DNA from: Bradyrhizobiaceae bacterium
Lineage (GTDB): Bacteria; Pseudomonadota; Alphaproteobacteria; Rhizobiales; Xanthobacteraceae
Reading direction: 5' to 3'
Assembly: GCA_947481685.1 (NCBI GenBank)
Contig: CANKHA010000008.1
Location: 1 to 64,000, forward strand
Length of the DNA stretch: 64,000 nt
The translations under genes and the position numbers were made by a program. Below, piece after piece: positions 1 through 64,000 of the stretch. How positions within the stretch are numbered: position 1 is the stretch's first letter; each line of letters opens with the position of its first letter. The notes beneath the pieces were generated by a model. The model had not been told where the DNA came from. It saw only the letters and a list, made by a program, of their open reading frames with translations, and did not search any database.

Positions 1-45
1 ATGTCAGCAATCTGCATCGCGGCCGTCGTCATCTTCTGGCTATAA
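1..45 (+). other. possible 3' end of a gene entering from the left edge
   Basis: Reading frame 1 is open from the first base to a TAA at 43-45 and encodes a short hydrophobic stretch (ICIAAVVIFWL) that would suit the end of a membrane helix. It could be the tail of a gene that starts outside the window, or chance. Nothing else supports it. Confidence 0.2.
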
Positions 46-120
46 ACAATGAGTCCTGAGCCTAGGTTGTTTGGGAGTTAACGACTGAGCTAAGCCTTGT
101 GGAATAATCCCGGCCTTTCG

Positions 121-804
121 ATGAAGAACATTGCGTTCTACGTTGCCAGCTTGTCGCTTGCCTCTGCGGTTGCCTGCAAGACTCAGGCAGGTGAGCTTTG
201 CGGGCAATCCACGCTTGCCAACGAAGAAATAGAGATTGTCGGGTCTATTCAACGTTTTTGCAAAGACGTTAAAGGTGTGGCCATCCGAGATGATGTTATC
301 TGCTTTGTCTCGAAGATAGATCCTTCGTCCGAGGCTTATAAGACAGCGTTTGATGCAGTTAAAACAGGCAGTCAGAAATACTTTTATATAAACAGCGGTG
401 GTGGGGGTGAAGCATCAGCGGTAGCGCTTGCGATCTATTTGAAGCGGAAGGGCAAAACCTTAATCATCAACGAAGGCTGCTTCTCTGCCTGTGCGAACTA
501 CGTATTCACCGCCGCCCCTAGACGGATATTGCTGGGTAATGCCCAAGTTGGATGGCATGGTACCTCCGAAACGTATCCCGGGGATAGACAGACTGCCGCT
601 TATTCGATCGCGATAAGGGCACAAATCATTTTTCTGAAGTTATTCACCCCCGATGAAAGAACCAAAATTCGAAGGCTAATAGCTGAAATACCCGCCGATT
701 ATCCCTACAGAGGCTCTGAGATGGAACATCACGTATGGACGTACCCCGACAGGCGGCTGTGCGAAGAATACGGACTAAAGAATATCATCCGACTGCCAAT
801 GTAA
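121..804 (+). CDS. exported ClpP-like (crotonase-fold) protein
   Basis: A 227-residue protein with an N-terminal hydrophobic signal segment (residues 4-18), so probably periplasmic; AVAC near residue 19 is at best a weak lipobox. The middle resembles the ClpP/crotonase fold: a beta strand ending in INSGGGGEA (residues 90-98), as in the glycine-rich strand of ClpP; a GCFSACANY segment with candidate nucleophile Ser122; and GWHGT with candidate His146. The 24-residue Ser-His distance is close to the 25 residues of ClpP. It fits the group of predicted periplasmic ClpP-like proteins, whose substrates are unknown. I chose the ATG at 121 over an in-frame TTG at 97 because the signal segment begins there. 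Base composition is clearly AT-richer than the neighbours, suggesting acquisition. Protease activity is an inference. Confidence 0.7.
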   Translation: MKNIAFYVASLSLASAVACKTQAGELCGQSTLANEEIEIVGSIQRFCKDVKGVAIRDDVICFVSKIDPSSEAYKTAFDAVKTGSQKYFYINSGGGGEASAVALAIYLKRKGKTLIINEGCFSACANYVFTAAPRRILLGNAQVGWHGTSETYPGDRQTAAYSIAIRAQIIFLKLFTPDERTKIRRLIAEIPADYPYRGSEMEHHVWTYPDRRLCEEYGLKNIIRLPM

Positions 805-853
805 GACAATTGCAATTTCCTTTTACTTCTCGCAGAGACCGCTTAAGTGCAGG

Positions 854-1201
854 TCACACCTTCTTCCCCTTCGCCGCAGCCTTCGGCTTGGCAGCCACCT
901 TGGCCTTCGGCGCGGCCTTCACCTTTGGTGCGGCCTCGACCTTCGGCTCCGCCTTCACCTTCGCAACGGCCTTCGCCTTCGGCGCGGGTTTCGGCTTCGG
1001 ATTGTCGATCGCGTCCTGCGCTTCGGCGGCTTCCTTGGCGAGGCGGGCTTCGCGCAGCTTCTGGGTGCGGTCACGCAAGGCGCGGCTGGCGGCTTCGTAT
1101 TCCGCCATCGCCAGCTTGCCGTCGCGGGCCTGGTCTTCCTTGCGCTTGAAGGATGCCTCGGCCTTTTGCTGGGCTTCCTTCGACGTGTTGCTGCTGCTCA
1201 T
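854..1201 (-). CDS. small lysine/alanine/proline-rich protein with histone-H1-like tail
   Basis: A 115-residue protein in two parts. Residues 1-65 are highly charged and probably helical (many Lys, Glu, Ala, Arg). Residues 68-115 are a low-complexity tail made of repeated Lys-Ala-Pro/Val units (KAKAVAKVKAEP and variants), ending in GKKV. Such tails resemble H1-like or AlgP-like nucleoid-binding proteins, so DNA or RNA binding is possible but unproven. The protein has no enzyme motif. It lies 137 bases from the end of nrdJ on the same strand and is probably expressed separately. The repetitive tail also gives long open frames on the opposite strand, which I consider shadows. Confidence 0.65.
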   Translation of the reverse strand: MSSSNTSKEAQQKAEASFKRKEDQARDGKLAMAEYEAASRALRDRTQKLREARLAKEAAEAQDAIDNPKPKPAPKAKAVAKVKAEPKVEAAPKVKAAPKAKVAAKPKAAAKGKKV

Positions 1202-1338
1202 GTCGCTCCTTCACCGCATTCAAGCGGGTGGTGGGCCGCAATCGGTTTGCGTCAGATACGTGGATGGCCGGGCAACACAGTTGGTGCGCCGCACCCTGTT
1301 GCCCAGCCATTACCCTATATAGTGGTACCGGACTGCTT

Positions 1339-4300
1339 TTACGAGCAGCCCGTGGTTGAGCCGCAAGTATCGCATTTCATGCAGGTTCCATTGCGAACCA
1401 GCGTGTAGTTCTGGCATTCGCCGCAGGCGTCGCCTTCGTAGCCCTTGGCCTTGGCTTCCGCGCGCTTCTCGGACACCGCGACCTTGGCGCTCTTTTCCAG
1501 CAGTTCGGTCGGCGAGAGCTTGCCCACGGGCTCGGTCTTCAGCGCGGTCGCACCGTCGCTTTCGTGGCTGTGGGCAAGGACGTTTCCTTGGCCCGTGGCC
1601 GCGTGCAGCGGGGTGACCACCGCGGCGGATACGGCCGCCGCAGCCGAGGCCTGGGACGCGCTTTGCGCCCCGGCGTCGCTGCGCACCACCGAGAAGCGGT
1701 CGGTGCGCGAGCGGGTCAGGCCCTTGGAGACGAAGTGGGACGCCGTCGGCTCCTTGCCTTCGTTGACGCCCTTGCCGAGCGCGTCGAACTGCGTCTCGCT
1801 CGGGTCGACGTGGCCGAGATCGAAGCGCTCCATGTAGGAGATCGCCAGTTCGCGGAACACGTAGTCCAGGATCGAGGTGGCGAACTTGATCGAGTCGTTG
1901 CCCTGCACCGGGCCCGCGGGCTCGAAGCGGGTGAAGGTGAAGGCATCGACATATTCTTCCAGCGGCACGCCGTATTGCAGGCCGAGCGACACCGCGATGG
2001 CGAAGTTGTTGATGAAGGAGCGCAGCGCCGCGCCTTCCTTGTGCATGTCGATGAAGATCTCGCCGATGCGGCCGTCGTCGTATTCGCCGGTGCGGAGATA
2101 AACCTTGTGGCCGCCAACAACGGCTTTCTGGGTATAGCCCTTGCGGCGATCCGGGAGTTTTTCGCGTTCCCGCATGACAACGATACGCTCGATGACCTTC
2201 TCGACCATCTTCTCGGCGAGCGCGGTGGTGCGCGCGGCCTGCGGCTTGTCGAGGAAGCTTTCGACGGCATCCTCTTCCTCGTCGTCATCGGAGATGAGCT
2301 GCGAGTTGAGCGGCTGGCTCAGTTTCGAGCCGTCGCGATAGAGCGCGTTGGCCTTCAGCGCGAGCTTCCACGAGAGCAGGTAAGCCGACTTGCAGTCGTC
2401 CACCGTGGCGTCGTTCGGCATGTTGATGGTCTTGGAGATGGCGCCGGAGATGAAGGGCTGCGCCGCCGCCATCATGCGGATGTGGCTCTCGACCGAGAGA
2501 TAGCGCTTGCCGATCTTGCCGCAGGGATTGGCGCAATCGAACACGAGGTAATGCTCGGCCTTCAGGTGCGGAGCGCCTTCCACCGTCATCGCACCGCAGA
2601 CATGGATGTTGGCAGCCTCGATCTCGCGCTTGGTGAATCCGAGATGCGAGAGCAGATCGAAGTTGGCTACGGCCATGGTCTCGGCGGGAATGCCGAGCTC
2701 GTTGATGCAGACGTCTTCGCCGAGCGTCCACTTGTTGAAGGCGAACTTGATGTCGAAGGCGGTCGGCAGGGCCTTTTCCACCCGGGCGATGGTTTCGTCG
2801 GAGAAGCCTTTTGCACGCAACGTGGTGTGGTTGATGCCGGGGGCCTGGCCGAGCGAGCCGTGGCCGATGGCATAGACCTCGATCTCGCCGATCTGGTCGC
2901 CGGAGTAACCCAGCACGCGGAGCGCTTCCGGCACCGCGCGGTTGATGATCTTCCAGTAGCCGCCGCCGGCGAGCTTCTTGAACTTCACCAGCGCGAAGTC
3001 GGGCTCGATGCCGGTGGTGTCGCAATCCATCACGAGGCCGATCGTGCCGGTGGGCGCGATGACCGAGGTCTGGGCGTTGCGGTAGCCGTGCTTCTCGCCG
3101 AGCTTCAGCGCGAGGTCCCACGCCGCCATGGCGTGCTGGACCAGCTTCTGCTCTGGGCAGGACTTGTGGTCGAGCGGGATCGGCGGCTGCGCGACCTTCT
3201 CGTAGCCGGTGCGCTCGCCATGCGCCGCGCGGCGATGGTTGCGGATCACGCGCAGCATGTGCTCGCGGTTTTTCTTAAAGCCCGGGAAGGGGCTTTGCCG
3301 TGCGGCCATCTCAGCGGACGTGGCGTAGGACACGCCGGTCATGATCGAGGTGAGCGCGCCCGCGATGGCGCGGCCGGCGTCGCTGTCGTAGCCGATGCCG
3401 GACGACATCAGGAGGCCGCCGAGGTTGGCATAGCCGAGGCCCAGCGTGCGGAATTCATACGAGAGCTGCGCGATTTCCTTCGACGGGAACTGCGCCATCA
3501 GCACCGAGACTTCGAGCACGACGGTCCAGAGCCGGACGGCGTGTTCGTAATCCTCGACGTTGAACAGGCCGGTCTTCGGATCGCGGAAGGTGAGCAGGTT
3601 CATCGACGCCAGATTGCAGGCGGTGTCGTCGAGGAACATGTATTCCGAGCACGGATTGGATGCGCGGATCGGGCCGGACGCCGGACAGGTGTGCCAGTCG
3701 TTGACCGTGGTGTGATATTGCAGGCCCGGATCGGCGCAGGCCCAGGCGGCGTAGCCGATCTTCTCCCACAGGTCGCGCGCCTTCACGGTCTTGGAGATGC
3801 CGCGGCCACGGGTGCGGTTGAACAGATCCCAGTTGCCGTCGGACTCGACAGCCTTCAGGAATTCATCGGTGACGCGCACCGAGTTGTTGGAATTCTGGCC
3901 GGAGACGGTGAGGTAAGCTTCGCTGTCCCAATCGGTATCGTAGACCGGGAAATCCATATCCGTGTAGCCCTGGCGGGCGAACTGGATCACGCGCTGGATC
4001 GAATTGTCCGGAATCATGTTGCGGCGCGCGGCCTTGATCTCGCGGCGCAAGACGGGATTCTTTTCCGGATCGAAGCAGTCGTCGCCCGAGCCTTCGCAAT
4101 TCACGCAGGCTTTGAGAATGGCTTTGAGATGCTTCTGGTTGATCTTGGAGCCGGTGACCAGCGCTGCAACCTTCTGCTCTTCCTTCACCTTCCAGTCGAT
4201 GAACTCCTCGATATCCGGATGGTCGGTATCGACGATCACCATCTTCGCCGCTCTGCGAGTCGTTCCACCGGACTTAATGGCGCCCGCGGCGCGGTCGCCG

Positions 4301-5079
4301 ATCTTGAGGAAGCTCATCAGGCCGGACGAGCGTCCGCCGCCGGAGAGCTTTTCGCCGCCGCCGCGCAGCTGCGAGAAGTTCGAGCCGGTGCCGGAGCCGT
4401 ATTTGAACAGGCGTGCTTCGCGCACCCACAGGTCCATGATGCCGCCTTCGTTCACCAGGTCGTCGCTGACGGACTGGATGAAGCAGGCATGCGGCTGCGG
4501 ATGTTCGTAGGCGCTCTTGGACTTGGTGAGCTTGCCGGTCTGGAAGTCGACGTAATAGTGGCCCTGTCCGGGACCGTCGATGCCATAGGCCCAGTGCAGG
4601 CCGGTGTTGAACCATTGTGGCGAATTCGGCGCCGCGATCTGCAGCGAAAGCATCGCGCGCAGTTCATCGAAGAAGGCTTGCGCGTCGGTGTCGCTTTTGA
4701 AGTAGCCGCCCTTCCAGCCCCAGTAAGTCCAGGTGCCGGCCAGCCGGTCGAAAACCTGCTTCGACGAGGTCTCGCCGACGATGCGCTCGGCCTCGGGCAA
4801 GGCAGCCAGCGCTTCGGTGTCGGGGACGGACCGCCACAGGAAGGAGGGGACGCTCTCTTCCTCGACCTTCTTCAGCCGGGCGGGCACGCCGGCCTTGCGG
4901 AAATACTTCTGCGCGATGACGTCCGACGCCACCTGCGACCAGAACGCCGGGACCTCCACGTTGTCCGCCTTGAAGACGGTCGAGCCGTCCGGATTGCGGA
5001 TTTCGCTGGTGGTCAAACGGAATTCGATCTCCGCGTAGGGAGACTGGCCTTCTTTGGTGTAGCGCCGTGCGATCTGCAT
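1339..5079 (-). CDS. nrdJ: vitamin B12-dependent (class II) ribonucleoside-diphosphate reductase
   Basis: At 1246 residues this is a full-length class II ribonucleotide reductase, which makes deoxyribonucleotides using adenosylcobalamin and needs no oxygen. Visible landmarks are [11 protein letters not shown] near residue 205 (N-terminal redox cysteine region), [20 protein letters not shown] near residue 480 (the active-site Cys-x-Glu loop and the finger-loop region), and ANPCGKIG further on. The C-terminus carries the cysteine-rich tail [13 protein letters not shown] then CMKCDTCG, typical of the long NrdJ form and thought to pass electrons to the active site. The ATG at 5079 gives the usual [15 protein letters not shown] start. 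The gene appears monocistronic with a long leader. No NrdAB or NrdEF genes are in the window. Confidence 0.97.
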
Positions 5080-5826
5080 TGATTTCTGCCCCTAATTTCC
5101 CGGGCGGTCGCCTCAGTCTCAAAGATAAGCATTGAGACGACGCGCCGACACCTTTTCTGCCTCCGCGGAGCTGCCCCCGCGGCGACCATTTGACTCCCAC
5201 CAAACTGTCCAACTGCTCCCCGTCGGGCTCTGGCGGCTTCTGGACCGTCTTGAACCCCTAGTTGCGACGCACCGGGCGCTCGTCCCAGGGCGATAAATGC
5301 CGTCTCCAAAGCCGATTTTGGCCCGACGGAGCATCCTGTCATCGTCCCTTTGGGGAGCGTCCGGAGGGACTAGAAACACCCGCCGCCGAACTCCAGAAAG
5401 CTAGGACGACTTCTCCGTGCCGTCAAGAACTAGTATGAAGGTCTGAATCAATCACTAAATGTGGGGATAGCGGGGGAAAGAATCGACCGCGCTGCAGTAA
5501 GTCTCGGAGATTCAGAGAGGATTCGGAAGGACTATTTATTTGCGGCTGTGCGGTACCCCCGCTTTCCACCGGCCGGGGTCGAAAAAAACCTGACGCCGGA
5601 GCCCACAAGCGATAGTTCCATTCCCGTTTTTTCCGGCCTCCAGCCCTCACCACACGCCAAAGCTGTATTGTGGCGGCATCCGGGCACCGTCAAAGACGCG
5701 ATTCTGGTGCGTGCGAGCGCGACTCATTTCTGTCGGGAAACCGTCATGGCGAGAATCTCCAAACCGCCGCGGATCGGCGCCATTTTTCTGTCGCCGCCCG
5801 CGCTTCGCCGTGCCAAAGACGTGGCC
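5080..5826. other. intergenic region between nrdJ and a binding-protein gene
   Basis: About 750 bases separate the divergent starts. It must contain the nrdJ promoter and leader on the reverse strand and the promoter of the forward gene. I looked for a cobalamin riboswitch core (the B12-box consensus) in the nrdJ leader and found nothing convincing, nor a clear NrdR palindrome. The frame of the forward gene stays open back to 5461, so the real start could lie further upstream (for example the ATG at 5746). Confidence 0.5.
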
Positions 5827-6510
5827 ATGAAAATGTTCAGCGCACTGGCCGTCAAAGAAGTCGTGGAGTCGGCCTTCAAAGCCTTCACGCAGGAAAATGG
5901 CGAAACCGCCGAAACCTTCTTCGGTCCGGTCGGCGCCGTGGTGGAGAAGATCAACGGCGGCGAGAGCGCGGATCTCGCGATTCTCATCCCGCCCGCGCTA
6001 GAGAAGCTGAAGGGCACCGTCACCGGCCGCTTCGATCTCGGCAAGGTCGGCATCTGGGTGACCATCCGGCCGGGCCTCAAGCAGCCCGACCTCTCGAGCA
6101 CGGAATCCTTCAAGCAGATGCTGCTCGATGCGAAGTCGCTGTCGTTGACCGATCCCGGCGTCGGCGGCACCGCCGGCATCTATCTCGCGAACCTGCTGGA
6201 GAAGATGGGCATCGCCGACACCATCAGGTCCAAAGTGCAGTGGCAGAAGAACGGCTTCGTCACCGCGCAGGCGGTGCTGGCCGGCGACGCCGATCTCGGC
6301 ATGACGCAGAAGAGCGAGATCGTCGCCATGAAGGGCGCCATTCTCGCAGGACCGCTGCCGGAAGCGATTCAGTCGGTGACGACCTATTCCGCCGGTGTGT
6401 TCGCCACGAGCAAGCAGCAGGACACGGCGCGCGCCTTCATCGACAGGCTGCTCAGTCCCGCGCTGCATGAGAAGTGGCGCGCGGCGGGCTTCGAACTTCC
6501 CGGGGCCTAG
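5827..6510 (+). CDS. ModA-like substrate-binding protein (extracytoplasmic solute-binding fold)
   Basis: A 227-residue protein resembling molybdate-type ABC binding proteins: MKMFSALAVKEV at the start corresponds to the first strand of the family, followed by FGPVGAVVEKINGGESADLAIL, a hinge region around LTDPGVGGTAGIYLA, and the family's late motif (A)RAFIDRLLSPALHEKWRAAGF. No signal peptide is visible from this start; the frame extends upstream to an ATG at 5746 and beyond, but those residues do not look like a secretion signal either. No ModBC genes are adjacent, so transport of molybdate is not supported. Orphan members of this family are common in Bradyrhizobium-like genomes. Start site is uncertain; family assignment is good. 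Confidence 0.75.
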   Translation: MKMFSALAVKEVVESAFKAFTQENGETAETFFGPVGAVVEKINGGESADLAILIPPALEKLKGTVTGRFDLGKVGIWVTIRPGLKQPDLSSTESFKQMLLDAKSLSLTDPGVGGTAGIYLANLLEKMGIADTIRSKVQWQKNGFVTAQAVLAGDADLGMTQKSEIVAMKGAILAGPLPEAIQSVTTYSAGVFATSKQQDTARAFIDRLLSPALHEKWRAAGFELPGA

Positions 6511-6552
6511 ACGGCTGCATTCCGGTTCGTCAGCGTGAGCTGCGCGCAAAAG

Positions 6553-6581
6553 AAAAGGGCCGGCTTCAAGCCGGCCCTTTT
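6553..6581. terminator. bidirectional rho-independent terminator
   Basis: A near-perfect GC-rich inverted repeat: AAAAGGGCCGGCTT, one base, then AAGCCGGCCCTTTT. It is flanked by A-run and T-run, lies between two convergent genes ending at 6510 and 6604, and can serve both strands. Confidence 0.85.
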
Positions 6582-6603
6582 GCCGTCAAACATTGCCGGG
6601 GTT

Positions 6604-7944
6604 CTACGGACCGCCGAAGCGGTAGTTCACGCCGACGCGCAGAACCGCCACCGCATCCTGTTTGATGTAATCCTGGATGTCGGAATCGCCGGTCAGGGCG
6701 GGCATGGCCTTACTCTTGTTCGCAAAATAGGTCAGGCCTTCCAGGCGAACGGACCAGTTAGGATTGAACGCCCAATCCACGCCGCTACCGATCACCAGGC
6801 CGCTGGAGCGCAAGCCCTGGCTCGCGGGGTTGCCACCCTCAACGACATCGAGCTTGGAGTTGATCATGCCCCAGCCGCCGGTGATGTAATACAGGCGATT
6901 GTCGGCAGCGATGCCGACGCGACCACGGATGCTGGCAAGCGATGTCGTCTTGAGCTTTTCGCTGTCACCTTCAGTGTCAGTGCGCTGTTTGCTCATGCCC
7001 GACCACGAGCCATCGGCTTCGAGACCGTACACGATCGCACCATTCTGGAAGTTGTAGCCGATCTGAAGACCGCCGAGCGCGCCCTTCGGGTCGATATTGA
7101 ATGATCCGTTATCGCCGGCTTCATCGTACACGCCGGTGATACGCGAACTGCCGTATCCGCCATGGGCGCCCACATAAAGACCGGTCCAGTTCATCGCGGG
7201 AGAGGTCGCACGGACAGCCTGGCCGCCATTGAACCGGTAATTGGCTGCAATACGCGCAACGTGAATGCCTTCAGCTTTCACGAAGTCCGTTGCATCGGAA
7301 TCGTTTGTCAGGTTCGGGATGTCGGCGCGTTTGGACATTGCATAATAGAGGTACTCGCCGCGCAGGCTCCAGTTCGGCGTCAGCGCATATTCGGCGCCGA
7401 ATCCGGAAACCAGGCCCCACGAGTTGAGGTTCACAGATGCTGGGCTCGGCGTGTCGCTTCCGGTCACAGTGAACTTGGACTGTGCGTAGCCAACGCCGAT
7501 GCTGCCGAAGATAAAGAGATTGTCGATCGCCGCACCGCTGCGAAAGCGCGCGCTGCCGAGGAAATTCGTCTTTGTGCGCTGCGTGTCGCCATCAAGATCG
7601 ACGCGGCTCTTGTCGAGAGAGCCCCAGGTGCCGTCGACTTCGACGCCATAGACCAGGCGTCCGTATTGCCAGTTGTAGCCGGCCTGCGCGCCGCCGAGGG
7701 CGCCCGTGCCGTGGAAATCAATCGGGCCGGTATTAGTGCCGTCGTCGTAAGTGCCGCGCGAATTTGCCGAACCGTAGCCAACGTGACCACCGAGATAAAA
7801 TCCGCTCCAGTCGGCTACGCCAAGAGTGGCAACCGGTGCCGCGACTGCCTTGCGGGGCAGCTCAGCTGCGGATGCCGCCAAGACGCCAATCGAAGTAACG
7901 CCAGCGCCTGCTACCAAAACCGTTACCAACCAACTTGTGCGCAT
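6604..7944 (-). CDS. outer membrane protein with two tandem Omp25-like beta-barrel domains
   Basis: A 446-residue exported protein. The ATG at 7944 gives a signal peptide (MRTSWLVTVLVAGAG... ending near ASAAELP). The mature part contains two homologous copies of the small eight-strand outer membrane barrel of the Omp25/RopB type that normally occurs singly. Copy 1 starts at WSGFYLGGHVGYG (about residue 44) and ends ARIAANYRFNGG; copy 2 starts at WTGLYVGAHGGYG and ends LRVGVNYRFGGP. Both copies share a GALGG(A/L)Q(A/I)GYN turn, a (V/L)YG(V/L)E(V/A)DG strand and a (N/P)NWS(L/V)R strand. The last residues are not the usual terminal Phe. It probably forms a structural outer membrane component. 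The open frame continues far upstream but lacks a secretion signal there. Confidence 0.88.
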   Translation of the reverse strand: MRTSWLVTVLVAGAGVTSIGVLAASAAELPRKAVAAPVATLGVADWSGFYLGGHVGYGSANSRGTYDDGTNTGPIDFHGTGALGGAQAGYNWQYGRLVYGVEVDGTWGSLDKSRVDLDGDTQRTKTNFLGSARFRSGAAIDNLFIFGSIGVGYAQSKFTVTGSDTPSPASVNLNSWGLVSGFGAEYALTPNWSLRGEYLYYAMSKRADIPNLTNDSDATDFVKAEGIHVARIAANYRFNGGQAVRATSPAMNWTGLYVGAHGGYGSSRITGVYDEAGDNGSFNIDPKGALGGLQIGYNFQNGAIVYGLEADGSWSGMSKQRTDTEGDSEKLKTTSLASIRGRVGIAADNRLYYITGGWGMINSKLDVVEGGNPASQGLRSSGLVIGSGVDWAFNPNWSVRLEGLTYFANKSKAMPALTGDSDIQDYIKQDAVAVLRVGVNYRFGGP

Positions 7945-8140
7945 GACACAACGACCTTCATTCACGTTCCAACTGAGCCTAATTATTAGCGGATTTGGTT
8001 TCACCGCGCCGTGTCTTTTTTGCCACATTCCCCAAAATCCATCACTGCGGGACTTACAAACGCGTGAGGCCGGGATGCTAGACTCCGCGTGTATCGGGTG
8101 GCAGAAGGGGCTAATCGCGCAACGACGGGCTAACGCCGCC

Positions 8141-8554
8141 ATGAAACGTTTCCTGCTGCTTTTCTTTACCTGGTGGAACGGTTCGACCTTCGGCACGAAT
8201 CTCTGGACCCGGCGCTTTGGCGAACTCGTCGGCGAAGACGAAACCGGCAACCGATATTACCGGACCAAGGGCGGGGCCATCGACCCGACGCTCGGATTTC
8301 AGCGCCGCTGGGTGATCTACAACGGCGTGGCGGAAGCCTCGACAATTCCGCCGTCCTGGCATGGCTGGATTCATCACACTGTCGATGTGCCGCCGACCGA
8401 AGAAAATTATCAGCCTTACGCCTGGCAGAAGCCGCACCGTCCCAACATGACGGGAACGCCGGCTGCGTACCGGCCATCCGGTTCGACCTTGGCCTCCGGA
8501 CGGCGGCCCAAGGCGACGGGTGACTACAAGGCGTGGACACCGGGCGAACGCTAG
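8141..8554 (+). CDS. NADH:ubiquinone oxidoreductase accessory subunit, NDUFA12 family
   Basis: A 137-residue protein of the NDUFA12 (B17.2) family, an accessory subunit of respiratory complex I conserved between alphaproteobacteria and mitochondria, bound at the membrane-arm/matrix-arm junction. Diagnostic features are the start MKRFLLLFFTWWNGSTFGT, the VGEDETGNRYY motif, the RRWVIYNG segment, and SWHGWIHH followed by a PP(T) turn. The C-terminus is rich in Pro and basic residues (PHRPNMTGTP). Choosing the ATG at 8141 matches the usual N-terminus. It lies upstream of the DUF2155 gene on the same strand, an arrangement frequent in Hyphomicrobiales. Confidence 0.92.
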   Translation: MKRFLLLFFTWWNGSTFGTNLWTRRFGELVGEDETGNRYYRTKGGAIDPTLGFQRRWVIYNGVAEASTIPPSWHGWIHHTVDVPPTEENYQPYAWQKPHRPNMTGTPAAYRPSGSTLASGRRPKATGDYKAWTPGER

Positions 8555-8655
8555 ATAGCCTGGGGCGCCAACGCCCTTTCCCCGCCGTATTGTCCGTGTT
8601 AACCGGACTTATCCGATCTCGGGTTTACCCGAGATTGATGCGCGGCAAATGGCCA

Positions 8656-9498
8656 ATGTCCAGAATCCTTCTTGCTCTTATCCTGCTCGCCGCTGTCGCC
8701 CCATCGCTTGTGGCAACGCCCGCACGCGCGCAATTCGAGTTCCTTTTTGGAAATCCCCCGCCGCGGCCGCCCCAGGCTGTGCCGGGCGGCCGTCAACCGC
8801 AACAACAACAGCCGCAATATCAACAGCAGCCGCAGTATCAAGGCCAGCCGCCGCAGACCCTGCAGCAGCCGGGCGCACCGCGTCCGCAACGCCCGCAGCA
8901 GGGTGTTCAATCCGAGCCATTGGCACCCCCGCCGGGTGGCAACGCCGCGCCCGCTCCGCAGCGCGCGCAGCGGCCGGCGCAGCCAGCTCAGCCGCAGCCG
9001 CAAGAACAGGCAAACGTGCCGGACCAGCCTAGCGATGAAACCGCGATTGAGCCGCCGGGCAACAAGGTGCCGAATCCCACGGGTGTCTTCTCAGGCCTCG
9101 ACAAGATCACCGGGCGCATCACAAGCTTTGACGTGGCGGTGAATGAAACGGTGCAGTTCGGCGCGCTCCAGGTGACGCCGCGGGCCTGTTACACCCGCCC
9201 GGCAACCGAAACGCCGCATACCGACGCCTTTATCGAAGTCGACGAGGTGACTCTGCAAGGCGAGATCAAACGCATCTATACCGGCTGGATGTTCGCCGCG
9301 AGCCCCGGGCTGCATGCTGTTGAGCATCCGATTTACGATGTCTGGCTCAACGACTGTAAAGGCGCCGCTGCGGTGGCCGAAGTGCAGCCCGATCCTGCGG
9401 CGGCCGCACGGCCCGCACCGCGTGCGCAACAACCGGCACAACCGCGGCCGCCTGCACCGCAACAGCGCCGGCCTCCGCAGCAACAACAGCAGTTCTGA
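8656..9498 (+). CDS. exported DUF2155 protein with Pro/Gln-rich linker
   Basis: A 280-residue protein with a signal peptide (SRILLALILLAAVAPSLVA, cleavage near ARAQ). Residues 35-115 form a low-complexity Pro/Gln/Arg segment with QPQQQQPQYQQQPQYQ repeats. The DUF2155 domain occupies about residues 140-235: FDVAVNETVQFGALQVTPRA, CYTRP, DAFIEVDEV and GWMFAASPGLHAVEHPIYDVWL, with two cysteines (CYT and NDCK) that could form a disulfide. The C-terminal 40 residues are again Pro/Gln-rich (PQQQQQF). DUF2155 function is not established; a periplasmic or envelope role is inferred. The ATG at 8638 is an alternative start six codons earlier. Confidence 0.88.
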   Translation: MSRILLALILLAAVAPSLVATPARAQFEFLFGNPPPRPPQAVPGGRQPQQQQPQYQQQPQYQGQPPQTLQQPGAPRPQRPQQGVQSEPLAPPPGGNAAPAPQRAQRPAQPAQPQPQEQANVPDQPSDETAIEPPGNKVPNPTGVFSGLDKITGRITSFDVAVNETVQFGALQVTPRACYTRPATETPHTDAFIEVDEVTLQGEIKRIYTGWMFAASPGLHAVEHPIYDVWLNDCKGAAAVAEVQPDPAAAARPAPRAQQPAQPRPPAPQQRRPPQQQQQF

Positions 9499-9510
9499 TC
9501 AATTTAGTTG

Positions 9511-9560
9511 GCGCATGATCTTTATCGGCGAACCGGTTCCCACTTCGCCGGATCATGCGC
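9511..9560. repeat. 50-bp palindromic intergenic repeat, copy 1
   Basis: The ends GCGCATGATC and GATCATGCGC are exact inverted repeats and the core is GGCGAACCGGTTCCCACTTC. It is nearly identical to the copy at 10308-10357 (the TTTATC/TTATTC segment differs). It overlaps the 3' end of aat, whose TGA stop (9553-9555, reverse strand) lies inside it. Repeats with the AACCGGT-CCCACTT core are common between genes in Bradyrhizobium-like genomes. Confidence 0.85.
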
Positions 9561-10230
9561 TTGCGCGGGCGTGCCGCAACGCTTCAGCGCCCGTGACCGG
9601 ACGATCGAGTGGAAGCGCGGCAAAGTCTGCTTCTCCCACCAGCGCTGCTTCAAGCTCTTTGTGATACTGACGCCGCGGTATCTCCGAGGCTCCGAATGTC
9701 TTCAGGTGATCCGTCACGAACTGGGTATCGAGCAGCGTGAATCCGCCGGCGCGCAGCCGCGCCACGAGATGAACCAGCGCGACCTTCGACGCATCGCGTG
9801 CGTGGTGAAACATGCTTTCGCCGAAAAACGCGCGCGCCAGGCTGACGCCGTAGAGCCCGCCCACCAATTCATCGCCTTCATAGACTTCAACACTGTGGCA
9901 ATGGCCGCGCTCGTAAAGCCTGCGATAGAGATTGCGGATGCGGCCATTGATCCAGGTTCTGCCGCGGCCGGCCTGTGGGGCGGCGCAGCCGTCGATCACG
10001 CCTTCGAAATCGCGATTGATCGCCACGGTGAAACGGTCGGACCGTACCGTGCGCGCGAGTCTTCCGGGGACGTGGAAGGCATCGAGCGAAATGACGCCGC
10101 GCATTTCCGGCTCGATCCAGTAGAGCGCGTTGTCGTCGGCGCTTTCGGCCATCGGAAAAATGCCGCAGGCATAGGCCTTCAGCAGAACCTCGGGCGTGAT
10201 CTCAACGGCTGCGTTATCGCGGCTGGCCAT
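9553..10230 (-). CDS. aat: leucyl/phenylalanyl-tRNA--protein transferase
   Basis: This 225-residue enzyme transfers Leu or Phe from aminoacyl-tRNA to N-terminal Arg or Lys of proteins, marking them for ClpAP degradation in the N-degron pathway; it is cytosolic. The length and motifs fit: [10 protein letters not shown] near the start, [15 protein letters not shown](N)[36 protein letters not shown] (the family signature), and LDTQF(V)TDHLKTFGA. The ATG at 10230 gives the normal N-terminus. It is convergent with the DUF2155 gene. Its final residues and stop codon run into a palindromic repeat. Confidence 0.95.
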
Positions 10231-10246
10231 GCGTATCCCTGGAACG

Positions 10247-10294
10247 GCGCGCGATCAGCAAAAGTGGGCACCGGTTTTGCGTCCGATCGCGCGC
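10247..10294. repeat. 48-bp palindromic intergenic repeat, copy 2 (opposite orientation)
   Basis: The ends GCGCGCGATC and GATCGCGCGC are inverted repeats. Its core, read on the reverse strand, is AACCGGTGCCCACTT, the same core as the copies at 9511 and 10308, so it is a divergent family member lying inverted. It sits just upstream of the aat start. Confidence 0.8.
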
Positions 10295-10307
10295 TAACTT
10301 TAGACTC

Positions 10308-10357
10308 GCGCATGATCTTATTCGGCGAACCGGTTCCCACTTCGCCGGATCATGCGC
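10308..10357. repeat. 50-bp palindromic intergenic repeat, copy 3
   Basis: It shares the terminal inverted repeats GCGCATGATC/GATCATGCGC and the core with copy 1. It forms an inverted pair with copy 2 only 13 bases away, in the 266-base gap between aat and a response regulator gene. Confidence 0.85.
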
Positions 10358-10496
10358 CGGTAATCTACGACGGTCTCGGCCCGATGTGGAGGTGCGTTAA
10401 CGGGTTGCTAGGCATGAAATCCACAAATTGAAGCAAGATTGAAAACAAAACCGTAATCAGGCGTTGGCCACTCGGGACGAATACGAGGAGGTTGTG

Positions 10497-10886
10497 ATGG
10501 GTCAAATGGTTCCCATACGCCAAAGCGCCAACATACTGGTTGTGGAAGACGAGGCATTGATCGGCGTGATGATCGCCGATGCACTGGAAGAGCAGGGGTT
10601 CGGCGTCATGCTGGTATCTAATGCCGCCGAAGCGCTTTCGCACATTGCGTCCGGCGCGCAGGTCGATGCCCTGTTCACCGACATCGATCTTCCGGGTGCC
10701 ATGGACGGTTCGGAATTGGCAACCCGGGTCCGCCTGCTGCGCCCCGATTTGCCCATTGTGTACGCATCAGGCCACTGGCGGCCAACCGACAAGGACAGGT
10801 TGGTGCCGCGCTCGGTCTTTTTGGCAAAACCTTACAGTCTGCGCGACGCCGGAAATTTGCTGATGAGGCTCGTGGCCGTTCACTGA
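10497..10886 (+). CDS. single-domain response regulator (receiver domain)
   Basis: A 129-residue stand-alone CheY-like receiver. Landmarks: NILVVEDEALIG (the acidic pair), the phosphoacceptor Asp in LFTDIDLPGAMDG, the switch Ser in VYASGHW, and the conserved Lys in FLAKPYSLRD. The ATG at 10497 is preceded by a strong GAGGAGG ribosome-binding site, which decides the start. There is no output domain, so it should work by protein contact or phosphate transfer. It converges on a cluster of two kinases and a second response regulator and may be their partner, but this is inferred from position. Confidence 0.88.
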   Translation: MGQMVPIRQSANILVVEDEALIGVMIADALEEQGFGVMLVSNAAEALSHIASGAQVDALFTDIDLPGAMDGSELATRVRLLRPDLPIVYASGHWRPTDKDRLVPRSVFLAKPYSLRDAGNLLMRLVAVH

Positions 10887-10894
10887 AGCGCCGC

Positions 10895-11959
10895 TTATCG
10901 CGCGGCATCGACCGCAAATGCGATTTCGACGCGGGTGCCTTTACCCAAGCTGTCGTGACGAATGGAGGCCCCGAGTTTTTCGGCCATCGCCTTGACGATG
11001 CGTCCGCCAAGACCGCCGGTGGACGAGGGAGAATGGCCGTCGTAACCGATCCCTTCGTCTTCCACGCTCACCATAGCGTGCGTTGGGCCGGTTGATTTCA
11101 ATGTGACGCGGATCGGGCCGGATCCAGAGGGATAGGCGTATTTTAACGCATTGGTGACGAGCTCGTTGACGATGATGCCGATAGCAATCGCGCGGTCCGG
11201 CTCGGTTTCGACCGTTTCGGTGGAAATGCTCAACTGCTCGAGCTCGCCGCTTTCCGAGGAAATGCGAAGGTCATCGACCAGCGCCTTCAGATATTGATCC
11301 ACCGCAACCGATGTCACGTCGCCGGAGATGTAGAGCCGGCGATGCACCTCTGCCACCGCCATCACCCGATTGGTCGCTTGCGTCAACGCCGTTTTCACCT
11401 CGTCGCTCGAGCCCGCGCTGCCTTGCATGTGCAGCATCGAGGCGATCAGCTGCAGTGAATTTCCGACGCGATGATTGACCTCCCGCAACAAAACCTCGCG
11501 TTCTGCGGCAAGGGCTTCGAAACGATCGCGTGCGGCGCGGATTTCCGCTTCGGCCTGCTCCTTGGCCCGGCGCATCCGCGTATTTTCCAGCGCATGCTCA
11601 ACCGCGGCTTTCAGCAGCGGAATGAATTCGCCCTGTAAATCTTTTGTCACATAATCGGCGGCGCCTGCCTTGAGCGCGCCAACGGCAATGCGGCTGTCTT
11701 CAGAGGCCGTGACAAAAATCACCGGCGGGGGTTCGAGCAGTTTCAGGATGCTGGCGAGCGTCTGGAGGCCGTCAATGCCTGGCATGCTTTGATCGAGAGC
11801 AATGGCGTCGATGCCGCCAGCCGACAACCGTGCCAGACCGTCGGCGCCTGAGATTGCGTGCTCGACATCAAAACCCTGGGGAGCAAGCCGCTTTTGCACC
11901 AGGCGCGCGAGGCCGGGATCATCGTCGATAAACAGGAGCTTTATCGGCGGATTGTGCAT
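10895..11959 (-). CDS. hybrid receiver-HisKA_2 histidine kinase
   Basis: A 354-residue cytoplasmic protein. Residues 6-120 are a receiver domain (LLFIDDDPGLA; phosphoacceptor Asp in IALDQSMPGIDG; FVTASED; VTKDL). A short coiled coil (RRAKEQAEAEIRAARDRFEA) leads to a HisKA_2-type dimerisation/phosphotransfer segment with the phosphorylated His in REVNHRVGNSLQLIASML, and a HATPase domain (IIVNELVTNALKYAYP, DEGIGYDG, GGLGGRIVKAM). This class is widespread in Hyphomicrobiales stress and light signalling. The ATG at 11959 overlaps the stop of the upstream regulator as TGATG; an in-frame TTG one codon earlier is possible. It is the last gene of a reverse-strand signalling series. Confidence 0.88.
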   Translation of the reverse strand: MHNPPIKLLFIDDDPGLARLVQKRLAPQGFDVEHAISGADGLARLSAGGIDAIALDQSMPGIDGLQTLASILKLLEPPPVIFVTASEDSRIAVGALKAGAADYVTKDLQGEFIPLLKAAVEHALENTRMRRAKEQAEAEIRAARDRFEALAAEREVLLREVNHRVGNSLQLIASMLHMQGSAGSSDEVKTALTQATNRVMAVAEVHRRLYISGDVTSVAVDQYLKALVDDLRISSESGELEQLSISTETVETEPDRAIAIGIIVNELVTNALKYAYPSGSGPIRVTLKSTGPTHAMVSVEDEGIGYDGHSPSSTGGLGGRIVKAMAEKLGASIRHDSLGKGTRVEIAFAVDAAR

Positions 11960-12396
11960 CAAGAGGTCGCAGGAACCTGAATGACGGAAAAGAACAGCCC
12001 CAATTGCCGAATGGCATTGGCGAAGTTTTCGTAGTTCACGGGCTTGGTAATGTAGACGTTACAGCCAAGATCATAGCAGCGCTGGATTTCCTTGGCGTCA
12101 TCAGTGGTGGTCAACACCACGACCGGGGAGCGCCTGAGGTGCTCGTTTTCCTTCACGCGCCTGAGGATATCGATGCCGGTCATGTCGGGCAGATTGAGAT
12201 CGAGCAGGATGAGCAGCGCCTTGCCCTTGTTAGTGGCACCGGTGCCGTCGGGACCGAGAAGAAATTTGATGGCGTCGGTGCCGTTGTTGAAAGGAATGAT
12301 CTCGTTGCTGACGCCCGCGCGGCGAATATTTTTCTCGATCAGCCGGGCGTGACCTTCGTCATCTTCGATCATGATGATGGTGACGTGATCGCTCAT
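11959..12396 (-). CDS. response regulator, Rcp1-like receiver
   Basis: A 145-residue single receiver domain of the Rcp1 type often paired with phytochrome or CHASE-type kinases. It has IIMIEDDEGHARLIEKN (acidic pair and the helix typical of the class), the phosphoacceptor Asp in LILLDLNLPDMTGIDIL, VVVLTTTDD, and YITKPVNYENF. Its start codon overlaps the stop of the upstream kinase by four bases (ATGA), and its stop overlaps the start of the downstream hybrid kinase, showing translational coupling of the three genes. Confidence 0.9.
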   Translation of the reverse strand: MSDHVTIIMIEDDEGHARLIEKNIRRAGVSNEIIPFNNGTDAIKFLLGPDGTGATNKGKALLILLDLNLPDMTGIDILRRVKENEHLRRSPVVVLTTTDDAKEIQRCYDLGCNVYITKPVNYENFANAIRQLGLFFSVIQVPATS

Positions 12397-13900
12397 GCTG
12401 CCTCACTCCTGTCTTTCTGCTCACTCCAGAACCGCGGCAGGCTCACCGTAAAGACGGCGCCCTGACCCAATTCCGATTTCACCGAGAGCGATCCGCCAAT
12501 CCTGCGCACCAAAGCGCGAACGTGGGCGAGGCCGATGCCTTCGCCGGGACGGTCTTGAACACCCGCACGCCGGAACAGCTCAAAGATACGTTGATAGTCG
12601 GAGGCGTCGATACCCCGGCCATTATCCTTGACCTCGTACACCATAGCCGTCGCCATTTCCCGGCCGGTGATTTCGATCTGCCCGGGCACGCCGGCGCGCA
12701 GATATTTCAAAGCATTATCCACGAGGTTTGAGAAGACCTGCTCAAGCGCAAATCTGTCGCTCGTGATGGCTGGCAGGTCACCGATCGTCACGTTGGCGTT
12801 TGCCTCCGTCGCCTGATGGGCGAGTGTATCGCGGATACTCCTCAGGAGAAGGTTCATATCAACCAGTTCCGGCTTGAATTCCCTGCGACCCTCGCGTGAC
12901 AGGCGTAGCACCGCGTTGATCAGCCGGTCCATCTTAGTGATGGATGACTTAATAAATCCAATGGCCTCGTCGAAATCGCTGGCGAGATTTCCGGCCGCAG
13001 GTGCGGTATCCGACTCTGCCTGGAGCCTGGCGAGTTCCTTCCGAAGCTTCTCAATCTCGTCGAAGATGTCCTTCCGCAGGTTTTCCAGCTCGGTGGTGAA
13101 GCCCATGATGTTGACGAGCGGCGCGCGCAGGTCGTGGCTGACGATATAGGCGAACCGCTGGAGCTCGTCGTTGGCTTCCTTGAGATCCGCCGTCCGGTAT
13201 TCAATGATCTGTTCGAGGTTGTCGTTGGTGGCGGCGAGCTCGGACTGCGCGGCTTCGCGCTGGCGGATAGTTCGCTGCATGAAAAAGACGGAGAGACCGC
13301 CAAACAAGGCAATCAGGCCGGCACCCAACAGGGTAAGAACGAGCAGGGTGGCGTTTGTTTGTCTTGCATCCTTGGTGCGACGATCAAGCAGCCTGCCTTC
13401 GTCGGCGATTGTGGTTTCGATCTGGTCACGCAAGGCATTCATCATCGCACGGCCATCGCCGCTTCGCACCAGTGCCTGAGCTTGTTCACGTCGGCCGGCG
13501 CCGTAAAGTTCGATGCTCCTGTTCATTTCCGCAAGCTTGATGCCGATCATCGCGTCCATGATTTCCAGATCTCTCAAGCGGACATCATTGTCGGATGTGA
13601 GCTCCTTGAGTTCATCGAGTTTTTGGGGGCCGTCTGGACGGCAGCGCGATACTCTTCGAGGTAGGCGCCGTTGCCGGTGTAGAGATATCCACGCTGGGAC
13701 GCTTCGGTACGCCGCAATTCCAGCAACAGACTGGAGAAGCGATCCTGCACGCGCAAGGTGTGGGCAACCCAGAGGGATTCTGCGGCGGAGCGCTGGACAA
13801 GCAGCACCGTCGCTGCGCTGAGGCCGATCAGCAACAGCAAGCCTGCCGTGAGCAGGATCGGTTGCAATGAAATCGCCTTCCGCCATTGCGCAACGGCCAT
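12393..13900 (-). CDS. CHASE3-domain sensor histidine kinase, interrupted by one frameshift
   Basis: Restoring one base gives a 502-residue membrane kinase. Residues 1-93 are in one frame: a membrane helix (LLTAGLLLLIGLSAATVLLV) and the first half of a CHASE3 sensor domain (RRTEASQRGYLYTGN). The rest continues in another frame from LDELKELTSDN: the second half of CHASE3, a second membrane helix (ATLLVLTLLGAGLIALFGG), a coiled coil, HisKA with the phosphorylated His in YIVSHDLRAPLVNIMGF, and HATPase motifs (NLVDNALKYL, DNGRGID, GEGIGLAHV). The break falls at a C5A5 run (13620-13629), where a sixth A would restore TAPKKLDEL. It may be a sequencing error, a real mutation or, less likely, recoding. 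It starts 9 bases after accC. Confidence 0.8.
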
Positions 13901-13909
13901 GCGATTTCC

Positions 13910-15262
13910 CTACGGCTCCATCCCGCCGCCGGCGAGGAACTGTTCAAGCCAATGGATGTGGTAATCGCCGTCGATGATCGCCGGCTCGCGGACGAGTGCG
14001 CGAAACAGCGGAAGTGTCGTCTCGACGCCATCGACCACCATTTCATCGAGTGCACGCTTGAGGCGCATCAGACATTCCGGCCGGGTCTTGCCATGGACGA
14101 TCAGTTTGCCGACCAGGGAGTCGTAATAGGACGGAATAGTGTAGCCCTGATAGACCGCTGAATCGATGCGGACGCCAAGGCCGCCGGGCGCGTGATAATG
14201 CGCGATCTTGCCGGGTGAGGGCCGGAACGAGACCGGATTTTCCGCATTGATGCGGCATTCGATCGAGTGGCCGTGGAATCGCACTTCCTTTTGCGTCAAT
14301 GGCAGATCGCCACCGGCCGCGACACGAATCTGTTCAAGCACAAGATCGATGTCGGTGATCATCTCTGTCACCGGATGCTCGACCTGAATGCGGGTATTCA
14401 TTTCGATGAAATAGAATTCGCCATCCTCGTAGAGGAATTCGACCGTGCCCACGCCGAGATATTTCAGCTCGCGCATGGCGGCAGCGACTATTTCACCGAT
14501 GACATCGCGCGCGGCAACGTTCAGCGCGGGAGAGGGGCTTTCTTCCAGAACCTTCTGATGCCGCCGCTGCAGCGAGCAATCGCGCTCGCCGAGATGGATG
14601 GCATTACCGCGGCCATCGCCCAGCACCTGGATCTCGATGTGGCGCGGCTTCTGCAGATATCTTTCCAGATAGACGGCATCGTCGCCAAAGGCGGCCTGCG
14701 CTTCGGAGCGCGCGGTGGACAGCGCGGTGGAAAGCTCCGCTTCAGTGAGGGCAACCTTCATGCCGCGGCCACCGCCACCGGCTGCGGCTTTCACCAGAAG
14801 CGGGAAGCCGATCTCGCGGCCGACCGCCATGGCTTCAACGTCGCTCTTGATCCCGCCGTCGGAGCCGGGAACGACCGGAATGCCGAGCCGCTTCGCGGTG
14901 CGCTTGGCTTCAATCTTGTCGCCCATGATGCGGATATGTTCCGGCTTCGGGCCGATGAAATGAACCTTGTGCTCGCCGAGAATTTCGGCGAAGCGCGCGT
15001 TCTCCGAGAGGAAGCCGTAGCCGGGATGCACGGCATCGGCGCCGGTGATCTCGCAGGCTGCCAGCAGCGCGGGCACGTTGAGATAGCTGTCGCGCGCCGC
15101 CGGCGGTCCGATGCAGACGCTTTCGTCGGCGAGGCGCACATGCATGGCGTCAGCGTCGGCGGTGGAATGCACGGCAACGGTCGCGATGCCGAGCTCCTTG
15201 CAGGCCCGCAAGACGCGCAACGCAATCTCACCGCGATTGGCGATCAGGATTTTGTCGAACAT
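13910..15262 (-). CDS. accC: acetyl-CoA carboxylase biotin carboxylase subunit
   Basis: A 450-residue ATP-grasp enzyme that carboxylates biotin on AccB, the first half-reaction of malonyl-CoA synthesis for fatty acids. Landmarks: KILIANRGEIALRVLRA start, HPGYGFLSENARFAE, the glycine-rich ATP loop VKAAAGGGGRGMKV, GERDCSLQRRHQKVLEE, and EMNTRIQVEHPVTEMITD with the catalytic Glu/Arg residues. The length is standard. It lies 39 bases downstream of accB in the usual accBC order, and a kinase gene follows 9 bases later, so the signalling genes probably share its transcript. Confidence 0.97.
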   Translation of the reverse strand: MFDKILIANRGEIALRVLRACKELGIATVAVHSTADADAMHVRLADESVCIGPPAARDSYLNVPALLAACEITGADAVHPGYGFLSENARFAEILGEHKVHFIGPKPEHIRIMGDKIEAKRTAKRLGIPVVPGSDGGIKSDVEAMAVGREIGFPLLVKAAAGGGGRGMKVALTEAELSTALSTARSEAQAAFGDDAVYLERYLQKPRHIEIQVLGDGRGNAIHLGERDCSLQRRHQKVLEESPSPALNVAARDVIGEIVAAAMRELKYLGVGTVEFLYEDGEFYFIEMNTRIQVEHPVTEMITDIDLVLEQIRVAAGGDLPLTQKEVRFHGHSIECRINAENPVSFRPSPGKIAHYHAPGGLGVRIDSAVYQGYTIPSYYDSLVGKLIVHGKTRPECLMRLKRALDEMVVDGVETTLPLFRALVREPAIIDGDYHIHWLEQFLAGGGMEP

Positions 15263-15301
15263 GTCAGAACCGCCAGCCTAAGCCAGCTGTGACGAGCACT
15301 G

Positions 15302-15796
15302 TCATTCGATGATCATCAGCGGTTCGCCGAATTCCACCGGCTTGCCGTCCTCGATCATGATCTGGACCACAGTGCCCGCGCGCGGCGCCGGGATCTGATT
15401 CATCGTCTTCATCGCTTCGATGATCAGGAGCGTCTGGCCGGCGCGAACCTTGCTGCCGACTTCGACGAAGGGGCGCGCGCCAGGCTCAGCCGAGAGATAG
15501 GCGGTGCCCACCATCGGGGAGGCCACGGCGCCTGGATTCTTGGCCGGATCGGGCGGGGCGGTTGAAGTGATTCCGATGGGGGCGATAGCCGTTGCGACGG
15601 GCGCGGCCATCGAGGCCGTCATCATCTGGCCGCCGCGTGCGACGCGGACACGCAAGCCGGAATGCTCGATCTCGATTTCGCTCAGGCCTGTTTCCTCGAG
15701 CAGAGCGGAGAGCTCGCGGATCATTCCCTTGTCCACCGCCGACGTTGCGGCTGGTTTGGATTTGGGTGTGGATTTTCCTTTGGGCTTAGAGGCCAC
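15302..15796 (-). CDS. accB: acetyl-CoA carboxylase biotin carboxyl carrier protein
   Basis: A 164-residue biotin carrier. Residues 1-20 are Lys/Ser/Pro-rich, 21-55 form the N-terminal helical region (IRELSALLEETGLSEIEIE), a linker rich in Ala/Pro follows, and the C-terminal biotinyl domain (about 88-164) begins at VASPMVGTAYLS. The biotinylated Lys is in IEAMKTMNQIPA; the family consensus is EAMKMMNEI, so one Met is replaced by Thr and Glu by Gln, a variant I associate with Bradyrhizobium-type AccB. It starts 3 bases after aroQ ends and precedes accC. Confidence 0.96.
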   Translation of the reverse strand: MASKPKGKSTPKSKPAATSAVDKGMIRELSALLEETGLSEIEIEHSGLRVRVARGGQMMTASMAAPVATAIAPIGITSTAPPDPAKNPGAVASPMVGTAYLSAEPGARPFVEVGSKVRAGQTLLIIEAMKTMNQIPAPRAGTVVQIMIEDGKPVEFGEPLMIIE

Positions 15797-15799
15797 GGT

Positions 15800-16255
15800 T
15801 CAACTCTTCTTGTTTGTGGTGGTCATGGCGGCGAGACCGGCAATCGCCAGCGCGTAGCCTTCGATTCCGAAGCCGCAGAGCGAAGCCTTGGCAGCCATGG
15901 CGACGAAGGAATGGTGACGGAAGCTTTCCCGGGCATGAATGTTGGTAATATGCACTTCGATAACCGGCGTATTGGCCGCCAGCAAGGCGTCGTGAATCGA
16001 CACCGACGAATGACTATAGCCTGCGGCATTGATGATGATACCGGCGGCCTTGTTGGCCCTGGCCTCATGGATCCAGTCGATCAATTCGCCTTCACGGTTG
16101 GACTGGCGGAACTCGATGCCGAAACCATGGTCCTTTGCCGTTTTCCGGCACAGGGCTTCCACATCCTTCAGAGTCGCGCGCCCGTACTTCTCCGGCTCTC
16201 GGCTGCCGAGCAGGTTCAAATTCGGACCGTTGAGGATGTAAATGGTTTTGGCCAT
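15800..16255 (-). CDS. aroQ: type II 3-dehydroquinate dehydratase
   Basis: A 151-residue dodecameric-type enzyme that dehydrates 3-dehydroquinate in the shikimate pathway. Landmarks: [20 protein letters not shown] (with the catalytic Arg and Tyr), [20 protein letters not shown] (Asn and substrate loop), and [18 protein letters not shown] (catalytic His, substrate Arg). The length is standard. It is the first gene of the aroQ-accB-accC series, an order often seen in alphaproteobacteria. The start MAKTIYI is preceded by a 160-base gap that should hold the promoter. Confidence 0.97.
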
Positions 16256-16415
16256 GACCGTTTAATAGCGGATTTCGGTGCCGGATCAGCGCAATAGGCA
16301 CTCAGACCGGACTTTTATAGGTGCCCGGAGGGACAAGGGGAAGCCGGAATGGAACGAACCGGGCCCATTTACCAATAAAGTAAACGAGGGAACCCGGTTT
16401 TGCCGATTGCGCGCC

Positions 16416-17180
16416 TCAGCAAGTGGCCTTGCCGCAGCGGGCCGCGTTGATCTTTTCCTTCAGATTGGGAAGCCCGACGGCGCCGACCACGACCTCGGAA
16501 CCGACTACATAGCTTGGGGTGCCGCTCAGACCGAGCGCATCGGCCAGCTTGAAGCTTTCCTCGATCGTCGCCTTGGGCTCATCGCCGGCCATGTCCTTTT
16601 CCAGGCGGGCCACATCAAACCCGGCGTCCTTGGCGGCGGCCAGCGCCTGCGCTTTGCCGACGGCGCCGCGGTTGTTCAGCAGCTTCTGGTGGAAATCGAG
16701 ATATTTCTTGCCGGTAGCGTCCTGCATCCGCGCGGCGACTGCCACCTTTGCGGCGTCCACCGAGCCTTCGCCAAGGACGGGGAACTCCTTCAGCACGACC
16801 CGGAGCTTGGAGTCGTTCTTCATGAGCTCAAGCATGTCGGAGAGGGCGCGTTTGCAGTAGCCGCAGTTGTAATCGAAGAACTCGACCATGGTGACGTCGC
16901 CCTGCGGATTGCCGATCACGACCTGTCGCTTGGAATTGAACAGCGCTTCCGAATGGTCCTTCACCGCGGCCTGGTGCTTGGCGGCTTCCAGTGTGGCCTG
17001 GCGCTTTTCGAGTTCCGCATAGGCTTCCTGCAGAACCTCGGGATTCTTGACGAGATAGTTCTTGATGATGGCCTCGATCTCCGTGCGCTGGGCAGGAGAC
17101 ACGCTCTGGGCGGAGGCGGGCAATACGGGCGCCGCAAACAGGATCGCCGTCGCAACGAACAGGCGCAGAGTGGAGGTCAT
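16416..17180 (-). CDS. exported DsbA-family thiol-disulfide oxidoreductase
   Basis: A 254-residue periplasmic protein with a signal peptide (LRLFVATAILFAAPVLPASA). Residues 27-75 hold a helical N-terminal extension (RTEIEAIIKNYLVKNPEVLQ) known from DsbA/ScsC-like proteins that oligomerise. The thioredoxin fold follows with the active-site CGYC in FFDYNCGYCKRALSDM, and the cis-Pro loop GTPSYVVG near residue 220. The C-terminus has a further Cys pair (ARCGKATC). It probably oxidises or isomerises disulfides. The ATG at 17180 puts the signal peptide at the start; an in-frame TTG 16 codons earlier is less likely. It follows the M48 protease gene by 19 bases. Confidence 0.92.
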   Translation of the reverse strand: MTSTLRLFVATAILFAAPVLPASAQSVSPAQRTEIEAIIKNYLVKNPEVLQEAYAELEKRQATLEAAKHQAAVKDHSEALFNSKRQVVIGNPQGDVTMVEFFDYNCGYCKRALSDMLELMKNDSKLRVVLKEFPVLGEGSVDAAKVAVAARMQDATGKKYLDFHQKLLNNRGAVGKAQALAAAKDAGFDVARLEKDMAGDEPKATIEESFKLADALGLSGTPSYVVGSEVVVGAVGLPNLKEKINAARCGKATC

Positions 17181-17199
17181 CGGCGTATCCTTTTTCGGC

Positions 17200-18597
17200 T
17201 CAATTGGTCTTGGCTTTGGAGGCGACAATATCGTCAGCCTTCACCCAGCCTGGGCTCCCGACGGGGAAACGTGTTTTGGCGCGCGTGGCGAGATCGCGCG
17301 CGGTGCGCGCATCGCCGCGCATCACCGCCGCCAGAGCGGAGGAGAGATCGGCCTGCGCGAGATCGCCTTTACGTCCATATGCCATCGCGAGCTGGGTATA
17401 GCCTTCCGAGCTTTCCGGTTCCTTAGCGAGCGCCGTGCGCAGCAGCGCCACCGCTTCGTCCGCGGCCTTGGCATCTTTCGAGGCGATCAGTGCCTGCGCC
17501 AGCATGATCTGGATCAGCGCCGGATTTGGCGCCGCTTGCGCGGCATGCCGCAACGGCGGGATCGCCGCGGCGACCTGGCCGCTTTCCAGCAGCGCCTGGC
17601 CCTTGAGCTCATAGAAATAAGGATTGTTCGGTTGTGCCTGGATCAGGCCATCGATCTGGGCGAACGCGCCGCGCAGGTCGGAATGCTTGTACGCCGAGAT
17701 GGCGCGGGCATAGCGCGCAGGCAGGCTGGTGTCGCTCGGCGGATAACGGCGCGCGACGGCATCCGGCCGGTCCATGAAGCCGTATAACTTGGCGCGCATC
17801 AGGTCATGACGCTGCTGCAGCTCCGGGGGGTCTTTCTTGTCCCAGTAGGGGCTCGCCTTGGCGAGCTCGGCAAGCGACGCGACGCGTTCGGCCGGCATGG
17901 GATGCGACTGCGTGTAAGGGTCGGCGAAACGCGCCGAGAACAGGATCTGGTCCGACAGCCGCTTGAAGGTGTCGTACATGCCCTTCGGCGACTGGCCGGT
18001 GGCGGTGAGGAATTTTACGCCGGCACGATCCGCCTGTTCTTCCTGTCCGCGGATGTAGGAGAGCAGGGTGCGGCGGATCACTTCCTGCGGCGCCATCAAC
18101 GCGGCCATGCTGGCATTGCTGGCGTTGACGCTGCCGCTTTGCGCTGCGGCCACCATCGCTCCAACGCCGAGAACGGTGGCCAGAATCGATTGGGTCGAAG
18201 CGTTTTTCAATTGCTCGCGCATCTTGGCGAGATGACCGCCGGCGAGATGGCCGGTCTCGTGCGCGAGCACGCCGATCACTTCGTTCGGCGTCGTTGCTTC
18301 GCTGAGTGTTCCGGAGTTGATGAAGATGCGATGGCCGTCGGCAACGAAGGCGTTGAAGCTGCGGTCGTTGATGATGACGATGCGGATATTCTGCTGCGTG
18401 AGCCCGGCGGTGCGCAGAATGGCCGCGCTGTATTCGCGCAGCAGTTGCTCGGTTTCGGCATCGCGGATGACACCGCTTTGCGCGCGCGCGGATACGGGCA
18501 GCCAAAGGAGCGCCGCCAAGGCACCGGCCGCAAGGCGGAAAGCTGGCGTCAACCGCCGTCCCTTGATAGGTCTTTCCACCAGGCTCATCGGGGTCAT
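17200..18597 (-). CDS. exported M48-family metalloprotease with TPR repeats (BepA-like)
   Basis: A 465-residue protein with an N-terminal signal segment (FRLAAGALAALLWLPVSARA). The peptidase domain has the zinc motif HETGHLAGGH near residue 130 and the third ligand region RGQEEQADRAGVKF. The second half is TPR-like (repeated helical units around ARAISAYKHSDLRGAFAQ, PYFYELKGQALLESGQ and SSEGYTQLAMAYGRKGD). This architecture equals BepA (YfgC), a periplasmic protease that assists or degrades outer membrane proteins such as LptD. It forms a pair with the DsbA-like gene, fitting a shared role in envelope protein folding. The ATG at 18597 is chosen because it puts the signal at the start; 18588 is an alternative. 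Confidence 0.92.
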   Translation of the reverse strand: MTPMSLVERPIKGRRLTPAFRLAAGALAALLWLPVSARAQSGVIRDAETEQLLREYSAAILRTAGLTQQNIRIVIINDRSFNAFVADGHRIFINSGTLSEATTPNEVIGVLAHETGHLAGGHLAKMREQLKNASTQSILATVLGVGAMVAAAQSGSVNASNASMAALMAPQEVIRRTLLSYIRGQEEQADRAGVKFLTATGQSPKGMYDTFKRLSDQILFSARFADPYTQSHPMPAERVASLAELAKASPYWDKKDPPELQQRHDLMRAKLYGFMDRPDAVARRYPPSDTSLPARYARAISAYKHSDLRGAFAQIDGLIQAQPNNPYFYELKGQALLESGQVAAAIPPLRHAAQAAPNPALIQIMLAQALIASKDAKAADEAVALLRTALAKEPESSEGYTQLAMAYGRKGDLAQADLSSALAAVMRGDARTARDLATRAKTRFPVGSPGWVKADDIVASKAKTN

Positions 18598-18775
18598 GAA
18601 TCTCAAGAATGTGTAGTAAGAGCGCACGCTAGGGATGTGAAACACAGCGGTCAACTGATGTTCCGGAACACGCGCCATGCCCAGCAAATCCGGGCGAAAC
18701 CGCATGCCGCAGGGAAGCGGTTGAATGCGGCAACAGCGGGGCGGTGGATGCAGATCCAGGCCGGGTGGCGGCGCT

Positions 18776-19954
18776 ATGCTTGAGAAGGCCAAACAACTGG
18801 TTGCCCCCTCGCTGCGCAGCGATGTACCGCCCTTCATTGTGATGGACGTGATGGCGGCGGCGGCCAGAATCGAGGCCGACGGCGGCCGGGTGATTCACAT
18901 GGAGGTCGGGCAGCCTGCGGCCTCCGCGCCTGCCACGGCGCTTGCGGCGGCGCGGGCAGCGTTATCGGGCAGTTATCTCGGCTATACCGAAGCGCTCGGA
19001 ATCCCGTCGCTGCGGCAACGCATCGCGCGTCACTATGGCGAGCAATATGGTCTCGCGCTCGACCCCGCCCGCGTGGTCGTGACCACCGGCTCGTCCGGCG
19101 GATTCATTCTCGCGTTTCTGGCGCTGTTCGAAGCGGGCGACCGCGTTGCGCTTGCCAATCCCGGCTATCCGCCATACCGGCACATTCTTTCCGCGCTCGG
19201 TTGCGAGCCGGTGTTGATCGCGACCTCTGCCGAAACACGCTGGGCGATGACGGCGGAAGCGCTGTTGGTGGAACATCGCCGCAAGCCGCTCAAGGGCGTG
19301 ATGATTGCCAGTCCGGCAAATCCAACCGGCACAATGATGGATGCTTCAGCGCTGCGCGTTCTGATTGAAGCAGCGGAGGCCGAAGGCATCCGCGTGATCT
19401 CCGACGAGATCTATCACGGGCTGGACTACGCCTTTCCCGCGGAGACCGCGGTCAAGCTGTCATCCAATGTCACGGTGGTGAATTCCTTCTCGAAATATTT
19501 CTGCATGACCGGCTGGCGTGTCGGCTGGCTCGTCGTGCCCGAAACTCTGGTGCGGCCGATCGAACGGCTGCAGCAAAATCTCGCGATCTCGGTGCCGACG
19601 CTGTCGCAGATCGCCGCGGAAGCCGCATTCGACGGCCGCGAGGAAATGGAAACGGTGAAACACGGCTATGAGGAAAACCGGCGTATTCTGCTCGAGGGTT
19701 TGCCGAAGGTCGGCCTCGACCGTTTCCTGCCGGTGGACGGCGCGTTTTATCTCTACGCCGATGTCTCGCGCTTCACGCAGGACAGTCTCGATTTCGCGAA
19801 GCGCATGCTGGAGCAGGCGGGCGTTGCCGCAACGCCCGGGCTCGACTTCGACCCGCTGCACGGCAAGGAATTTTTGCGCTTCAGCTACGCCGGTTCAGCC
19901 GACGACATGCGCGAGGCGGTGGCGCGGATCGGGGATTGGTTGGAGAGAGAATGA
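18776..19954 (+). CDS. PLP-dependent class I/II aminotransferase
   Basis: A 392-residue fold-type I aminotransferase. Landmarks: MEVGQPAASAP (substrate Gly region), SYLGYTEALGIPSLR, the phosphate-binding TTGSSGGFILAFLALF, ANPGYPPYRH, SPANPTGTM with the conserved Asn, SDEIYHGLDY with the Asp and Tyr that contact PLP, and the Schiff-base Lys in NSFSKYFCMTGWRVGW; the final Arg is in FLRFSYAG. The substrate cannot be told; the closest general type is aspartate/aromatic aminotransferase-like. The ATG at 18776 gives the usual N-terminal helix. The next gene overlaps its end. Confidence 0.93.
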   Translation: MLEKAKQLVAPSLRSDVPPFIVMDVMAAAARIEADGGRVIHMEVGQPAASAPATALAAARAALSGSYLGYTEALGIPSLRQRIARHYGEQYGLALDPARVVVTTGSSGGFILAFLALFEAGDRVALANPGYPPYRHILSALGCEPVLIATSAETRWAMTAEALLVEHRRKPLKGVMIASPANPTGTMMDASALRVLIEAAEAEGIRVISDEIYHGLDYAFPAETAVKLSSNVTVVNSFSKYFCMTGWRVGWLVVPETLVRPIERLQQNLAISVPTLSQIAAEAAFDGREEMETVKHGYEENRRILLEGLPKVGLDRFLPVDGAFYLYADVSRFTQDSLDFAKRMLEQAGVAATPGLDFDPLHGKEFLRFSYAGSADDMREAVARIGDWLERE

Positions 19955-20733
19955 TGACCGAAGTGAAGCTGCCGATTTTCCTCACCGCCTGGCAAAGCTG
20001 GCGGGGCGGGTGGCGCGCTATGCGCGCCATGCCGAAGATGACAACAATTCTGTTCGTGTTGATAGTCGCGGATTTCGTTCTTGACCTGCTACTCGCGCCG
20101 GAGGAATTCGAGGGGCTTGTAGTTTGGCGACAGCTCGCGCGGTTAGCGTTGGTGGTTCTATTGAGCCTTCTCTTTACTCCGCCGTGCATCGCCTTTTATC
20201 GCTATTTGCTGCTTGGAGAAGTTACGCAGCGTTATGTGCTCGATTTCTCCAGCCCTCGCACGCGCATGTATTTTTGCTACACTGCCGTCTTCGCTTGCGT
20301 TTCCGCTGTGTGCCTTAATTTGACCGAAACGGCGGGAGCATTTTTGAGTGCGATGGGGTTCATTACAAGCGCGCTCGTCTTGTTGTTTCCCCAAATGCTG
20401 TTTCCCGCTATTGCGATCGATGCGCCGCAAGCCGACATTGCAAATGCTTTTCAGGATATCCGACCGCGTGCGCTGGTGATCGGTGCCGTCGCAGTGCTGT
20501 TGTGGATACTCGTTCCGTACGCGCTTGTTTTCGTATTTGGGTTTTTGCTCGTGCTTTTATTTGAACTAGCAACTGGCGTCGAACTTCCAGCGCCGAGCGG
20601 CACACTGATGGCGGCTCCTCTCGTAGTCTTCTATTTTGTTTTCGTCATGATCTGGCTTGAAATCACCACGCGTTTTTATCGTGCCTGGGCACATCGTCTG
20701 GGACGGCCGGCCGGTATCGTGGATCAAATTTGA
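19951..20733 (+). CDS. multi-pass inner membrane protein of unknown function
   Basis: A 260-residue protein with about five or six hydrophobic segments (around ILFVLIVADFVLDLLLA, LALVVLLSLLFTPPCIAFY, YTAVFACVSAVCLNL, FITSALVLLFPQMLFPAIAI, IGAVAVLLWILVPYALVFV and VVFYFVFVMIWLE). Residues 1-35 are amphipathic. It starts within the stop of the aminotransferase gene (ATGATGA) and follows a GAGAGAG site, so it is translationally coupled to it. I do not recognise the family and see no transporter signature. Codon use is less GC-rich than neighbours. Confidence 0.75.
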   Translation: MMTEVKLPIFLTAWQSWRGGWRAMRAMPKMTTILFVLIVADFVLDLLLAPEEFEGLVVWRQLARLALVVLLSLLFTPPCIAFYRYLLLGEVTQRYVLDFSSPRTRMYFCYTAVFACVSAVCLNLTETAGAFLSAMGFITSALVLLFPQMLFPAIAIDAPQADIANAFQDIRPRALVIGAVAVLLWILVPYALVFVFGFLLVLLFELATGVELPAPSGTLMAAPLVVFYFVFVMIWLEITTRFYRAWAHRLGRPAGIVDQI

Positions 20734-20741
20734 GAGTTCGG

Positions 20742-20850
20742 CCTCTCCCCGCTTACGGGGAGAGGTGAAGTGCCAGAGCTCGTAGGGCGGATCAGCGAAG
20801 CGTGATCCGCCTGTCCCATGACGCGGCGCAATACGCTTCGCTATTGCGCC
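20742..20850. repeat. composite of three consecutive hairpin repeats
   Basis: Three inverted repeats in a row: 20742-20765 (CCTCTCCCCG / CGGGGAGAGG type), 20786-20811 (GGCGGATCA, spacer GCGAAGCG, TGATCCGCC) and 20825-20850 (GGCGCAATA, spacer CGCTTCGC, TATTGCGCC). The last two share the same design, with 9-base arms and a spacer that is a variant of CGAAGCG/CGCTTCG. Such elements are dispersed in Hyphomicrobiales intergenic DNA. Here they lie between a forward gene ending at 20733 and the 3' end of rne and may also act as a terminator. Confidence 0.7.
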
Positions 20851-20964
20851 CTTCGCACTGAGGGTATGCGCGAAGCGGTGAGGGGAATCGGCGCTTGGAT
20901 GGCGCAGCAACCGCGGTTGCGAAGGAAGGCGAGACGGCGTTGTCGCCGCCTCGATACGTGATCG

Positions 20965-23964
20965 TTATTCGCCCAGCAGACGCTTCGCCCACCAGCCTGT
21001 CTTGCGCGGCTTGGTTTCGTCCGCTGCTTCGGTGGCAGGCGCCGGTGATGTACTCACCACAGCCGGAGCAGCCTGCGGCATCGGGACAGGCGCGAAGCCC
21101 TGACCGGACGTAAAGGTCGGTGCGGGTTCGCGCACGGTAGAACGGCGCTTCGGTGCTTCTGCCTCGATAGCCGGAACGGGTTGCGCCATCGCCGTGGGCT
21201 GACGTTCCGGGATATCCCGGCTCATCGATCCTAGTTCCTGTCCGACTGCGGACGGTTCGATCCGCGGCGTTGGGGTGCTTTCGACGATGTCGTTGTCCTG
21301 CGCGTATTGCGGCGCGCCATTTTCGTCCTGGCCGCCGTTTTCTCCAGCGCCATTGTCTCCAGGGCTGTTCGGATCGCGATCACGCCTATTGCGGCGTCCA
21401 CCCCGGCGGCCACGACGCCTGCGGCGTGGTTCACCGTCACGCGGCGGCCGGCCGTTGTCGCCGTTTTGCGCGCTGCGTTCGCCATTCTCGGACGCAGGCT
21501 CGCTGCCATTCTCCTGAGGTTGGTCGTGATCGTCGCCGGCGTGCTCGTCGCTGCGCTCGCCCTCATGGGCCTGCACGGCGCCTTCGCGCTGGCTGCCCGG
21601 CTCGCGCGGTTCGCGGCCTTCGCCGACACCGCGCCGTCCGCGCCTGCGACGGCGCTTGCGACGCGGACCGGTGCCGTCTTCGCGTGGACTTTCGGCTTGC
21701 GCTTCGGCGGTTTCCGTTTCGCTTTCGGTATCGCCCTCGCTCTCGTTCTCGCTCTCGCTTTCGGTGCCGCTCTCGCCCTCGGCCTCGCTCTCCGCCTCGT
21801 CCTCGAATTCCTCGTCGTCTTCTTCCTCGACCATCGGTGCGAAGGCAACCGGTTGGGCTGCGAGCAGCGCCTTGGCGGCTTCCACTGTATGGACCTGCTC
21901 GCCGCGATCGATCGCGAACGAAACCTGGCCGGTGATGCTCGGATCTGTCGTGATGGTCAGCGTGACGCGGAATCGCTCTTCGAGGCTGCGCAAATGCGCG
22001 CGCTTGTGGTTGAGCACATAGATCGCGACTTCGGCGCGCGTGCGCACGATCAGGCTATGCGTAGCCCCCTTGATCAGCGTTTCTTCCAGCGAGCGCAACA
22101 ATTGCAATGCGACCGACGCGACCGAACGAACGTGCCCGCTGCCGCCGCAGGCCGGGCATTTCTCCGTCGAGCTTTCCAGCACGCTGGTGCGGATGCGCTG
22201 GCGCGACATTTCGAGCAGGCCGAAATGCGAGATGCCGCCGACCTGGATACGCGCACGGTCGTGCTTCAGGCACTCCTTCACCTTGCGCTCGACCGAACGG
22301 TTGTTGCGCTTCTCCTCCATGTCGATGAAGTCGATGACGATCAAACCCGCGAGGTCGCGCATACGCAGCTGGCGCGCGACTTCTTCGGCTGCTTCGAGGT
22401 TGGTCTTCAGCGCCGTATCTTCGATATGGTGTTCTTTGGTGGCGCGGCCGGAGTTGACGTCGATCGCAACCAGCGCTTCGGTCTGGTTGATCACGATGTA
22501 GCCGCCCGAACGCAATTGCACGGTCGGCGAGAACATCGCGTCGAGCTGGCTCTCGATGCCGTAGCGCGTGAACAGCGGCTGGACATCCTTGTAGAGCTTC
22601 ACATTCTTCGCATGGCTCGGCATGAGCATGCGCATGAAGTCCTTGGCGTCCTTGTAGGCTTCCTCGCTCGAGACGATGACTTCGTCGATTTCCTTGTTGT
22701 AGAGATCGCGGATCGAACGTTTGACCAGCGAACCTTCTTCATAGGTGAGCTTCGGCGCGGTGGATTTCAACGTCAGGTCGCGCACGGTCTCCCACATCCG
22801 CAGGAGATATTCGAAATCGCGCTTCACTTCGGTCTTGGTGCGGCTCGCGCCTGCGGTGCGCAGGATCACGCCCATGCCTTCCGGCACTTCCAGGTCCTGT
22901 GCAATTTCCTTCAGCCGCTTGCGATCGGTGGAGTCGGTGATTTTGCGGCTGATGCCGCCGCCGCGCGCGGTGTTCGGCATCAGAACCGAATAACGGCCGG
23001 CGAGGGAGAGATAGGTGGTCAGCGCCGCGCCCTTGGTGCCGCGCTCTTCTTTCACAACCTGCACCAGCATCACTTGCCGGCGCTTGATCACTTCCTGAAT
23101 TTTGTATTGCCGGCGGCCGCGATGCGAGCGTTCCGGCATTTCTTCCATGGCATCGGCGCCACCGACGGATTCCACCGGCGCTTGTTCGTGCTCGCCGTCT
23201 TCGTCGTGACCGTGATCGTCGCCATGGGAGTCAGTATCGACCCGCTCGGTGGCTTCGGCAGGTTCCGTGGACTCTGCCTGCTGGATCATCCCGATCGGCT
23301 CTTCGGGCGTGAGCTCGGCATCGTGCAGATCGTCGTGAGGATGCGGATGAGAGACCATTTCCATCCTGGTCTCGGACGGATCTTCCGTCTCCGCCTGCTG
23401 GATCAGCCCGATCGGTTCTTGCGGGGTGAGATCGCCGGACGCCAGATGCTCCGGCGTCGAGGGCATCACCAGAGGATCGGCGATGTCATCGGCTCGAAAC
23501 TCGGAGGGCGCTTCGCCCTGCAACATGTCGGTGACGGTGTCGCTGGAGGCTTCCGTGTCATGCGCGTCGTCGATCGGCGCGCTCTTGACGGATCTGTCCT
23601 GGCGTTGCGCACCGCGGTTGCGGCCTCCGCGACGGCGACCCGCGCGCTTTTCGTCCTCGTCGTCGGCGTCGCGCGCCGCGCGCTCGAGGTCCTCAATCAG
23701 AGCCTGCCGGTCGGCGACAGGAATTTGATAGTAGTCAGGATGGATTTCGGAGAAGGCGAGGAAGCCGTGGCGGTTGCCGCCGTAATCGACGAAGGCGGCC
23801 TGAAGCGACGGCTCCACGCGCGTCACCTTGGCAAGATAGATATTGCCGCGAAGTTGTTTACGGGTGGCAGACTCGAAGTCGAATTCTTCTACACGGTTGC
23901 CGCGCAGAACCACCACCCGGGTTTCTTCCGGGTGGGTCGCGTCGATCAGCATTTTGTTGGGCAT
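20965..23964 (-). CDS. rne: ribonuclease E
   Basis: A 999-residue RNase E, the main mRNA-decay and RNA-processing endonuclease and degradosome scaffold. The S1 domain starts at QLRGNIYLAKVTRVEPSLQAAFVDYG and is split by a long acidic insertion (about residues 95-285), typical of alphaproteobacteria, containing two copies of LTP(Q/E)EPIG(L/M)IQQAE. The DNase I-like catalytic domain has VAIDVNSGR and LIVIDFIDM with the two metal-binding Asp residues, and the zinc-link CPACGGSGHV. The C-terminal third is disordered: acidic Glu/Ser runs, Arg-rich RNA-binding blocks (RKRRRRRGRRG, RRRRRGRRGGRRNRRDRD) and the terminal GWWAKRLLGE, a probable partner-binding site. The ATG at 23964 gives the normal MPNKMLIDATH start. 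Confidence 0.96.
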   Translation of the reverse strand: MPNKMLIDATHPEETRVVVLRGNRVEEFDFESATRKQLRGNIYLAKVTRVEPSLQAAFVDYGGNRHGFLAFSEIHPDYYQIPVADRQALIEDLERAARDADDEDEKRAGRRRGGRNRGAQRQDRSVKSAPIDDAHDTEASSDTVTDMLQGEAPSEFRADDIADPLVMPSTPEHLASGDLTPQEPIGLIQQAETEDPSETRMEMVSHPHPHDDLHDAELTPEEPIGMIQQAESTEPAEATERVDTDSHGDDHGHDEDGEHEQAPVESVGGADAMEEMPERSHRGRRQYKIQEVIKRRQVMLVQVVKEERGTKGAALTTYLSLAGRYSVLMPNTARGGGISRKITDSTDRKRLKEIAQDLEVPEGMGVILRTAGASRTKTEVKRDFEYLLRMWETVRDLTLKSTAPKLTYEEGSLVKRSIRDLYNKEIDEVIVSSEEAYKDAKDFMRMLMPSHAKNVKLYKDVQPLFTRYGIESQLDAMFSPTVQLRSGGYIVINQTEALVAIDVNSGRATKEHHIEDTALKTNLEAAEEVARQLRMRDLAGLIVIDFIDMEEKRNNRSVERKVKECLKHDRARIQVGGISHFGLLEMSRQRIRTSVLESSTEKCPACGGSGHVRSVASVALQLLRSLEETLIKGATHSLIVRTRAEVAIYVLNHKRAHLRSLEERFRVTLTITTDPSITGQVSFAIDRGEQVHTVEAAKALLAAQPVAFAPMVEEEDDEEFEDEAESEAEGESGTESESENESEGDTESETETAEAQAESPREDGTGPRRKRRRRRGRRGVGEGREPREPGSQREGAVQAHEGERSDEHAGDDHDQPQENGSEPASENGERSAQNGDNGRPPRDGEPRRRRRGRRGGRRNRRDRDPNSPGDNGAGENGGQDENGAPQYAQDNDIVESTPTPRIEPSAVGQELGSMSRDIPERQPTAMAQPVPAIEAEAPKRRSTVREPAPTFTSGQGFAPVPMPQAAPAVVSTSPAPATEAADETKPRKTGWWAKRLLGE

Positions 23965-24581
23965 TGATTTTTCTCATAGCGGCAGCCCGGCTCGCCGGCG
24001 CCGTTGGACGCAACGGTAGCGGTGGGCGGCGCAAGGCGCGAACTGCCTGATTACTGGTGAAAACAAGGAGAGATGAGGTGTTGGCCGAAGCAGCCACAGG
24101 CGCCGATGCGGCATCGCTCACGCGCGCGGACGCACCGCGCTGGCGAGGAAGCCGGATCTTGAGGCGTATGTTGGCCATGATTTCGGGCCCTAGCGACGGC
24201 AGCACGAAAGCGGCCGTGGTTTCTGGCGCTGAGGGTTGGCGGCGACAGGCCGCCTCGCAAGGATTTCGCCTTGCGGACAATCCGGCTGTTCAACAAGGGC
24301 ATCGGCAAGGGCCAGAAGCTGGCCTGGGTGCCCACCGTATCGCCTCTTCTGGAGAACGATCAGGGAAACGATCCCTTGGGGTGGGCCTGCCGGATGTCCG
24401 AACGCGGCACAACCGGTACTAGTAACCGTCAGCAGACCTTTCTTAAGGCCGGGGGGCTCCGATAGCAAGCACGGTCTCTGGGCCGAAAAATCCGGTTACC
24501 GCCGGTGGTTACCGGGGTCGTAAGTTCCGATTCACGGTCCGGGCCTTATGGAGTAAGCAGAGGTCAGGAGGGCTGGATTCG
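23965..24581. other. divergent intergenic region between rne and the amidase gene
   Basis: About 617 bases with the two promoters and a long rne leader on the reverse strand. RNase E genes commonly have long leaders that allow autoregulation. The only structures I can point to are an inverted repeat around 24256-24275 (CGCAAGG, spacer, CCTTGCG) and GC-rich stretches. No coding frame here looks real, and the leader elements cannot be assigned by reading alone. Confidence 0.5.
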
Positions 24582-25832
24582 GTGTCTATCCGGGCGAAAA
24601 GCCTCATTTTTGCACTTGCCGCGGTTGTGGGCGCTGCCGGGCCTGGCCCGCTGGCTCCTTTGGCATGGGTGGGAACCGCCGCGGCGGCCAATTACCCGGT
24701 GGCGATCGATTTTCGAATCGGCGGCGACGAGAATCAGACCCGGTTTGTGATCGATCTCAGCGGCAGGATCGACATTCGCGCCTTCACGCTGGCCGATCCC
24801 TATCGGGTGATCGTCGACCTGCCGCAGGTGGTCTTTCAGCTCAAACCCAAGGCCGGCGACAGCGGACGCGGGTTGGTCAAGGCGTTCCGCTATGGGCTGG
24901 TGATGCAGGGCGGATCGCGCATCGTGCTCGACATGAAGAAGCCGGTACGGATCGACAAGGCCTATATTCTCGACGCCGCAGAAGGACAGCCGGCGCGGCT
25001 GATCCTCGATCTCACCGCCATCGATCGCGAGACCTTCCTGCGCACCATTGCGCAGGACAACCGCGTGGCTCCTCAGGTCAAGAAAGCCGAGTATGAGAAT
25101 AAAAGCCCGGGCGATCCCCGGCCGCTGATCGTGCTCGATCCGGGACATGGCGGCATCGACAACGGCACCCATGCCGCCAGCGGTGAAAATGAGAAATCCA
25201 TCGTGCTCAATTTTGCGCTGCTGCTGCGCGATAAGATTGAAAAAGTCGGCCGCTATCGTGTGGCGATGACGCGGACCGATGACGTATTTATCCCGCTGGC
25301 GGAGCGGGTGCGGATGGCGCGGCAACGGCAGGCGTCGCTGTTCATCTCCATCCATGCCGACGCGCTGGGGCGCGGCGATGGCGATGCGCAGGGCGCGACC
25401 ATCTACACGCTGTCGGAAACCGCTTCCGACGCGGAAGCCGGAAAGCTCGCGGAAGCCGAGAATAAAGCAGATGTGATCGCGGGCATGGATCTCTCCAGCG
25501 AGCCCGGCGATGTCGCCGACATCCTGATCGATCTCGCCCAGCGCGAGACCAAAACTTTCTCCAGCCACTTCGCCCGTAGCCTGGTGAGCGAGATCAAAAC
25601 CGTGGCCCGGATGCACAAGAACCCCATGAAATCAGCCGGGTTTCGCGTGTTGCGGGCCGCCGACGTGCCGTCGGTGCTGATCGAGCTCGGATACGTGTCG
25701 AACCGGGAAGACCTCAAGCAATTGACCTCGGAAGCATGGCGATCCCGCACGGCGGACGCAGTCGTGAGTGCGGTCGACACTTACTTCAGCACCCGGATCG
25801 CGGGCCCGCCGGCGGTCCCCTCCGGTCAATAA
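24582..25832 (+). CDS. amiC: N-acetylmuramoyl-L-alanine amidase with AMIN domain (AmiC type)
   Basis: A 416-residue exported zinc amidase that cuts the stem peptide from muramic acid, used in daughter-cell separation. It has a signal peptide (SLIFALAAVVGAAGPGPL), an AMIN domain at about residues 38-150 (TRFVIDLSGRIDIRAFTL, VIVDLPQVVFQL) for septal targeting, and an Amidase_3 domain at about 178-405 with the zinc His in LDPGHGGIDNGT, the Glu in GENEKSIVLNF, the His in SIHADALGRGD and the catalytic Glu in LIELGYVSNRED. The start is GTG at 24582, preceded by an AGGAGGG site nine bases upstream. PBP1A follows, so the two wall genes are likely co-transcribed. Confidence 0.95.
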   Translation: MSIRAKSLIFALAAVVGAAGPGPLAPLAWVGTAAAANYPVAIDFRIGGDENQTRFVIDLSGRIDIRAFTLADPYRVIVDLPQVVFQLKPKAGDSGRGLVKAFRYGLVMQGGSRIVLDMKKPVRIDKAYILDAAEGQPARLILDLTAIDRETFLRTIAQDNRVAPQVKKAEYENKSPGDPRPLIVLDPGHGGIDNGTHAASGENEKSIVLNFALLLRDKIEKVGRYRVAMTRTDDVFIPLAERVRMARQRQASLFISIHADALGRGDGDAQGATIYTLSETASDAEAGKLAEAENKADVIAGMDLSSEPGDVADILIDLAQRETKTFSSHFARSLVSEIKTVARMHKNPMKSAGFRVLRAADVPSVLIELGYVSNREDLKQLTSEAWRSRTADAVVSAVDTYFSTRIAGPPAVPSGQ

Positions 25833-25967
25833 CCCTTTCAAGGTTACGAGCCTCAGTTTAAACATAAAATGGCGCGACTCATCCGGCTGCCAAAGGCTCG
25901 GGCAACTCGGACGGCCGGGCAGGGGCTGCAGCGAAAAATCGTCGCGCTGGAATGGGATAGCTCAGCT

Positions 25968-28499
25968 ATGAAGCTGGTACTGCGTTTCCTCGGGTTTCTG
26001 TTCACGGCAGGAACGATCCTGTTCCTGGTCGGCGTGGCGGGCGCGGCTGTGCTTCTTTGGCACTTCTCCCAGGATCTGCCGGACTATTCCCAGTTGCAGG
26101 ATTACGAGCCGCCGGTGATGACTCGCGTGCATGCGGCCGATGGATCGCTGGTGGCGGAATACGCCAATCAGCGCCGTCTCTACATTCCGATCCAGGCCGT
26201 GCCGAAGATGGTGATCAACGCTTTTCTCTCGGCCGAGGACAAGAATTTCTACGAGCACAACGGCCTCGACTACACGGGCATGGCCCGCGCCGCGGTGTTT
26301 TTGGTGCAGAATTACGGTTCGAGCCGCCGGCCGCAGGGCGCCTCGACCATTACCCAGCAGGTCGCGAAGAACTTTCTCCTCACCAACGAGCTGTCGTTCG
26401 ATCGCAAGATCAAGGAAGCGATGCTCGCGCTCAAGATCGAACGCACCTATTCCAAGGACAAGATCCTCGAGCTTTATCTGAACGAGATCTATCTCGGTCT
26501 CGGTGCTTACGGCATCGCGGCGGCCTCGCTGATCTATTTCGACAAGTCGGTGCATGAGTTGACAGTGCAGGAGGCTGCTTACCTCGCGGCGCTGCCGAAG
26601 GCGCCAAGCGACCTCAATCCTTATCGTCAACGCGAGCGCGCAACCGAGCGCCGCAATTACGTGCTCGATCGCATGGTCGAGAACGGCTATCTCAGCGCGA
26701 AAGACGGCGAAACGGCCAAGAAAGCGCCACTCGACATCACCGCACGTCCCACCGGCGCGCATATTTTCGCCGCGGAATATTTTGCCGAAGAAGTGCGGCG
26801 CGAAATTTACGACCGCTATGGCGCCAAGAAGCTCTACGAGGGCGGCTTGTCGGTTCGCGCCACGCTCGATCCGAAACTTCAGGTGGTCGCGCGCAAGGCG
26901 CTGGTCGATGGCTTCGTCCAGTTCGACGAGAACCAGGGCTGGCGCGGTCCGGTGCAGACGATCGAACTGACCGGCGATTGGGGCGTCACGTTGGCGGATG
27001 TCCGCTCGCTGTCGGATATCGCGCCGTGGCGCATGGCCGTGGTGCTTGAAATTGGCGAACAGACCGCGCGCATCGGCTTCCAGCCGTCGCGTGGACCGAC
27101 CGGCGCCGTGTCGAAGGAACGTGACGTCGGCATTGTGCCGCTCGACGGCGTGAAATGGGCAAAAGCCGCTGCCGGTCCGAGCAAAGGCCGCGTGCCCGCG
27201 AAGGTGTCGCAGGTGCTCAATCCCGGCGACGTGATTTATGTCGATCCGCTGATCGAAAAGGACGGCAAGGCGAAAGACGGCATGTATCGTCTCCGCCAGG
27301 TGCCGGAAATTTCCGGCGCCATCCTCGCCATGGATCCGCTGACCGGGCGCATCCTCGCGATGGTCGGCGGCTTCTCCTACGACCAGAGCCAGTTTAACCG
27401 CGCGACGCAGGCGCTGCGTCAACCGGGCTCAGCGTTCAAACCGATCGTTTACGCCACCGCGCTCGACAACGGCTACACGCCGTCGTCGGTGGTGCTCGAT
27501 GCACCGCTCGAGATCGATCAGGGTCCCGGGCAGGAGACCTGGAAACCGGAAAACTACGAAGGCAAGTTTTACGGCCCTTCGACGCTGCGCTTCGGCATCG
27601 AACACTCGCGTAACGTGATGACGGTGCGATTGGCGCAGGACATCGGAATGCCGCTGATCGCGGACTACGCCAAACGGTTCGGCGTCTATGACGATCTGCC
27701 GGCTTACCTGTCGTTCTCGCTCGGCGCCGGCGAGACCACGCTGCTGCGCATGGTGACCGCCTATTCGATGCTCGACAATGGCGGCAAGCGCGTGAAGCCG
27801 ACGCTGATCGATCGCATCCAGGATCGTTACGGGCACACCATCTTCCGCCACGACGAGCGTGAATGCCGCGCTTGCGATGCCGAGAAATGGGCCGATCAGC
27901 CCGAGCCGACGCTTGTCGATCGCCGTGAACAGGTGCTCGATCCAATGACTGCCTATCAGATCACGTCGATGATGGAAGGCGTCGTTCAGCGCGGCACAGC
28001 CACGGTGATGAAAGACCTGGGCAAGCCGCTCGCCGGCAAGACCGGCACCACCAACGATGCCAAGGACGTCTGGTTCATCGGCTTCTCGCCCGATCTCGCC
28101 GTCGGCGTCTATCTCGGTTACGACAAGCCGCGGTCTATCGGCTCCAGGGCGACCGGCGGCGGTTTGGCTGCGCCGATCGCGAAGGCCTTCCTCAAGGTCG
28201 CACTCGCCAACAAGCCGGCGGTGCCGTTCCGCGTGCCGGCAGGCATCAAGCTCATCCGTGTCGATCCCAAGACCGGCGTGCGCGTCGGGCCCGGCCAGCC
28301 ATCCATTCTGGAGGGCTTCAAGCCAGGCACCGCGCCACCCGATGGCGGCTATGCCTCTGCCGATTACGGCGGTGGTACCAGCCTCGGCTATCCGAGCCCG
28401 GGCGGTGGCGCTCCCACCAGCACCGGCGGTGGCCGGGGATGGTCGGTTACGCCTCAGGACGACCGCAACATTCGCCGCGGGCCTGGCGGACTGTACTAA
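25968..28499 (+). CDS. mrcA: penicillin-binding protein 1A (bifunctional glycosyltransferase/transpeptidase)
   Basis: An 843-residue peptidoglycan synthase anchored by one helix (FLGFLFTAGTILFLVGVAGAAVLL). The GT51 domain has SAEDKNFYEHNGLDY (catalytic Glu), GASTITQQVAKNFLL and ELYLNEIYLGLGAYG. After an OB-like insertion, the transpeptidase domain has SxxK in RQPGSAFKPIV, SRN in EHSRNVMTVRL and KTGTTND. The end is Gly/Pro-rich and probably disordered. I chose the ATG at 25968 because the membrane helix follows at once, as in homologues; an ATG 33 codons earlier would add an unusual basic segment. It lies downstream of the amidase gene. Confidence 0.95.
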   Translation: MKLVLRFLGFLFTAGTILFLVGVAGAAVLLWHFSQDLPDYSQLQDYEPPVMTRVHAADGSLVAEYANQRRLYIPIQAVPKMVINAFLSAEDKNFYEHNGLDYTGMARAAVFLVQNYGSSRRPQGASTITQQVAKNFLLTNELSFDRKIKEAMLALKIERTYSKDKILELYLNEIYLGLGAYGIAAASLIYFDKSVHELTVQEAAYLAALPKAPSDLNPYRQRERATERRNYVLDRMVENGYLSAKDGETAKKAPLDITARPTGAHIFAAEYFAEEVRREIYDRYGAKKLYEGGLSVRATLDPKLQVVARKALVDGFVQFDENQGWRGPVQTIELTGDWGVTLADVRSLSDIAPWRMAVVLEIGEQTARIGFQPSRGPTGAVSKERDVGIVPLDGVKWAKAAAGPSKGRVPAKVSQVLNPGDVIYVDPLIEKDGKAKDGMYRLRQVPEISGAILAMDPLTGRILAMVGGFSYDQSQFNRATQALRQPGSAFKPIVYATALDNGYTPSSVVLDAPLEIDQGPGQETWKPENYEGKFYGPSTLRFGIEHSRNVMTVRLAQDIGMPLIADYAKRFGVYDDLPAYLSFSLGAGETTLLRMVTAYSMLDNGGKRVKPTLIDRIQDRYGHTIFRHDERECRACDAEKWADQPEPTLVDRREQVLDPMTAYQITSMMEGVVQRGTATVMKDLGKPLAGKTGTTNDAKDVWFIGFSPDLAVGVYLGYDKPRSIGSRATGGGLAAPIAKAFLKVALANKPAVPFRVPAGIKLIRVDPKTGVRVGPGQPSILEGFKPGTAPPDGGYASADYGGGTSLGYPSPGGGAPTSTGGGRGWSVTPQDDRNIRRGPGGLY

Positions 28500-28546
28500 T
28501 CCGCTTCTCCGTTGCTTTACCCTCCAGCACGAACTAGATCACACGC

Positions 28547-29678
28547 ATGCGCGCCGAAACTGAGAGTCTTGTCGAGGAAATCAAGCGGTCCCTGGGACTG
28601 CTGAGGAGGCATCTTTGACGTCGATACGTCGAAGATGCGCCTGGCCGAGCTAAACAAGCAGACTGAAGATCCCAACTTCTGGAACGACGCTGCGCGCGCC
28701 CAAACATTGATGCGCGAGCGCACCGCGCTGGAAAATCAGCTTAACGGCATCGCCCGTATCGAGCGCGAGCTTGAGGATCAGGTCATGCTGATCGACATGG
28801 GCGAGTCCGAAAAGGATCAGAGCGTCATCGCCGAGGCCGAAGCCGCGCTCAAGAAGCTGAAGGACGACGCGGCGCGGCAGGAACTCGAAGCACTGCTTTC
28901 CGGCGAAGCCGATTCCAACGACACCTATGTCGAAGTGCACGCCGGCGCGGGCGGCACCGAAAGCCAGGACTGGGCCAACATGCTGTTGCGCATGTACACG
29001 CGCTGGGCCGAACAGCACGGCTACAAGGTTGAGTATCTGGAAGAAACCGCCGGCGAAGAAGCCGGCATCAAATCCGCAACGGTGCAGATCAAGGGTCACA
29101 ACGCCTTCGGCTGGCTGAAGACCGAGGACGGGGTGCACCGCCTGGTGCGTATTTCTCCGTTCGACTCCAACGCGCGGCGGCATACCTCATTCGCCAGCGT
29201 GAAGGTCTACCCGGTGATCGACGACCGCATCGTCATAGACATCGACGAAAAGGATGTGAAGACCGACACCATGCGCGCGAGCGGCGCCGGCGGACAGCAC
29301 GTTAACAAGACCGACTCCGCGGTGCGGCTTACCTATCTTCCCACCAACACGGTGGTGTTTTGCCAGGCCGACCGGTCGCAGCACCGCAACCGGGCGCAAG
29401 CCTGGGACATGCTGCGCGCCAAGCTGTTCGAGAAGGAATTGAAGAAGCGCGAGGAAAAGGCGGCGGCCGAGCAGGCGCTCAAGACCGATATCGGCTGGGG
29501 GCACCAGATCCGGTCTTACGTTTTGCAGCCGTATCAGATGGTCAAGGACCTGCGCACCGGCGTGCAGACGTCAGACAGCAGTGGCGTACTTGATGGCGAT
29601 CTCGATCAGTTCATGGCGGCGACATTGGCGCAACGCGCCTTCGGCACGGCGCCTGTGAGCGTCGAGGATGTGGATTAG
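28547..29678 (+). CDS. prfB: peptide chain release factor 2, expressed by programmed +1 frameshift
   Basis: RF2 ends translation at UGA and UAA. The gene is split: 23 codons from the ATG at 28547 end at an in-frame TGA (28616-28618), and the rest is in the +1 frame from GAC at 28617, giving 376 residues. The site CTT-TGA-C with an AGGAGG upstream is the classic autoregulatory shift of prfB. Downstream landmarks are complete: the UGA-recognition tripeptide SPF in [12 protein letters not shown] and the peptidyl-hydrolysis motif GGQ in [14 protein letters not shown]. Low RF2 lets ribosomes pause at UGA and shift, producing more RF2. Its stop overlaps that of the convergent M23 gene by four bases. 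Confidence 0.96.
28604..28619 (+). promoter_or_regulatory. prfB: prfB programmed +1 frameshift signal
   Basis: AGGAGG (28604-28609) acts as an internal Shine-Dalgarno sequence, followed by CAT and the shift site CTTTGAC (28613-28619). The zero-frame stop is TGA at 28616. Spacing of three bases between the SD element and CTT matches the E. coli arrangement. Confidence 0.93.
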
Positions 29679-30973
29679 AGCGTCCCGAGCCGGGTGCCGG
29701 CCTTCAGGAATTTCTGCGGATCAACGGCTGAGCCATCGACGCGGGTTTCGTAGTGCAGGTGCGGACCGGTGGAGCGGCCGGTCGAGCCGATCTTGCCCAG
29801 GACCTGGCCGATCTTGATGGTCTGTCCGACCGAAACGCCGATCTCAGACATGTGGCCGTAGCGGGTGGCAAAGCCATTGCCATGATCGACCTCGACCATC
29901 TTGCCGTAGCCGCCACTCCAGCCGGCGCTGGTCACCTTGCCTGCGGCGGTGGCGCGGATCGCTTCGCCCATGTCGCCGCGGAAATCGAGACCGGTATGCA
30001 TGGCGGGCGCGCCGATGAAGGGGTCCATCCGCACGCCGAAGCCTGAGCTGAGTTCGATTTCACCGACCACGGGCTTGCGCACCGGCACATTGGTGAGCGT
30101 GCGGTTGAGGGATTCCACCTGGGCGCGGGCGACGTTGATCCGATAGAGCTGCTGATCGAAGCTGCTGCTGCTGGGCTTCGGCTTCAGCGGCACAAAAGGT
30201 CCACCCACGCCGCTGCCGGCCAGCACGGATTGTCCTTTGCCCAGACCGAGTTCGCCCAGCACGCCGCGGATACGGCCAGCCTTCGCGGTAAACCCATCTT
30301 CCATCGAAGAAAGCGCAGCGACCTGCGTGCGTTCGACGCGGTCCAGCGACGTTTGCACGCGCGCGAGCGCGGCTTCAACACCTCTGCCTTTAACCGGCGC
30401 ATTTTGCGCGCGGCGATCCGGCGGAGGCGCGTAATTGGTTTTGTCGCCGATCGGCGAGGGCTTCGGCATCACAGGCGGAACATCGACGGCATTTCCGCGC
30501 GGAGGCGTCTTGATCGAACCGGTAATCGTCGGATCGATGACGGAGTTCATGCTCGACGCGCGCTGTTCGAGCGCTGTCTGGCGGCGCAGAAGCTGATCGA
30601 GTTTCTGCTCGAAGGTTTCCTGATCGAGCAGTTGGCGGCCGGTGATGCGATCGATCTGTCCGCGCAATTCCGCGATACGATCTTCATAGGCAAACTGCAT
30701 TTCCGCCTGACGCCCGATCAGCCGGGTGAGTACGTCTTCTCGGAATGCGAAATAGGTGGCTGTAGCGACGGTCCACACCGCCATGATCACCGCGGTGCCG
30801 ACCACGATCCAGAAGGCGATCGGCCCGAGGCGCAATTGCCGGCCGGCATGACCCAGGATGTAGTCGCGCGCAGTCGCCGCATGGCGGCTGACCGGATGGG
30901 CTTGCCGTTGCGGCTGATGGTGCCGGGCAGGCTGTCCGGCATGGGGATGGTAGGCTTCGGACCGATACGACAT
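29675..30973 (-). CDS. M23-family metallopeptidase with membrane anchor and coiled coil
   Basis: A 432-residue inner-membrane-anchored protein of the lysostaphin/LytM fold. A membrane helix ([23 protein letters not shown]) is followed by a coiled coil (about residues 90-145) and a linker. The M23 domain is at about 300-420: [22 protein letters not shown] with the zinc His and Asp, YGHMSEIGV and [12 protein letters not shown] with the HxH ligands, so zinc binding looks intact. The likely role is peptidoglycan hydrolysis or amidase activation. The ATG at 30973 is four codons inside the open frame and was chosen as the start of MSYRSEAY. Its TAA overlaps the prfB stop. Confidence 0.92.
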
Positions 30974-31090
30974 CGACGCTCCCACGCCGGTCCGCGCAGG
31001 GACAGCCGGCCACTAGAATGCTGCGATATCAGCCTCCCGTGGTTAATTTTCCGGAAACGGGATCGTGACACGATTCCAAAATGGTAAACG

Positions 31091-31561
31091 TCACAAGGCC
31101 TTCGCGGCCTCGAGGACTTCCTCCGCATGGCCATCGACCGAAACCTTCGGCCAGACCCTGGCGATCTTGCCCTTCGCGTCGATCAGATAGGTGACCCGGG
31201 CGATGCCCATGTAGGTGCGGCCATACATGGATTTCTCCCCCCAGACGCCATAGGCGGTGAGCATCTTGTGGGTCTCATCGGAAGCCAGCGGGATCTTCAG
31301 GTCGTATTTGGTTTTGAACTTGTCCTGCGCTTTCACGGGGTCGGCCGAGACGCCCAGAACCGCAGTTCCGGCGCGTTGAAACGACGCACGCAATTTGGAG
31401 AAGGCCTGCGCCTCGCGGGTGCAGCCAGGAGTGTCGGCTTTGGGGTAGAAATACAGCACCAGATTCTGGCCGGCGAAATCAGACAATGAAATGTCGCCGC
31501 CACCGTCCTTGGGCAAGGAGAAAGACGGGGCCTTTTTTCCGGGGGTAAGTGGGCCAGCCAT
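31091..31561 (-). CDS. bcp: thioredoxin-dependent peroxiredoxin (Bcp/PrxQ family)
   Basis: A 156-residue thiol peroxidase. The peroxidatic Cys is in YPKADTPGCTREAQAFSKL; the resolving Cys that E. coli Bcp has five residues later is replaced by Gln, so this is a one-Cys-like variant. Other motifs: FSLPKDGGGDISLSDFAGQNLVLYF and GVSADPVKAQDKF. The ATG at 31561 follows a GGAAGG site. It is divergent from the AsmA-like gene. Confidence 0.95.
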   Translation of the reverse strand: MAGPLTPGKKAPSFSLPKDGGGDISLSDFAGQNLVLYFYPKADTPGCTREAQAFSKLRASFQRAGTAVLGVSADPVKAQDKFKTKYDLKIPLASDETHKMLTAYGVWGEKSMYGRTYMGIARVTYLIDAKGKIARVWPKVSVDGHAEEVLEAAKAL

Positions 31562-31728
31562 GCGCCTTCCTTTCGTCGTTTTCAAAGGGTCAAGGTCATG
31601 ATGATAAGGGAAATGATGGGTTTCGGTGGCGGTGATTTTCACGGGAAATCCCAGCCAGAAACGACGAATCGCCACACAGGCGTTATTGCGTTGGCTGTTA
31701 GCTTGGGCGGGCGAGCGTCCGTGAGGTA

Positions 31729-34700
31729 ATGGCGAAAAAGCAAAGAATTCCCGGCGCGGCGAGCTTTCAGAAAATGAAGGCCGCCTTGCGTTCGCGTTCG
31801 AAGCGGAAGGCAAAACCCGCGCCTGCGGTTTCGCCGACGGCGGTGCTATGGCGGGGCATCGGTTCAATCCTGCAACGGCGGTGGCTGCGGCGCACACTGA
31901 TCGGCGGAGGCTCCGCCGTCGCCGTCTTCTGTTTGCTGTTCGCCGTGTTGTGGTGGCGGCTCGGCAGCGGTCCGATCGAGTTCGACGTCGCGACACCCTG
32001 GCTCACCAGCGCGATCGAAGACAATTTCGGCGACAATTACAAAGTTCAGGTCGGCGGCACGCAGATTGAGCGTGACGGCAATGGCCGCATCCGTCTTCGC
32101 CTGCGCGACATCGTCGTGCGCGATGGGGAAGGCGCCATCGCCGCCAGCGCACCAAAGGCCGAGGTTGGCTTCTCTAGCAGGACACTGTTAGCAGGGCGCG
32201 TGCGTGCAGAGCGTCTTGCGCTGGTCGGCGCTGAGATGTCGGTGCGGATCGAGCAGAGCGGTAACGTCACCATCTTCGCCGGCTCGGACAAGCGGCCGAT
32301 CGCGACCACGTCAGTGCCGGGCATGAACGTAGATTCTCCCCGCAGTCCCGATGCGCCCAACGGCTCCGCCGAACAGCCGTCGCAAAAGGGCACGTTTGAA
32401 AATTTCACGGCACTGCTTGCCTGGATCGACAGTCTGGGTGCAACTGGCCTCGACGGCCACGACCTCGCCGAACTCGGCCTCAAGAACGGCAATCTCACCG
32501 TCGATGACCAGCGTAACGGCAAGCGTTGGAGTTTTGAGAATATCGATCTCAGCCTGATGCGCACGAGAAGCGGCAACATTGTCTTCAAGGTTCAGTCTGG
32601 CATGGAAGACGAAGACGTGTGGTCGATGACGGTGAATGTCGGCCGCGTGCGTGAAGCCCGCCGCGTGTTTACGCTCGAAGCGCGTCGCGTGATGGCCAAG
32701 TATCTTTTGCTGGCGCTGCGGCTCGGCGATGACCCGATCATGGCGCGGGTGCCGTTGTCGGCGCAACTTCGCGCAGAAATCGACACGGACGGCACTATGC
32801 ACTCCTTTCAGGGCCGGATCATTGCCGAGGGTGGACCGCTGACGGGATCCACCGATCCATCGGCGCCTTCCATCGATCATGCAGAATTCACCCTGGAATG
32901 GGACGCAACGCGGCGTCTTATAGCGATGCCGTTCCAGGTTCTTGCCGGCAGCAACCGGTTTACGTTGTTCGCCCATATCGAGCCGCCGCGCACGCCGGGC
33001 GGGCCATGGAACGTTGCGATACCGGCCGGCACCATTGTGCTTGGGGGAGACAAGAGCAGCCCGCCACTGGTCTTCAGTCCGAAAATTCGGGCACGCATCG
33101 ACGTCAACGAACGCCGCGTCACGCTGCTGCAGGGCGACATCGCCAACGCCGACATCGGCGTGGCGGTTACCGGCGACATCGACTTTTCAACGGCCGATCC
33201 AAAACTGTCGGTTGGTTTGGCCGGCACGCGCATGCCGTTTGCGGCCATGAAAAAGATGTGGCCAACATTCATCAATGCGCCAGTCCGCAACTGGGTGCTC
33301 GAACATATTTTGAGCGGCGATGTAGAAAAGGTGGCGATCGCGACCAACGCACATCTTTCAGCCTTCAAGAAGGGCGGACCTCCGGTGCCCGATGACGGCC
33401 TGCTGATCGAAATCTTTGCCCGTAATGCCGTGATGCGTCCGCTTGATACGCTGCCGTCCATCGAAGATGCCGAGATGTCGGTCAAGGTGGCTGGGCGCTA
33501 CGCCGCAGTGAGCGTGAGCAAGGGCAGCGCTTTACTGCCGTCGGGCCGCAAGCTGACCCTGACGAACGGTGTGTTTGAAGTGCCCGACACCGAAATTCCG
33601 GAGCCTCCAACGCGAACCGAACTGCGCGTCGAGGGACCGGTGCCAGTCATCGCCGAATTACTTGAGAGCGACAGGCTGAAGGAATTCTCCGCCATGCCTT
33701 TCGAACTGTCGAGCGCCAAGGGCAATGTGTTTGCGCAGGCGTCGCTGGCGTTCCCTCTGAAACGCGATCTGCCCCCCGGCTCATCGACCTATTCTGTAAG
33801 GGCGGATATCGCCAATTTTTCCGTCGACAAGATGATCATGGGCCAGAAGGTTGAAGCGCAGTCTCTGCGCATCACCGCCGACAACCAGACTTACCAGATC
33901 AAGGGCGATGCCAAGATTGCCGGCGTGCCTGCCAATCTGGAATATACCAAATCAAAGTCCGATGAGGACGCAAAGGTACGCATCCGAACGACGCTGGACG
34001 ACAGCGCTCGGACCAAGTTCGGCATCGACCCCGGAAACGTGATGAACGGGGCGCTGCCGTTGAAGATCGAGGGGACCATCGGATCGCAAGACCGTGACAG
34101 CAAGTTTGCCATCGAAGCGGATCTTGCGCCCGCCAAGATCGACAATCTGCTTCCGGGCTGGAGCAAACCTGCAGGAAAAGCCGGCCGTGCCAAGTTCAAT
34201 GTGATCACCAGGGGGCAGGCGGTTCGGATTGAGGATCTGTCGGTTGAAGGTGGCGGCACGCAAATCAGGGGCGGTGTCGAACTCGACAATTCCGGCGACG
34301 TTGTAAGCGCGAATTTTCCCGTCTTCAGTTTTTCGGATGGCGACAAGGTCAGCCTGAAGGCGGATCGCAGCCAGGATGGCACGCTACGCGTGATCATGCG
34401 CGGCGACGTGCACGACGGGCGCGGCTTCATCAAGTCCGCGGTTTCCGGAAGCCGGCAGGATCCCAAGGGAAAGCCGCCGATCGATTTTGATCTCGACCTG
34501 AAGCTCGGCGCAGTTATCGGTTTCAACGGAGAAACGCTGCGCAACGTCGATCTCAAGGCCTCACGCCGCGGTGGGCAAATCCGAGTCTTCAACCTGAATG
34601 CCAAGCTTGGACGTGACTCCCAGATTACCGGCGACCTCCGTGATATCCGGCGCCCGCAGGCAGCGGGGAATTCGCTCTATTTCGAAACCCGCGATGCAGG

Positions 34701-35268
34701 CGCGCTTTTCCGGTTCACCGACAGCTACGCAAACATGGTCGGCGGGTGGCTGAAGGTTGCCATGGATCCCTCGATGGGCGCGGCCCCGCAGGAAGGCGTT
34801 ATTACAATCCGCGATTTTGCGGTTCGCGGAGAAGCCGCGCTGGATCGCGTCGTCTCAGGCGCGCAACCCGGCAGCAGGGCCGGAGTGAAATTCGATAGCG
34901 CGCACGCGGAATTCAGCCGCGTACCGGGAGGACAACTGAAAATCCGCGACGGCGTGGTGCAGGGCAATCTCGGCGCCACCATTGATGGCCAGATTGATTA
35001 TGCGAGTGACGAGATACGTCTGCGCGGTTCTTTCATACCGCTCTCGCAGCTCAACAATGCGCTTGGACAGCTTCCGATCGTGGGGATGCTCCTCGGTGGC
35101 GGCAACGAAGGCTTGCTCGGCGTCACCTACGAGGTGGTGGGACCGCCGAATGCACCGAGGCTTAACGTCAATCCGTTATCAGCAGTTGCGCCCGGCGTGT
35201 TCCGCAAGATATTTGAATTCCGCAATGCGCCTTCGGATCGCAGCTTTGAACCGCGGCGCTCCGACTAG
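31729..35268 (+). CDS. large AsmA-like/YhdP-type envelope protein
   Basis: A 1179-residue protein anchored by one N-terminal helix ([20 protein letters not shown], about residues 62-81), with the rest predicted periplasmic. It has the repeated beta-strand pattern of the AsmA/TamB/YhdP family, with a DUF3971-like middle part and an AsmA_2-like C-terminus ([37 protein letters not shown] type of ending). Members form long grooves that carry phospholipids from the inner to the outer membrane. The family assignment is from overall character; motif-level proof is limited. Its TAG overlaps the tyrS stop (CTAG). Confidence 0.82.
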
Positions 35269-36506
35269 ATCGGCTTGACGAGAACATGGCGCTTCTTGCC
35301 AAGCGATAGCTTGATCACACCTTCCGGCGTCAGGTTCTTCGCGCCCAGCAGCATTTTCTCGTCGGTGACGGCGGTATCGTTGATTTTCAGTCCGCCGCTC
35401 TTGATCTGACGCCTCGCCTCGCTGGTGGAGGGCACGAGACCGGCCTTGATGAAGGCAGCGAGCACACCCAGACCTTCAAATTCAGCACGCGGCATGTCGA
35501 TGGTCGGAAGCGAGGTCGCAAGCCCGCCGGTCTCGAAGGTGGTGCGGGCGGTGTCTTCGGCGGCTTTCGCTGCCTCACGTCCATGCAACAGGGCCGTCGC
35601 CTCGGTGGCGAGGATCTTCTTAGCCTCGTTGATCTCCTGACCTTGCAAGGCTGCAAGCCGTGTAACCTCGTCGAGCGGCAAGGTGGTGAACAGCTTGAGC
35701 AGCTTCACTACGTCGTCATCTTCGGTGTTGCGCCAGAATTGCCAGTAGTCATACGGGCTCATCATGTCGGCGTTCAGCCAGACCGCGCCGCTGACGGTCT
35801 TGCCCATCTTGGCGCCGGATGAGTTGGTCAGGAGCGGGGTGGTCAGCGCAAACAGTTGCGCGTCGAGCATACGGCGGCCGAGCTCGATGCCGTTGACGAT
35901 ATTGCCCCACTGATCCGAACCGCCCATCTGCAGCACGCAACCGCTGCGCTTATAGAGCTCCACGAAGTCGTAGGCCTGCAGGATCATGTAATTGAATTCG
36001 AGGAACGACAGCGGCTGCTCGCGGTCAAGCCGCAGCTTCACCGAGTCGAAGGTCAGCATGCGGTTGATGGTGAAGTGGCGTCCGACTTCGCGCAGCAGAG
36101 GAATGTAGTGCAGCTTGTCGAGCCAATCGGCGTTGTTCGCCATGCTCGCGCCGCCGTTGAAATCGAGGAAGCGGGAAAACACGGTTTTGATCGATGCGAT
36201 GTTGGCGTCGATCTGCTCGTTGGTCAGCATCGAGCGCTGCGTGTCCTTGCCGGACGGGTCGCCGATCTTGCTGGTGCCGCCGCCCATCAGTGCGATCGGC
36301 TTGTGACCGGTCTTCTGCAACCAGTGCAGCATCATGATCGAGAGCAGGTTGCCGATATGCAGGCTGGAGGCGGTGGCATCGAAGCCGACATAGCCCGTGA
36401 TCGGACCGGCCGCCGCCTTGACGTCCAGGGCCGATGCATCGGAAAGCTGGTGGATGAAGCCACGGCTTTGCAGGACGTTGAGGAATTCGGATTTGTAGGC
36501 GATCAT
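35265..36506 (-). CDS. tyrS: tyrosyl-tRNA synthetase
   Basis: A 413-residue class I synthetase that charges tRNA-Tyr. Landmarks: the HIGH-type motif [34 protein letters not shown] for tyrosine and ATP binding, the KMSKS-type loop [15 protein letters not shown], and a C-terminal S4 RNA-binding domain ([16 protein letters not shown]). I chose the ATG at 36506 ([12 protein letters not shown]); an upstream GTG at 36518 would add four residues and is the alternative. The gene converges on the AsmA-like gene with a four-base stop overlap. Confidence 0.96.
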
Positions 36507-36580
36507 CGGCTTTGGCACTTCGAGTTTGATGGCCGGTGGTGTAACAGGTCCGGCGAGTGATTCAACCGGACCCTGCGGTT

Positions 36581-37693
36581 ATGGCCCTTCTGAAAGCCAT
36601 CGGCCTGATGAGCGGAACGTCGCTGGACGGCGTCGATGCCGCGCTGATCGAGACCGACGGGGAAGCCGAGGTGCGGTTCGGCCCGGTTGCTTACCGGCCT
36701 TATTCGGATAGTGAGCGGAACCTGCTGCGCACCGCACTGTCGGACGGAGCCACGCTCACCGACAGGACACAGCGGCCGGGGTCGCTAAAGGAAGCCGAGG
36801 CTCTTATCACAGCGGTTCACGCCGAGGCCGTGCAGGCGCTTCTGCGCACCCACGGCATCAACCCCGCCGATCTCGCGGTTGTGGGCTTTCACGGCCAGAC
36901 GGTGCTGCACAAGCCGCAGGACAAACTCACGGTGCAGATCGGCGACGGCGCGGCGCTGGCGCGAACGCTTGGCATTGCCGTCGCGTATGATTTCCGTGCA
37001 GCCGATGTGGCGGCGGGCGGGCAGGGCGCGCCGCTGGTCCCGGTCTTCCATCGCGCCATCGCGCAAACACTCGACCGCTCCGGGCCGCTGGCCGTTCTAA
37101 ATATCGGCGGCGTTGCCAATGTCACTTATGTGGAGGCGGGACGGGATCCGGTTGCCTGCGATACCGGACCGGGCAACGCGCTGATCGACGACTTCATGCG
37201 CGAACGCACCGGCAAGCCCATCGACCGCGACGGCGACCAGGCCGCAAAAGGCAAGGTCGATGACGCGTTCGTCGCACGCATTCTCGCGCATCCGTTCTTT
37301 GCTGCGCCTTGCCCCAAGTCGCTTGATCGCAATGCTTTTGCCTTCGCCAATATCGGCCTGCCGGAATTTTCGGTGGAGGACGGCGCGGCGACGCTCTCGG
37401 CACTGACCGCGGCGTCGGTGGGGCGTGTTATCCCGCATCTGCCGAAGCTGCCGCAGACATGGATCGTCGCTGGAGGCGGCGCGCATAATCCGACGCTGAT
37501 GAAGATGCTGCGTGAGCGGCTTGCGCCTGCGACGGTGGAGACGGCAAACAGCGTCGGCTGGTCGGCCGATGCACTTGAGGCACAGGCCTTTGCTTATCTC
37601 GCTGTCAGGACGTTGAAGAAATTGCCGATCACTTTCCCAAGCACCACCGGCGCGCCTGCGCCGATGGCCGGAGGTGTTGTCGTCGGCGCTTAG
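36581..37693 (+). CDS. anmK: anhydro-N-acetylmuramic acid kinase
   Basis: A 370-residue enzyme that phosphorylates and opens 1,6-anhydro-MurNAc during peptidoglycan recycling. Landmarks: KAIGLMSGTSLDGVDAALIE (ATP-binding start), GFHGQTVLHKP, NIGGVANVTYVE, ACDTGPGNALIDDFM, and IVAGGGAHNPTLMKML. The ATG at 36581 gives the usual N-terminus; a GTG eight codons upstream is possible. It is divergent from tyrS and converges on the hydrolase gene with overlapping stops. Confidence 0.95.
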   Translation: MALLKAIGLMSGTSLDGVDAALIETDGEAEVRFGPVAYRPYSDSERNLLRTALSDGATLTDRTQRPGSLKEAEALITAVHAEAVQALLRTHGINPADLAVVGFHGQTVLHKPQDKLTVQIGDGAALARTLGIAVAYDFRAADVAAGGQGAPLVPVFHRAIAQTLDRSGPLAVLNIGGVANVTYVEAGRDPVACDTGPGNALIDDFMRERTGKPIDRDGDQAAKGKVDDAFVARILAHPFFAAPCPKSLDRNAFAFANIGLPEFSVEDGAATLSALTAASVGRVIPHLPKLPQTWIVAGGGAHNPTLMKMLRERLAPATVETANSVGWSADALEAQAFAYLAVRTLKKLPITFPSTTGAPAPMAGGVVVGA

Positions 37694-38355
37694 GCCGCCG
37701 TCGGCTTGCGGCCGGTCGCGCCGAGGCGCTTGTCGAGATAGGCCTCGACCGAGGTCATCAGCGGCTCAACCTTGCCGTCGAAGAAGTGGTTGGCGCCGGC
37801 CACGACCTTCTGGTCGATGACGATGCCCTTCTGCGTCTTCAGCTTGTCGACGAGACCGGTAACGTCCTTGTGCGGCACCACGGCATCCTTGTCGCCGTGG
37901 ATGATCAGACCCGAGGACGGGCAGGGCGCGAGGAACGAGAAGTCGTAAAGGTTTGCCGGCGGTGCGATCGAGATGAAGCCTTCGATCTCGGGCCGCCGCA
38001 TCAGAAGCTGCATGCCAATCCAGGCGCCGAAGGAGAAACCAGCGATCCAGCAACTGCGCGCTTCCGGATTGATGGTCTGCGCCCAGTCGAGGGCTGCCGC
38101 GGAATCCGACAGCTCGCCGGTGCCGTGATCGAAACTGCCCTGGCTCCGTCCGACGCCGCGGAAATTGAACCGCAGCACCGAGAAGTTGCGGTGCGCGAAG
38201 GCGTAGTAGAGCTGGTAGGTGATCTGGTGGTTCATGTTGCCGCCGAACTGCGGATGCGGGTGCAACACGATCGCGATCGGGGCATTCTTCTGGCGCGCGG
38301 GATGGTAGCGGCCTTCGATCCGGCCGGCAGGGCCCGTAAAGATAACTTCAGGCAT
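37690..38355 (-). CDS. alpha/beta hydrolase
   Basis: A 221-residue serine hydrolase of the family described as dienelactone hydrolase-like or 'alpha/beta hydrolase of unknown specificity'. The catalytic residues are all present: nucleophile Ser in WIAGFSFGAWIGM, Asp in LIIHGDKDAVVP, and His in GANHFFDGK. HPHPQFGGNMNH near residue 32-43 suggests the oxyanion loop. It has no signal peptide, so it is cytosolic. It lies divergently from the suf operon across a 222-base gap that carries the suf promoter. Substrate unknown. Confidence 0.9.
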   Translation of the reverse strand: MPEVIFTGPAGRIEGRYHPARQKNAPIAIVLHPHPQFGGNMNHQITYQLYYAFAHRNFSVLRFNFRGVGRSQGSFDHGTGELSDSAAALDWAQTINPEARSCWIAGFSFGAWIGMQLLMRRPEIEGFISIAPPANLYDFSFLAPCPSSGLIIHGDKDAVVPHKDVTGLVDKLKTQKGIVIDQKVVAGANHFFDGKVEPLMTSVEAYLDKRLGATGRKPTAA

Positions 38356-38399
38356 CGATCACAACCTCATGGCGTAAAGCGCCGCGCTGGAATGTACGC

Positions 38400-38428
38400 T
38401 TGACGCACGCTAGGGGCGCACGTAACTA
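38400..38428 (+). promoter_or_regulatory. predicted sigma-70-type promoter of the suf operon
   Basis: -35 TTGACG at 38400-38405, a 17-base spacer, and -10 TAACTA at 38423-38428. It is followed directly by the iron-box palindrome. Start of transcription would fall near 38435, giving a leader of about 140 bases before the first gene. Confidence 0.5.
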
Positions 38429-38446
38429 TTTAGAATCATTCTAAAT
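38428..38446. promoter_or_regulatory. Irr-type iron control element (ICE)
   Basis: The sequence ATTTAGAATCATTCTAAAT is a perfect 19-base palindrome around a central C at 38437 and matches the iron control element bound by Irr (TTTAGAA-N3-TTCTAAA) in Hyphomicrobiales. It begins at the last base of the -10 element, so bound protein should block transcription; repression under low iron is inferred from position. Confidence 0.8.
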
Positions 38447-38577
38447 TCTGGATTCCGCCGGCGGAAAAGTACCGCGACAGCGGCTTCTGCCAGGGGAGGA
38501 TTTTTATCACGAGCCGGGGAGCAAAAAGCAAGCTTTATCAGGCCCCGGCCCGGGGTGGATACGGTATAGTCGCCCCA

Positions 38578-39768
38578 ATGTCCAAAACCATGACCGAGCG
38601 GATTTATCTCGACTGGAATGCGACCTCACCGCTGCGGCCGGAGGCGCGCGCGGCCATGGCAGCGGCGATGGACTGTGTCGGGAATCCGTCCTCCGTCCAT
38701 GGCGAGGGGCGTGCGGCGCGCCAGATCGTCGAACGCGCCCGGGAACAGGTGGCGGCGCTGGTGGGCGCCGAAGCCAAACTGGTGACCTTTACCTCGGGTG
38801 GCACAGAAGCCAGCAACCTGGCGCTGACGCCCGCGATCCAGACCGGCGATCAGAAAGCGCCCTGCGACCGTTTGCTGGTGTCCGTCATCGAGCATCCGGC
38901 GGTGCGTGCCGGAGGGCAATTCGATGCGAGCGCCGTGGAAGAGATTCCGGTCACTGCCGCAGGCGTGGTGGATTGCAGCGCGCTCACGAGCCGGCTTGCG
39001 GCGCTGACAGCGCAGGGCGAGCGGGTGCTGGTGTCGGTGATGCTGGTCAACAACGAGACCGGCATCGTTCAACCGATTCGTGAGGTTGCTCGGATCGCGC
39101 ATGAAGAAGGCGCGCTACTGCATGTCGATGCGGTTCAAGGCGTAGGAAAAATATCAATTGATATCAATGAATTGGAAGCCGATCTTCTTGCGATTTCGGC
39201 GCATAAATTCGGCGGGCCGAAGGGTGCAGGTGCGCTGGTTCGCCGGGCTGAGACGCTGCATTTGCCGAAGCCGCTCATCCGCGGCGGCGGTCATGAGCGC
39301 GGGCTGCGGGGCGGCACCGAGAACGTCATCGGCATTGCCGGCCTGGGCGCCGCAGCGGAGGCCGCACGGCGGGAATTGCAGGCCGAGACGACGCGCATCG
39401 CGGGGTTGCGGGAACGGCTGGAGGCCGAGCTGAAGGCCGCCACGCCGGGAGCCGTGATTGTCGGCTCCGGGGCAAACCGGGTTCCCAATACCACCCTGAT
39501 CGCGGTTCCTGGCCTGAAGGCGGACACCGCCGTGATCGCCTTCGATCTGGCAGGGATTGCCCTCTCGGCGGGCGCCGCCTGTTCTTCGGGCAAGATCCAG
39601 GGCTCCCAGGTGCTAGCGGCCATGGGCCTGCCGGACGATCTGGCCCGTGGCGGGCTCCGCATCAGCCTCGGCTGGACCACCACCGAGGCCGAAATCGACC
39701 GTTTCGTCGCTGCTTGGATTAAGACCACAAGCGCACTACTTAAAGATACAAGGGGTATGGCCGCCTAA
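38578..39768 (+). CDS. cysteine desulfurase (IscS/NifS-like, first gene of the suf operon)
   Basis: A 396-residue PLP enzyme that takes sulfur from cysteine for Fe-S clusters. Landmarks: YLDWNATSPLRPEA, GNPSSVHGEGRAAR, FTSGGTEASNLAL, the PLP Lys in SAHKFGGPKGAGALV, the IRGGGHERGLRGGTENV segment, and the sulfur-relay Cys in SAGAACSSGKIQGSQVL on a mobile loop, typical of the IscS (group I) type. The operon also contains a SufS-type desulfurase, so two kinds are co-expressed. This gene takes the place where other alphaproteobacteria often have iscR/rirA. No obvious Shine-Dalgarno is seen before 38578; the ATG at 38590 is an alternative. Confidence 0.93.
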   Translation: MSKTMTERIYLDWNATSPLRPEARAAMAAAMDCVGNPSSVHGEGRAARQIVERAREQVAALVGAEAKLVTFTSGGTEASNLALTPAIQTGDQKAPCDRLLVSVIEHPAVRAGGQFDASAVEEIPVTAAGVVDCSALTSRLAALTAQGERVLVSVMLVNNETGIVQPIREVARIAHEEGALLHVDAVQGVGKISIDINELEADLLAISAHKFGGPKGAGALVRRAETLHLPKPLIRGGGHERGLRGGTENVIGIAGLGAAAEAARRELQAETTRIAGLRERLEAELKAATPGAVIVGSGANRVPNTTLIAVPGLKADTAVIAFDLAGIALSAGAACSSGKIQGSQVLAAMGLPDDLARGGLRISLGWTTTEAEIDRFVAAWIKTTSALLKDTRGMAA

Positions 39769-39863
39769 CGGCATCGCAAAAGGGTGAAAATCTGGCGCGA
39801 GACTTAGAACCATAACCGACTGATCCAACCCGCAGTCCTTGAAACTGCGTGCGGAGGGAAAGA

Positions 39864-41348
39864 ATGCCGGCAGTACAAGAGACCGTCGATCAGGTCCGTC
39901 GCATCGACGTTGACAAGTATAAGTACGGTTTCGTCACCGATATCGAATCCGACAAGGCCGCGAAGGGGCTGTCCGAAGAGACGGTCCGCTTCATCTCGGC
40001 CAAGAAGGGCGAGCCGGAATGGATGCTGCAATGGCGTCTTGAAGCATTCCGGCACTGGCAGACCATGCGCGAGCCGAAATGGGCGCGCGTCCATTACCCG
40101 CCGATCGATTATCAGGATCTCTATTATTACTCGGCGCCGAAGAAGAAAAAATCGCTGAAGTCGCTCGACGAACTCGATCCCGAAATCCTGCGGACCTACG
40201 AAAAGCTCGGCATTCCGCTGCGCGAGCAGGAAATCCTCGCCGGCGTGGAGCGCCCGGACGGCACGCGTTCGCGCGTGGCGGTCGATGCCGTGTTCGACTC
40301 CGTCTCGGTCGCGACCACCTTCCAGAAAGAGCTCAAGCAGGCCGGCGTGATCTTCATGCCGATCTCCGAGGCGCTGCGCGAGCATCCCGATCTGGTGCGC
40401 AAATATCTCGGCACGGTCGTGCCGGCCACCGACAACTTCTTTGCGACGCTGAACTCGGCGGTGTTTTCCGACGGCTCGTTTGTGTATGTGCCGCCCGGCG
40501 TGCGCTGCCCGATGGAGCTCTCGACCTATTTCCGCATCAACGAGAAGAACACCGGCCAGTTCGAGCGCACGCTGATCATCGCCGACAAGGGCTCCTATGT
40601 CAGCTATCTTGAGGGCTGCACCGCGCCCTCGCGCGACGAGAACCAGCTGCATGCCGCGGTGGTCGAGCTGATCGCGCATGACGACGCCGAGATCAAATAT
40701 TCGACGATCCAGAACTGGTATCCCGGCGACAAGGAAGGCAAGGGCGGCATCTACAACTTCGTCACCAAGCGCGGCGAATGCCGCGGTGCGCGGTCGAAGA
40801 TTTCCTGGACGCAGCTGGAAACCGGTTCGGCCATCACCTGGAAATATCCTAGCTGCATCCTGCGCGGCGACGATTCCCGCGGCGAGTTCTATTCGATCGC
40901 CATTTCCAACGGCCGCCAGCAGGTCGATAGTGGCACCAAGATGTGGCACTTCGGCAAGAACACCACGAGCCGCATCATCTCCAAGGGCATCGCGGCGGGG
41001 CGTTCCAACAACACCTATCGCGGACTTGTAACCACGAGCCGCGGCGCCACCGGCGCGCGCAATTTCACGGCGTGCGACTCGCTGCTGATCGGCGACAAGG
41101 CAGGCGCGCATACCATTCCGTATATCGAGGCCAAGAACTCCAAAGCTGTGTTCGAGCATGAGGCCACGACCTCGAAGATTTCCGATGACATCCTGTTCTA
41201 TTGCCGCCAGCGCGGCCTTTCGGCAGAAGAAGCCGTGGCGCTGGTCGTCAACGGCTTCGTCAAGGATGTGCTGCAGCAGTTGCCGATGGAATTCGCCGTT
41301 GAGGCGCAGAAGCTGATCTCAATCTCGCTGGAAGGAAGTGTTGGGTAG
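39864..41348 (+). CDS. sufB: Fe-S cluster assembly protein SufB
   Basis: A 494-residue scaffold protein that, with SufC and SufD, builds and transfers iron-sulfur clusters. It starts after a GCGGAGGG site. Landmarks: [72 protein letters not shown], and the region [19 protein letters not shown]. The C-terminal part has the conserved [22 protein letters not shown] segment followed by EHEATTSKI. Length is typical. SufC starts 4 bases after its end. Confidence 0.97.
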
Positions 41349-41352
41349 TACG

Positions 41353-42111
41353 ATGGCGTTGCTTGAAATCAAAAATCTCCACGCTGAAGTGGATGGCAAG
41401 AAAATCCTCAACGGGGTCGATCTCGTCGTCAAAAAAGGCACCGTTCACGCCATCATGGGCCCAAACGGCTCCGGCAAATCGACGCTGTCTTACGTGCTGG
41501 CCGGCAAACCCGGCTACACGGTGACCGAAGGCGACGTGCTGCTCGACGGCGAGAGCATCCTTGGCATGGAGCCCGATGAGCGCGCTGCAAAGGGCATCTT
41601 TCTCGCATTCCAGTATCCGCTGGAAATTCCCGGCGTCGCGTCCATGACGTTCCTGCGCACGGCGGTGAATGCCCAGCGCAAGCGCCGCGGCGAGCCGGAG
41701 CTATCCACGCCGGAGTTCATGAAGCGCGTGCGCTGGATGGCGGAAAAACTCGAGATCGAACCGGAAATGCTGCGGCGCGCCGTCAATGTCGGTTTCTCCG
41801 GCGGTGAGAAGAAGCGCAACGAGGTGTTGCAAATGTCGATGCTGGAGCCGCGCCTCGCCATTCTCGACGAAACCGATTCCGGTCTCGATATCGATGCGCT
41901 GCGGATCGCGGCGGATGGTGTGAACCGCCTGCGTTCGCCGGAATGCTCGATGATCGTCATCACCCATTACCAGCGACTACTCGACTATATCGTGCCGGAC
42001 GTGGTGCACGTATTGTCGAAGGGCCGCGTGGTCAAAACCGGCGGCAAAGAGCTCGCGCACGAACTGGAAGCGCGCGGCTATGCCGAATATCAGGACGATG
42101 CGGCCGCTTAA
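41353..42111 (+). CDS. sufC: Fe-S cluster assembly ATPase SufC
   Basis: A 252-residue ABC-type ATPase that drives cluster assembly on the SufBCD complex; it is cytosolic, not a transporter. Motifs: Walker [11 protein letters not shown]-loop [10 protein letters not shown], signature-like [14 protein letters not shown], Walker [15 protein letters not shown] (with the family's extra residue between Glu and Ser), and the H-loop [13 protein letters not shown]. It starts with ATG at 41353 right after sufB and leads into sufD 15 bases later. Confidence 0.97.
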
Positions 42112-42126
42112 GCCGCGCATAAACCG

Positions 42127-43455
42127 ATGAATGTCGACGTCAAACCCATGAAAACCGCGGCCGAGCTTTCGCTCGCTGGCGTCTATGCGACGGCAAAAGC
42201 CAGGCTGCCGGGCGGCGGCGCTGTCGCGGCGCTGCGTGAGAGCGCTTTCCGCAGCTTCGATGCCCAGGGTCTGCCGCACCGACGCATTGAGGAATGGAAA
42301 TACACCGACCTGCGCGCGCTGATGCGCGAGGCCAGGACGGTAGCCGCGCCGCCGGATGCCGCCGCGAAAGACCGCGCCAAGGTCGCGCCTTGCGTGATCG
42401 GCGACGTCGAATGCCGCCGCATTGTTTTCATCAACGGCGTTTTCGTTCCGGAGTTGTCCGATCTGAGCGCACTGGAGCCCGGGCTAACGATCCTGTCGAT
42501 GGCGGAAGCGCTGGCGAAAGGCGATGTCCGCGTCACACAGCATCTCGGCAAGGTTCTCGACAACAACGACGCGGCCCTGGCTTTGAACACGGCGCTGATG
42601 GGCGACGGGATTTTCATTCATGTCGCGGCCGGTGCCGCGGTCGACAAGCCGTTGCATTTGTCGTTCTTCGGACCGGATACGCCTGCATCGGTGTTTACCC
42701 GCTCGCTTGTCGTGGTGGAAAAGGCCGGCCGGGCGATGCTGATCGAAAGCCACGAAGGCGCTTCGGACGCGGATTATCAGGTCAATGCAGCGATCGAACT
42801 CGTAGTCGGCGATGAAGCGCATGTCGATCACGTCAAGCTGATCGCCGAAGGGGTGAAGGCGTTGCACGTCTCGACCCTGCTTGCTTCCATCGGCGCGCGC
42901 GCGCGGTTCAACGACTTCACTTTCACCACCGGTGGCGCGGTCGTGCGCAACCAGGTTTTCCTGCGCTTCGATGGCGCGGACACGGTGGCCGGTATTCGCG
43001 GCGCGAACCTGCTGGACGGCAAACAGCACGTCGATACCACGTTGGTGGCGGACCATCACGCCGTTGGCTGCCAGAGTCGCGAGTTGTTCAAGGCAGTGCT
43101 CGACGGCGATAGCCACAGCATTTTCCAGGGCAAGATCATCGTACAGCCCGGCGCGCAAAAAACCGACGCCCGGATGATGACCCAGGCCTTGTTGTTGTCC
43201 GATCGCGCCGAATCGGACAACAAGCCGGAACTCGAGATTTTCGCCGACGATGTGCAGTGCGGGCATGGCGCCACCGCCGGCGCTCTCGACCAGAATCTGC
43301 TTTTCTATCTCAAGGCGCGCGGCATTCCGCAAAAAGAGGCCGAGGCGTTGCTGATCCAGTCCTTCGTCGGCGAGGCCATCGAAGGCATCGAACATGCCGG
43401 CTTGCGGGAGGTGCTGCTGGAAGCGGTTGCCGCCCACTTGGCCGCCCGGAAATAA
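42127..43455 (+). CDS. sufD: Fe-S cluster assembly protein SufD
   Basis: A 442-residue SufB paralogue that forms the SufBC2D complex and is needed for iron acquisition. Landmarks: RIEEWKYTDLR (a characteristic N-terminal motif), VFINGVFVPELS, HVAAGAAVDKPLHL, GADTVAGIRGANLLDGKQHVDTTLVADH, and near the end FADDVQCGHGATAGALDQNLLFYLKARGI, where the conserved His and Cys lie. The next gene begins 1 base after its stop. Confidence 0.96.
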   Translation: MNVDVKPMKTAAELSLAGVYATAKARLPGGGAVAALRESAFRSFDAQGLPHRRIEEWKYTDLRALMREARTVAAPPDAAAKDRAKVAPCVIGDVECRRIVFINGVFVPELSDLSALEPGLTILSMAEALAKGDVRVTQHLGKVLDNNDAALALNTALMGDGIFIHVAAGAAVDKPLHLSFFGPDTPASVFTRSLVVVEKAGRAMLIESHEGASDADYQVNAAIELVVGDEAHVDHVKLIAEGVKALHVSTLLASIGARARFNDFTFTTGGAVVRNQVFLRFDGADTVAGIRGANLLDGKQHVDTTLVADHHAVGCQSRELFKAVLDGDSHSIFQGKIIVQPGAQKTDARMMTQALLLSDRAESDNKPELEIFADDVQCGHGATAGALDQNLLFYLKARGIPQKEAEALLIQSFVGEAIEGIEHAGLREVLLEAVAAHLAARK

Positions 43456-43456
43456 T

Positions 43457-44701
43457 ATGACCCATCCCGCAGTTGCCGACGGCAAATACGATATCGACCG
43501 CATCCGGACGGATTTTCCGATCCTGTCGGCGAATGTCTATGGCAAGCCGCTGGTCTATCTCGACAACGCGGCGTCCGCGCAGAAGCCGCGTGATATGCTC
43601 GACCGCAGTTACAAGGGCTACACCACAGAATATGCCAATGTGCATCGCGGGCTGCATTTCCTCGCGAACGCGGCAACCGAGGCCTACGAAGGCTCGCGCG
43701 ACAAGGTGCAGAGTTTCCTCAACGCCCCACGGCGGGAGGAGATTATTTTTACCCGCAATGCCACCGAGGCTATCAATCTGGTTGCCGCGACTTTCGGGCG
43801 CATGCGCATCCAGCCGGGCGATGAGATCGTGCTCTCGATCATGGAGCACCATTCGAACATCGTTCCCTGGCATTTCCTGCGCGAGCGGCATGGCGCGGTC
43901 ATCAAGTGGGCGCCGGTCGATGACGACGGCAATTTCCTGATCGACGAATTCGAAAAGTTGCTCGGCCCGCGCACCAAGATGGTGGCGATCACGCAGATGT
44001 CGAACACGCTCGGCACCATCGTTCCGGTGAAAGAGGTCGTGAAGCGCGCCCATGCACGCGGCATTCCGGTGCTGGTCGATGGCAGCCAGGGCGCTGTGCA
44101 TCTCGATGTCGATGTTCAGGATATCGACTGCGACTTTTTTGTTTTCACCGGCCACAAGCTTTACGGGCCGACCGGCATTGGCGTGCTCTACGGCAAGCAT
44201 GAGCATCTGGTTGCCATGCCGCCGTTCAACGGCGGCGGCGAGATGATCCGCGAAGTGTTCGAGGACCGCATTACCTATGGCGATCCGCCGCACAAATTCG
44301 AGGCCGGGACGCCGGCCATCGTGCAGGCGATCGGGCTTGGCGCCGCCATCGACTACGTCAATTCCATCGGCAAGGCGCGCATTCGCGCCCATGAATCCGA
44401 ATTGCTGGCCTATGCGCAAAGCCGCCTGCGGGAGATCAATTCTCTCCGCGTCATCGGAACTGCGAAGGAAAAAGGGCCGATCATCTCGTTCGAGATCAAG
44501 GGCGCGCATGCGCATGATGTGGCGACAGTGATCGACCGCTCCGGCGTCGCGGTGCGGGCAGGGACCCATTGCACCATGCCGCTGCTGACCCGCTTCGGCG
44601 TCAGCGCCACATGCCGCGCCTCTTTCGCGATGTACAACACCAAAGCCGAGGTCGACAGCCTTGTAGAGGCCTTGATCAAGGCGCAGGAATTCTTTGCATG
44701 A
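43457..44701 (+). CDS. sufS: SufS-type cysteine desulfurase
   Basis: A 414-residue group II cysteine desulfurase. Landmarks: VYLDNAASAQKP, NVHRGLHFLANAATEAYEG, FTRNATEAINLVA, MEHHSNIVPWHFL, QGAVHLDVDVQDIDCDFFVF then the PLP Lys in TGHKLYGPTGIGVLYGK, and the active-site Cys in VRAGTHCTMPLLTRFGV; the usual neighbourhood is RAGHHCAQP, so the residues after the Cys differ. It normally hands sulfur to SufE or SufU, neither of which is in the window. The stop overlaps the next start (ATGA). Confidence 0.96.
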   Translation: MTHPAVADGKYDIDRIRTDFPILSANVYGKPLVYLDNAASAQKPRDMLDRSYKGYTTEYANVHRGLHFLANAATEAYEGSRDKVQSFLNAPRREEIIFTRNATEAINLVAATFGRMRIQPGDEIVLSIMEHHSNIVPWHFLRERHGAVIKWAPVDDDGNFLIDEFEKLLGPRTKMVAITQMSNTLGTIVPVKEVVKRAHARGIPVLVDGSQGAVHLDVDVQDIDCDFFVFTGHKLYGPTGIGVLYGKHEHLVAMPPFNGGGEMIREVFEDRITYGDPPHKFEAGTPAIVQAIGLGAAIDYVNSIGKARIRAHESELLAYAQSRLREINSLRVIGTAKEKGPIISFEIKGAHAHDVATVIDRSGVAVRAGTHCTMPLLTRFGVSATCRASFAMYNTKAEVDSLVEALIKAQEFFA

Positions 44702-45075
44702 GTGATGAACCCAAAGCCAAAGCGCCCGACCTGGTGCCATCCGGCACGTCCGCGCTGCCGCAGGACGAACAGACACGGCTGACCGATAACATCGTCGCCG
44801 CGCTGAAGACCGTTTTCGACCCGGAAATTCCGGCCGATATCTATGAGATGGGATTGATCTACAAGATCGACCTGGCCGACGATCGCACGGTGACTGTCGA
44901 TATGACGCTGACCACGCCGAATTGCCCGGCCGCGCAGGAACTGCCGAAGTCGGTGGAGAATGCCGTCTCGAGCGTGCCGGGGGTCGGTGAGGTCAAGGTC
45001 AATATCGTCTGGGATCCACCATGGGACCCGAGCCGCATGACCGACGAGGCGCGGCTGACGCTGAATATGTGGTGA
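44698..45075 (+). CDS. sufT: SUF system DUF59/MIP18-family protein (SufT)
   Basis: A 125-residue protein. Residues 1-25 are a variable acidic/Lys extension. The DUF59 domain follows: LKTVFDPEIPADIYEMGLIYKIDL, DMTLTTPNCPAAQELPKSVENAV with a conserved Cys, and VNIVWDPPWDPSRMTDEAR. Such proteins help mature Fe-S proteins (compare SufT and the eukaryotic CIA factor MIP18). The start overlaps sufS by 4 bases, so translation is coupled. It precedes sufA. Confidence 0.94.
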   Translation: MSDEPKAKAPDLVPSGTSALPQDEQTRLTDNIVAALKTVFDPEIPADIYEMGLIYKIDLADDRTVTVDMTLTTPNCPAAQELPKSVENAVSSVPGVGEVKVNIVWDPPWDPSRMTDEARLTLNMW

Positions 45076-45150
45076 CGTTGCGCACGGACGCGGAAGACTT
45101 ACATTAGAAACAAGCGGATTCTTTCCGCCTGCGAACAAGGGAAAAGACCC

Positions 45151-45540
45151 ATGGCCGAAGCACGGCCCAGACCTCAGGTGATGCGGCTTACGGACGCTGC
45201 GGCAACGCGAGTCAAGGAAGTGATGGCGAAGGCGCAGGGCTCAATCGTGGCTGTGCGTGTCGGCGTCAAGAACGGCGGTTGTGCAGGCATGGCCTATACG
45301 ATGGAATATGCCACCGAGCTCGGACCCCACGACGAGGTCGTCGAGGACAAGGGCGTCCGTATCCTGATCGATCCCAAGGCGGTGATGTTCCTGCTTGGCA
45401 CCGAGATGGATTTCAAAACGGAAAAGCTGTCCACCCAGTTCGTGTTCAATAACCCGAATCAGACGTCGGCCTGCGGCTGCGGTGAATCGGTGCAGATTAC
45501 GCCGGCGACAAACGAAGCGGGCGCCAGCCCAGCCCATTAA
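45151..45540 (+). CDS. sufA: A-type Fe-S carrier SufA (HesB/IscA family)
   Basis: A 129-residue carrier that receives Fe-S clusters from the scaffold and delivers them. The three cluster-binding cysteines are visible: one in NGGCAGMAYT and two in ACGCGESV. Length is slightly over usual because of a short basic N-terminus (MAEARPRPQV) and a tail after the last Cys. It is the last gene of the suf operon, 75 bases after the DUF59 gene, and is convergent with the diguanylate cyclase gene. Confidence 0.95.
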   Translation: MAEARPRPQVMRLTDAAATRVKEVMAKAQGSIVAVRVGVKNGGCAGMAYTMEYATELGPHDEVVEDKGVRILIDPKAVMFLLGTEMDFKTEKLSTQFVFNNPNQTSACGCGESVQITPATNEAGASPAH

Positions 45541-45550
45541 GCGTAATGCG

Positions 45551-46618
45551 TCAGGCGACCTTGCTTTGGGCGCCCGTGGCCTCGGGGTCGCTCTCGCAGA
45601 TCACCCGATTGCGCCCGGCATGCTTGGCCGCATACAGGCAGGCATCGGCACGCTCAATCAGCGTCTGTGGCGTGTCGCCGTCGCGCAGGGTCGCAACACC
45701 GATCGAAATCGTAATACGGCCAAGCTGCTCGTGGGTCGAGCGCTTCATCAATTGCTTGGTCATCACCGCACGGCGGATGTGATCGGCCACGGTCGTTGCT
45801 GAGCGCAGCACGGTGTTGGGCAGCACCACCGCGAATTCCTCGCCGCCGTAGCGCGCTGCGATATCCTGGCCCTTGACGTTGTTCTTCACCGACATGGCTG
45901 CGAGCCGCAGCACCTGATCGCCGGTCTGATGGCCGAAGCTGTCATTGAATTTCTTAAAATGGTCGATGTCCGTCATCATCAGGGACAGCGGTTCGCGTTT
46001 AGCTGCAGCTTCCGCAATCGCCTTCTCGACCGACTCGTCGAAAAATTTCCGGTTGGCTAGCGTGGTGAGTGGATCGGTCAGGCTCTCGTGCCGGACCGCC
46101 TCCAGGTTCTGCTGCAGTTGATTGATTTCCTGCTTGGAGGCGGTCAGGCGCTCTTCCAGAACCTGATTACTGCGCTCCATATCCTTTGCGGTCTGCACCA
46201 GGCTTTCGACGATTGCGCGCAAGCCCTCGCGGTCATCGGCGTCGCCAAGCTGCTGGCTCATGTCGGCAAGGCTCTCGGTATAGGTTGTTGCGGAACCAGC
46301 GGCTGCCTCGATCATGGCCATGACCTGATCGATTTCGTCCTTCACCTGCAAGCCGACCTGATCGAGCTGCTGCATCTGCCGGGCCGGCGAGAATTGCGCG
46401 TCGTAAATCTGATCGAGGTCGGTTTCGGTTACCTGCCCTTTGTTTTGCAACAGATCGTTGATGCTCTGGTTGAGCTGGGAGTTGTAGCCGGTCGCGTAGG
46501 TGTACCAGACCTCGTAATTGCGCGGTGTGGCGGCCTGACGCAAAGCCCGGATCTGGCTAAATGCCACCTTCGCGAACGCCAAGGTGCGTTCGTGCTCGTC
46601 CGCGATTTGTTCGCCCAT
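45551..46618 (-). CDS. GGDEF-domain diguanylate cyclase
   Basis: A 355-residue cytoplasmic protein. Residues 1-180 are helical with a long coiled coil (LEERLTASKQEINQLQQNLEAV) and no known sensor domain. The GGDEF domain (about 195-345) has DPLTTLANRKFFDES, MMTDIDHFKKFNDSFGHQTGDQVL and the active loop YGGEEFAV (GGEEF, consistent with activity). The usual inhibitory RxxD site five residues before the loop is absent (KGQD), so product feedback may be missing. The ATG at 46618 follows a GGGG run; an earlier ATG at 46654 is less likely. Confidence 0.92.
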   Translation of the reverse strand: MGEQIADEHERTLAFAKVAFSQIRALRQAATPRNYEVWYTYATGYNSQLNQSINDLLQNKGQVTETDLDQIYDAQFSPARQMQQLDQVGLQVKDEIDQVMAMIEAAAGSATTYTESLADMSQQLGDADDREGLRAIVESLVQTAKDMERSNQVLEERLTASKQEINQLQQNLEAVRHESLTDPLTTLANRKFFDESVEKAIAEAAAKREPLSLMMTDIDHFKKFNDSFGHQTGDQVLRLAAMSVKNNVKGQDIAARYGGEEFAVVLPNTVLRSATTVADHIRRAVMTKQLMKRSTHEQLGRITISIGVATLRDGDTPQTLIERADACLYAAKHAGRNRVICESDPEATGAQSKVA

Positions 46619-46750
46619 GATCCCCAGCCCCGTCGCCGCGAAAGCGGCGCGCACAGCCTACGGTCCATTAGTACTGGGCCGAATGACGGGTCGATCCTAT
46701 GTGCGGTCGGTGAACGAGGGGTAAACGGGTAAGCGGCGAGATGCGAGTTT

Positions 46751-48184
46751 TTAAGCCTTCAGGCGGACGGGCCGCAGCAGGAAAGCCGGAAGATGCGAGG
46801 TATCGGCCTCTTCGGTATGCTCACGCTTTTTGGGTTCTTTGGGCTCTTGCTGGCGGCGCGGCCGGACTTCATCGAGCCGGGCCACAGGTGCCGCAACCGG
46901 TGCCGGCGTGACAACCGGGGGACGCGCCGTTGCGGGTGCCGGAGCGACGGCTTTCGGCTTGTCGTGCTTGTCGTTCTGGTTCCGTTGAGGCTGGGCATTG
47001 CTGCGTCCACGGCGACCGCCGCGCGGCTTTTGCTCGCGAGAGTCACCTTCGTCAGTGCGGGCAGGCTCGCCTGCCCAGGCAATGGATTGGCCCGTGAGCT
47101 TTTCAATCGCGGCGATCGACTTCTGATCGCTCGGTGCGACAATGGTGATCGCGGTGCCGGTGCGCCCGGCGCGGCCGGTCCGGCCGATGCGGTGCACATA
47201 GTCGTCGGCATGATGCGGCACGTCGAAATTGAAGACGTGGCTGACTTCAGGAATATCAAGGCCACGCGCCGCAACGTCTGAGGCAATCAGGATCTTGGCC
47301 TCGCCCTTGCGGAAGGCTTCCAGCGCGGCCATGCGCGCGGGCTGCTCCATGTCGCCGTGTAATGCCACGGCATTGAAGCCGTGACTGACCAGCGAGCGGT
47401 GCAATTGCGCAACCTCAAGCTTGCGGTTGCAGAACACGATGGCGTTGTTCAGGTTTTCCGAAGCGCGGATCAGGCGGCGAAGCGTATCGCGTTTCTCGTG
47501 CGGCTCACGGCCACAAGCGACAAGCGATTGCGTGATCGTGGCGGCGGTGGTGGCGGGACGAGAGACTTCCACGCGCACCGGATTGTGCAGGAATGTGTCG
47601 GCGATACGCTGGATTTCCCCCGGCATGGTCGCCGTGAAGAACAGGGTCTGACGGGTGAACGGCACCAGCTTGCCAATGCGCTCGATGTCCGGAATGAAGC
47701 CCATGTCCAGCATGCGGTCGGCTTCGTCGATCACCAGCAGTTCAACGCCGGTGAGAAGCAAACCACCGCGCTCGGTATGATCGAGCAGGCGGCCGGGCGT
47801 CGCGATCAGGACATCGACACCGCGCATCAGCTTGGCGTCCTGATCGCCGAACGACACGCCGCCAATCAGAAGCGCGACAGTGATTTTGTGCTTGGCGCCG
47901 TAGCGCGCGAAGTGTTCGGCAACCTGCGCAGCGAGTTCGCGCGTCGGCTCAAGAATGAGCGTGCGCGGCATCCGTGCGCGGGCGCGGCCCTTTTCCAGGA
48001 TGTTGAGCATCGGCCAGACAAAGGCAGCGGTCTTGCCGGTGCCGGTCTGTGCAATGCCAAGCACGTCGCGCCGGGCGAGAACGTGCGGGATGGCTTGCTC
48101 TTGGATGGGGGTAGGGGCGGGATAACCGGCCGCAGTCACAGCGGCGAGAACTTTCTCAGACAAGCCAAGGTTAGAAAAGGGCAT
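46751..48184 (-). CDS. DEAD-box RNA helicase (RhlE-like)
   Basis: A 477-residue ATP-dependent RNA helicase. All motifs are present: Q motif PTPIQEQAIP, I AQTGTGKT, Ia PTRELAAQ, II VIDEADRMLDMGF, III FFTATMPGE, V SDVAARGLDIP, VI HRIGRTGRAGRTG. Residues after 375 are a basic low-complexity tail (RGGRRGRSNAQPQRNQNDKHDKPK...) likely to bind RNA. The tail and start (MPFSNLGLSEKVLAAVTAAGYPAPTP) suit the RhlE group used in RNA decay and ribosome biogenesis. The ATG at 48184 is chosen by homology; the frame runs on for 43 codons. Confidence 0.95.
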   Translation of the reverse strand: MPFSNLGLSEKVLAAVTAAGYPAPTPIQEQAIPHVLARRDVLGIAQTGTGKTAAFVWPMLNILEKGRARARMPRTLILEPTRELAAQVAEHFARYGAKHKITVALLIGGVSFGDQDAKLMRGVDVLIATPGRLLDHTERGGLLLTGVELLVIDEADRMLDMGFIPDIERIGKLVPFTRQTLFFTATMPGEIQRIADTFLHNPVRVEVSRPATTAATITQSLVACGREPHEKRDTLRRLIRASENLNNAIVFCNRKLEVAQLHRSLVSHGFNAVALHGDMEQPARMAALEAFRKGEAKILIASDVAARGLDIPEVSHVFNFDVPHHADDYVHRIGRTGRAGRTGTAITIVAPSDQKSIAAIEKLTGQSIAWAGEPARTDEGDSREQKPRGGRRGRSNAQPQRNQNDKHDKPKAVAPAPATARPPVVTPAPVAAPVARLDEVRPRRQQEPKEPKKREHTEEADTSHLPAFLLRPVRLKA

Positions 48185-48334
48185 GCAACCTCTAAGAGAG
48201 ACCGTGTGCGGGCCCGCGCCGGCAGAACGACGACCAACAATGGCGGGGGCGATACGGTCGAATCTGAGTCGATCGTTCAGCGGCGAACATAAGCCCGAAC
48301 GCCCAAAAGTCAAGTGCTGCAGTGCAACAAGTCC

Positions 48335-48358
48335 CGTAAAAACTTAAGGTTTTTTACG
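48335..48358 (-). terminator. possible terminator downstream of the EutA-like gene
   Basis: An inverted repeat with arms CGTAAAAAC and GTTTTTTACG around a TTAAG core overlaps the stop codon region of the reverse-strand gene. The stem is AT-rich and weak, so this call is tentative. Confidence 0.4.
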
Positions 48359-49898
48359 AAACTGTCGCATTTTGATCCTGGACGACCTGCTCCGCGCTCC
48401 AGTCCTTGCCGAGCCCCGCCGTGGTCGGGAAGACGAGGGATTTGATGACCACCGCGACGGCGCCGGAGCTTTCCATCATCCCGCCGATATCAATGAAGTC
48501 GAAATCCTTGAGTTCGAGACCGTCGATGGACACCACGGCGCTGGGAACCTTCATCTCCTCGCGGAGGTGAATGCCGAGAAGTCCGCCGACATCGCCGTCG
48601 CCGGCGAGGACGATGGGGTGGCCGCGGTCCAGAACCGGCTTCAGTCCTTCGACTGCGCCACGGCAGAAGGCGTCGAGGCGCTGGAAGGTGGCCGAACCTT
48701 TCCAGGGGACGAAGATCGCGACCGGGCTGTCGCCTTTGGCGAGGTCGAGCTGCTTGAGGGCGGTGGAGACGGCAGCCGCTACCGCTTTGGTATCGATCGT
48801 TTCTTCGAGCGGAAGATTGGGCGCGATCACCGGAATGTTGCGGAGTGGGACTGTTTCCAACGGCGCGATGAAGATCGTGCTGCCGCTGACCTGCGTAGTG
48901 TATTGCGAAGCGCCGACGACGGTGGCGCGAATGCCCTGGTCCGGCGTCTCAATGCGGGAGCACCAAGGCTCGACGCGCTTGCGAATCTCTTCGGCCAGCA
49001 TCGGACCAAGATCGCCGAATGACTTCTTCTCGCGCCCGTAGATGAATTCGGAAACGCCGCCGGAGAAAGTGACCTCATCGACCTTGCCGCGATAGGCGAG
49101 GGGATCGAGGCGCAGCAGATTGCCGCCTTCCGACGGAGAGCCGCCCTTCATCGCATCGAATAGCCGGTCGGCCATCAGCACGACGACCTTGCGCGCTGTT
49201 TCCGGCGGAAAAGCATCGCCAAGTTTCAGGTTCAGACCGAGGGCGGCGCCAAAACGGCGTCCGGCTTCCTCGATGCGGTTGATCTTGCCGTTGGCGTCGA
49301 CGCAGATGAGGCGTGCTCCGACGTCGATGGCGGTCAGCGCAATCACCTTGCCGTCGGCGCAGACGGAAATCTTCGATGTGCCGCCGCCGATGTCGACATT
49401 CATCACGGTGGAATTGTCGCGAACGGAACGCGCGGCCGCGCCCGAGCCAAAGGCCGCCATCACGGTTTCGAGGTTGTCACCGGCGCTGACCGCAACGAGC
49501 TTGCCGGCTTGCGCTGCGAACAACTCGCCGATCTTGCGCGCATTGCGCCGGCGCACGGCGACGCCCGTGAGGATCAGGGCGCCGGTGTCGATCTCGGCCG
49601 GATCGACATTGGCGTCCTTGTACTGCTGGTTGATGAAAGCGCCGAGCTTCTCAGCGTCTATCTCTTCCTTGTCGTTGTAGGGCGTGAGCAGGATGTCGGA
49701 CTGATAGAAAGTCTCGCGCTGGGTGACGACGTAGCGGCTATCCATCCGCTCCAGCACGATGCGCGAGAACACGAGATGTGAGGTCGATGACCCGATATCG
49801 ACGCCGACGCTGAGAATGATGATTTCATCCTCGCCTTCGAGCGTGCGTCCGACGTTGGAGAAGTAAACGCGTCCGGTTGCGGTGTCTTCGTATGGCAT
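48354..49898 (-). CDS. EutA-like ethanolamine ammonia-lyase reactivating factor
   Basis: A 514-residue protein of the EutA family, actin/Hsp70-like ATPases that free B12-dependent ethanolamine ammonia-lyase from damaged cobalamin. The two phosphate-binding loops are SVGVDIGSSTSHLVFSRI near residue 30 and MNVDIGGGTSKISV near residue 165; the sequence DAMKGG and EFIYGREKKSFGDLGPMLAEEI also match the family. No eutB, eutC or other eut gene is in the window, so the partner enzyme is unknown. It lies 110 bases downstream of the double-cupin gene on the same strand, so they are probably one operon. Function here is inferred from family only. Confidence 0.85.
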   Translation of the reverse strand: MPYEDTATGRVYFSNVGRTLEGEDEIIILSVGVDIGSSTSHLVFSRIVLERMDSRYVVTQRETFYQSDILLTPYNDKEEIDAEKLGAFINQQYKDANVDPAEIDTGALILTGVAVRRRNARKIGELFAAQAGKLVAVSAGDNLETVMAAFGSGAAARSVRDNSTVMNVDIGGGTSKISVCADGKVIALTAIDVGARLICVDANGKINRIEEAGRRFGAALGLNLKLGDAFPPETARKVVVLMADRLFDAMKGGSPSEGGNLLRLDPLAYRGKVDEVTFSGGVSEFIYGREKKSFGDLGPMLAEEIRKRVEPWCSRIETPDQGIRATVVGASQYTTQVSGSTIFIAPLETVPLRNIPVIAPNLPLEETIDTKAVAAAVSTALKQLDLAKGDSPVAIFVPWKGSATFQRLDAFCRGAVEGLKPVLDRGHPIVLAGDGDVGGLLGIHLREEMKVPSAVVSIDGLELKDFDFIDIGGMMESSGAVAVVIKSLVFPTTAGLGKDWSAEQVVQDQNATVS

Positions 49899-50008
49899 CC
49901 CGATATCTTTTCAATGTTATGCCCGGCAGCGCGGCAGTCTAGCTTGCGCAGACTGCGTAAACTTGCCTGCGCATGCCGGGCATGTGTTTTAGCGATTTGC
50001 GGAGCGGA

Positions 50009-51226
50009 TTATTCCGTCGGCAGCGGGCCTTTGTAGTTCTTGTCGTAATATTCCGCGCGCATGCGGTTCTCGACACCCGCGGCCTTGAGCCGTTCCTCGT
50101 ATTCCTTGCGGAGATGGGGATCTTCCATCCAGTACGGGATGGCTGTGCCGCCTTCCGGAATATCGCGGCCGGTATAGTCGGTATGCTTCTCGCCGGGCGG
50201 GCCGGGGTCACGGCCGGGATTGAACGGACCGAACCATGCGGTGAGGCGCAGCGGAGCCTGTGATGCCGCGAAGTGCTGGTGATACCAGCGTGCGCCGCCG
50301 GGAGCCGCGGTGACCATGCCGCTGTACTCGTAGTCGACGCGACGTACCTCGTCGCCTTTGCCGTCCTGCCACGGCGTGACGCCGTTCTTTTCCGGCCACG
50401 TGTATGTGTAGCCCTTGCCGGTGAGGCAGATCAGCACCGCCGCCGAGGTGTGCGCATGCGCCTTGGAGTAGCGGCCCATCTCGTGCTGACCGATCCAGTA
50501 ATAGAACTGGTTGTTGGTCATGAACGGCTCGACGCGGCGCCAGCCCGGAGAGCGACGGTTGTCCAGCGGCAGGTCGCAGTTGATCACGTCTGGGATGAAG
50601 TTGGTGCGGCGCATGGCAAGGCCACGCACTGGATCCGGCTCGACGTCATCCTTGTATTTATAGAAGTCGTCCGCGCTGCTGAAGCGGTCGGTGAACTTGA
50701 AGGGGTTGTTGAACACGGCATCGACGTTGTTGATCATGTTCAGCACGTTCGGCGCCGTGGTGCCGGCCATCAGCAGGGCAGGCTGCGACGACGCGTTGAC
50801 GATGCGGTGCATCGTGTTCATCGGGATCGAAAACATCGAGCCCTTTTGCCATTCGAAGGTGTGGCGCTTGGTGTCGCCCTCCATCCAGACCTCGGTGGAG
50901 CCGCGGCCTTCCACGACGAGGAAGACTTCCTCGTACATGTGCTTCTCGGGATTCAGCGCGCCGGCACCCGGCACTTCGACGACGTAGCAACCCCACTTGG
51001 TCTCGGTGCCGTAGAGCTGCACATACGTGCCGCGGCCGCCCGTGCGCTTCCACGGTTCGAGCGGAAGGTCATGTGCACGCTTGAAACCCATGCCGCGGAA
51101 GCAGGGAATGCCTTCCGAGTCCATGAACTCGTCATAGGGCGTCTTCTGCTTCTTGAAATCTCCGAAGCCGGCTTTCTTGCCGCCGGCCGGTTCGTGCCAA
51201 TGGGATTTGCTGGTGACTTCATGCAT
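50009..51226 (-). CDS. double-cupin protein paired with the EutA-like gene
   Basis: A 405-residue protein with two cupin domains. Domain 1 (about residues 65-165): PGAGALNPEKHMYEEVFLVVEGRGSTEVW, with His and Glu ligands in HMYEEV, and SIPMNTMHRIVN. Domain 2 (about 235-345): GRYSKAHAHTSAAVLICLTGKGYTYTW and, later, ARWYHQHFAAS, with His pairs fit to bind a metal. The residue spacing recalls gentisate-type ring-cleaving dioxygenases, but such relatives are also annotated as ethanolamine ammonia-lyase-associated proteins because they sit by eutA. The substrate cannot be assigned. It is divergent from pobA across 227 bases. Confidence 0.8.
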   Translation of the reverse strand: MHEVTSKSHWHEPAGGKKAGFGDFKKQKTPYDEFMDSEGIPCFRGMGFKRAHDLPLEPWKRTGGRGTYVQLYGTETKWGCYVVEVPGAGALNPEKHMYEEVFLVVEGRGSTEVWMEGDTKRHTFEWQKGSMFSIPMNTMHRIVNASSQPALLMAGTTAPNVLNMINNVDAVFNNPFKFTDRFSSADDFYKYKDDVEPDPVRGLAMRRTNFIPDVINCDLPLDNRRSPGWRRVEPFMTNNQFYYWIGQHEMGRYSKAHAHTSAAVLICLTGKGYTYTWPEKNGVTPWQDGKGDEVRRVDYEYSGMVTAAPGGARWYHQHFAASQAPLRLTAWFGPFNPGRDPGPPGEKHTDYTGRDIPEGGTAIPYWMEDPHLRKEYEERLKAAGVENRMRAEYYDKNYKGPLPTE

Positions 51227-51453
51227 CGCGAACGCATCCTCTTCGGATAGGGGATTGGCCGGAACAGCCTGATTTTACACCCCTAGTCGCGTGAAAGCGG
51301 CGGTCAGTCAAGCGCTTCGGGCGCATAGGCCGCAGCCAAGCCATGACCGGTACGAAAGGCGTGAAGGAGACGGCAACTTTCACGATGTTTCCGACCTTCG
51401 TCCCATTTCCCTCCGCCAAGCGGTGGTTATGAATACTGTTTTCGGGAGGTGCG

Positions 51454-52620
51454 ATGCGTACCCAGATCGGCATCGTAGGCGCCGGCCCCGCCGGGTTGAT
51501 GCTCTCGCATTTGCTGCACCGCAGCGGAATTCACTCTATCATGTTGGAAGGCAGAAGCCGCGCCTATGTGGAGCAGCGCGTACGCGCCGGCGTGCTCGAA
51601 CACTGGGCAGCCAACCTGCTGATCGAAATGGGCACGGGTGAGCGTCTTGAGCGCGAAGCCATGCAGCACGACGGCATCTTTCTCTGCTTCAACGGCGCGC
51701 TGCATCATCTCAATTTTCGCGATCTGGTGGGAAAGGGCATCGCGATCTATGGCCAGCAGGAGATCGTCAAGGACCTGATCGCGCGGCGGCTCGCCGATGG
51801 CGCCGAGATTTACTTCGAGGTCAGCGACGTTCGCTTGCACGGGTTCGATGGAGAAACGCCACGCATTTCCTTTCGCCACGAAGGTGGAGAGAAGGAAATT
51901 GCCTGCGACTTTATCGGCGGTTGCGATGGCTTTCATGGCGTCAGCCGTCCGAGCATTCCCGCCGAAACGCTCACCACCTACGAACGAGACTATCCTTTCG
52001 CATGGCTTGGTATCCTGGCAGAAGCGCCGCCGCCGGAACGCGAATTGATCTACGCCTTTCATGCGCGCGGCTTCGCGCTGTGCAGTATGCGCTCGCCCAG
52101 CCTCTCGCGGCTCTATCTGCAATGCCGGCCCGATGAAAATCTGGATGAATGGCCGGACGACCGGATTTGGGCCGAGCTCAGCATGCGGCTCGATGGAACG
52201 CGCGCGCTGACAGAGGGAAAAATTCTCCAGAAGGGCATCACGCCGATGCGCAGCTTCGTGGCGGAGCCGATGCGGCATGGGCGCCTGTTTCTGGCGGGCG
52301 ACGCCGCGCATATCGTGCCGCCGACAGGCGCCAAAGGCATGAACCTGGCATTTGCGGATGTGCTGGTTCTTTCCCGTGCGTTTGATCGATTTTACACATC
52401 CGGGCGAGGCGATCTGCTCGACGCGTATTCCGCAACCTGCCTGCGCCGGGTGTGGAAAGCGCAGCGCTTTTCTCTCTGGATGACGCAGCTTCTGCATCGT
52501 TTCACCTTCGAGGATGACTTCGATTACCGGAGGCAGCTTGCAGAACTCGACTATGTTGCCGGTTCACATGCAGCGGCGACAGCGCTGGCGGAAAATTATG
52601 TCGGCCTTCCGATTGAGTAG
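51454..52620 (+). CDS. pobA: 4-hydroxybenzoate 3-monooxygenase
   Basis: A 388-residue FAD-dependent enzyme that hydroxylates 4-hydroxybenzoate to protocatechuate with NADPH. Landmarks: IGIVGAGPAGLMLSHLL (FAD), RVRAGVLEHWAANLL, CDFIGGCDGFHGVSRPSI (NAD(P)H/FAD), the substrate loop with CSMRSPSLSRLYLQC holding the conserved Ser and Arg, and LFLAGDAAHIVPPTGAKGMNLAFADV. Start ATG at 51454 has a GGGAGGT site. The ring-cleavage genes (pca) and a PobR regulator are not in the window. An MFS gene follows. Confidence 0.95.
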   Translation: MRTQIGIVGAGPAGLMLSHLLHRSGIHSIMLEGRSRAYVEQRVRAGVLEHWAANLLIEMGTGERLEREAMQHDGIFLCFNGALHHLNFRDLVGKGIAIYGQQEIVKDLIARRLADGAEIYFEVSDVRLHGFDGETPRISFRHEGGEKEIACDFIGGCDGFHGVSRPSIPAETLTTYERDYPFAWLGILAEAPPPERELIYAFHARGFALCSMRSPSLSRLYLQCRPDENLDEWPDDRIWAELSMRLDGTRALTEGKILQKGITPMRSFVAEPMRHGRLFLAGDAAHIVPPTGAKGMNLAFADVLVLSRAFDRFYTSGRGDLLDAYSATCLRRVWKAQRFSLWMTQLLHRFTFEDDFDYRRQLAELDYVAGSHAAATALAENYVGLPIE

Positions 52621-52668
52621 GGTGATGCCCTCTGTTCGCGCGCCGCGATCTGCACTATCAGACCATGC

Positions 52669-53874
52669 ATGGATGCCCGGCAGAGCACCGAACATGCGTG
52701 GCCCGATTACCGGGCGCCGCTCGCCATCACGTTTGCGACCAGCGTGGCTGCGAGCTCGGGCTCGTCGTTGCTCTATCCAGTGCTGCCCGTCATCGCCGGG
52801 GATCTGCATGTCGATCCGTCGGAGATTGGTTTGGCGATGGTGGCTTTCACCTCGCCCGCCGTGGTGCTGGCGCCGATATTCGGCGTGATCGGTGACCGGC
52901 ATGGCCGCAAATGGTTGCTGATCCTTGGCCTTCTGCTCTACGGCCTTGCGGGCAGTCTCTGTGGGTTGGCGCCGTCCTATGCCTGGTTGCTGGGTTTGCG
53001 TGTCCTGCAAGGGATCGGCTTCAGCGCGATCACAGGGCTGACCATCGTCCTCCTCAGCGAACTGATGCCTGAGGAACGCGAGATTCACGGGCAGGGCTGG
53101 AAAGTTGTGATTGATCGCATGGCCATGATCCTCGCGCCGATCGCGGGGGGATTTCTGGCAGCCTTCAGCTGGCGTTGGGCCTTTGCTCCGTTTCTTTTCT
53201 GTGTGCCACTGGCGCTGGCCGCCGTCCTGTGGATGCCGGAAACCAGCCGCCCGTCAGGCGATACCTTGCGGCAATACTTTGCTCAGACGTTTTTCGCGAT
53301 GCGCGAGCCGCGGCTGCGAACCGCCTTCATTACCAGCTTCACCCGCTTCTTTCTCGACTACGGCCTTTTCACCTACTTCTCGTTGTTTCTTGCGTTACGC
53401 TATGGCGCCGACGCAGCAACCGCAGGCTGGCTGGTCGCGATTTCCTCGGTGGGATCGATCGTGACAGCCATTAGCGTCGGCCACATTCACACGCGGATGC
53501 CGACGGAGCGTTTTCTGATCGTGGCTTTTGCTGCGAGCGGCATTGCGACGTTCATCCTGCCGCTGCATCCGCCGATCTGGCTGGTCGGCGTGGCGGTTTT
53601 CATTTTTGGAATGGCCAATGGCCTGATTTCGCCGCTGCAGAAGAGTCTGCTGACGCGCAACACCAAGCCCGCATTGCGTGGCGGCGTCATCTCCGTCGAT
53701 CGTGTGGTTCAGCAGGTGTCGAAATCGCTCGCGCCCGCCATCATGGGCTTGTTGCTCTTGGTCGCCGAACTGGAAGCCGTGTTCTGGCTCCTCGTTGCTG
53801 TCAGCCTGATTGGGGTCGTGGTGATGGCGGCTGCGGACCGCCGCCGCAGCGCCGGATTGCCCGCGTCACATTGA
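52669..53874 (+). CDS. MFS transporter
   Basis: A 401-residue major facilitator with about 12 hydrophobic segments. The signature between helices 2 and 3 is GVIGDRHGRKWLLILGLL. It is of the drug:H+ antiporter-like 12-helix group (DHA1) rather than the aromatic-acid type, since no aromatic-acid DGxD motif is visible. It starts 48 bases after pobA; uptake or efflux of an aromatic compound is a positional guess. Confidence 0.88.
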   Translation: MDARQSTEHAWPDYRAPLAITFATSVAASSGSSLLYPVLPVIAGDLHVDPSEIGLAMVAFTSPAVVLAPIFGVIGDRHGRKWLLILGLLLYGLAGSLCGLAPSYAWLLGLRVLQGIGFSAITGLTIVLLSELMPEEREIHGQGWKVVIDRMAMILAPIAGGFLAAFSWRWAFAPFLFCVPLALAAVLWMPETSRPSGDTLRQYFAQTFFAMREPRLRTAFITSFTRFFLDYGLFTYFSLFLALRYGADAATAGWLVAISSVGSIVTAISVGHIHTRMPTERFLIVAFAASGIATFILPLHPPIWLVGVAVFIFGMANGLISPLQKSLLTRNTKPALRGGVISVDRVVQQVSKSLAPAIMGLLLLVAELEAVFWLLVAVSLIGVVVMAAADRRRSAGLPASH

Positions 53875-53899
53875 CACACTTTCCCCCTTAGGGTATTGA
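53871..53899 (+). promoter_or_regulatory. predicted promoter of the beta-propeller gene
   Basis: -35 TTGACA at 53871-53876, 17-base spacer, -10 TATTGA at 53894-53899. It overlaps the stop codon of the MFS gene and is followed by an AT-rich leader and a GGGAGGT site before the ATG at 53952. Confidence 0.55.
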
Positions 53900-53951
53900 T
53901 AAACCTATAAAAATCAACGCCAGCAAGGCGTGAACATCCTGGGAGGTTGGC

Positions 53952-54965
53952 ATGCAACGGCTTTTCGTCGGCGCAACCTGCGCCGCATTTCTTTTCATTT
54001 CTACATCTGCTCACGCACTCGACGGCTGGCACATCGAAAGCACCACTCCGGTGGAGGCCAAGACGCCGAGCTTTGACTACATCAATTTCGACGCGAGCAC
54101 GGGCAAGGTGTTCCTCGGCCATCGCAAGGATGGGCTCCAGGTTTGCGATCCTGCGACCGGCAAGGTGATCAAGGTCATCGAAAACACCAAGGAGCACAGC
54201 CCCAACGGCGCTATTTTCATTCCGGAGTTCGACCTCGGTCTTTCCAACAATCAGGATGGCACCATTACGCCGTTCAAGCTTTCGACGTTCGAGGCGCGTG
54301 AACCGTTTAGCATCGGGCAGGCGATCGATACCAGCCACTACGACCCGAGCAGCAAACGCGTTGTGGTGAATACCGAAGCCGGCAAGGAAGGAACCGATCT
54401 GGTGGTGATTGACGTGCCGTCGCTCAAGGTCGCGGGCACCATTTCGGTGCCGACGAAGCGGGCAGAGCACGCGGAAGCCGACGGCAAAGGCAATTTCTAT
54501 CTGGTCTCACGCGATCCGGCCAAGGTCTATAGGCTCAGCACCCGCGACATGAAAATTACCGGGGAGTGGCCGACCACGGGTTGCGCGCAGACCACGGGTC
54601 TTGCCGTCGATGCCGCGAATAACCGCATTTTCCTCGGCTGCCGCACCAGCGGCGACGTGAAGGCGGTTCTTGCCGTCATGAATGCGGAGACTGGCGCGAT
54701 CATCTACACAAGCCCGATCGGCAACGGCAACGATGGCGTGGTCTATGATGCGCAGTCAAAACGCATCTTCGCGTCCAACAGCAGCGCGCCCAACATCAAT
54801 GTCTTCGAGCAGGTCGATGCCAACACTTACAAGCCGCTTGACGCGATCGACACGCGTCCGCCTGTGAAGGTGCTGACCTTCGACCCGAAGAAACAAAAAC
54901 TGTATTCCATGGGGATGGAAGTCGCGAACCCTGCCACCTTCGCGGTGATCACGCTTTCCAAATGA
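53952..54965 (+). CDS. exported YncE-like beta-propeller protein
   Basis: A 337-residue protein with a signal peptide (RLFVGATCAAFLFISTSAHA). The rest consists of repeated beta-sheet blades with motifs such as NFDASTGKVFLGH, VVVNTEAGKEGTDLVVID and LAVDAANNRIFLGCRTSGD, the pattern of YncE/seven-bladed propellers. Two cysteines in GCAQ and GCRT could pair. The binding target is unknown; it is likely periplasmic. It has its own promoter and is followed by a strong terminator. Confidence 0.85.
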   Translation: MQRLFVGATCAAFLFISTSAHALDGWHIESTTPVEAKTPSFDYINFDASTGKVFLGHRKDGLQVCDPATGKVIKVIENTKEHSPNGAIFIPEFDLGLSNNQDGTITPFKLSTFEAREPFSIGQAIDTSHYDPSSKRVVVNTEAGKEGTDLVVIDVPSLKVAGTISVPTKRAEHAEADGKGNFYLVSRDPAKVYRLSTRDMKITGEWPTTGCAQTTGLAVDAANNRIFLGCRTSGDVKAVLAVMNAETGAIIYTSPIGNGNDGVVYDAQSKRIFASNSSAPNINVFEQVDANTYKPLDAIDTRPPVKVLTFDPKKQKLYSMGMEVANPATFAVITLSK

Positions 54966-54974
54966 AGACTGAAT

Positions 54975-54997
54975 CCCGCCCGCGCAATGCGGGCGGG
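54975..54997. terminator. terminator between convergent genes
   Basis: A GC-rich inverted repeat: CCCGCCCGC, loop GCAAT, GCGGGCGGG. It lies between the beta-propeller gene and parE, which converge. There is no long T-run, but it can serve both strands. Confidence 0.7.
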
Positions 54998-55005
54998 CTC
55001 ATCGG

Positions 55006-57057
55006 CTAAACATCCAGCAAGTCTTCCCGCGCGAATTCGGCTTTTTCCTGAATGAAGGCGAAGCGGCTCTCCGCTTTGTTACCCATCAGGCGTTCGACGG
55101 CATCCGCTGTGCCTTCACGGTCCTCGGCCAGCAACATTACGCGCAGCAGCGTGCGCTTGCGCCGATCCATGGTGGTTTCTTTCAGTTGGCTCGCCATCAT
55201 CTCGCCCAGACCCTTGAAGCGGCCGATGTCGACCTTGGCATTGGCGTGGAATTCGCTCTTCAGCAGCTCGGCCTTGTGCGCGTCGTTGCGGGCATAGAGG
55301 GTCTTGGCGCCGTGGGTGAGGCGATAGAGCGGCGGCACCGCGAGATAGAGTTTGCCAGCGTCAATCAGCTTCGGCATTTCGCGATAAAAGAACGTGATGA
55401 GCAGTGACGCGATATGCGCGCCATCGACGTCGGCGTCGGTCATCACAATCACTTTTTCGTAGCGCAGGTCCTCGTCGCGATAATGCACGCCGGTGCCGCA
55501 GCCGAGCGCCTGCACCAGATCGGCGAGCTGTTGGTTCTGCATCAGCTTGTCTTTGGTGGCGGATGCAACGTTGAGGATTTTTCCGCGCAGCGGCATCACC
55601 GCTTGTGACGCGCGGTCGCGCGCCTGCTTGGCGGAACCGCCGGCGCTGTCACCCTCGACGATGAATATCTCCGAGCCTTCGGAGCCGGTGTTGCTGCAAT
55701 CGGCCAGTTTACCGGGAAGCCGCAGCTTCCGCACGGCGGTCTTGCGGGAGATTTCCTTTTCCTGCCGGCGCCGCAGCCGCTCATCGGCGCGCTCGATGAC
55801 AAAATCGAGCAGCTTGCTGGCTTGATTGGGATTTCCGGCAAGCCAATGATCGAACGGATCGCGGATGCCTTGCTCGACAAGGCGGGAGGCTTCAGCGGTG
55901 GCGAGACGGTCCTTGGTCTGGCCCTGAAATTCCGGCTCGCGGATGAACACCGATAGCATTGCGGCGGCGCCAGTCATCACGTCTTCGCTGGTGACGGAAG
56001 CGGCGCGCTTGCCCTGGCCGGTGCGCTCGGCGTGGTCCTTCAGCCCCTTGGTCAGGATGCTGCGAAAACCGGATTCGTGCGTGCCTCCGTCGCCGGTAGG
56101 GATGGTGTTGCAATAAGAAGAAACGAAGCCATCCGCGTCGGCGGTCCATGCGACGGCCCATTCGACCGCGCCATGGCTGCCGGTCCGGCCGGACTTGCCC
56201 TTGAAGATGTCCGGATGAACCAGCGTGTCGTTGTGGATGGCGCCGGCGAGAAAATCTTTCAGGCCGTCCGGGAAGTGGAAAGTCTCCTGCGCCGGTACGT
56301 CGTCAAGGCCACGCAGCATTTCCTCCGCGCAGTTCCAGCGGATTTCGACGCCGCCGAACAGGTAGGCCTTGGAACGCGCCATCTTGAAGAGGCGTTGCGG
56401 CTTGAACGCTGCTTTCGCTCCGAAGATTTGCGGGTCGGGACGGAAGCGCACGCGCGTGCCGCGCTTGTTCGCCACACGCCCGAGCTTCTCCAGCTTGCCC
56501 TTCGGCGCGCCACGCACGAACGTCATCTTGTAATGTTGCTGCTCACGCCAGACTTCAACTTCCATCAATTCCGACAGCGCATTGGTGACGGAGACGCCGA
56601 CGCCGTGCAGGCCGCCCGAAGTCTCGTAGACCTTGGAGTCGAATTTGCCGCCCGCATGCAGCGTCGTCATGATGACTTCGAGCGCTGACTTGTTCTTGAA
56701 TTTAGGATGCAGATCGACCGGCATGCCGCGCCCGTTGTCGGTGATGGCGATAAATCCATCCGCTTCGAGGTGGACATCGATGAAGGTCGCGTGGCCGGCC
56801 AGCGCCTCGTCCATGGAATTGTCGATCACCTCGGCGAACAGGTGATGCAACGCCTTTTCGTCGGTGCCGCCGATATACATGCCGGGGCGGCGGCGGACCG
56901 GCTCAAGGCCTTCCAGCACCTCGATGTCACGCGCGGTATAGCCGGACTCGGCGCTGCGTCCGGCGGGCTTCGTGGACGAGGCGCGGGCGGCCTTGCGCGC
57001 GGGCGCTGAATCGAAAAGATCGGCGGTTTTGCTTTTGGTTTTTGTCGCTTTGGCCAT
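55006..57057 (-). CDS. parE: DNA topoisomerase IV subunit B
   Basis: A 683-residue type II topoisomerase ATPase subunit that works with ParC to decatenate chromosomes. Landmarks: GLEPVRRRPGMYIGGTDE, VIDNSMDEALAGHA, DNGRGMPVDLHPKF, TTLHAGGKFDSKVYETSGGLHGVGVSVTNALSE, TOPRIM motif IVEGDSAGGSAKQARDR and MTDADVDGAHI. Residues 1-42 form a Lys/Ala-rich extension. I chose the ATG at 57057; an ATG at 57093 would add 12 residues. No ParC in the window. Confidence 0.96.
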   Translation of the reverse strand: MAKATKTKSKTADLFDSAPARKAARASSTKPAGRSAESGYTARDIEVLEGLEPVRRRPGMYIGGTDEKALHHLFAEVIDNSMDEALAGHATFIDVHLEADGFIAITDNGRGMPVDLHPKFKNKSALEVIMTTLHAGGKFDSKVYETSGGLHGVGVSVTNALSELMEVEVWREQQHYKMTFVRGAPKGKLEKLGRVANKRGTRVRFRPDPQIFGAKAAFKPQRLFKMARSKAYLFGGVEIRWNCAEEMLRGLDDVPAQETFHFPDGLKDFLAGAIHNDTLVHPDIFKGKSGRTGSHGAVEWAVAWTADADGFVSSYCNTIPTGDGGTHESGFRSILTKGLKDHAERTGQGKRAASVTSEDVMTGAAAMLSVFIREPEFQGQTKDRLATAEASRLVEQGIRDPFDHWLAGNPNQASKLLDFVIERADERLRRRQEKEISRKTAVRKLRLPGKLADCSNTGSEGSEIFIVEGDSAGGSAKQARDRASQAVMPLRGKILNVASATKDKLMQNQQLADLVQALGCGTGVHYRDEDLRYEKVIVMTDADVDGAHIASLLITFFYREMPKLIDAGKLYLAVPPLYRLTHGAKTLYARNDAHKAELLKSEFHANAKVDIGRFKGLGEMMASQLKETTMDRRKRTLLRVMLLAEDREGTADAVERLMGNKAESRFAFIQEKAEFAREDLLDV

Positions 57058-57249
57058 GGCTTTTATCGATGCATTGAAGTGGGAACGAATCAATCACCGA
57101 CTATGCCACGATCCCAAAAAGATCGGGATCGCGCCGGCGTTAACGTCTTCAGGGACGCGAAAATAGTGGCAATTTTCTGCAACCAACCCGCCGTTTAATC
57201 GTTATCAGGCGTCGTATTGCGCCCACTGCCTGGGCGGGGGAGATGGCGT

Positions 57250-58353
57250 GTGGAAATGATCAGGTCTGTCGGCAAGCGCCGGTTTCCGCTCGAGATCAAC
57301 GACCCGCAACCCTTGAAGCGATTTGAGGGGATGTGGCGAGTGGCGGCGCAGGTCGCCACAATTGGACTCTTCATTCTCGCGCTGATCGCAGCCATTGAAT
57401 ATGCGAGGCCGATCCTGTTGCCGGTGCTGTCGGCCTTCATGCTTGGCATGATGCTCGGCCCGCTAACCAATATTGCGTCGAGGGCAGGGATCCCGATCAC
57501 GATCAGTGCGATCGTGCTGTGGCTGGCGGTGATTGCCTTCTGCTACGGGCTGATCGTGTTGTTGTCCGCGCCTTTAATAGATTGGGCGGGCAAGGCACCT
57601 GACCTTGGCCAGACGATCCGGGACAAGCTCGTTCTGTTCGACCGGCCGTTGTCAGCGGTTCAGGAATTGCGCAGCGCGATTTTTCCGAAGTCGGGCGATC
57701 AGCCGGAAGCGGGCCTGAGCTTTGTTACAGTTCTCCAGGCCGCTGTGACCTTCGTGACGCCGGCCATCGGGCAAATGGTCATCTTCTTCGGAACGTTGTT
57801 CTTCTTCCTGCTCGGACGTGCGCAGTTGCGCCATGTGCTGGTCGTGATCTTTGCGAACCGGGACGCCAGATTGCGGATGATGCGCATTCTGAACGATGTC
57901 GAGCGTAATCTGACGAGCTATCTAAGCCTGGTGGCGGTCATCAATCTCGCCGTCGGTGTTATGGCTTTCGCTGTCGCCACCATCGTTGGACTTCCCAACC
58001 CGCTAGTATGGGGAGTTCTCGGATTCCTGTTTAATTTCGTGCCGTATCTTGGCGCGCTGATCATGCAGGTCGTGCTGCTCGTCGCTGGTCTGGTAGCATT
58101 TCCCACCCTCGGACAGGCGTTCATTGCACCTTTGCTCTATCTGGCTTTCACCACGCTTGAGGGCCATTTCATTACGCCCGCGGTCATGGGCAAACATCTG
58201 TTGCTGAATCCGCTGACGGTTTTCCTGGCGCTGGTGTTCTGGACCTGGCTGTGGGGCCCGGTCGGCGCGTTGCTGGCGGTCCCGATCCTGATTGTGTCGA
58301 TGGTGGTCATCAGCCATCTTTTCCCCAAGGAAGAAACCACGCTCCCCGGCTAG
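57250..58353 (+). CDS. AI-2E/PerM-family membrane transporter
   Basis: A 367-residue protein with about eight membrane segments, matching the AI-2E (TqsA/YhhT/PerM) family, which covers putative exporters and Na+/H+ antiporter-like proteins; AI-2 transport is not proven for most. The family features are the N-terminal pair ILPVLSAFMLGMMLGPL and the C-terminal FVPYLGALIMQ, FTTLEGHFITPAVMGKHLLLNPLTVFLALVFW motif. The GTG at 57250 has a GGGGGAGA site at good spacing; the ATG at 57256 and a TTG at 57217 are alternatives. Confidence 0.87.
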   Translation: MEMIRSVGKRRFPLEINDPQPLKRFEGMWRVAAQVATIGLFILALIAAIEYARPILLPVLSAFMLGMMLGPLTNIASRAGIPITISAIVLWLAVIAFCYGLIVLLSAPLIDWAGKAPDLGQTIRDKLVLFDRPLSAVQELRSAIFPKSGDQPEAGLSFVTVLQAAVTFVTPAIGQMVIFFGTLFFFLLGRAQLRHVLVVIFANRDARLRMMRILNDVERNLTSYLSLVAVINLAVGVMAFAVATIVGLPNPLVWGVLGFLFNFVPYLGALIMQVVLLVAGLVAFPTLGQAFIAPLLYLAFTTLEGHFITPAVMGKHLLLNPLTVFLALVFWTWLWGPVGALLAVPILIVSMVVISHLFPKEETTLPG

Positions 58354-58437
58354 AAGGGTGTGCAACGTGCGTTTCGCGCTCTGGCGTGCCTTGTTTTCCC
58401 GGGCTAAACACGACGTGGGGATCGTCAAGGGGACTTC

Positions 58438-58968
58438 ATGGATTTCACAAGTTTTGCGCAGGACGTCATCAATTTCGTCCGCGTGCATCAGTCTTGGGGC
58501 GCGCCCATTGTTTTCGCGCTCGCCTTCGGGGAATCGCTGGCGTTTCTGTCGCTGCTCCTTCCGGCGTGGGCGGCGCTGGTCGGCATTGGCGCTCTGATCG
58601 GAACAAGCGGCATCAGCTTTTGGCCGATCTGGGTGGCCGGCGCCATTGGGGCGACGTTGGGCGATTGGTTGTCGTACTGGATCGGTATGAAAATCGGACC
58701 CAAAGTCGCGCATATCTGGCCGCTGTCGCGCCATCCCGACATGATTCCCCGTGCCGAGCGCTTTCTGGAAAAGTGGGGCATTGCGGCGATCTTCATTGGC
58801 CGCTTTTTCGGACCGCTACGCGCGTCCGTTCCGCTGGCGGCCGGCATTTTTCATATGTCGTATTGGAAATTCCAGATTTCCAATGTTGCGTCGGCTTTCG
58901 TTTGGGCCTGGGTCCTGCTGCAACTTGGCGATGCGGGTTCCAAAATCTTCCAGATGTTGTGGGGTTAA
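58438..58968 (+). CDS. DedA-family (SNARE-associated-like) inner membrane protein
   Basis: A 176-residue protein with about five membrane segments. Landmarks: FALAFGESLAFLSLLLPAWAAL (re-entrant helix), GDWLSYWIGMKIG and IGRFFGPLRASVPLAAGIFHM, the conserved GRFxGPxR motif. DedA proteins flip or recycle lipid carriers such as undecaprenyl phosphate. It begins with ATG at 58438 after an AAGGGG site, 85 bases after the AI-2E gene. Confidence 0.93.
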   Translation: MDFTSFAQDVINFVRVHQSWGAPIVFALAFGESLAFLSLLLPAWAALVGIGALIGTSGISFWPIWVAGAIGATLGDWLSYWIGMKIGPKVAHIWPLSRHPDMIPRAERFLEKWGIAAIFIGRFFGPLRASVPLAAGIFHMSYWKFQISNVASAFVWAWVLLQLGDAGSKIFQMLWG

Positions 58969-59028
58969 ACTGGCGTCGCTGAAATGAAGAATACCGCCCC
59001 AAGGGCCGCCTTCTTTTAGCAACGCGGA

Positions 59029-59391
59029 TTAGCCGCCGGGTTGCTTCAGCCAGTCATTCATCTGCGCGATCTCTTTTTCCTGCGCTGCGATGATGTCCTG
59101 CGCAAGCTTCTTGGTTTGCGGATCCTTGCCGTAGGCAAGAACTACCTTCGCCATGTCGATCGCACCCTGGTGGTGAGGGATCATGCCGCGCACGAAATCG
59201 ACATCCGCGTTCCCGGAGAACTTGATGTCCATGCCTTCATGCATCTTCTTGTTGGCATCCTGAAAGGCCGCGGTCGACGGCGCGTTGCTGGTCGCCATCT
59301 GCATCGATTGATGCCCCGAATGGTCCATCTGCGCATGTGCGGACGGTGAGAGGAGCGCGATGATCGCGGCGGAAATCAGAGCGGCTTTCAT
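59029..59391 (-). CDS. exported DUF305 protein, Met/His-rich
   Basis: A 120-residue protein with a signal peptide (MKAALISAAIIALLSPSAHA). After the cleavage site, MDHSGHQSMQM suggests metal binding. The DUF305 (ferritin-like four-helix) motif is clear: DADVDFVRGMIPHHQGAIDMAKVVL-like, with HHQG, and AAQEKEIAQMNDWL. DUF305 proteins such as CopM bind copper. It faces argC divergently. No copper resistance genes are adjacent. Confidence 0.93.
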   Translation of the reverse strand: MKAALISAAIIALLSPSAHAQMDHSGHQSMQMATSNAPSTAAFQDANKKMHEGMDIKFSGNADVDFVRGMIPHHQGAIDMAKVVLAYGKDPQTKKLAQDIIAAQEKEIAQMNDWLKQPGG

Positions 59392-59711
59392 GGGAGGCCT
59401 CCAAGTGTTGCACGGCTATTAAAGCTACTCCGGTTACGGAGAACCAGTCGCTTTTGGCATTTATCGGGCAATCTTGACCCTGCGGCGGCGGGGGCGTATG
59501 AGCCCCGCCATGATGACGATTTGCCAAACGGCGTTTTTCCGCCGCCGCGCCTTCCGGGTGCCGGCGCGCGATCGTATTTGATCGTCTTGTGCCGGCGGAC
59601 AGGGCTCTGCGGCGCTTCTCCCCATCTCCCGCGGCTCCCGATCCGACAACGTGTTGTGCTTGGCGCAGCCGGGTTTTCGTGTGATGGGATAGGACAGTTG
59701 GAGACAGGGTT
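59392..59711. other. divergent intergenic region between the DUF305 gene and argC
   Basis: A 320-base gap holding both promoters. It contains a candidate argC promoter (59474-59502), and a 7-base-pair hairpin (GGCGGGG at 59487, CCCCGCC at 59503) overlapping that promoter. No ORF with coding character was seen in it. Confidence 0.5.
59474..59502 (+). promoter_or_regulatory. possible argC promoter
   Basis: -35 TTGACC at 59474-59479, a 17-base GC-rich spacer and -10 TATGAG at 59497-59502. The match is decent but unproven; the leader to argC would be about 200 bases. Confidence 0.3.
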
Positions 59712-60770
59712 ATGACCAAAAAGGCGACCATCGGCATCCTCGGCGCGTCCGGCTACACCGGCGCTGAGCTGGTGCGTCTGCTGCTGCGTCATCCGCGCGC
59801 CGAGATTGCGCTTCTGACCGCGGACCGGCGCGCCGGCATGGAAATGCGGGAGGTGTTTCCGCATTTCGCGCCTTTCCCATTGCCGAAGCTGGTTTCGCTG
59901 GAAGGCCTCGACTGGAAGGCAGCTGGTCTCGATCTTGTGTTCTGCGCGCTGCCGCACGGCACGACCCAGACGGTGATCAAGAAGCTGTTGGCCGATGCGC
60001 CGCAAACCAAAGTGGTGGATCTCTCCGCCGACTTCCGTTTGGCGGATGTCGAAGCCTATGCGCGCTGGTATGGCCACGCTCATCAGGCGCCGGAGCTGCA
60101 AGGCGAGGCGGTCTACGGCCTGAGCGAGCACTACCGGCGCGACGTCAAGAAAGCGCGGCTGGTCGCAAACCCCGGTTGCTACACAACCACCGCGGAGCTT
60201 CCTCTCATTCCGCTGCTGAAAGCCAAGGCGATCGAAACCGACGAGATCGTGGTCGATGCCAAGTCCGGCATGACCGGCGCGGGCAGGGCAGCCAAGGAAG
60301 CGATGCTGTTTTCCGAAGTGTCCGAAGGCTTCAACGCTTATGGCGTCGGCAAGCACCGGCACATGGCGGAGCTCGACCAGGAATTCTCCAAGGCTGCGGG
60401 CCGCGAGGTGGTCGTGAGCTTCACGCCGCATCTGGTGCCGATGAACCGCGGCATCCTGTCGACCATCTATGTGCGTGGCCGGCGTGGCCGGAGCGCGCAG
60501 GATCTGCATGCGATCCTGACCGAAGCCTACGACAAGGAAGCCTTCGTCCACGTTTTGCCGTTCGGTGAAACTCCGCACACGCGGCATGTGCGCGGATCGA
60601 ACATGACCATGATCGGTGTCGTGGCAGATCGCATCGACGGTCGCGCCATCATCGTCTCGGCGCTGGACAATCTGGTGAAGGGTGCTTCCGGTCAGGCCGT
60701 GCAGAATATGAATCTGATGCTCGGTTTCCCAGAGACTACCGGCATCGAGCAGATCGCGCTGTTTCCATAA
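59712..60770 (+). CDS. argC: N-acetyl-gamma-glutamyl-phosphate reductase
   Basis: A 352-residue NADPH-dependent enzyme for arginine synthesis (third step). Landmarks: IGILGASGYTGAELVRLLLRHP (NADP), the active-site Cys in VANPGCYTTTAELPL, SGMTGAGR, and GKHRHMAELDQEF near residue 215, then PHLVPMNRGIL. It has the usual length of the long-chain type I form. Starts with ATG at 59712 after GGAGACAGGG. Not next to other arg genes. Confidence 0.97.
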   Translation: MTKKATIGILGASGYTGAELVRLLLRHPRAEIALLTADRRAGMEMREVFPHFAPFPLPKLVSLEGLDWKAAGLDLVFCALPHGTTQTVIKKLLADAPQTKVVDLSADFRLADVEAYARWYGHAHQAPELQGEAVYGLSEHYRRDVKKARLVANPGCYTTTAELPLIPLLKAKAIETDEIVVDAKSGMTGAGRAAKEAMLFSEVSEGFNAYGVGKHRHMAELDQEFSKAAGREVVVSFTPHLVPMNRGILSTIYVRGRRGRSAQDLHAILTEAYDKEAFVHVLPFGETPHTRHVRGSNMTMIGVVADRIDGRAIIVSALDNLVKGASGQAVQNMNLMLGFPETTGIEQIALFP

Positions 60771-60790
60771 TAGCCGCGGCGCGCGTGAAG

Positions 60791-61156
60791 CTAATCGATT
60801 TGCGCTGCCCTGATATAAAAGGGCGCGCACACACGTGCAATCTCGGTTGCTTTTTCGTCATTCAAAAACAAAACGTCCAGGTGCTCTTTTGAACTAAACA
60901 TCGCCGAGAACACTTTGCTCAGGTCTCTTACCAAATCGGAGTCTGGCGGAGCGGACAAACACAGCGCAACACTATTAGGCGTTTTCTCAGCGTACGAAAC
61001 CTGAACCAAATAAGCCGATTCAACGCTTCGACGTTCTCTCAAAACTCCTTCGAGCCGAGATTTGAATTCTTGTTCTACTGGCCCATCTTGCTCGGCGATA
61101 AATCGCAGATGCCGCGTCCTAAATTTTCTGAAGAACTTAAATGGCCATCGCATCAA
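60791..61156 (-). CDS. small uncharacterised protein, possibly SseB C-terminal-like
   Basis: A 121-residue protein with a basic N-terminus (MMRWPFKFFRKFRTRHL) and then an alpha/beta segment (residues 40-121) with VESAYLVQVSYAEKTPNSVALCLS and HLDVLFLNDEKATEIARVCAPFYI. The pattern resembles the C-terminal domain of SseB-like proteins, but this is a weak impression. The base composition is AT-richer than its surroundings, suggesting acquisition. It lies 6 bases downstream of the next gene on the same strand. Confidence 0.5.
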   Translation of the reverse strand: MMRWPFKFFRKFRTRHLRFIAEQDGPVEQEFKSRLEGVLRERRSVESAYLVQVSYAEKTPNSVALCLSAPPDSDLVRDLSKVFSAMFSSKEHLDVLFLNDEKATEIARVCAPFYIRAAQID

Positions 61157-61162
61157 GCTTGC

Positions 61163-61672
61163 TCATATTTTTCGGCTGTCGTAAGCCCAATGCAGCAGGG
61201 CCTGCCGCTGGCGCTTGCGGCAAGTCAGTTCACCGGGCTCGCAGTTGCGCTTCACCTGCGTGACATGGCGCTGGATCAGTCTCCAGCGCCTGATCTGGCG
61301 GCGGTCTTCGTCCGGTAGCCGCCGGCCCATGTAGTAGCGGCAATACCACTGGAACCAGCCGCGCGGATCGTCCTCGTAGATCCAGCCTTTCTGGCGCCAG
61401 ACTGACAGCGGCTGGCTGGCATGAACGCCGAAGAAATTCAGCTCCGGATCGCGCTTGTCCTTCGCGAGCTTCGCGCCCGCGAACCAGGTCTCCGGAAACT
61501 CCTTACGGGTGTCCGTCATGTATTTGCCACCGAAGACGCCGAGCTTCAGCATTTCCTTTGGCGTCAATTGCGGCTGGAACTCGGGATCGAAATTGCGGCC
61601 CGCCGGTTCGGTGAGCGTGTAGCGATAGCCGCGCTGCATCTTGTCGCGGACGGTGACGGTCCTGGCTTTCAT
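61163..61672 (-). CDS. uncharacterised 169-residue basic protein
   Basis: No signal peptide or membrane segment. It has a short N-terminal region (MKARTVTVRDKMQRGYRYTLTEPAGRNFDPEF) and a central region rich in Trp and Tyr: YEDDPRGWFQWYCRYYMGRRLPDEDRRQIRRW, and HVTQVKRNCEPGELTCRKRQRQALLHWAYDSRKI at the end. This corresponds to a conserved hypothetical family of bacteria and fungi as far as I recall, function unknown. It lies 23 bases downstream of the ABC-transporter ATPase gene. Confidence 0.75.
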   Translation of the reverse strand: MKARTVTVRDKMQRGYRYTLTEPAGRNFDPEFQPQLTPKEMLKLGVFGGKYMTDTRKEFPETWFAGAKLAKDKRDPELNFFGVHASQPLSVWRQKGWIYEDDPRGWFQWYCRYYMGRRLPDEDRRQIRRWRLIQRHVTQVKRNCEPGELTCRKRQRQALLHWAYDSRKI

Positions 61673-61695
61673 CGCTCGATAACGCAGGACGGCGA

Positions 61696-62424
61696 TTAAT
61701 GTGCCAGAATCTTAGATAGAAATGTTTGGGCACGCTCGCTACGCGGCTTGCCGAAGAAATCCACGGTCTGCGCGTCCTCCACGATCTCGCCGCGGTCCAT
61801 GAACACAACCCGTTTGGCGACTTCGCGCGCAAAACCCATTTCGTGCGTGACCACCATCATGGTCATGCCTTCAGAGGCGAGAGCGACCATAACATCCAGC
61901 ACTTCCTTGATCATTTCGGGATCCAGCGCCGAGGTCGGTTCGTCGAACAGCATGGCGATGGGGTCCATGGCAAGCGCGCGGGCGATGGCGACGCGCTGCT
62001 GCTGGCCGCCGGACAATTCGCCGGGATATTTGTTGGCGTGTGCGGACAGGCCGACGCGATCGAGCAGCGCGAGACCCTTCTTCATGGCTTCGTCTTCGCT
62101 GCGGCCGAGTACCTTGATCTGCGCGATGGTGAGATTGCGTTTTACAGACAGATGCGGGAACAGCTCGAAGTGCTGGAACACCATGCCGATGCGTGCGCGC
62201 AATTTCGCCAGGTCCGTTTTCTTGTCTTTCACGGAAATACCGGCGACGGTGATTTGTCCCTGCTGAAACGGCTCCAGCGCGTTGACGGTTTTGATAAGCG
62301 TCGATTTGCCCGATCCGGATGGGCCGCAGACCACCACCACTTCGCCCTTGGAGACGTTTAGGGTGCAGTTCTTGAGCACCTGAACAGGGCCGTACCACTT
62401 GCTGACATTATCCATTTCGATCAT
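61696..62424 (-). CDS. polar amino-acid ABC transporter ATP-binding protein (GltL/GlnQ-like)
   Basis: A 242-residue ABC ATPase. Motifs: Walker [11 protein letters not shown]-loop [12 protein letters not shown], signature [17 protein letters not shown], Walker [15 protein letters not shown], and H-loop VVTHEMGF. It belongs to the polar amino acid (glutamate/aspartate/glutamine) family, and energises the two permeases encoded just upstream. The ATG at 62424 is selected because it gives the standard start [12 protein letters not shown]; an upstream frame extension is ignored. Confidence 0.94.
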
Positions 62425-62437
62425 GGGCGGGTCCTGC

Positions 62438-63130
62438 TCAGCGGATGATGGCGATGCGGCGATTAAGCCGGCGAACTGCGGTTGATGCCGCAAATGAAAT
62501 CAGGAAATAGACGACGGCTGCGAAGAGATACATCTCGACCAGCCGGCCATCGCGTTGCGCCACTTTTGAAGCAGCGCCGAGGAAGTCGGGAATCGAGAGC
62601 ACATAGACCAGCGATGTGTCCTGAAACAGGATGATGGTCTGCGTCAGCAGCACCGGCACCATGTTGCGGAAGGCCTGGGGCAGAACGACGTAGGCCATCG
62701 TCCGGGGGTAATTCATTCCCAGCGCCTGGGCCGCGGCAGTTTGCCCGCGTGAGACCGATTGTATGCCGGCGCGCATAATCTCCGAAAAGAAAGCCGCCTC
62801 GAACAGCGCGAAGGTAATGAGCGACGACGCGAATGCGCCGATGCGCATGGGGTTTGCCGAACCCGTTATCCATTGCCCGATGTAAGGCACAAGGAAATAG
62901 AACCAGAAGATCATCAGCACCAGCGGCACCGAACGCATCAGGTTCACATAGCCGGCGGCGAACAGCACAAGCGGCGGAAATCCCGAAAGACGCATCAGCG
63001 CGAGGGCGGTGCCCCAGGTGACGCCGATCAGCGTAGCCAACACCGTCAGCGTGATCGTGAATGTCATGCCGTCCAGGAACAGGTATGACAGCGACCGGTA
63101 GATTACGTTGAAATCGAAATCACTGAACAC
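62438..63130 (-). CDS. amino-acid ABC transporter permease (GltK-like)
   Basis: A 230-residue membrane protein with about five helices of the HisMQ/GltJK family; the EAA loop is [32 protein letters not shown]. It starts 10 bases inside the end of the preceding permease gene (reverse strand 63120-63130), so translation is coupled, and the ATPase gene follows 13 bases after its end. Confidence 0.94.
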
Positions 63131-63899
63131 CGCGTAACCTCATGCGCTGGAGCAATGAGGGCTTCTTGATGCGCCCGCCAAGATATCCGGGAATGGCAAG
63201 GCCGCGTTCAAGCCTTCGCATGCCCTCGGTCACGATAATGTTGATGACGATGTAGATAATCGTCGCTGCCGTGAAGGCCTCGAAGGTCTGGAAGGAATAT
63301 TCAGACATTTCCCTGGCGCGAGCGGTCAGCTCCATCAAGCCGATGGTGAGAACAACAGAGCTGTTCTTGATGGTGTTGATAAATTCCGACGTCAGCGGCG
63401 GCAGCATGATGCGATAAGCATTCGGCAGCAAGACGTAACGATAGGTCTGCGGCAGCGTGAGGCCCATCGCAAGGCCCGCGGCCCGCTGGCCGCGCGGCAG
63501 GCTGTTGATGCCCGCGCGTACCTGTTCGGCCACGCGCGCGGAGCTATACAGGCCCAGCGCCACCACACCCGTATAAAATGATGAATTCGGGAGCTGCTTG
63601 AGCCATGTGCCGACAGAATCCGGCACAAGTTCAGGCATCACGAAATACCACAGGAACATCTGCACCAGCAGCGGAATGTTCCGGAACAGCTCGACATAGG
63701 CGTTGCCGAAGCCGGAAAGCCATTTGTTCGGCGTTGTCCGCGCAACGCCGACCAGCGAGCCGAATGTCAGCGCGATGATCCAGGCAAAGAAAGCGGTGCA
63801 GAGCGTCCACCACGTGCCGTACATCAATAACTGGAAGTAGGTGTGCGCTCCGTCCGGCGAAACCTGCCAGAAAATGCCCCAGTTCCAGCGGTAGTTCAC
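63120..63899 (-). CDS. amino-acid ABC transporter permease (GltJ-like)
   Basis: A 259-residue HisMQ/GltJK-family permease. The membrane helices are around LCTAFFAWIIALTFGSLVGVA, LLVQMFLWYFVMPELV and YTGVVALGLYSSARVAEQVR. The EAA loop is RGQRAAGLAMGLTLPQTYRYVLLPNAYRIMLPP. The ending [16 protein letters not shown] is basic. It is preceded by the substrate-binding protein gene at the edge. Confidence 0.94.
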   Translation of the reverse strand: MNYRWNWGIFWQVSPDGAHTYFQLLMYGTWWTLCTAFFAWIIALTFGSLVGVARTTPNKWLSGFGNAYVELFRNIPLLVQMFLWYFVMPELVPDSVGTWLKQLPNSSFYTGVVALGLYSSARVAEQVRAGINSLPRGQRAAGLAMGLTLPQTYRYVLLPNAYRIMLPPLTSEFINTIKNSSVVLTIGLMELTARAREMSEYSFQTFEAFTAATIIYIVINIIVTEGMRRLERGLAIPGYLGGRIKKPSLLQRMRLRGVQ

Positions 63900-63931
63900 G
63901 ACAAAGCCCCCACGCCCTGGTTCGAAACGCT

Positions 63932-63959
63932 AACGCCGCCACCCGAAGGTGACGGCGTT
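63932..63959 (-). promoter_or_regulatory. hairpin with UUCG loop between binding-protein and permease genes
   Basis: The reverse strand reads AACGCCGTCACC, TTCG, GGTGGCGGCGTT: a 12-base stem with one mismatch and a UUCG-type tetraloop, 13 bases after the stop of the binding-protein gene. It has no following U-run, so it is likely an mRNA-stabilising or attenuating hairpin that lowers permease expression relative to the binding protein. Confidence 0.6.
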
Positions 63960-63972
63960 GGCTGTTTTACGC

Positions 63973-64000
63973 TTATTGGTAGTCTTTGGGATCGCCGCTG
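63973..64000 (-). CDS. partial: C-terminus of the amino-acid ABC transporter substrate-binding protein
   Basis: The right edge carries the last residues SGDPKDYQ and a TAA stop (63973-63975). The position before a GltJ-like permease and the DPKDY ending suit a glutamate/aspartate-type periplasmic binding protein. Only nine codons are visible. Confidence 0.6.

Follow-up and report, generated by a model that had tools for sequence, protein, structure and literature searches.

A conserved gene pair of an EutA-like ATPase and a bicupin suggests an ATP-driven helper of a metal enzyme

On its minus strand, the stretch of 64,000 nucleotides analyzed here (the window) carries a gene for an EutA-like ATPase next to a gene for a double cupin. 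This pair is not a stray remnant of ethanolamine metabolism. A partnership of the two genes, which we read as a single functional unit, is well supported by our computational observations on linkage, co-occurrence, matching of the A and B subtypes, fold, motif conservation, distribution of His-rich tails and absence of EutBC. Overall, these results suggest an ATP-driven helper of a metal enzyme, unrecognised so far, in the EutA branches that are paired with a cupin. As a tentative reading, to which we give slightly less than even chances, the ATPase would load or reactivate a cupin oxygenase at its metal site, with the oxygenase acting in the catabolism of carboxylated aromatics, a reading in which we infer the activase role, the contact, the substrate and the metal.

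Linkage and co-occurrence of the two genes

Both open reading frames described in the first-pass annotation were located in the sequence: the EutA-like ASKHA ATPase of subtype A (514 aa; 48354..49898, minus strand), recognized by PF06277, the tree and a structure model, and the type A bicupin (405 aa; 50009..51226, minus strand), recognized by Pfam Cupin_2/Cupin_1, an AlphaFold2 model and VIA. The cupin gene lies upstream, and a gap of 110 bp (49899..50008) separates it from eutA. The genes had been proposed earlier as a two-gene operon. A terminator scan whose total was near chance (5 sites vs 2.9 expected in shuffles) listed no minus-strand terminator-like site inside the gap. A terminator-like hairpin directly 3' of eutA (48315..48329, minus strand) is a consensus match only, likewise near chance. 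The neighbouring pobA had been noted as well. This neighbour is real (above the cut-off for PRK08243; 532.7 bits for TIGR02360, slightly below the cut-off of 538.7), but its transcription is divergent, and the related loci yielded no pobA match at E 1e-20; its adjacency not being conserved, pobA was dropped as support for an aromatic function.

Co-occurrence was counted in 341 genomes of the same family. We observed EutA in 40 genomes and the cupin in 38, all of them within the 40 (Fisher p 2e-48, uncorrected for shared ancestry). As for the two EutA genomes without the cupin, one is incomplete and the other carries a canonical EutA beside EutB. The cupin is distributed patchily, in 9 of the 47 genera of this MAG-rich sample.

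EutA was found directly downstream of the cupin at 54 of the 69 loci with room for it, and 10 of these 69 had a cupin but no EutA within the stretch examined. The pairing follows the subtypes. EutA-A adjoined cupin A at 57 of 61 places, a figure biased upward because the A rows were gathered largely via A cupins, and EutA-B adjoined cupin B at 13 of 15, as it did at three further EutA-B places (L211, L214 and L215; 3/3); a canonical EutA never adjoined a cupin (0/4). Cupin A and cupin B share only about 30% identity. A less biased view comes from 84 EutA places: at 46 or more of them a cupin of the same orientation lay no farther than 5 kb away, at 3 a cupin was more distant, and at 35 none was listed on the contig. 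Twenty places from this set were refetched with their flanks: all six of subtype B had an adjacent B cupin (three of them already in the 13/15 set), and among the 14 of subtype C, 13 were without a cupin and one had a cut cupin fragment. EutA-C is mostly unlinked to the cupin.

The EutA-like ATPase and the absence of ethanolamine ammonia-lyase

The EutA-like assignment was borne out by a match of 382.9 bits to Pfam EutA (PF06277; gathering cut-off 27) over residues 28-490. Unlike a canonical EutA, the protein scored below the cut-offs of all four NCBIfam EutA equivalogs (321, 246, 204 and 189 bits; cut-offs 598, 769, 952 and 799). The phosphate-1 motif DIGSST (residues 34-39; 49782..49799, minus strand) was seen in the sequence; presence of this motif was the selection criterion for the other EutA rows, so their phosphate-1 counts prove nothing. 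The phosphate-2 motif (residues 169-174; 49377..49394, minus strand) was conserved in 60 of 61 A-subtype rows and the adenosine motif SGGV (residues 279-282; 49053..49064, minus strand) in all 61. With nearly full length, the ATPase motifs and a neighbouring gene for its presumed client, the protein resembles the EutA reactivating factor; it differs by having a cupin partner and no EutBC, and the cupin-type EutAs bear extra N-terminal tails.

In the tree, nine canonical EutAs, among them archaeal, clostridial and fusobacterial sequences, are separated from the cupin-linked EutAs with an SH-aLRT of 100; the cupin-linked ones fall into subtypes A (that of the window), B and C. Rows were chosen by the phosphate-1 pattern, which 119 of 140 matches passed; 17 of the 21 dropped have a DIGSA-type variant. 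The divergent EutAs of two genomes (G505 and G867) are absent from the trees, and three rows fitting no subtype, all near a cupin, were set aside as "other". The predicted model of the ATPase (pLDDT 83.4) matched ASKHA folds, with exopolyphosphatases (Z 18.0), not reactivases, as best matches; that no diol-dehydratase or ethanolamine-lyase reactivase stood among the best 50 VIA rows is uninformative either way. Activators of 2-hydroxyacyl-CoA dehydratases followed at a Z of about 14. These BadFG-type proteins, which also serve benzoyl-CoA reductases, are ASKHA ATPases that activate a partner enzyme via iron-sulfur electron transfer; unlike them, the EutA-like protein belongs to PF06277 and stays below the cut-off for PF01869 (18.7 vs 31.5 bits).

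No eutB or eutC had been noticed near the pair, and the absence extends to the whole assembly (3.26 Mb, 97% complete), where we found 0 matches to EutB (PF06751) and 0 to EutC (PF05985). A lyase encoded elsewhere, one of the options raised earlier, is thereby rejected for this assembly, as is ethanolamine metabolism, which is also unlikely for most carriers of a non-canonical EutA: a search for EutB came up empty in 37 of 44 such genomes, and where it was present, in the other 7, it was always unlinked. Canonical EutAs adjoined EutB in 6 of 6 genomes. When the named genomes of 50 of the 79 related loci were searched, 12 had an EutB match, one of them a 50-residue fragment. Service to another B12 enzyme, a further option, is unlikely as well, since the search of the own genome, which covered enzymes carrying a B12-binding domain, gave one match above cut-off, in a 1243-residue ORF of the size of MetH, and one weak match. 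In a Phyllobacterium record (L052), a gene of this type is labelled ethanolamine ammonia-lyase reactivating factor; this label is probably misleading on such genes, because the genomes of two further pair-bearing Phyllobacterium loci, L106 and L112, showed no EutB when searched.

The cupin, its metal site and the His-rich tails

The window cupin scored above the Pfam cut-offs for Cupin_2 and Cupin_1, its best stretch being the N-terminal domain, and its AlphaFold2 model (m6b803dd1a395; pLDDT 85.7) has a bicupin fold. The ten top VIA rows were salicylate and gentisate dioxygenases (Z 19.1-20.4, the best being a salicylate 1,2-dioxygenase), with oxalate decarboxylases next (18.8); Foldseek's own ranking begins with MncA and vicilins. 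The cupin shares with the gentisate and salicylate 1,2-dioxygenases (3bu7, 4fbf, 2phd; Z about 20) the bicupin fold and an HxH + HxH signature, but only about 13% identity. Its sole NCBIfam match, 5-aminosalicylate 1,2-dioxygenase, reached 15.8 bits, where the cut-off is 650, and was rejected, and TIGR02272 (gentisate 1,2-dioxygenase) was not among its NCBIfam matches at E up to 1. The best PDB match had an E of 0.51 for the cupin alone and 0.14 for the A1 profile, which gave no known sequence family either. Another locus (G000:C74) passes TIGR02272 with 465 bits.

The motifs pointed out earlier as two potential metal sites are both real, though of unequal weight. In the C-terminal site, H257 and H259 of the first motif, HAH (residues 257-259; 50450..50458, minus strand), were present in 40 of 40 A2 rows, and H316 and H318 of the second, HQH (residues 316-318; 50273..50281, minus strand), in all 39 ungapped A2 rows. 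The site as a whole is predicted from these motifs and their strand positions. HAH is replaced in two more distant A1 rows (L011 and L012), although EutA adjoins. The possible N-terminal site, HMYEE (residues 96-100; 50927..50941, minus strand; HMYEEV in the annotation), is degenerate and largely lost in B-type cupins. In eight TIGR02272 controls, the HxH...HDH site lies in the N-terminal cupin, with H97, H99, H138, D139 and H140 invariant (8/8); the window cupin lacks such an N-terminal site, and its conserved HxH/HQH lies in the opposite domain. The gentisate dioxygenase 3bu7 has an HxH-type motif in its C-terminal cupin too, where its HEH aligns with the B-type counterpart of HQH, and the B-type profile matches that C-terminal cupin with a full-sequence E of 2e-8. 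A2 matched a gentisate dioxygenase profile with an E of 1.4e-6 and a probability of 90, and the A1 profile alone paired its own N-terminal domain with the C-terminal domain of gentisate dioxygenases. The window cupin is predicted to be a metal-dependent, gentisate/salicylate-dioxygenase-like enzyme.

The N-terminal tail of cupin A is rich in His and carries HWHE at residues 9-12 (51191..51202, minus strand). HWH was observed in 88 of 90 A-cupin rows and in 0 of 24 B-cupin rows (counts not de-duplicated, six A and five B rows without anchor left out). EutA-B and EutA-C have His/Asp-rich N-terminal tails, in a listing that covers rows with the phosphate-1 pattern, and at least one B row of the wider set (L049) has only two His there. 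The tails are complementary: A pairs carry theirs on the cupin, B pairs on EutA. HypB and UreE are His-rich nickel metallochaperones of folds unrelated to the EutA-like ATPase. The His/Asp-rich tails of EutA-B and EutA-C and the nickel-type uptake genes at some loci recall them; unlike them, the pair has an ASKHA ATPase, not a G3E GTPase, and in A pairs the tail sits on the cupin.

Neighbouring genes, proposed mechanism and alternatives

Of the 79 related loci, 22 had a Rieske alpha subunit, 21 a reductase and 24 a class II aldolase; among the 40 control windows, a Rieske alpha subunit occurred in one. Nickel-type uptake genes (HupE, NicO/HoxN) or NikR were present at 21 of the 79 loci and in 1 of the 40 controls (Fisher p 0.0009, loci not independent). 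Such p-values overstate independence because the 79 loci hold about nine near-identical Sinorhizobium/Ensifer clusters, and detection at related loci was favoured because the profiles used to find neighbours derive from these very loci. A 30% NicO-like match (L113) was left out of the nickel count. Nickel as the metal is an unproven candidate, because gentisate dioxygenases are iron enzymes. Counting against it are the NicO relatives in L116 and L117, which score far below nickel-transporter model cut-offs, and the window itself, where no nickel gene was found. TctC receptors (two clusters), like ABC ATPases, are common in control windows too. The option of a metal enzyme or a role in aromatic degradation, raised in the first-pass annotation, is supported by linkage, co-occurrence, cupin fold and neighbouring genes.

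Non-heme metal oxygenases lose activity once their metal is oxidised or lost. In the mechanism that we propose, the cupin active site would lie in the C-terminal domain, with His257, His259 and His316 as ligands and His318 in the second shell, and the substrate would probably be a carboxylated aromatic, its ring being cleaved or oxidised there. As the dedicated ATPase of the cupin, the EutA-like protein would bind the inactive enzyme and open it by ATP, by analogy with canonical EutA, for which ATP-dependent release of damaged cofactor from ethanolamine ammonia-lyase is described (PMC5821096). The dead cofactor would be released and a fresh one admitted, this cofactor being a metal and not B12, and the metal, possibly nickel, may be delivered by the His-rich tails, which belong to the cupin in A pairs and to the ATPase where EutA is of subtype B or C. 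A bolder version, which we consider doubtful, is that this EutA branch is a new ATP-driven metal activase for non-heme cupin oxygenases, placing a metal (perhaps nickel) in their active site or renewing it there; in one subtype the tail that delivers the metal would sit on the enzyme, in another on the ATPase.

Several observations count against the activase reading: the own genome holds at least 24 cupin matches vs two full EutAs and one fragment, and to these are added the EutA-less cupin loci, the unlinked EutA-C, the loss of HAH in L011 and L012 and the exopolyphosphatase folds.

The strongest alternative, although unlikely, is that the EutA-like protein does catabolic chemistry of its own, as an ASKHA kinase, a phosphatase or an ATP-dependent hydrolase or carboxylase, and that the cupin performs the step before or after it in the same pathway, the two being linked by the pathway and not by contact. 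The ASKHA fold with its exopolyphosphatase and dehydratase-activator matches, the pathway-type neighbours and the scarcity of cupins near EutA-C fit this view; the A-A and B-B pairing across such diverged cupins and the near-perfect co-occurrence look more like a relation between protein partners, and the EutA length is nearly fully kept. It is improbable that the linkage reflects shared inheritance of catabolic islands, that is, two unrelated genes transferred together: the patchy distribution in a sample rich in MAGs points that way, but the adjacency persists in differing neighbourhoods across Alpha-, Beta- and Gammaproteobacteria, and the diverged B pairs show it as well. Slightly less probable still is a module that senses, stores or buffers nickel or another metal, holding it without catabolic chemistry, to which the NikR, NicO and HupE neighbours and the His-rich tails would be suited; Rieske proteins, reductases and class II aldolases are no rarer as neighbours, and the many paralogous cupins of one genome better suit substrate-specific enzymes. 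Reactivation of a B12 enzyme encoded elsewhere, with an incidental cupin, is very improbable and largely refuted, since the strong PF06277 match and the seven genomes with an EutB are set against the missing EutB and EutC, the lack of linkage, the scarcity of B12-binding ORFs and the low equivalog scores.

No description of the EutA-like/cupin pair was found in the non-subscription literature searched, nor in passages of PMC5821096 and PMC10949508. If the activase reading is true, non-heme metal oxygenases would join the radical B12 enzymes as targets of ATP-driven reactivation, and aromatic catabolism could gain a nickel-dependent step. Through the paired families, the activase idea is open to direct testing in Sinorhizobium, Phyllobacterium and Massilia, which are culturable.

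A conserved gene pair separate from ethanolamine use

The first-pass annotation had described a eutA-like gene and a double-cupin gene with neither eutB nor eutC in 64 kb, and this pair proved to be real. A bicupin of 405 residues (50009-51226, minus strand), with Pfam Cupin_2 and Cupin_1 above their cut-offs, is followed after a gap of 110 bp by an EutA-family protein of 514 residues (48354-49898, minus strand), which matched Pfam EutA (PF06277) with 383 bits. Against NCBI's four EutA equivalog models we observed scores of 189-321 bits for cut-offs of 598-952, which places the window protein within the EutA family but outside the ethanolamine-lyase EutAs of those models. The window's own assembly (97% complete) gave no match to EutB, no match to EutC and one B12-binding match over cut-off, inside a MetH-sized ORF.

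The cupin and the EutA-like gene are conserved as a unit. When named genomes were scanned, cupins with 69-80% identity to the window cupin turned up at 79 loci, in Alpha-, Beta- and Gammaproteobacteria and in one MAG labelled Acidobacteriota. Among the 69 loci with enough downstream sequence, EutA was directly downstream of the cupin in 54 and 1-3 kb further downstream in 5 more, with a median gap between matched ends of 62 bp (59 loci); no EutA was found in the available stretch of the other 10. The first-pass annotation had proposed counting co-occurrence across genomes. In a 341-genome sample of the window's family, we detected EutA in 40 genomes; 38 of these, and no others in the sample, had the cupin. 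EutA occurred without cupin in G857 (79% complete) and in G867, where it adjoins EutB. In a class-wide sample of 289 genomes, 8 had a cupin match, marginal in G195. A full EutA over the cut-off was present in 6 of the 7 non-marginal genomes, and in the seventh (G226) an EutA match of 41 residues, slightly under the cut-off, lies next to the cupin where the contig ends.

The cupin-linked pair is separate from ethanolamine use. Among 50 genomes with EutA, EutB was found in 13 and the cupin in 43. EutA and EutB are neighbours in the six canonical genomes, where the cupin was not found; the other 44 include 43 with the cupin and 7 with EutB, which is on a different contig or, in G779 (a genome of one contig), roughly 0.9 Mb distant. 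In the EutA tree (rows picked by phosphate-1 pattern, some branches long; an earlier tree was also made), a branch with an SH-aLRT of 100 has all nine canonical EutAs, among them archaeal, clostridial and fusobacterial proteins, on the same side. Divergent EutB matches of 460-480 bits were also seen on G505:C6, on G867:C50 and in the genomes of loci L073 and L090. The open frames that hold these matches have 734-802 residues and may be EutB-EutC fusions; a divergent EutA adjoins them in G505 and G867.

Subtypes, pairing and His-rich tails

In the earlier tree, the cupin-linked EutAs split into types A (the window's own), B and C. A cupin A adjoins 57 of the 61 EutA-A rows, and a cupin B adjoins 13 of the 15 EutA-B rows; the other rows of both types have no cupin in the available stretch, and the nearest cupin is never of the other type. 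An adjacent B cupin was present at all three further B places (L211, L214, L215). EutA-C is mostly unlinked to cupins: among 22 rows, 6 adjoin a same-strand cupin that is B-like, in 2 the nearest cupin is a cupin A on the opposite strand, and in 14 the available stretch has no cupin. When 14 EutA-C places were refetched with wider flanks, no cupin was found in 13, and all 14 showed a His-rich tail.

Among the proteins listed, 3-8 His precede the phosphate-1 motif in EutA-B/C (17/17) and never more than 2 in EutA-A (52 proteins), while an N-terminal HWH motif occurs in cupin A (88/90 rows) and in no cupin B (0/24). In A and B pairs, therefore, a His-rich tail is present on one of the partners but not, as a rule, on both. 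C-type EutAs with long His-rich tails at L196, L206 and L213 have TctC receptors as neighbours, not cupins, together with short ORFs that by eye resemble thiamine-diphosphate enzymes. In Marinobacter algicola DG893, the A-type EutA (L121:11269-12777) is broken into two ORFs by a frameshift or sequencing error.

In the window's own genome (G000, 3.26 Mb), both full EutA genes and an EutA fragment each adjoin a cupin. The same genome gave 24 cupin-profile matches, a large paralog family, so many cupins stand alone. Contigs that carry them include C1, C8, C9, C10, C14, C28, C34, C37, C53, C60, C61, C66 and C98, and among the 18 matches listed several have a TctC-type receptor gene ahead of them. 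Two regions with TctC and cupin genes, L134 (C34) and L136 (C98), are very similar, perhaps through strain variation or recent duplication in the assembly.

Cupin fold and metal motifs

The first-pass annotation had suggested comparing the cupin's metal-binding residues with gentisate dioxygenases by HMM search and structure prediction. The B-cupin profile matched gentisate dioxygenase 3bu7 (full-sequence E 2e-8), with HxH and HQH aligned to HRH and HEH in its C-terminal cupin. Against eight gentisate dioxygenases, the A+B profile reached E 1.4e-6; the A profile alone reached E 1.5e-5, yet paired opposite domains. For the window cupin model (pLDDT 85.7), the best alignments scored Z 20.4 (salicylate 1,2-dioxygenase) and Z 20.1 (gentisate 1,2-dioxygenase), ahead of oxalate decarboxylases at Z 18.8. 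Foldseek's own ranking placed MncA and seed globulins first; the function of the cupin therefore cannot be read from its fold by itself.

Two potential metal sites had been proposed. The C-terminal HAH and HQH are conserved: all 40 aligned cupins have H257 and H259, and all 39 rows without a gap there have H316 and H318. Two more distant A rows (L011, L012) are without HAH. The N-terminal HMYEE site is absent from many B cupins. We infer that the C-terminal domain has a putative metal site of three His. Two further single-domain cupin families occur together near the pair at L118:4150-5297 (minus strand), L111:17169-18483 (minus strand), where HupE is also near, and L134:7437-8015 and 13647-14261.

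Neighbouring genes and a possible metal reactivator

As controls for the 79 loci, we took 40 windows, each of 20 kb, out of two genomes. Several families were commoner in the loci: Rieske oxygenase alpha subunits in 22 loci vs 1 control, BenC-like reductases in 21 vs 0, class II aldolases in 24 vs 4, and a family with a substrate-binding-protein fold, which we take to resemble dihydroxyphthalate decarboxylases, in 21 vs 1. In the window's own genome, one cluster of TctC-type carboxylate receptors, often directly upstream of a cupin, was present in 5/7 other cupin/EutA regions vs 6/20 of its control windows.

HupE was found in 13 loci, NicO/HoxN in 7 and NikR in 5, with representatives of each confirmed by Pfam or NCBIfam; at least one of the three was present in 21/79 loci vs 1/40 controls (Fisher p 0.0009, the loci not being independent). 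In Phyllobacterium, genes for a HoxN/NixA nickel-cobalt transporter and for NikR come after the pair, and in Noviherbaspirillum humi a divergent NikR stands beside the cupin; the window itself has no HupE, NicO/HoxN or NikR. These neighbours, the sole pointer to the metal, suggest nickel for the cupin. HupE and NicO families may transport cobalt as well as nickel, and related dioxygenases use iron.

Canonical EutA takes damaged cobalamin off ethanolamine ammonia-lyase in a process that requires ATP (a passage of PMC5821096). By analogy, we tentatively propose, as the likeliest reading, that the EutA-like ATPase is a metal reactivator of the cupin: it would bind a cupin that has lost its metal or contains a wrong or oxidised one and open it using ATP, and fresh metal, delivered by the His tail, would then enter. 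The main rival, in which the ATPase has an enzymatic role of its own, seems to us less likely. The literature searched, of limited coverage, gave no description of the pair. Overall, the finding is more general than a sequence-only reading could show, and what is new is a known EutA family with an unexpected cupin partner.
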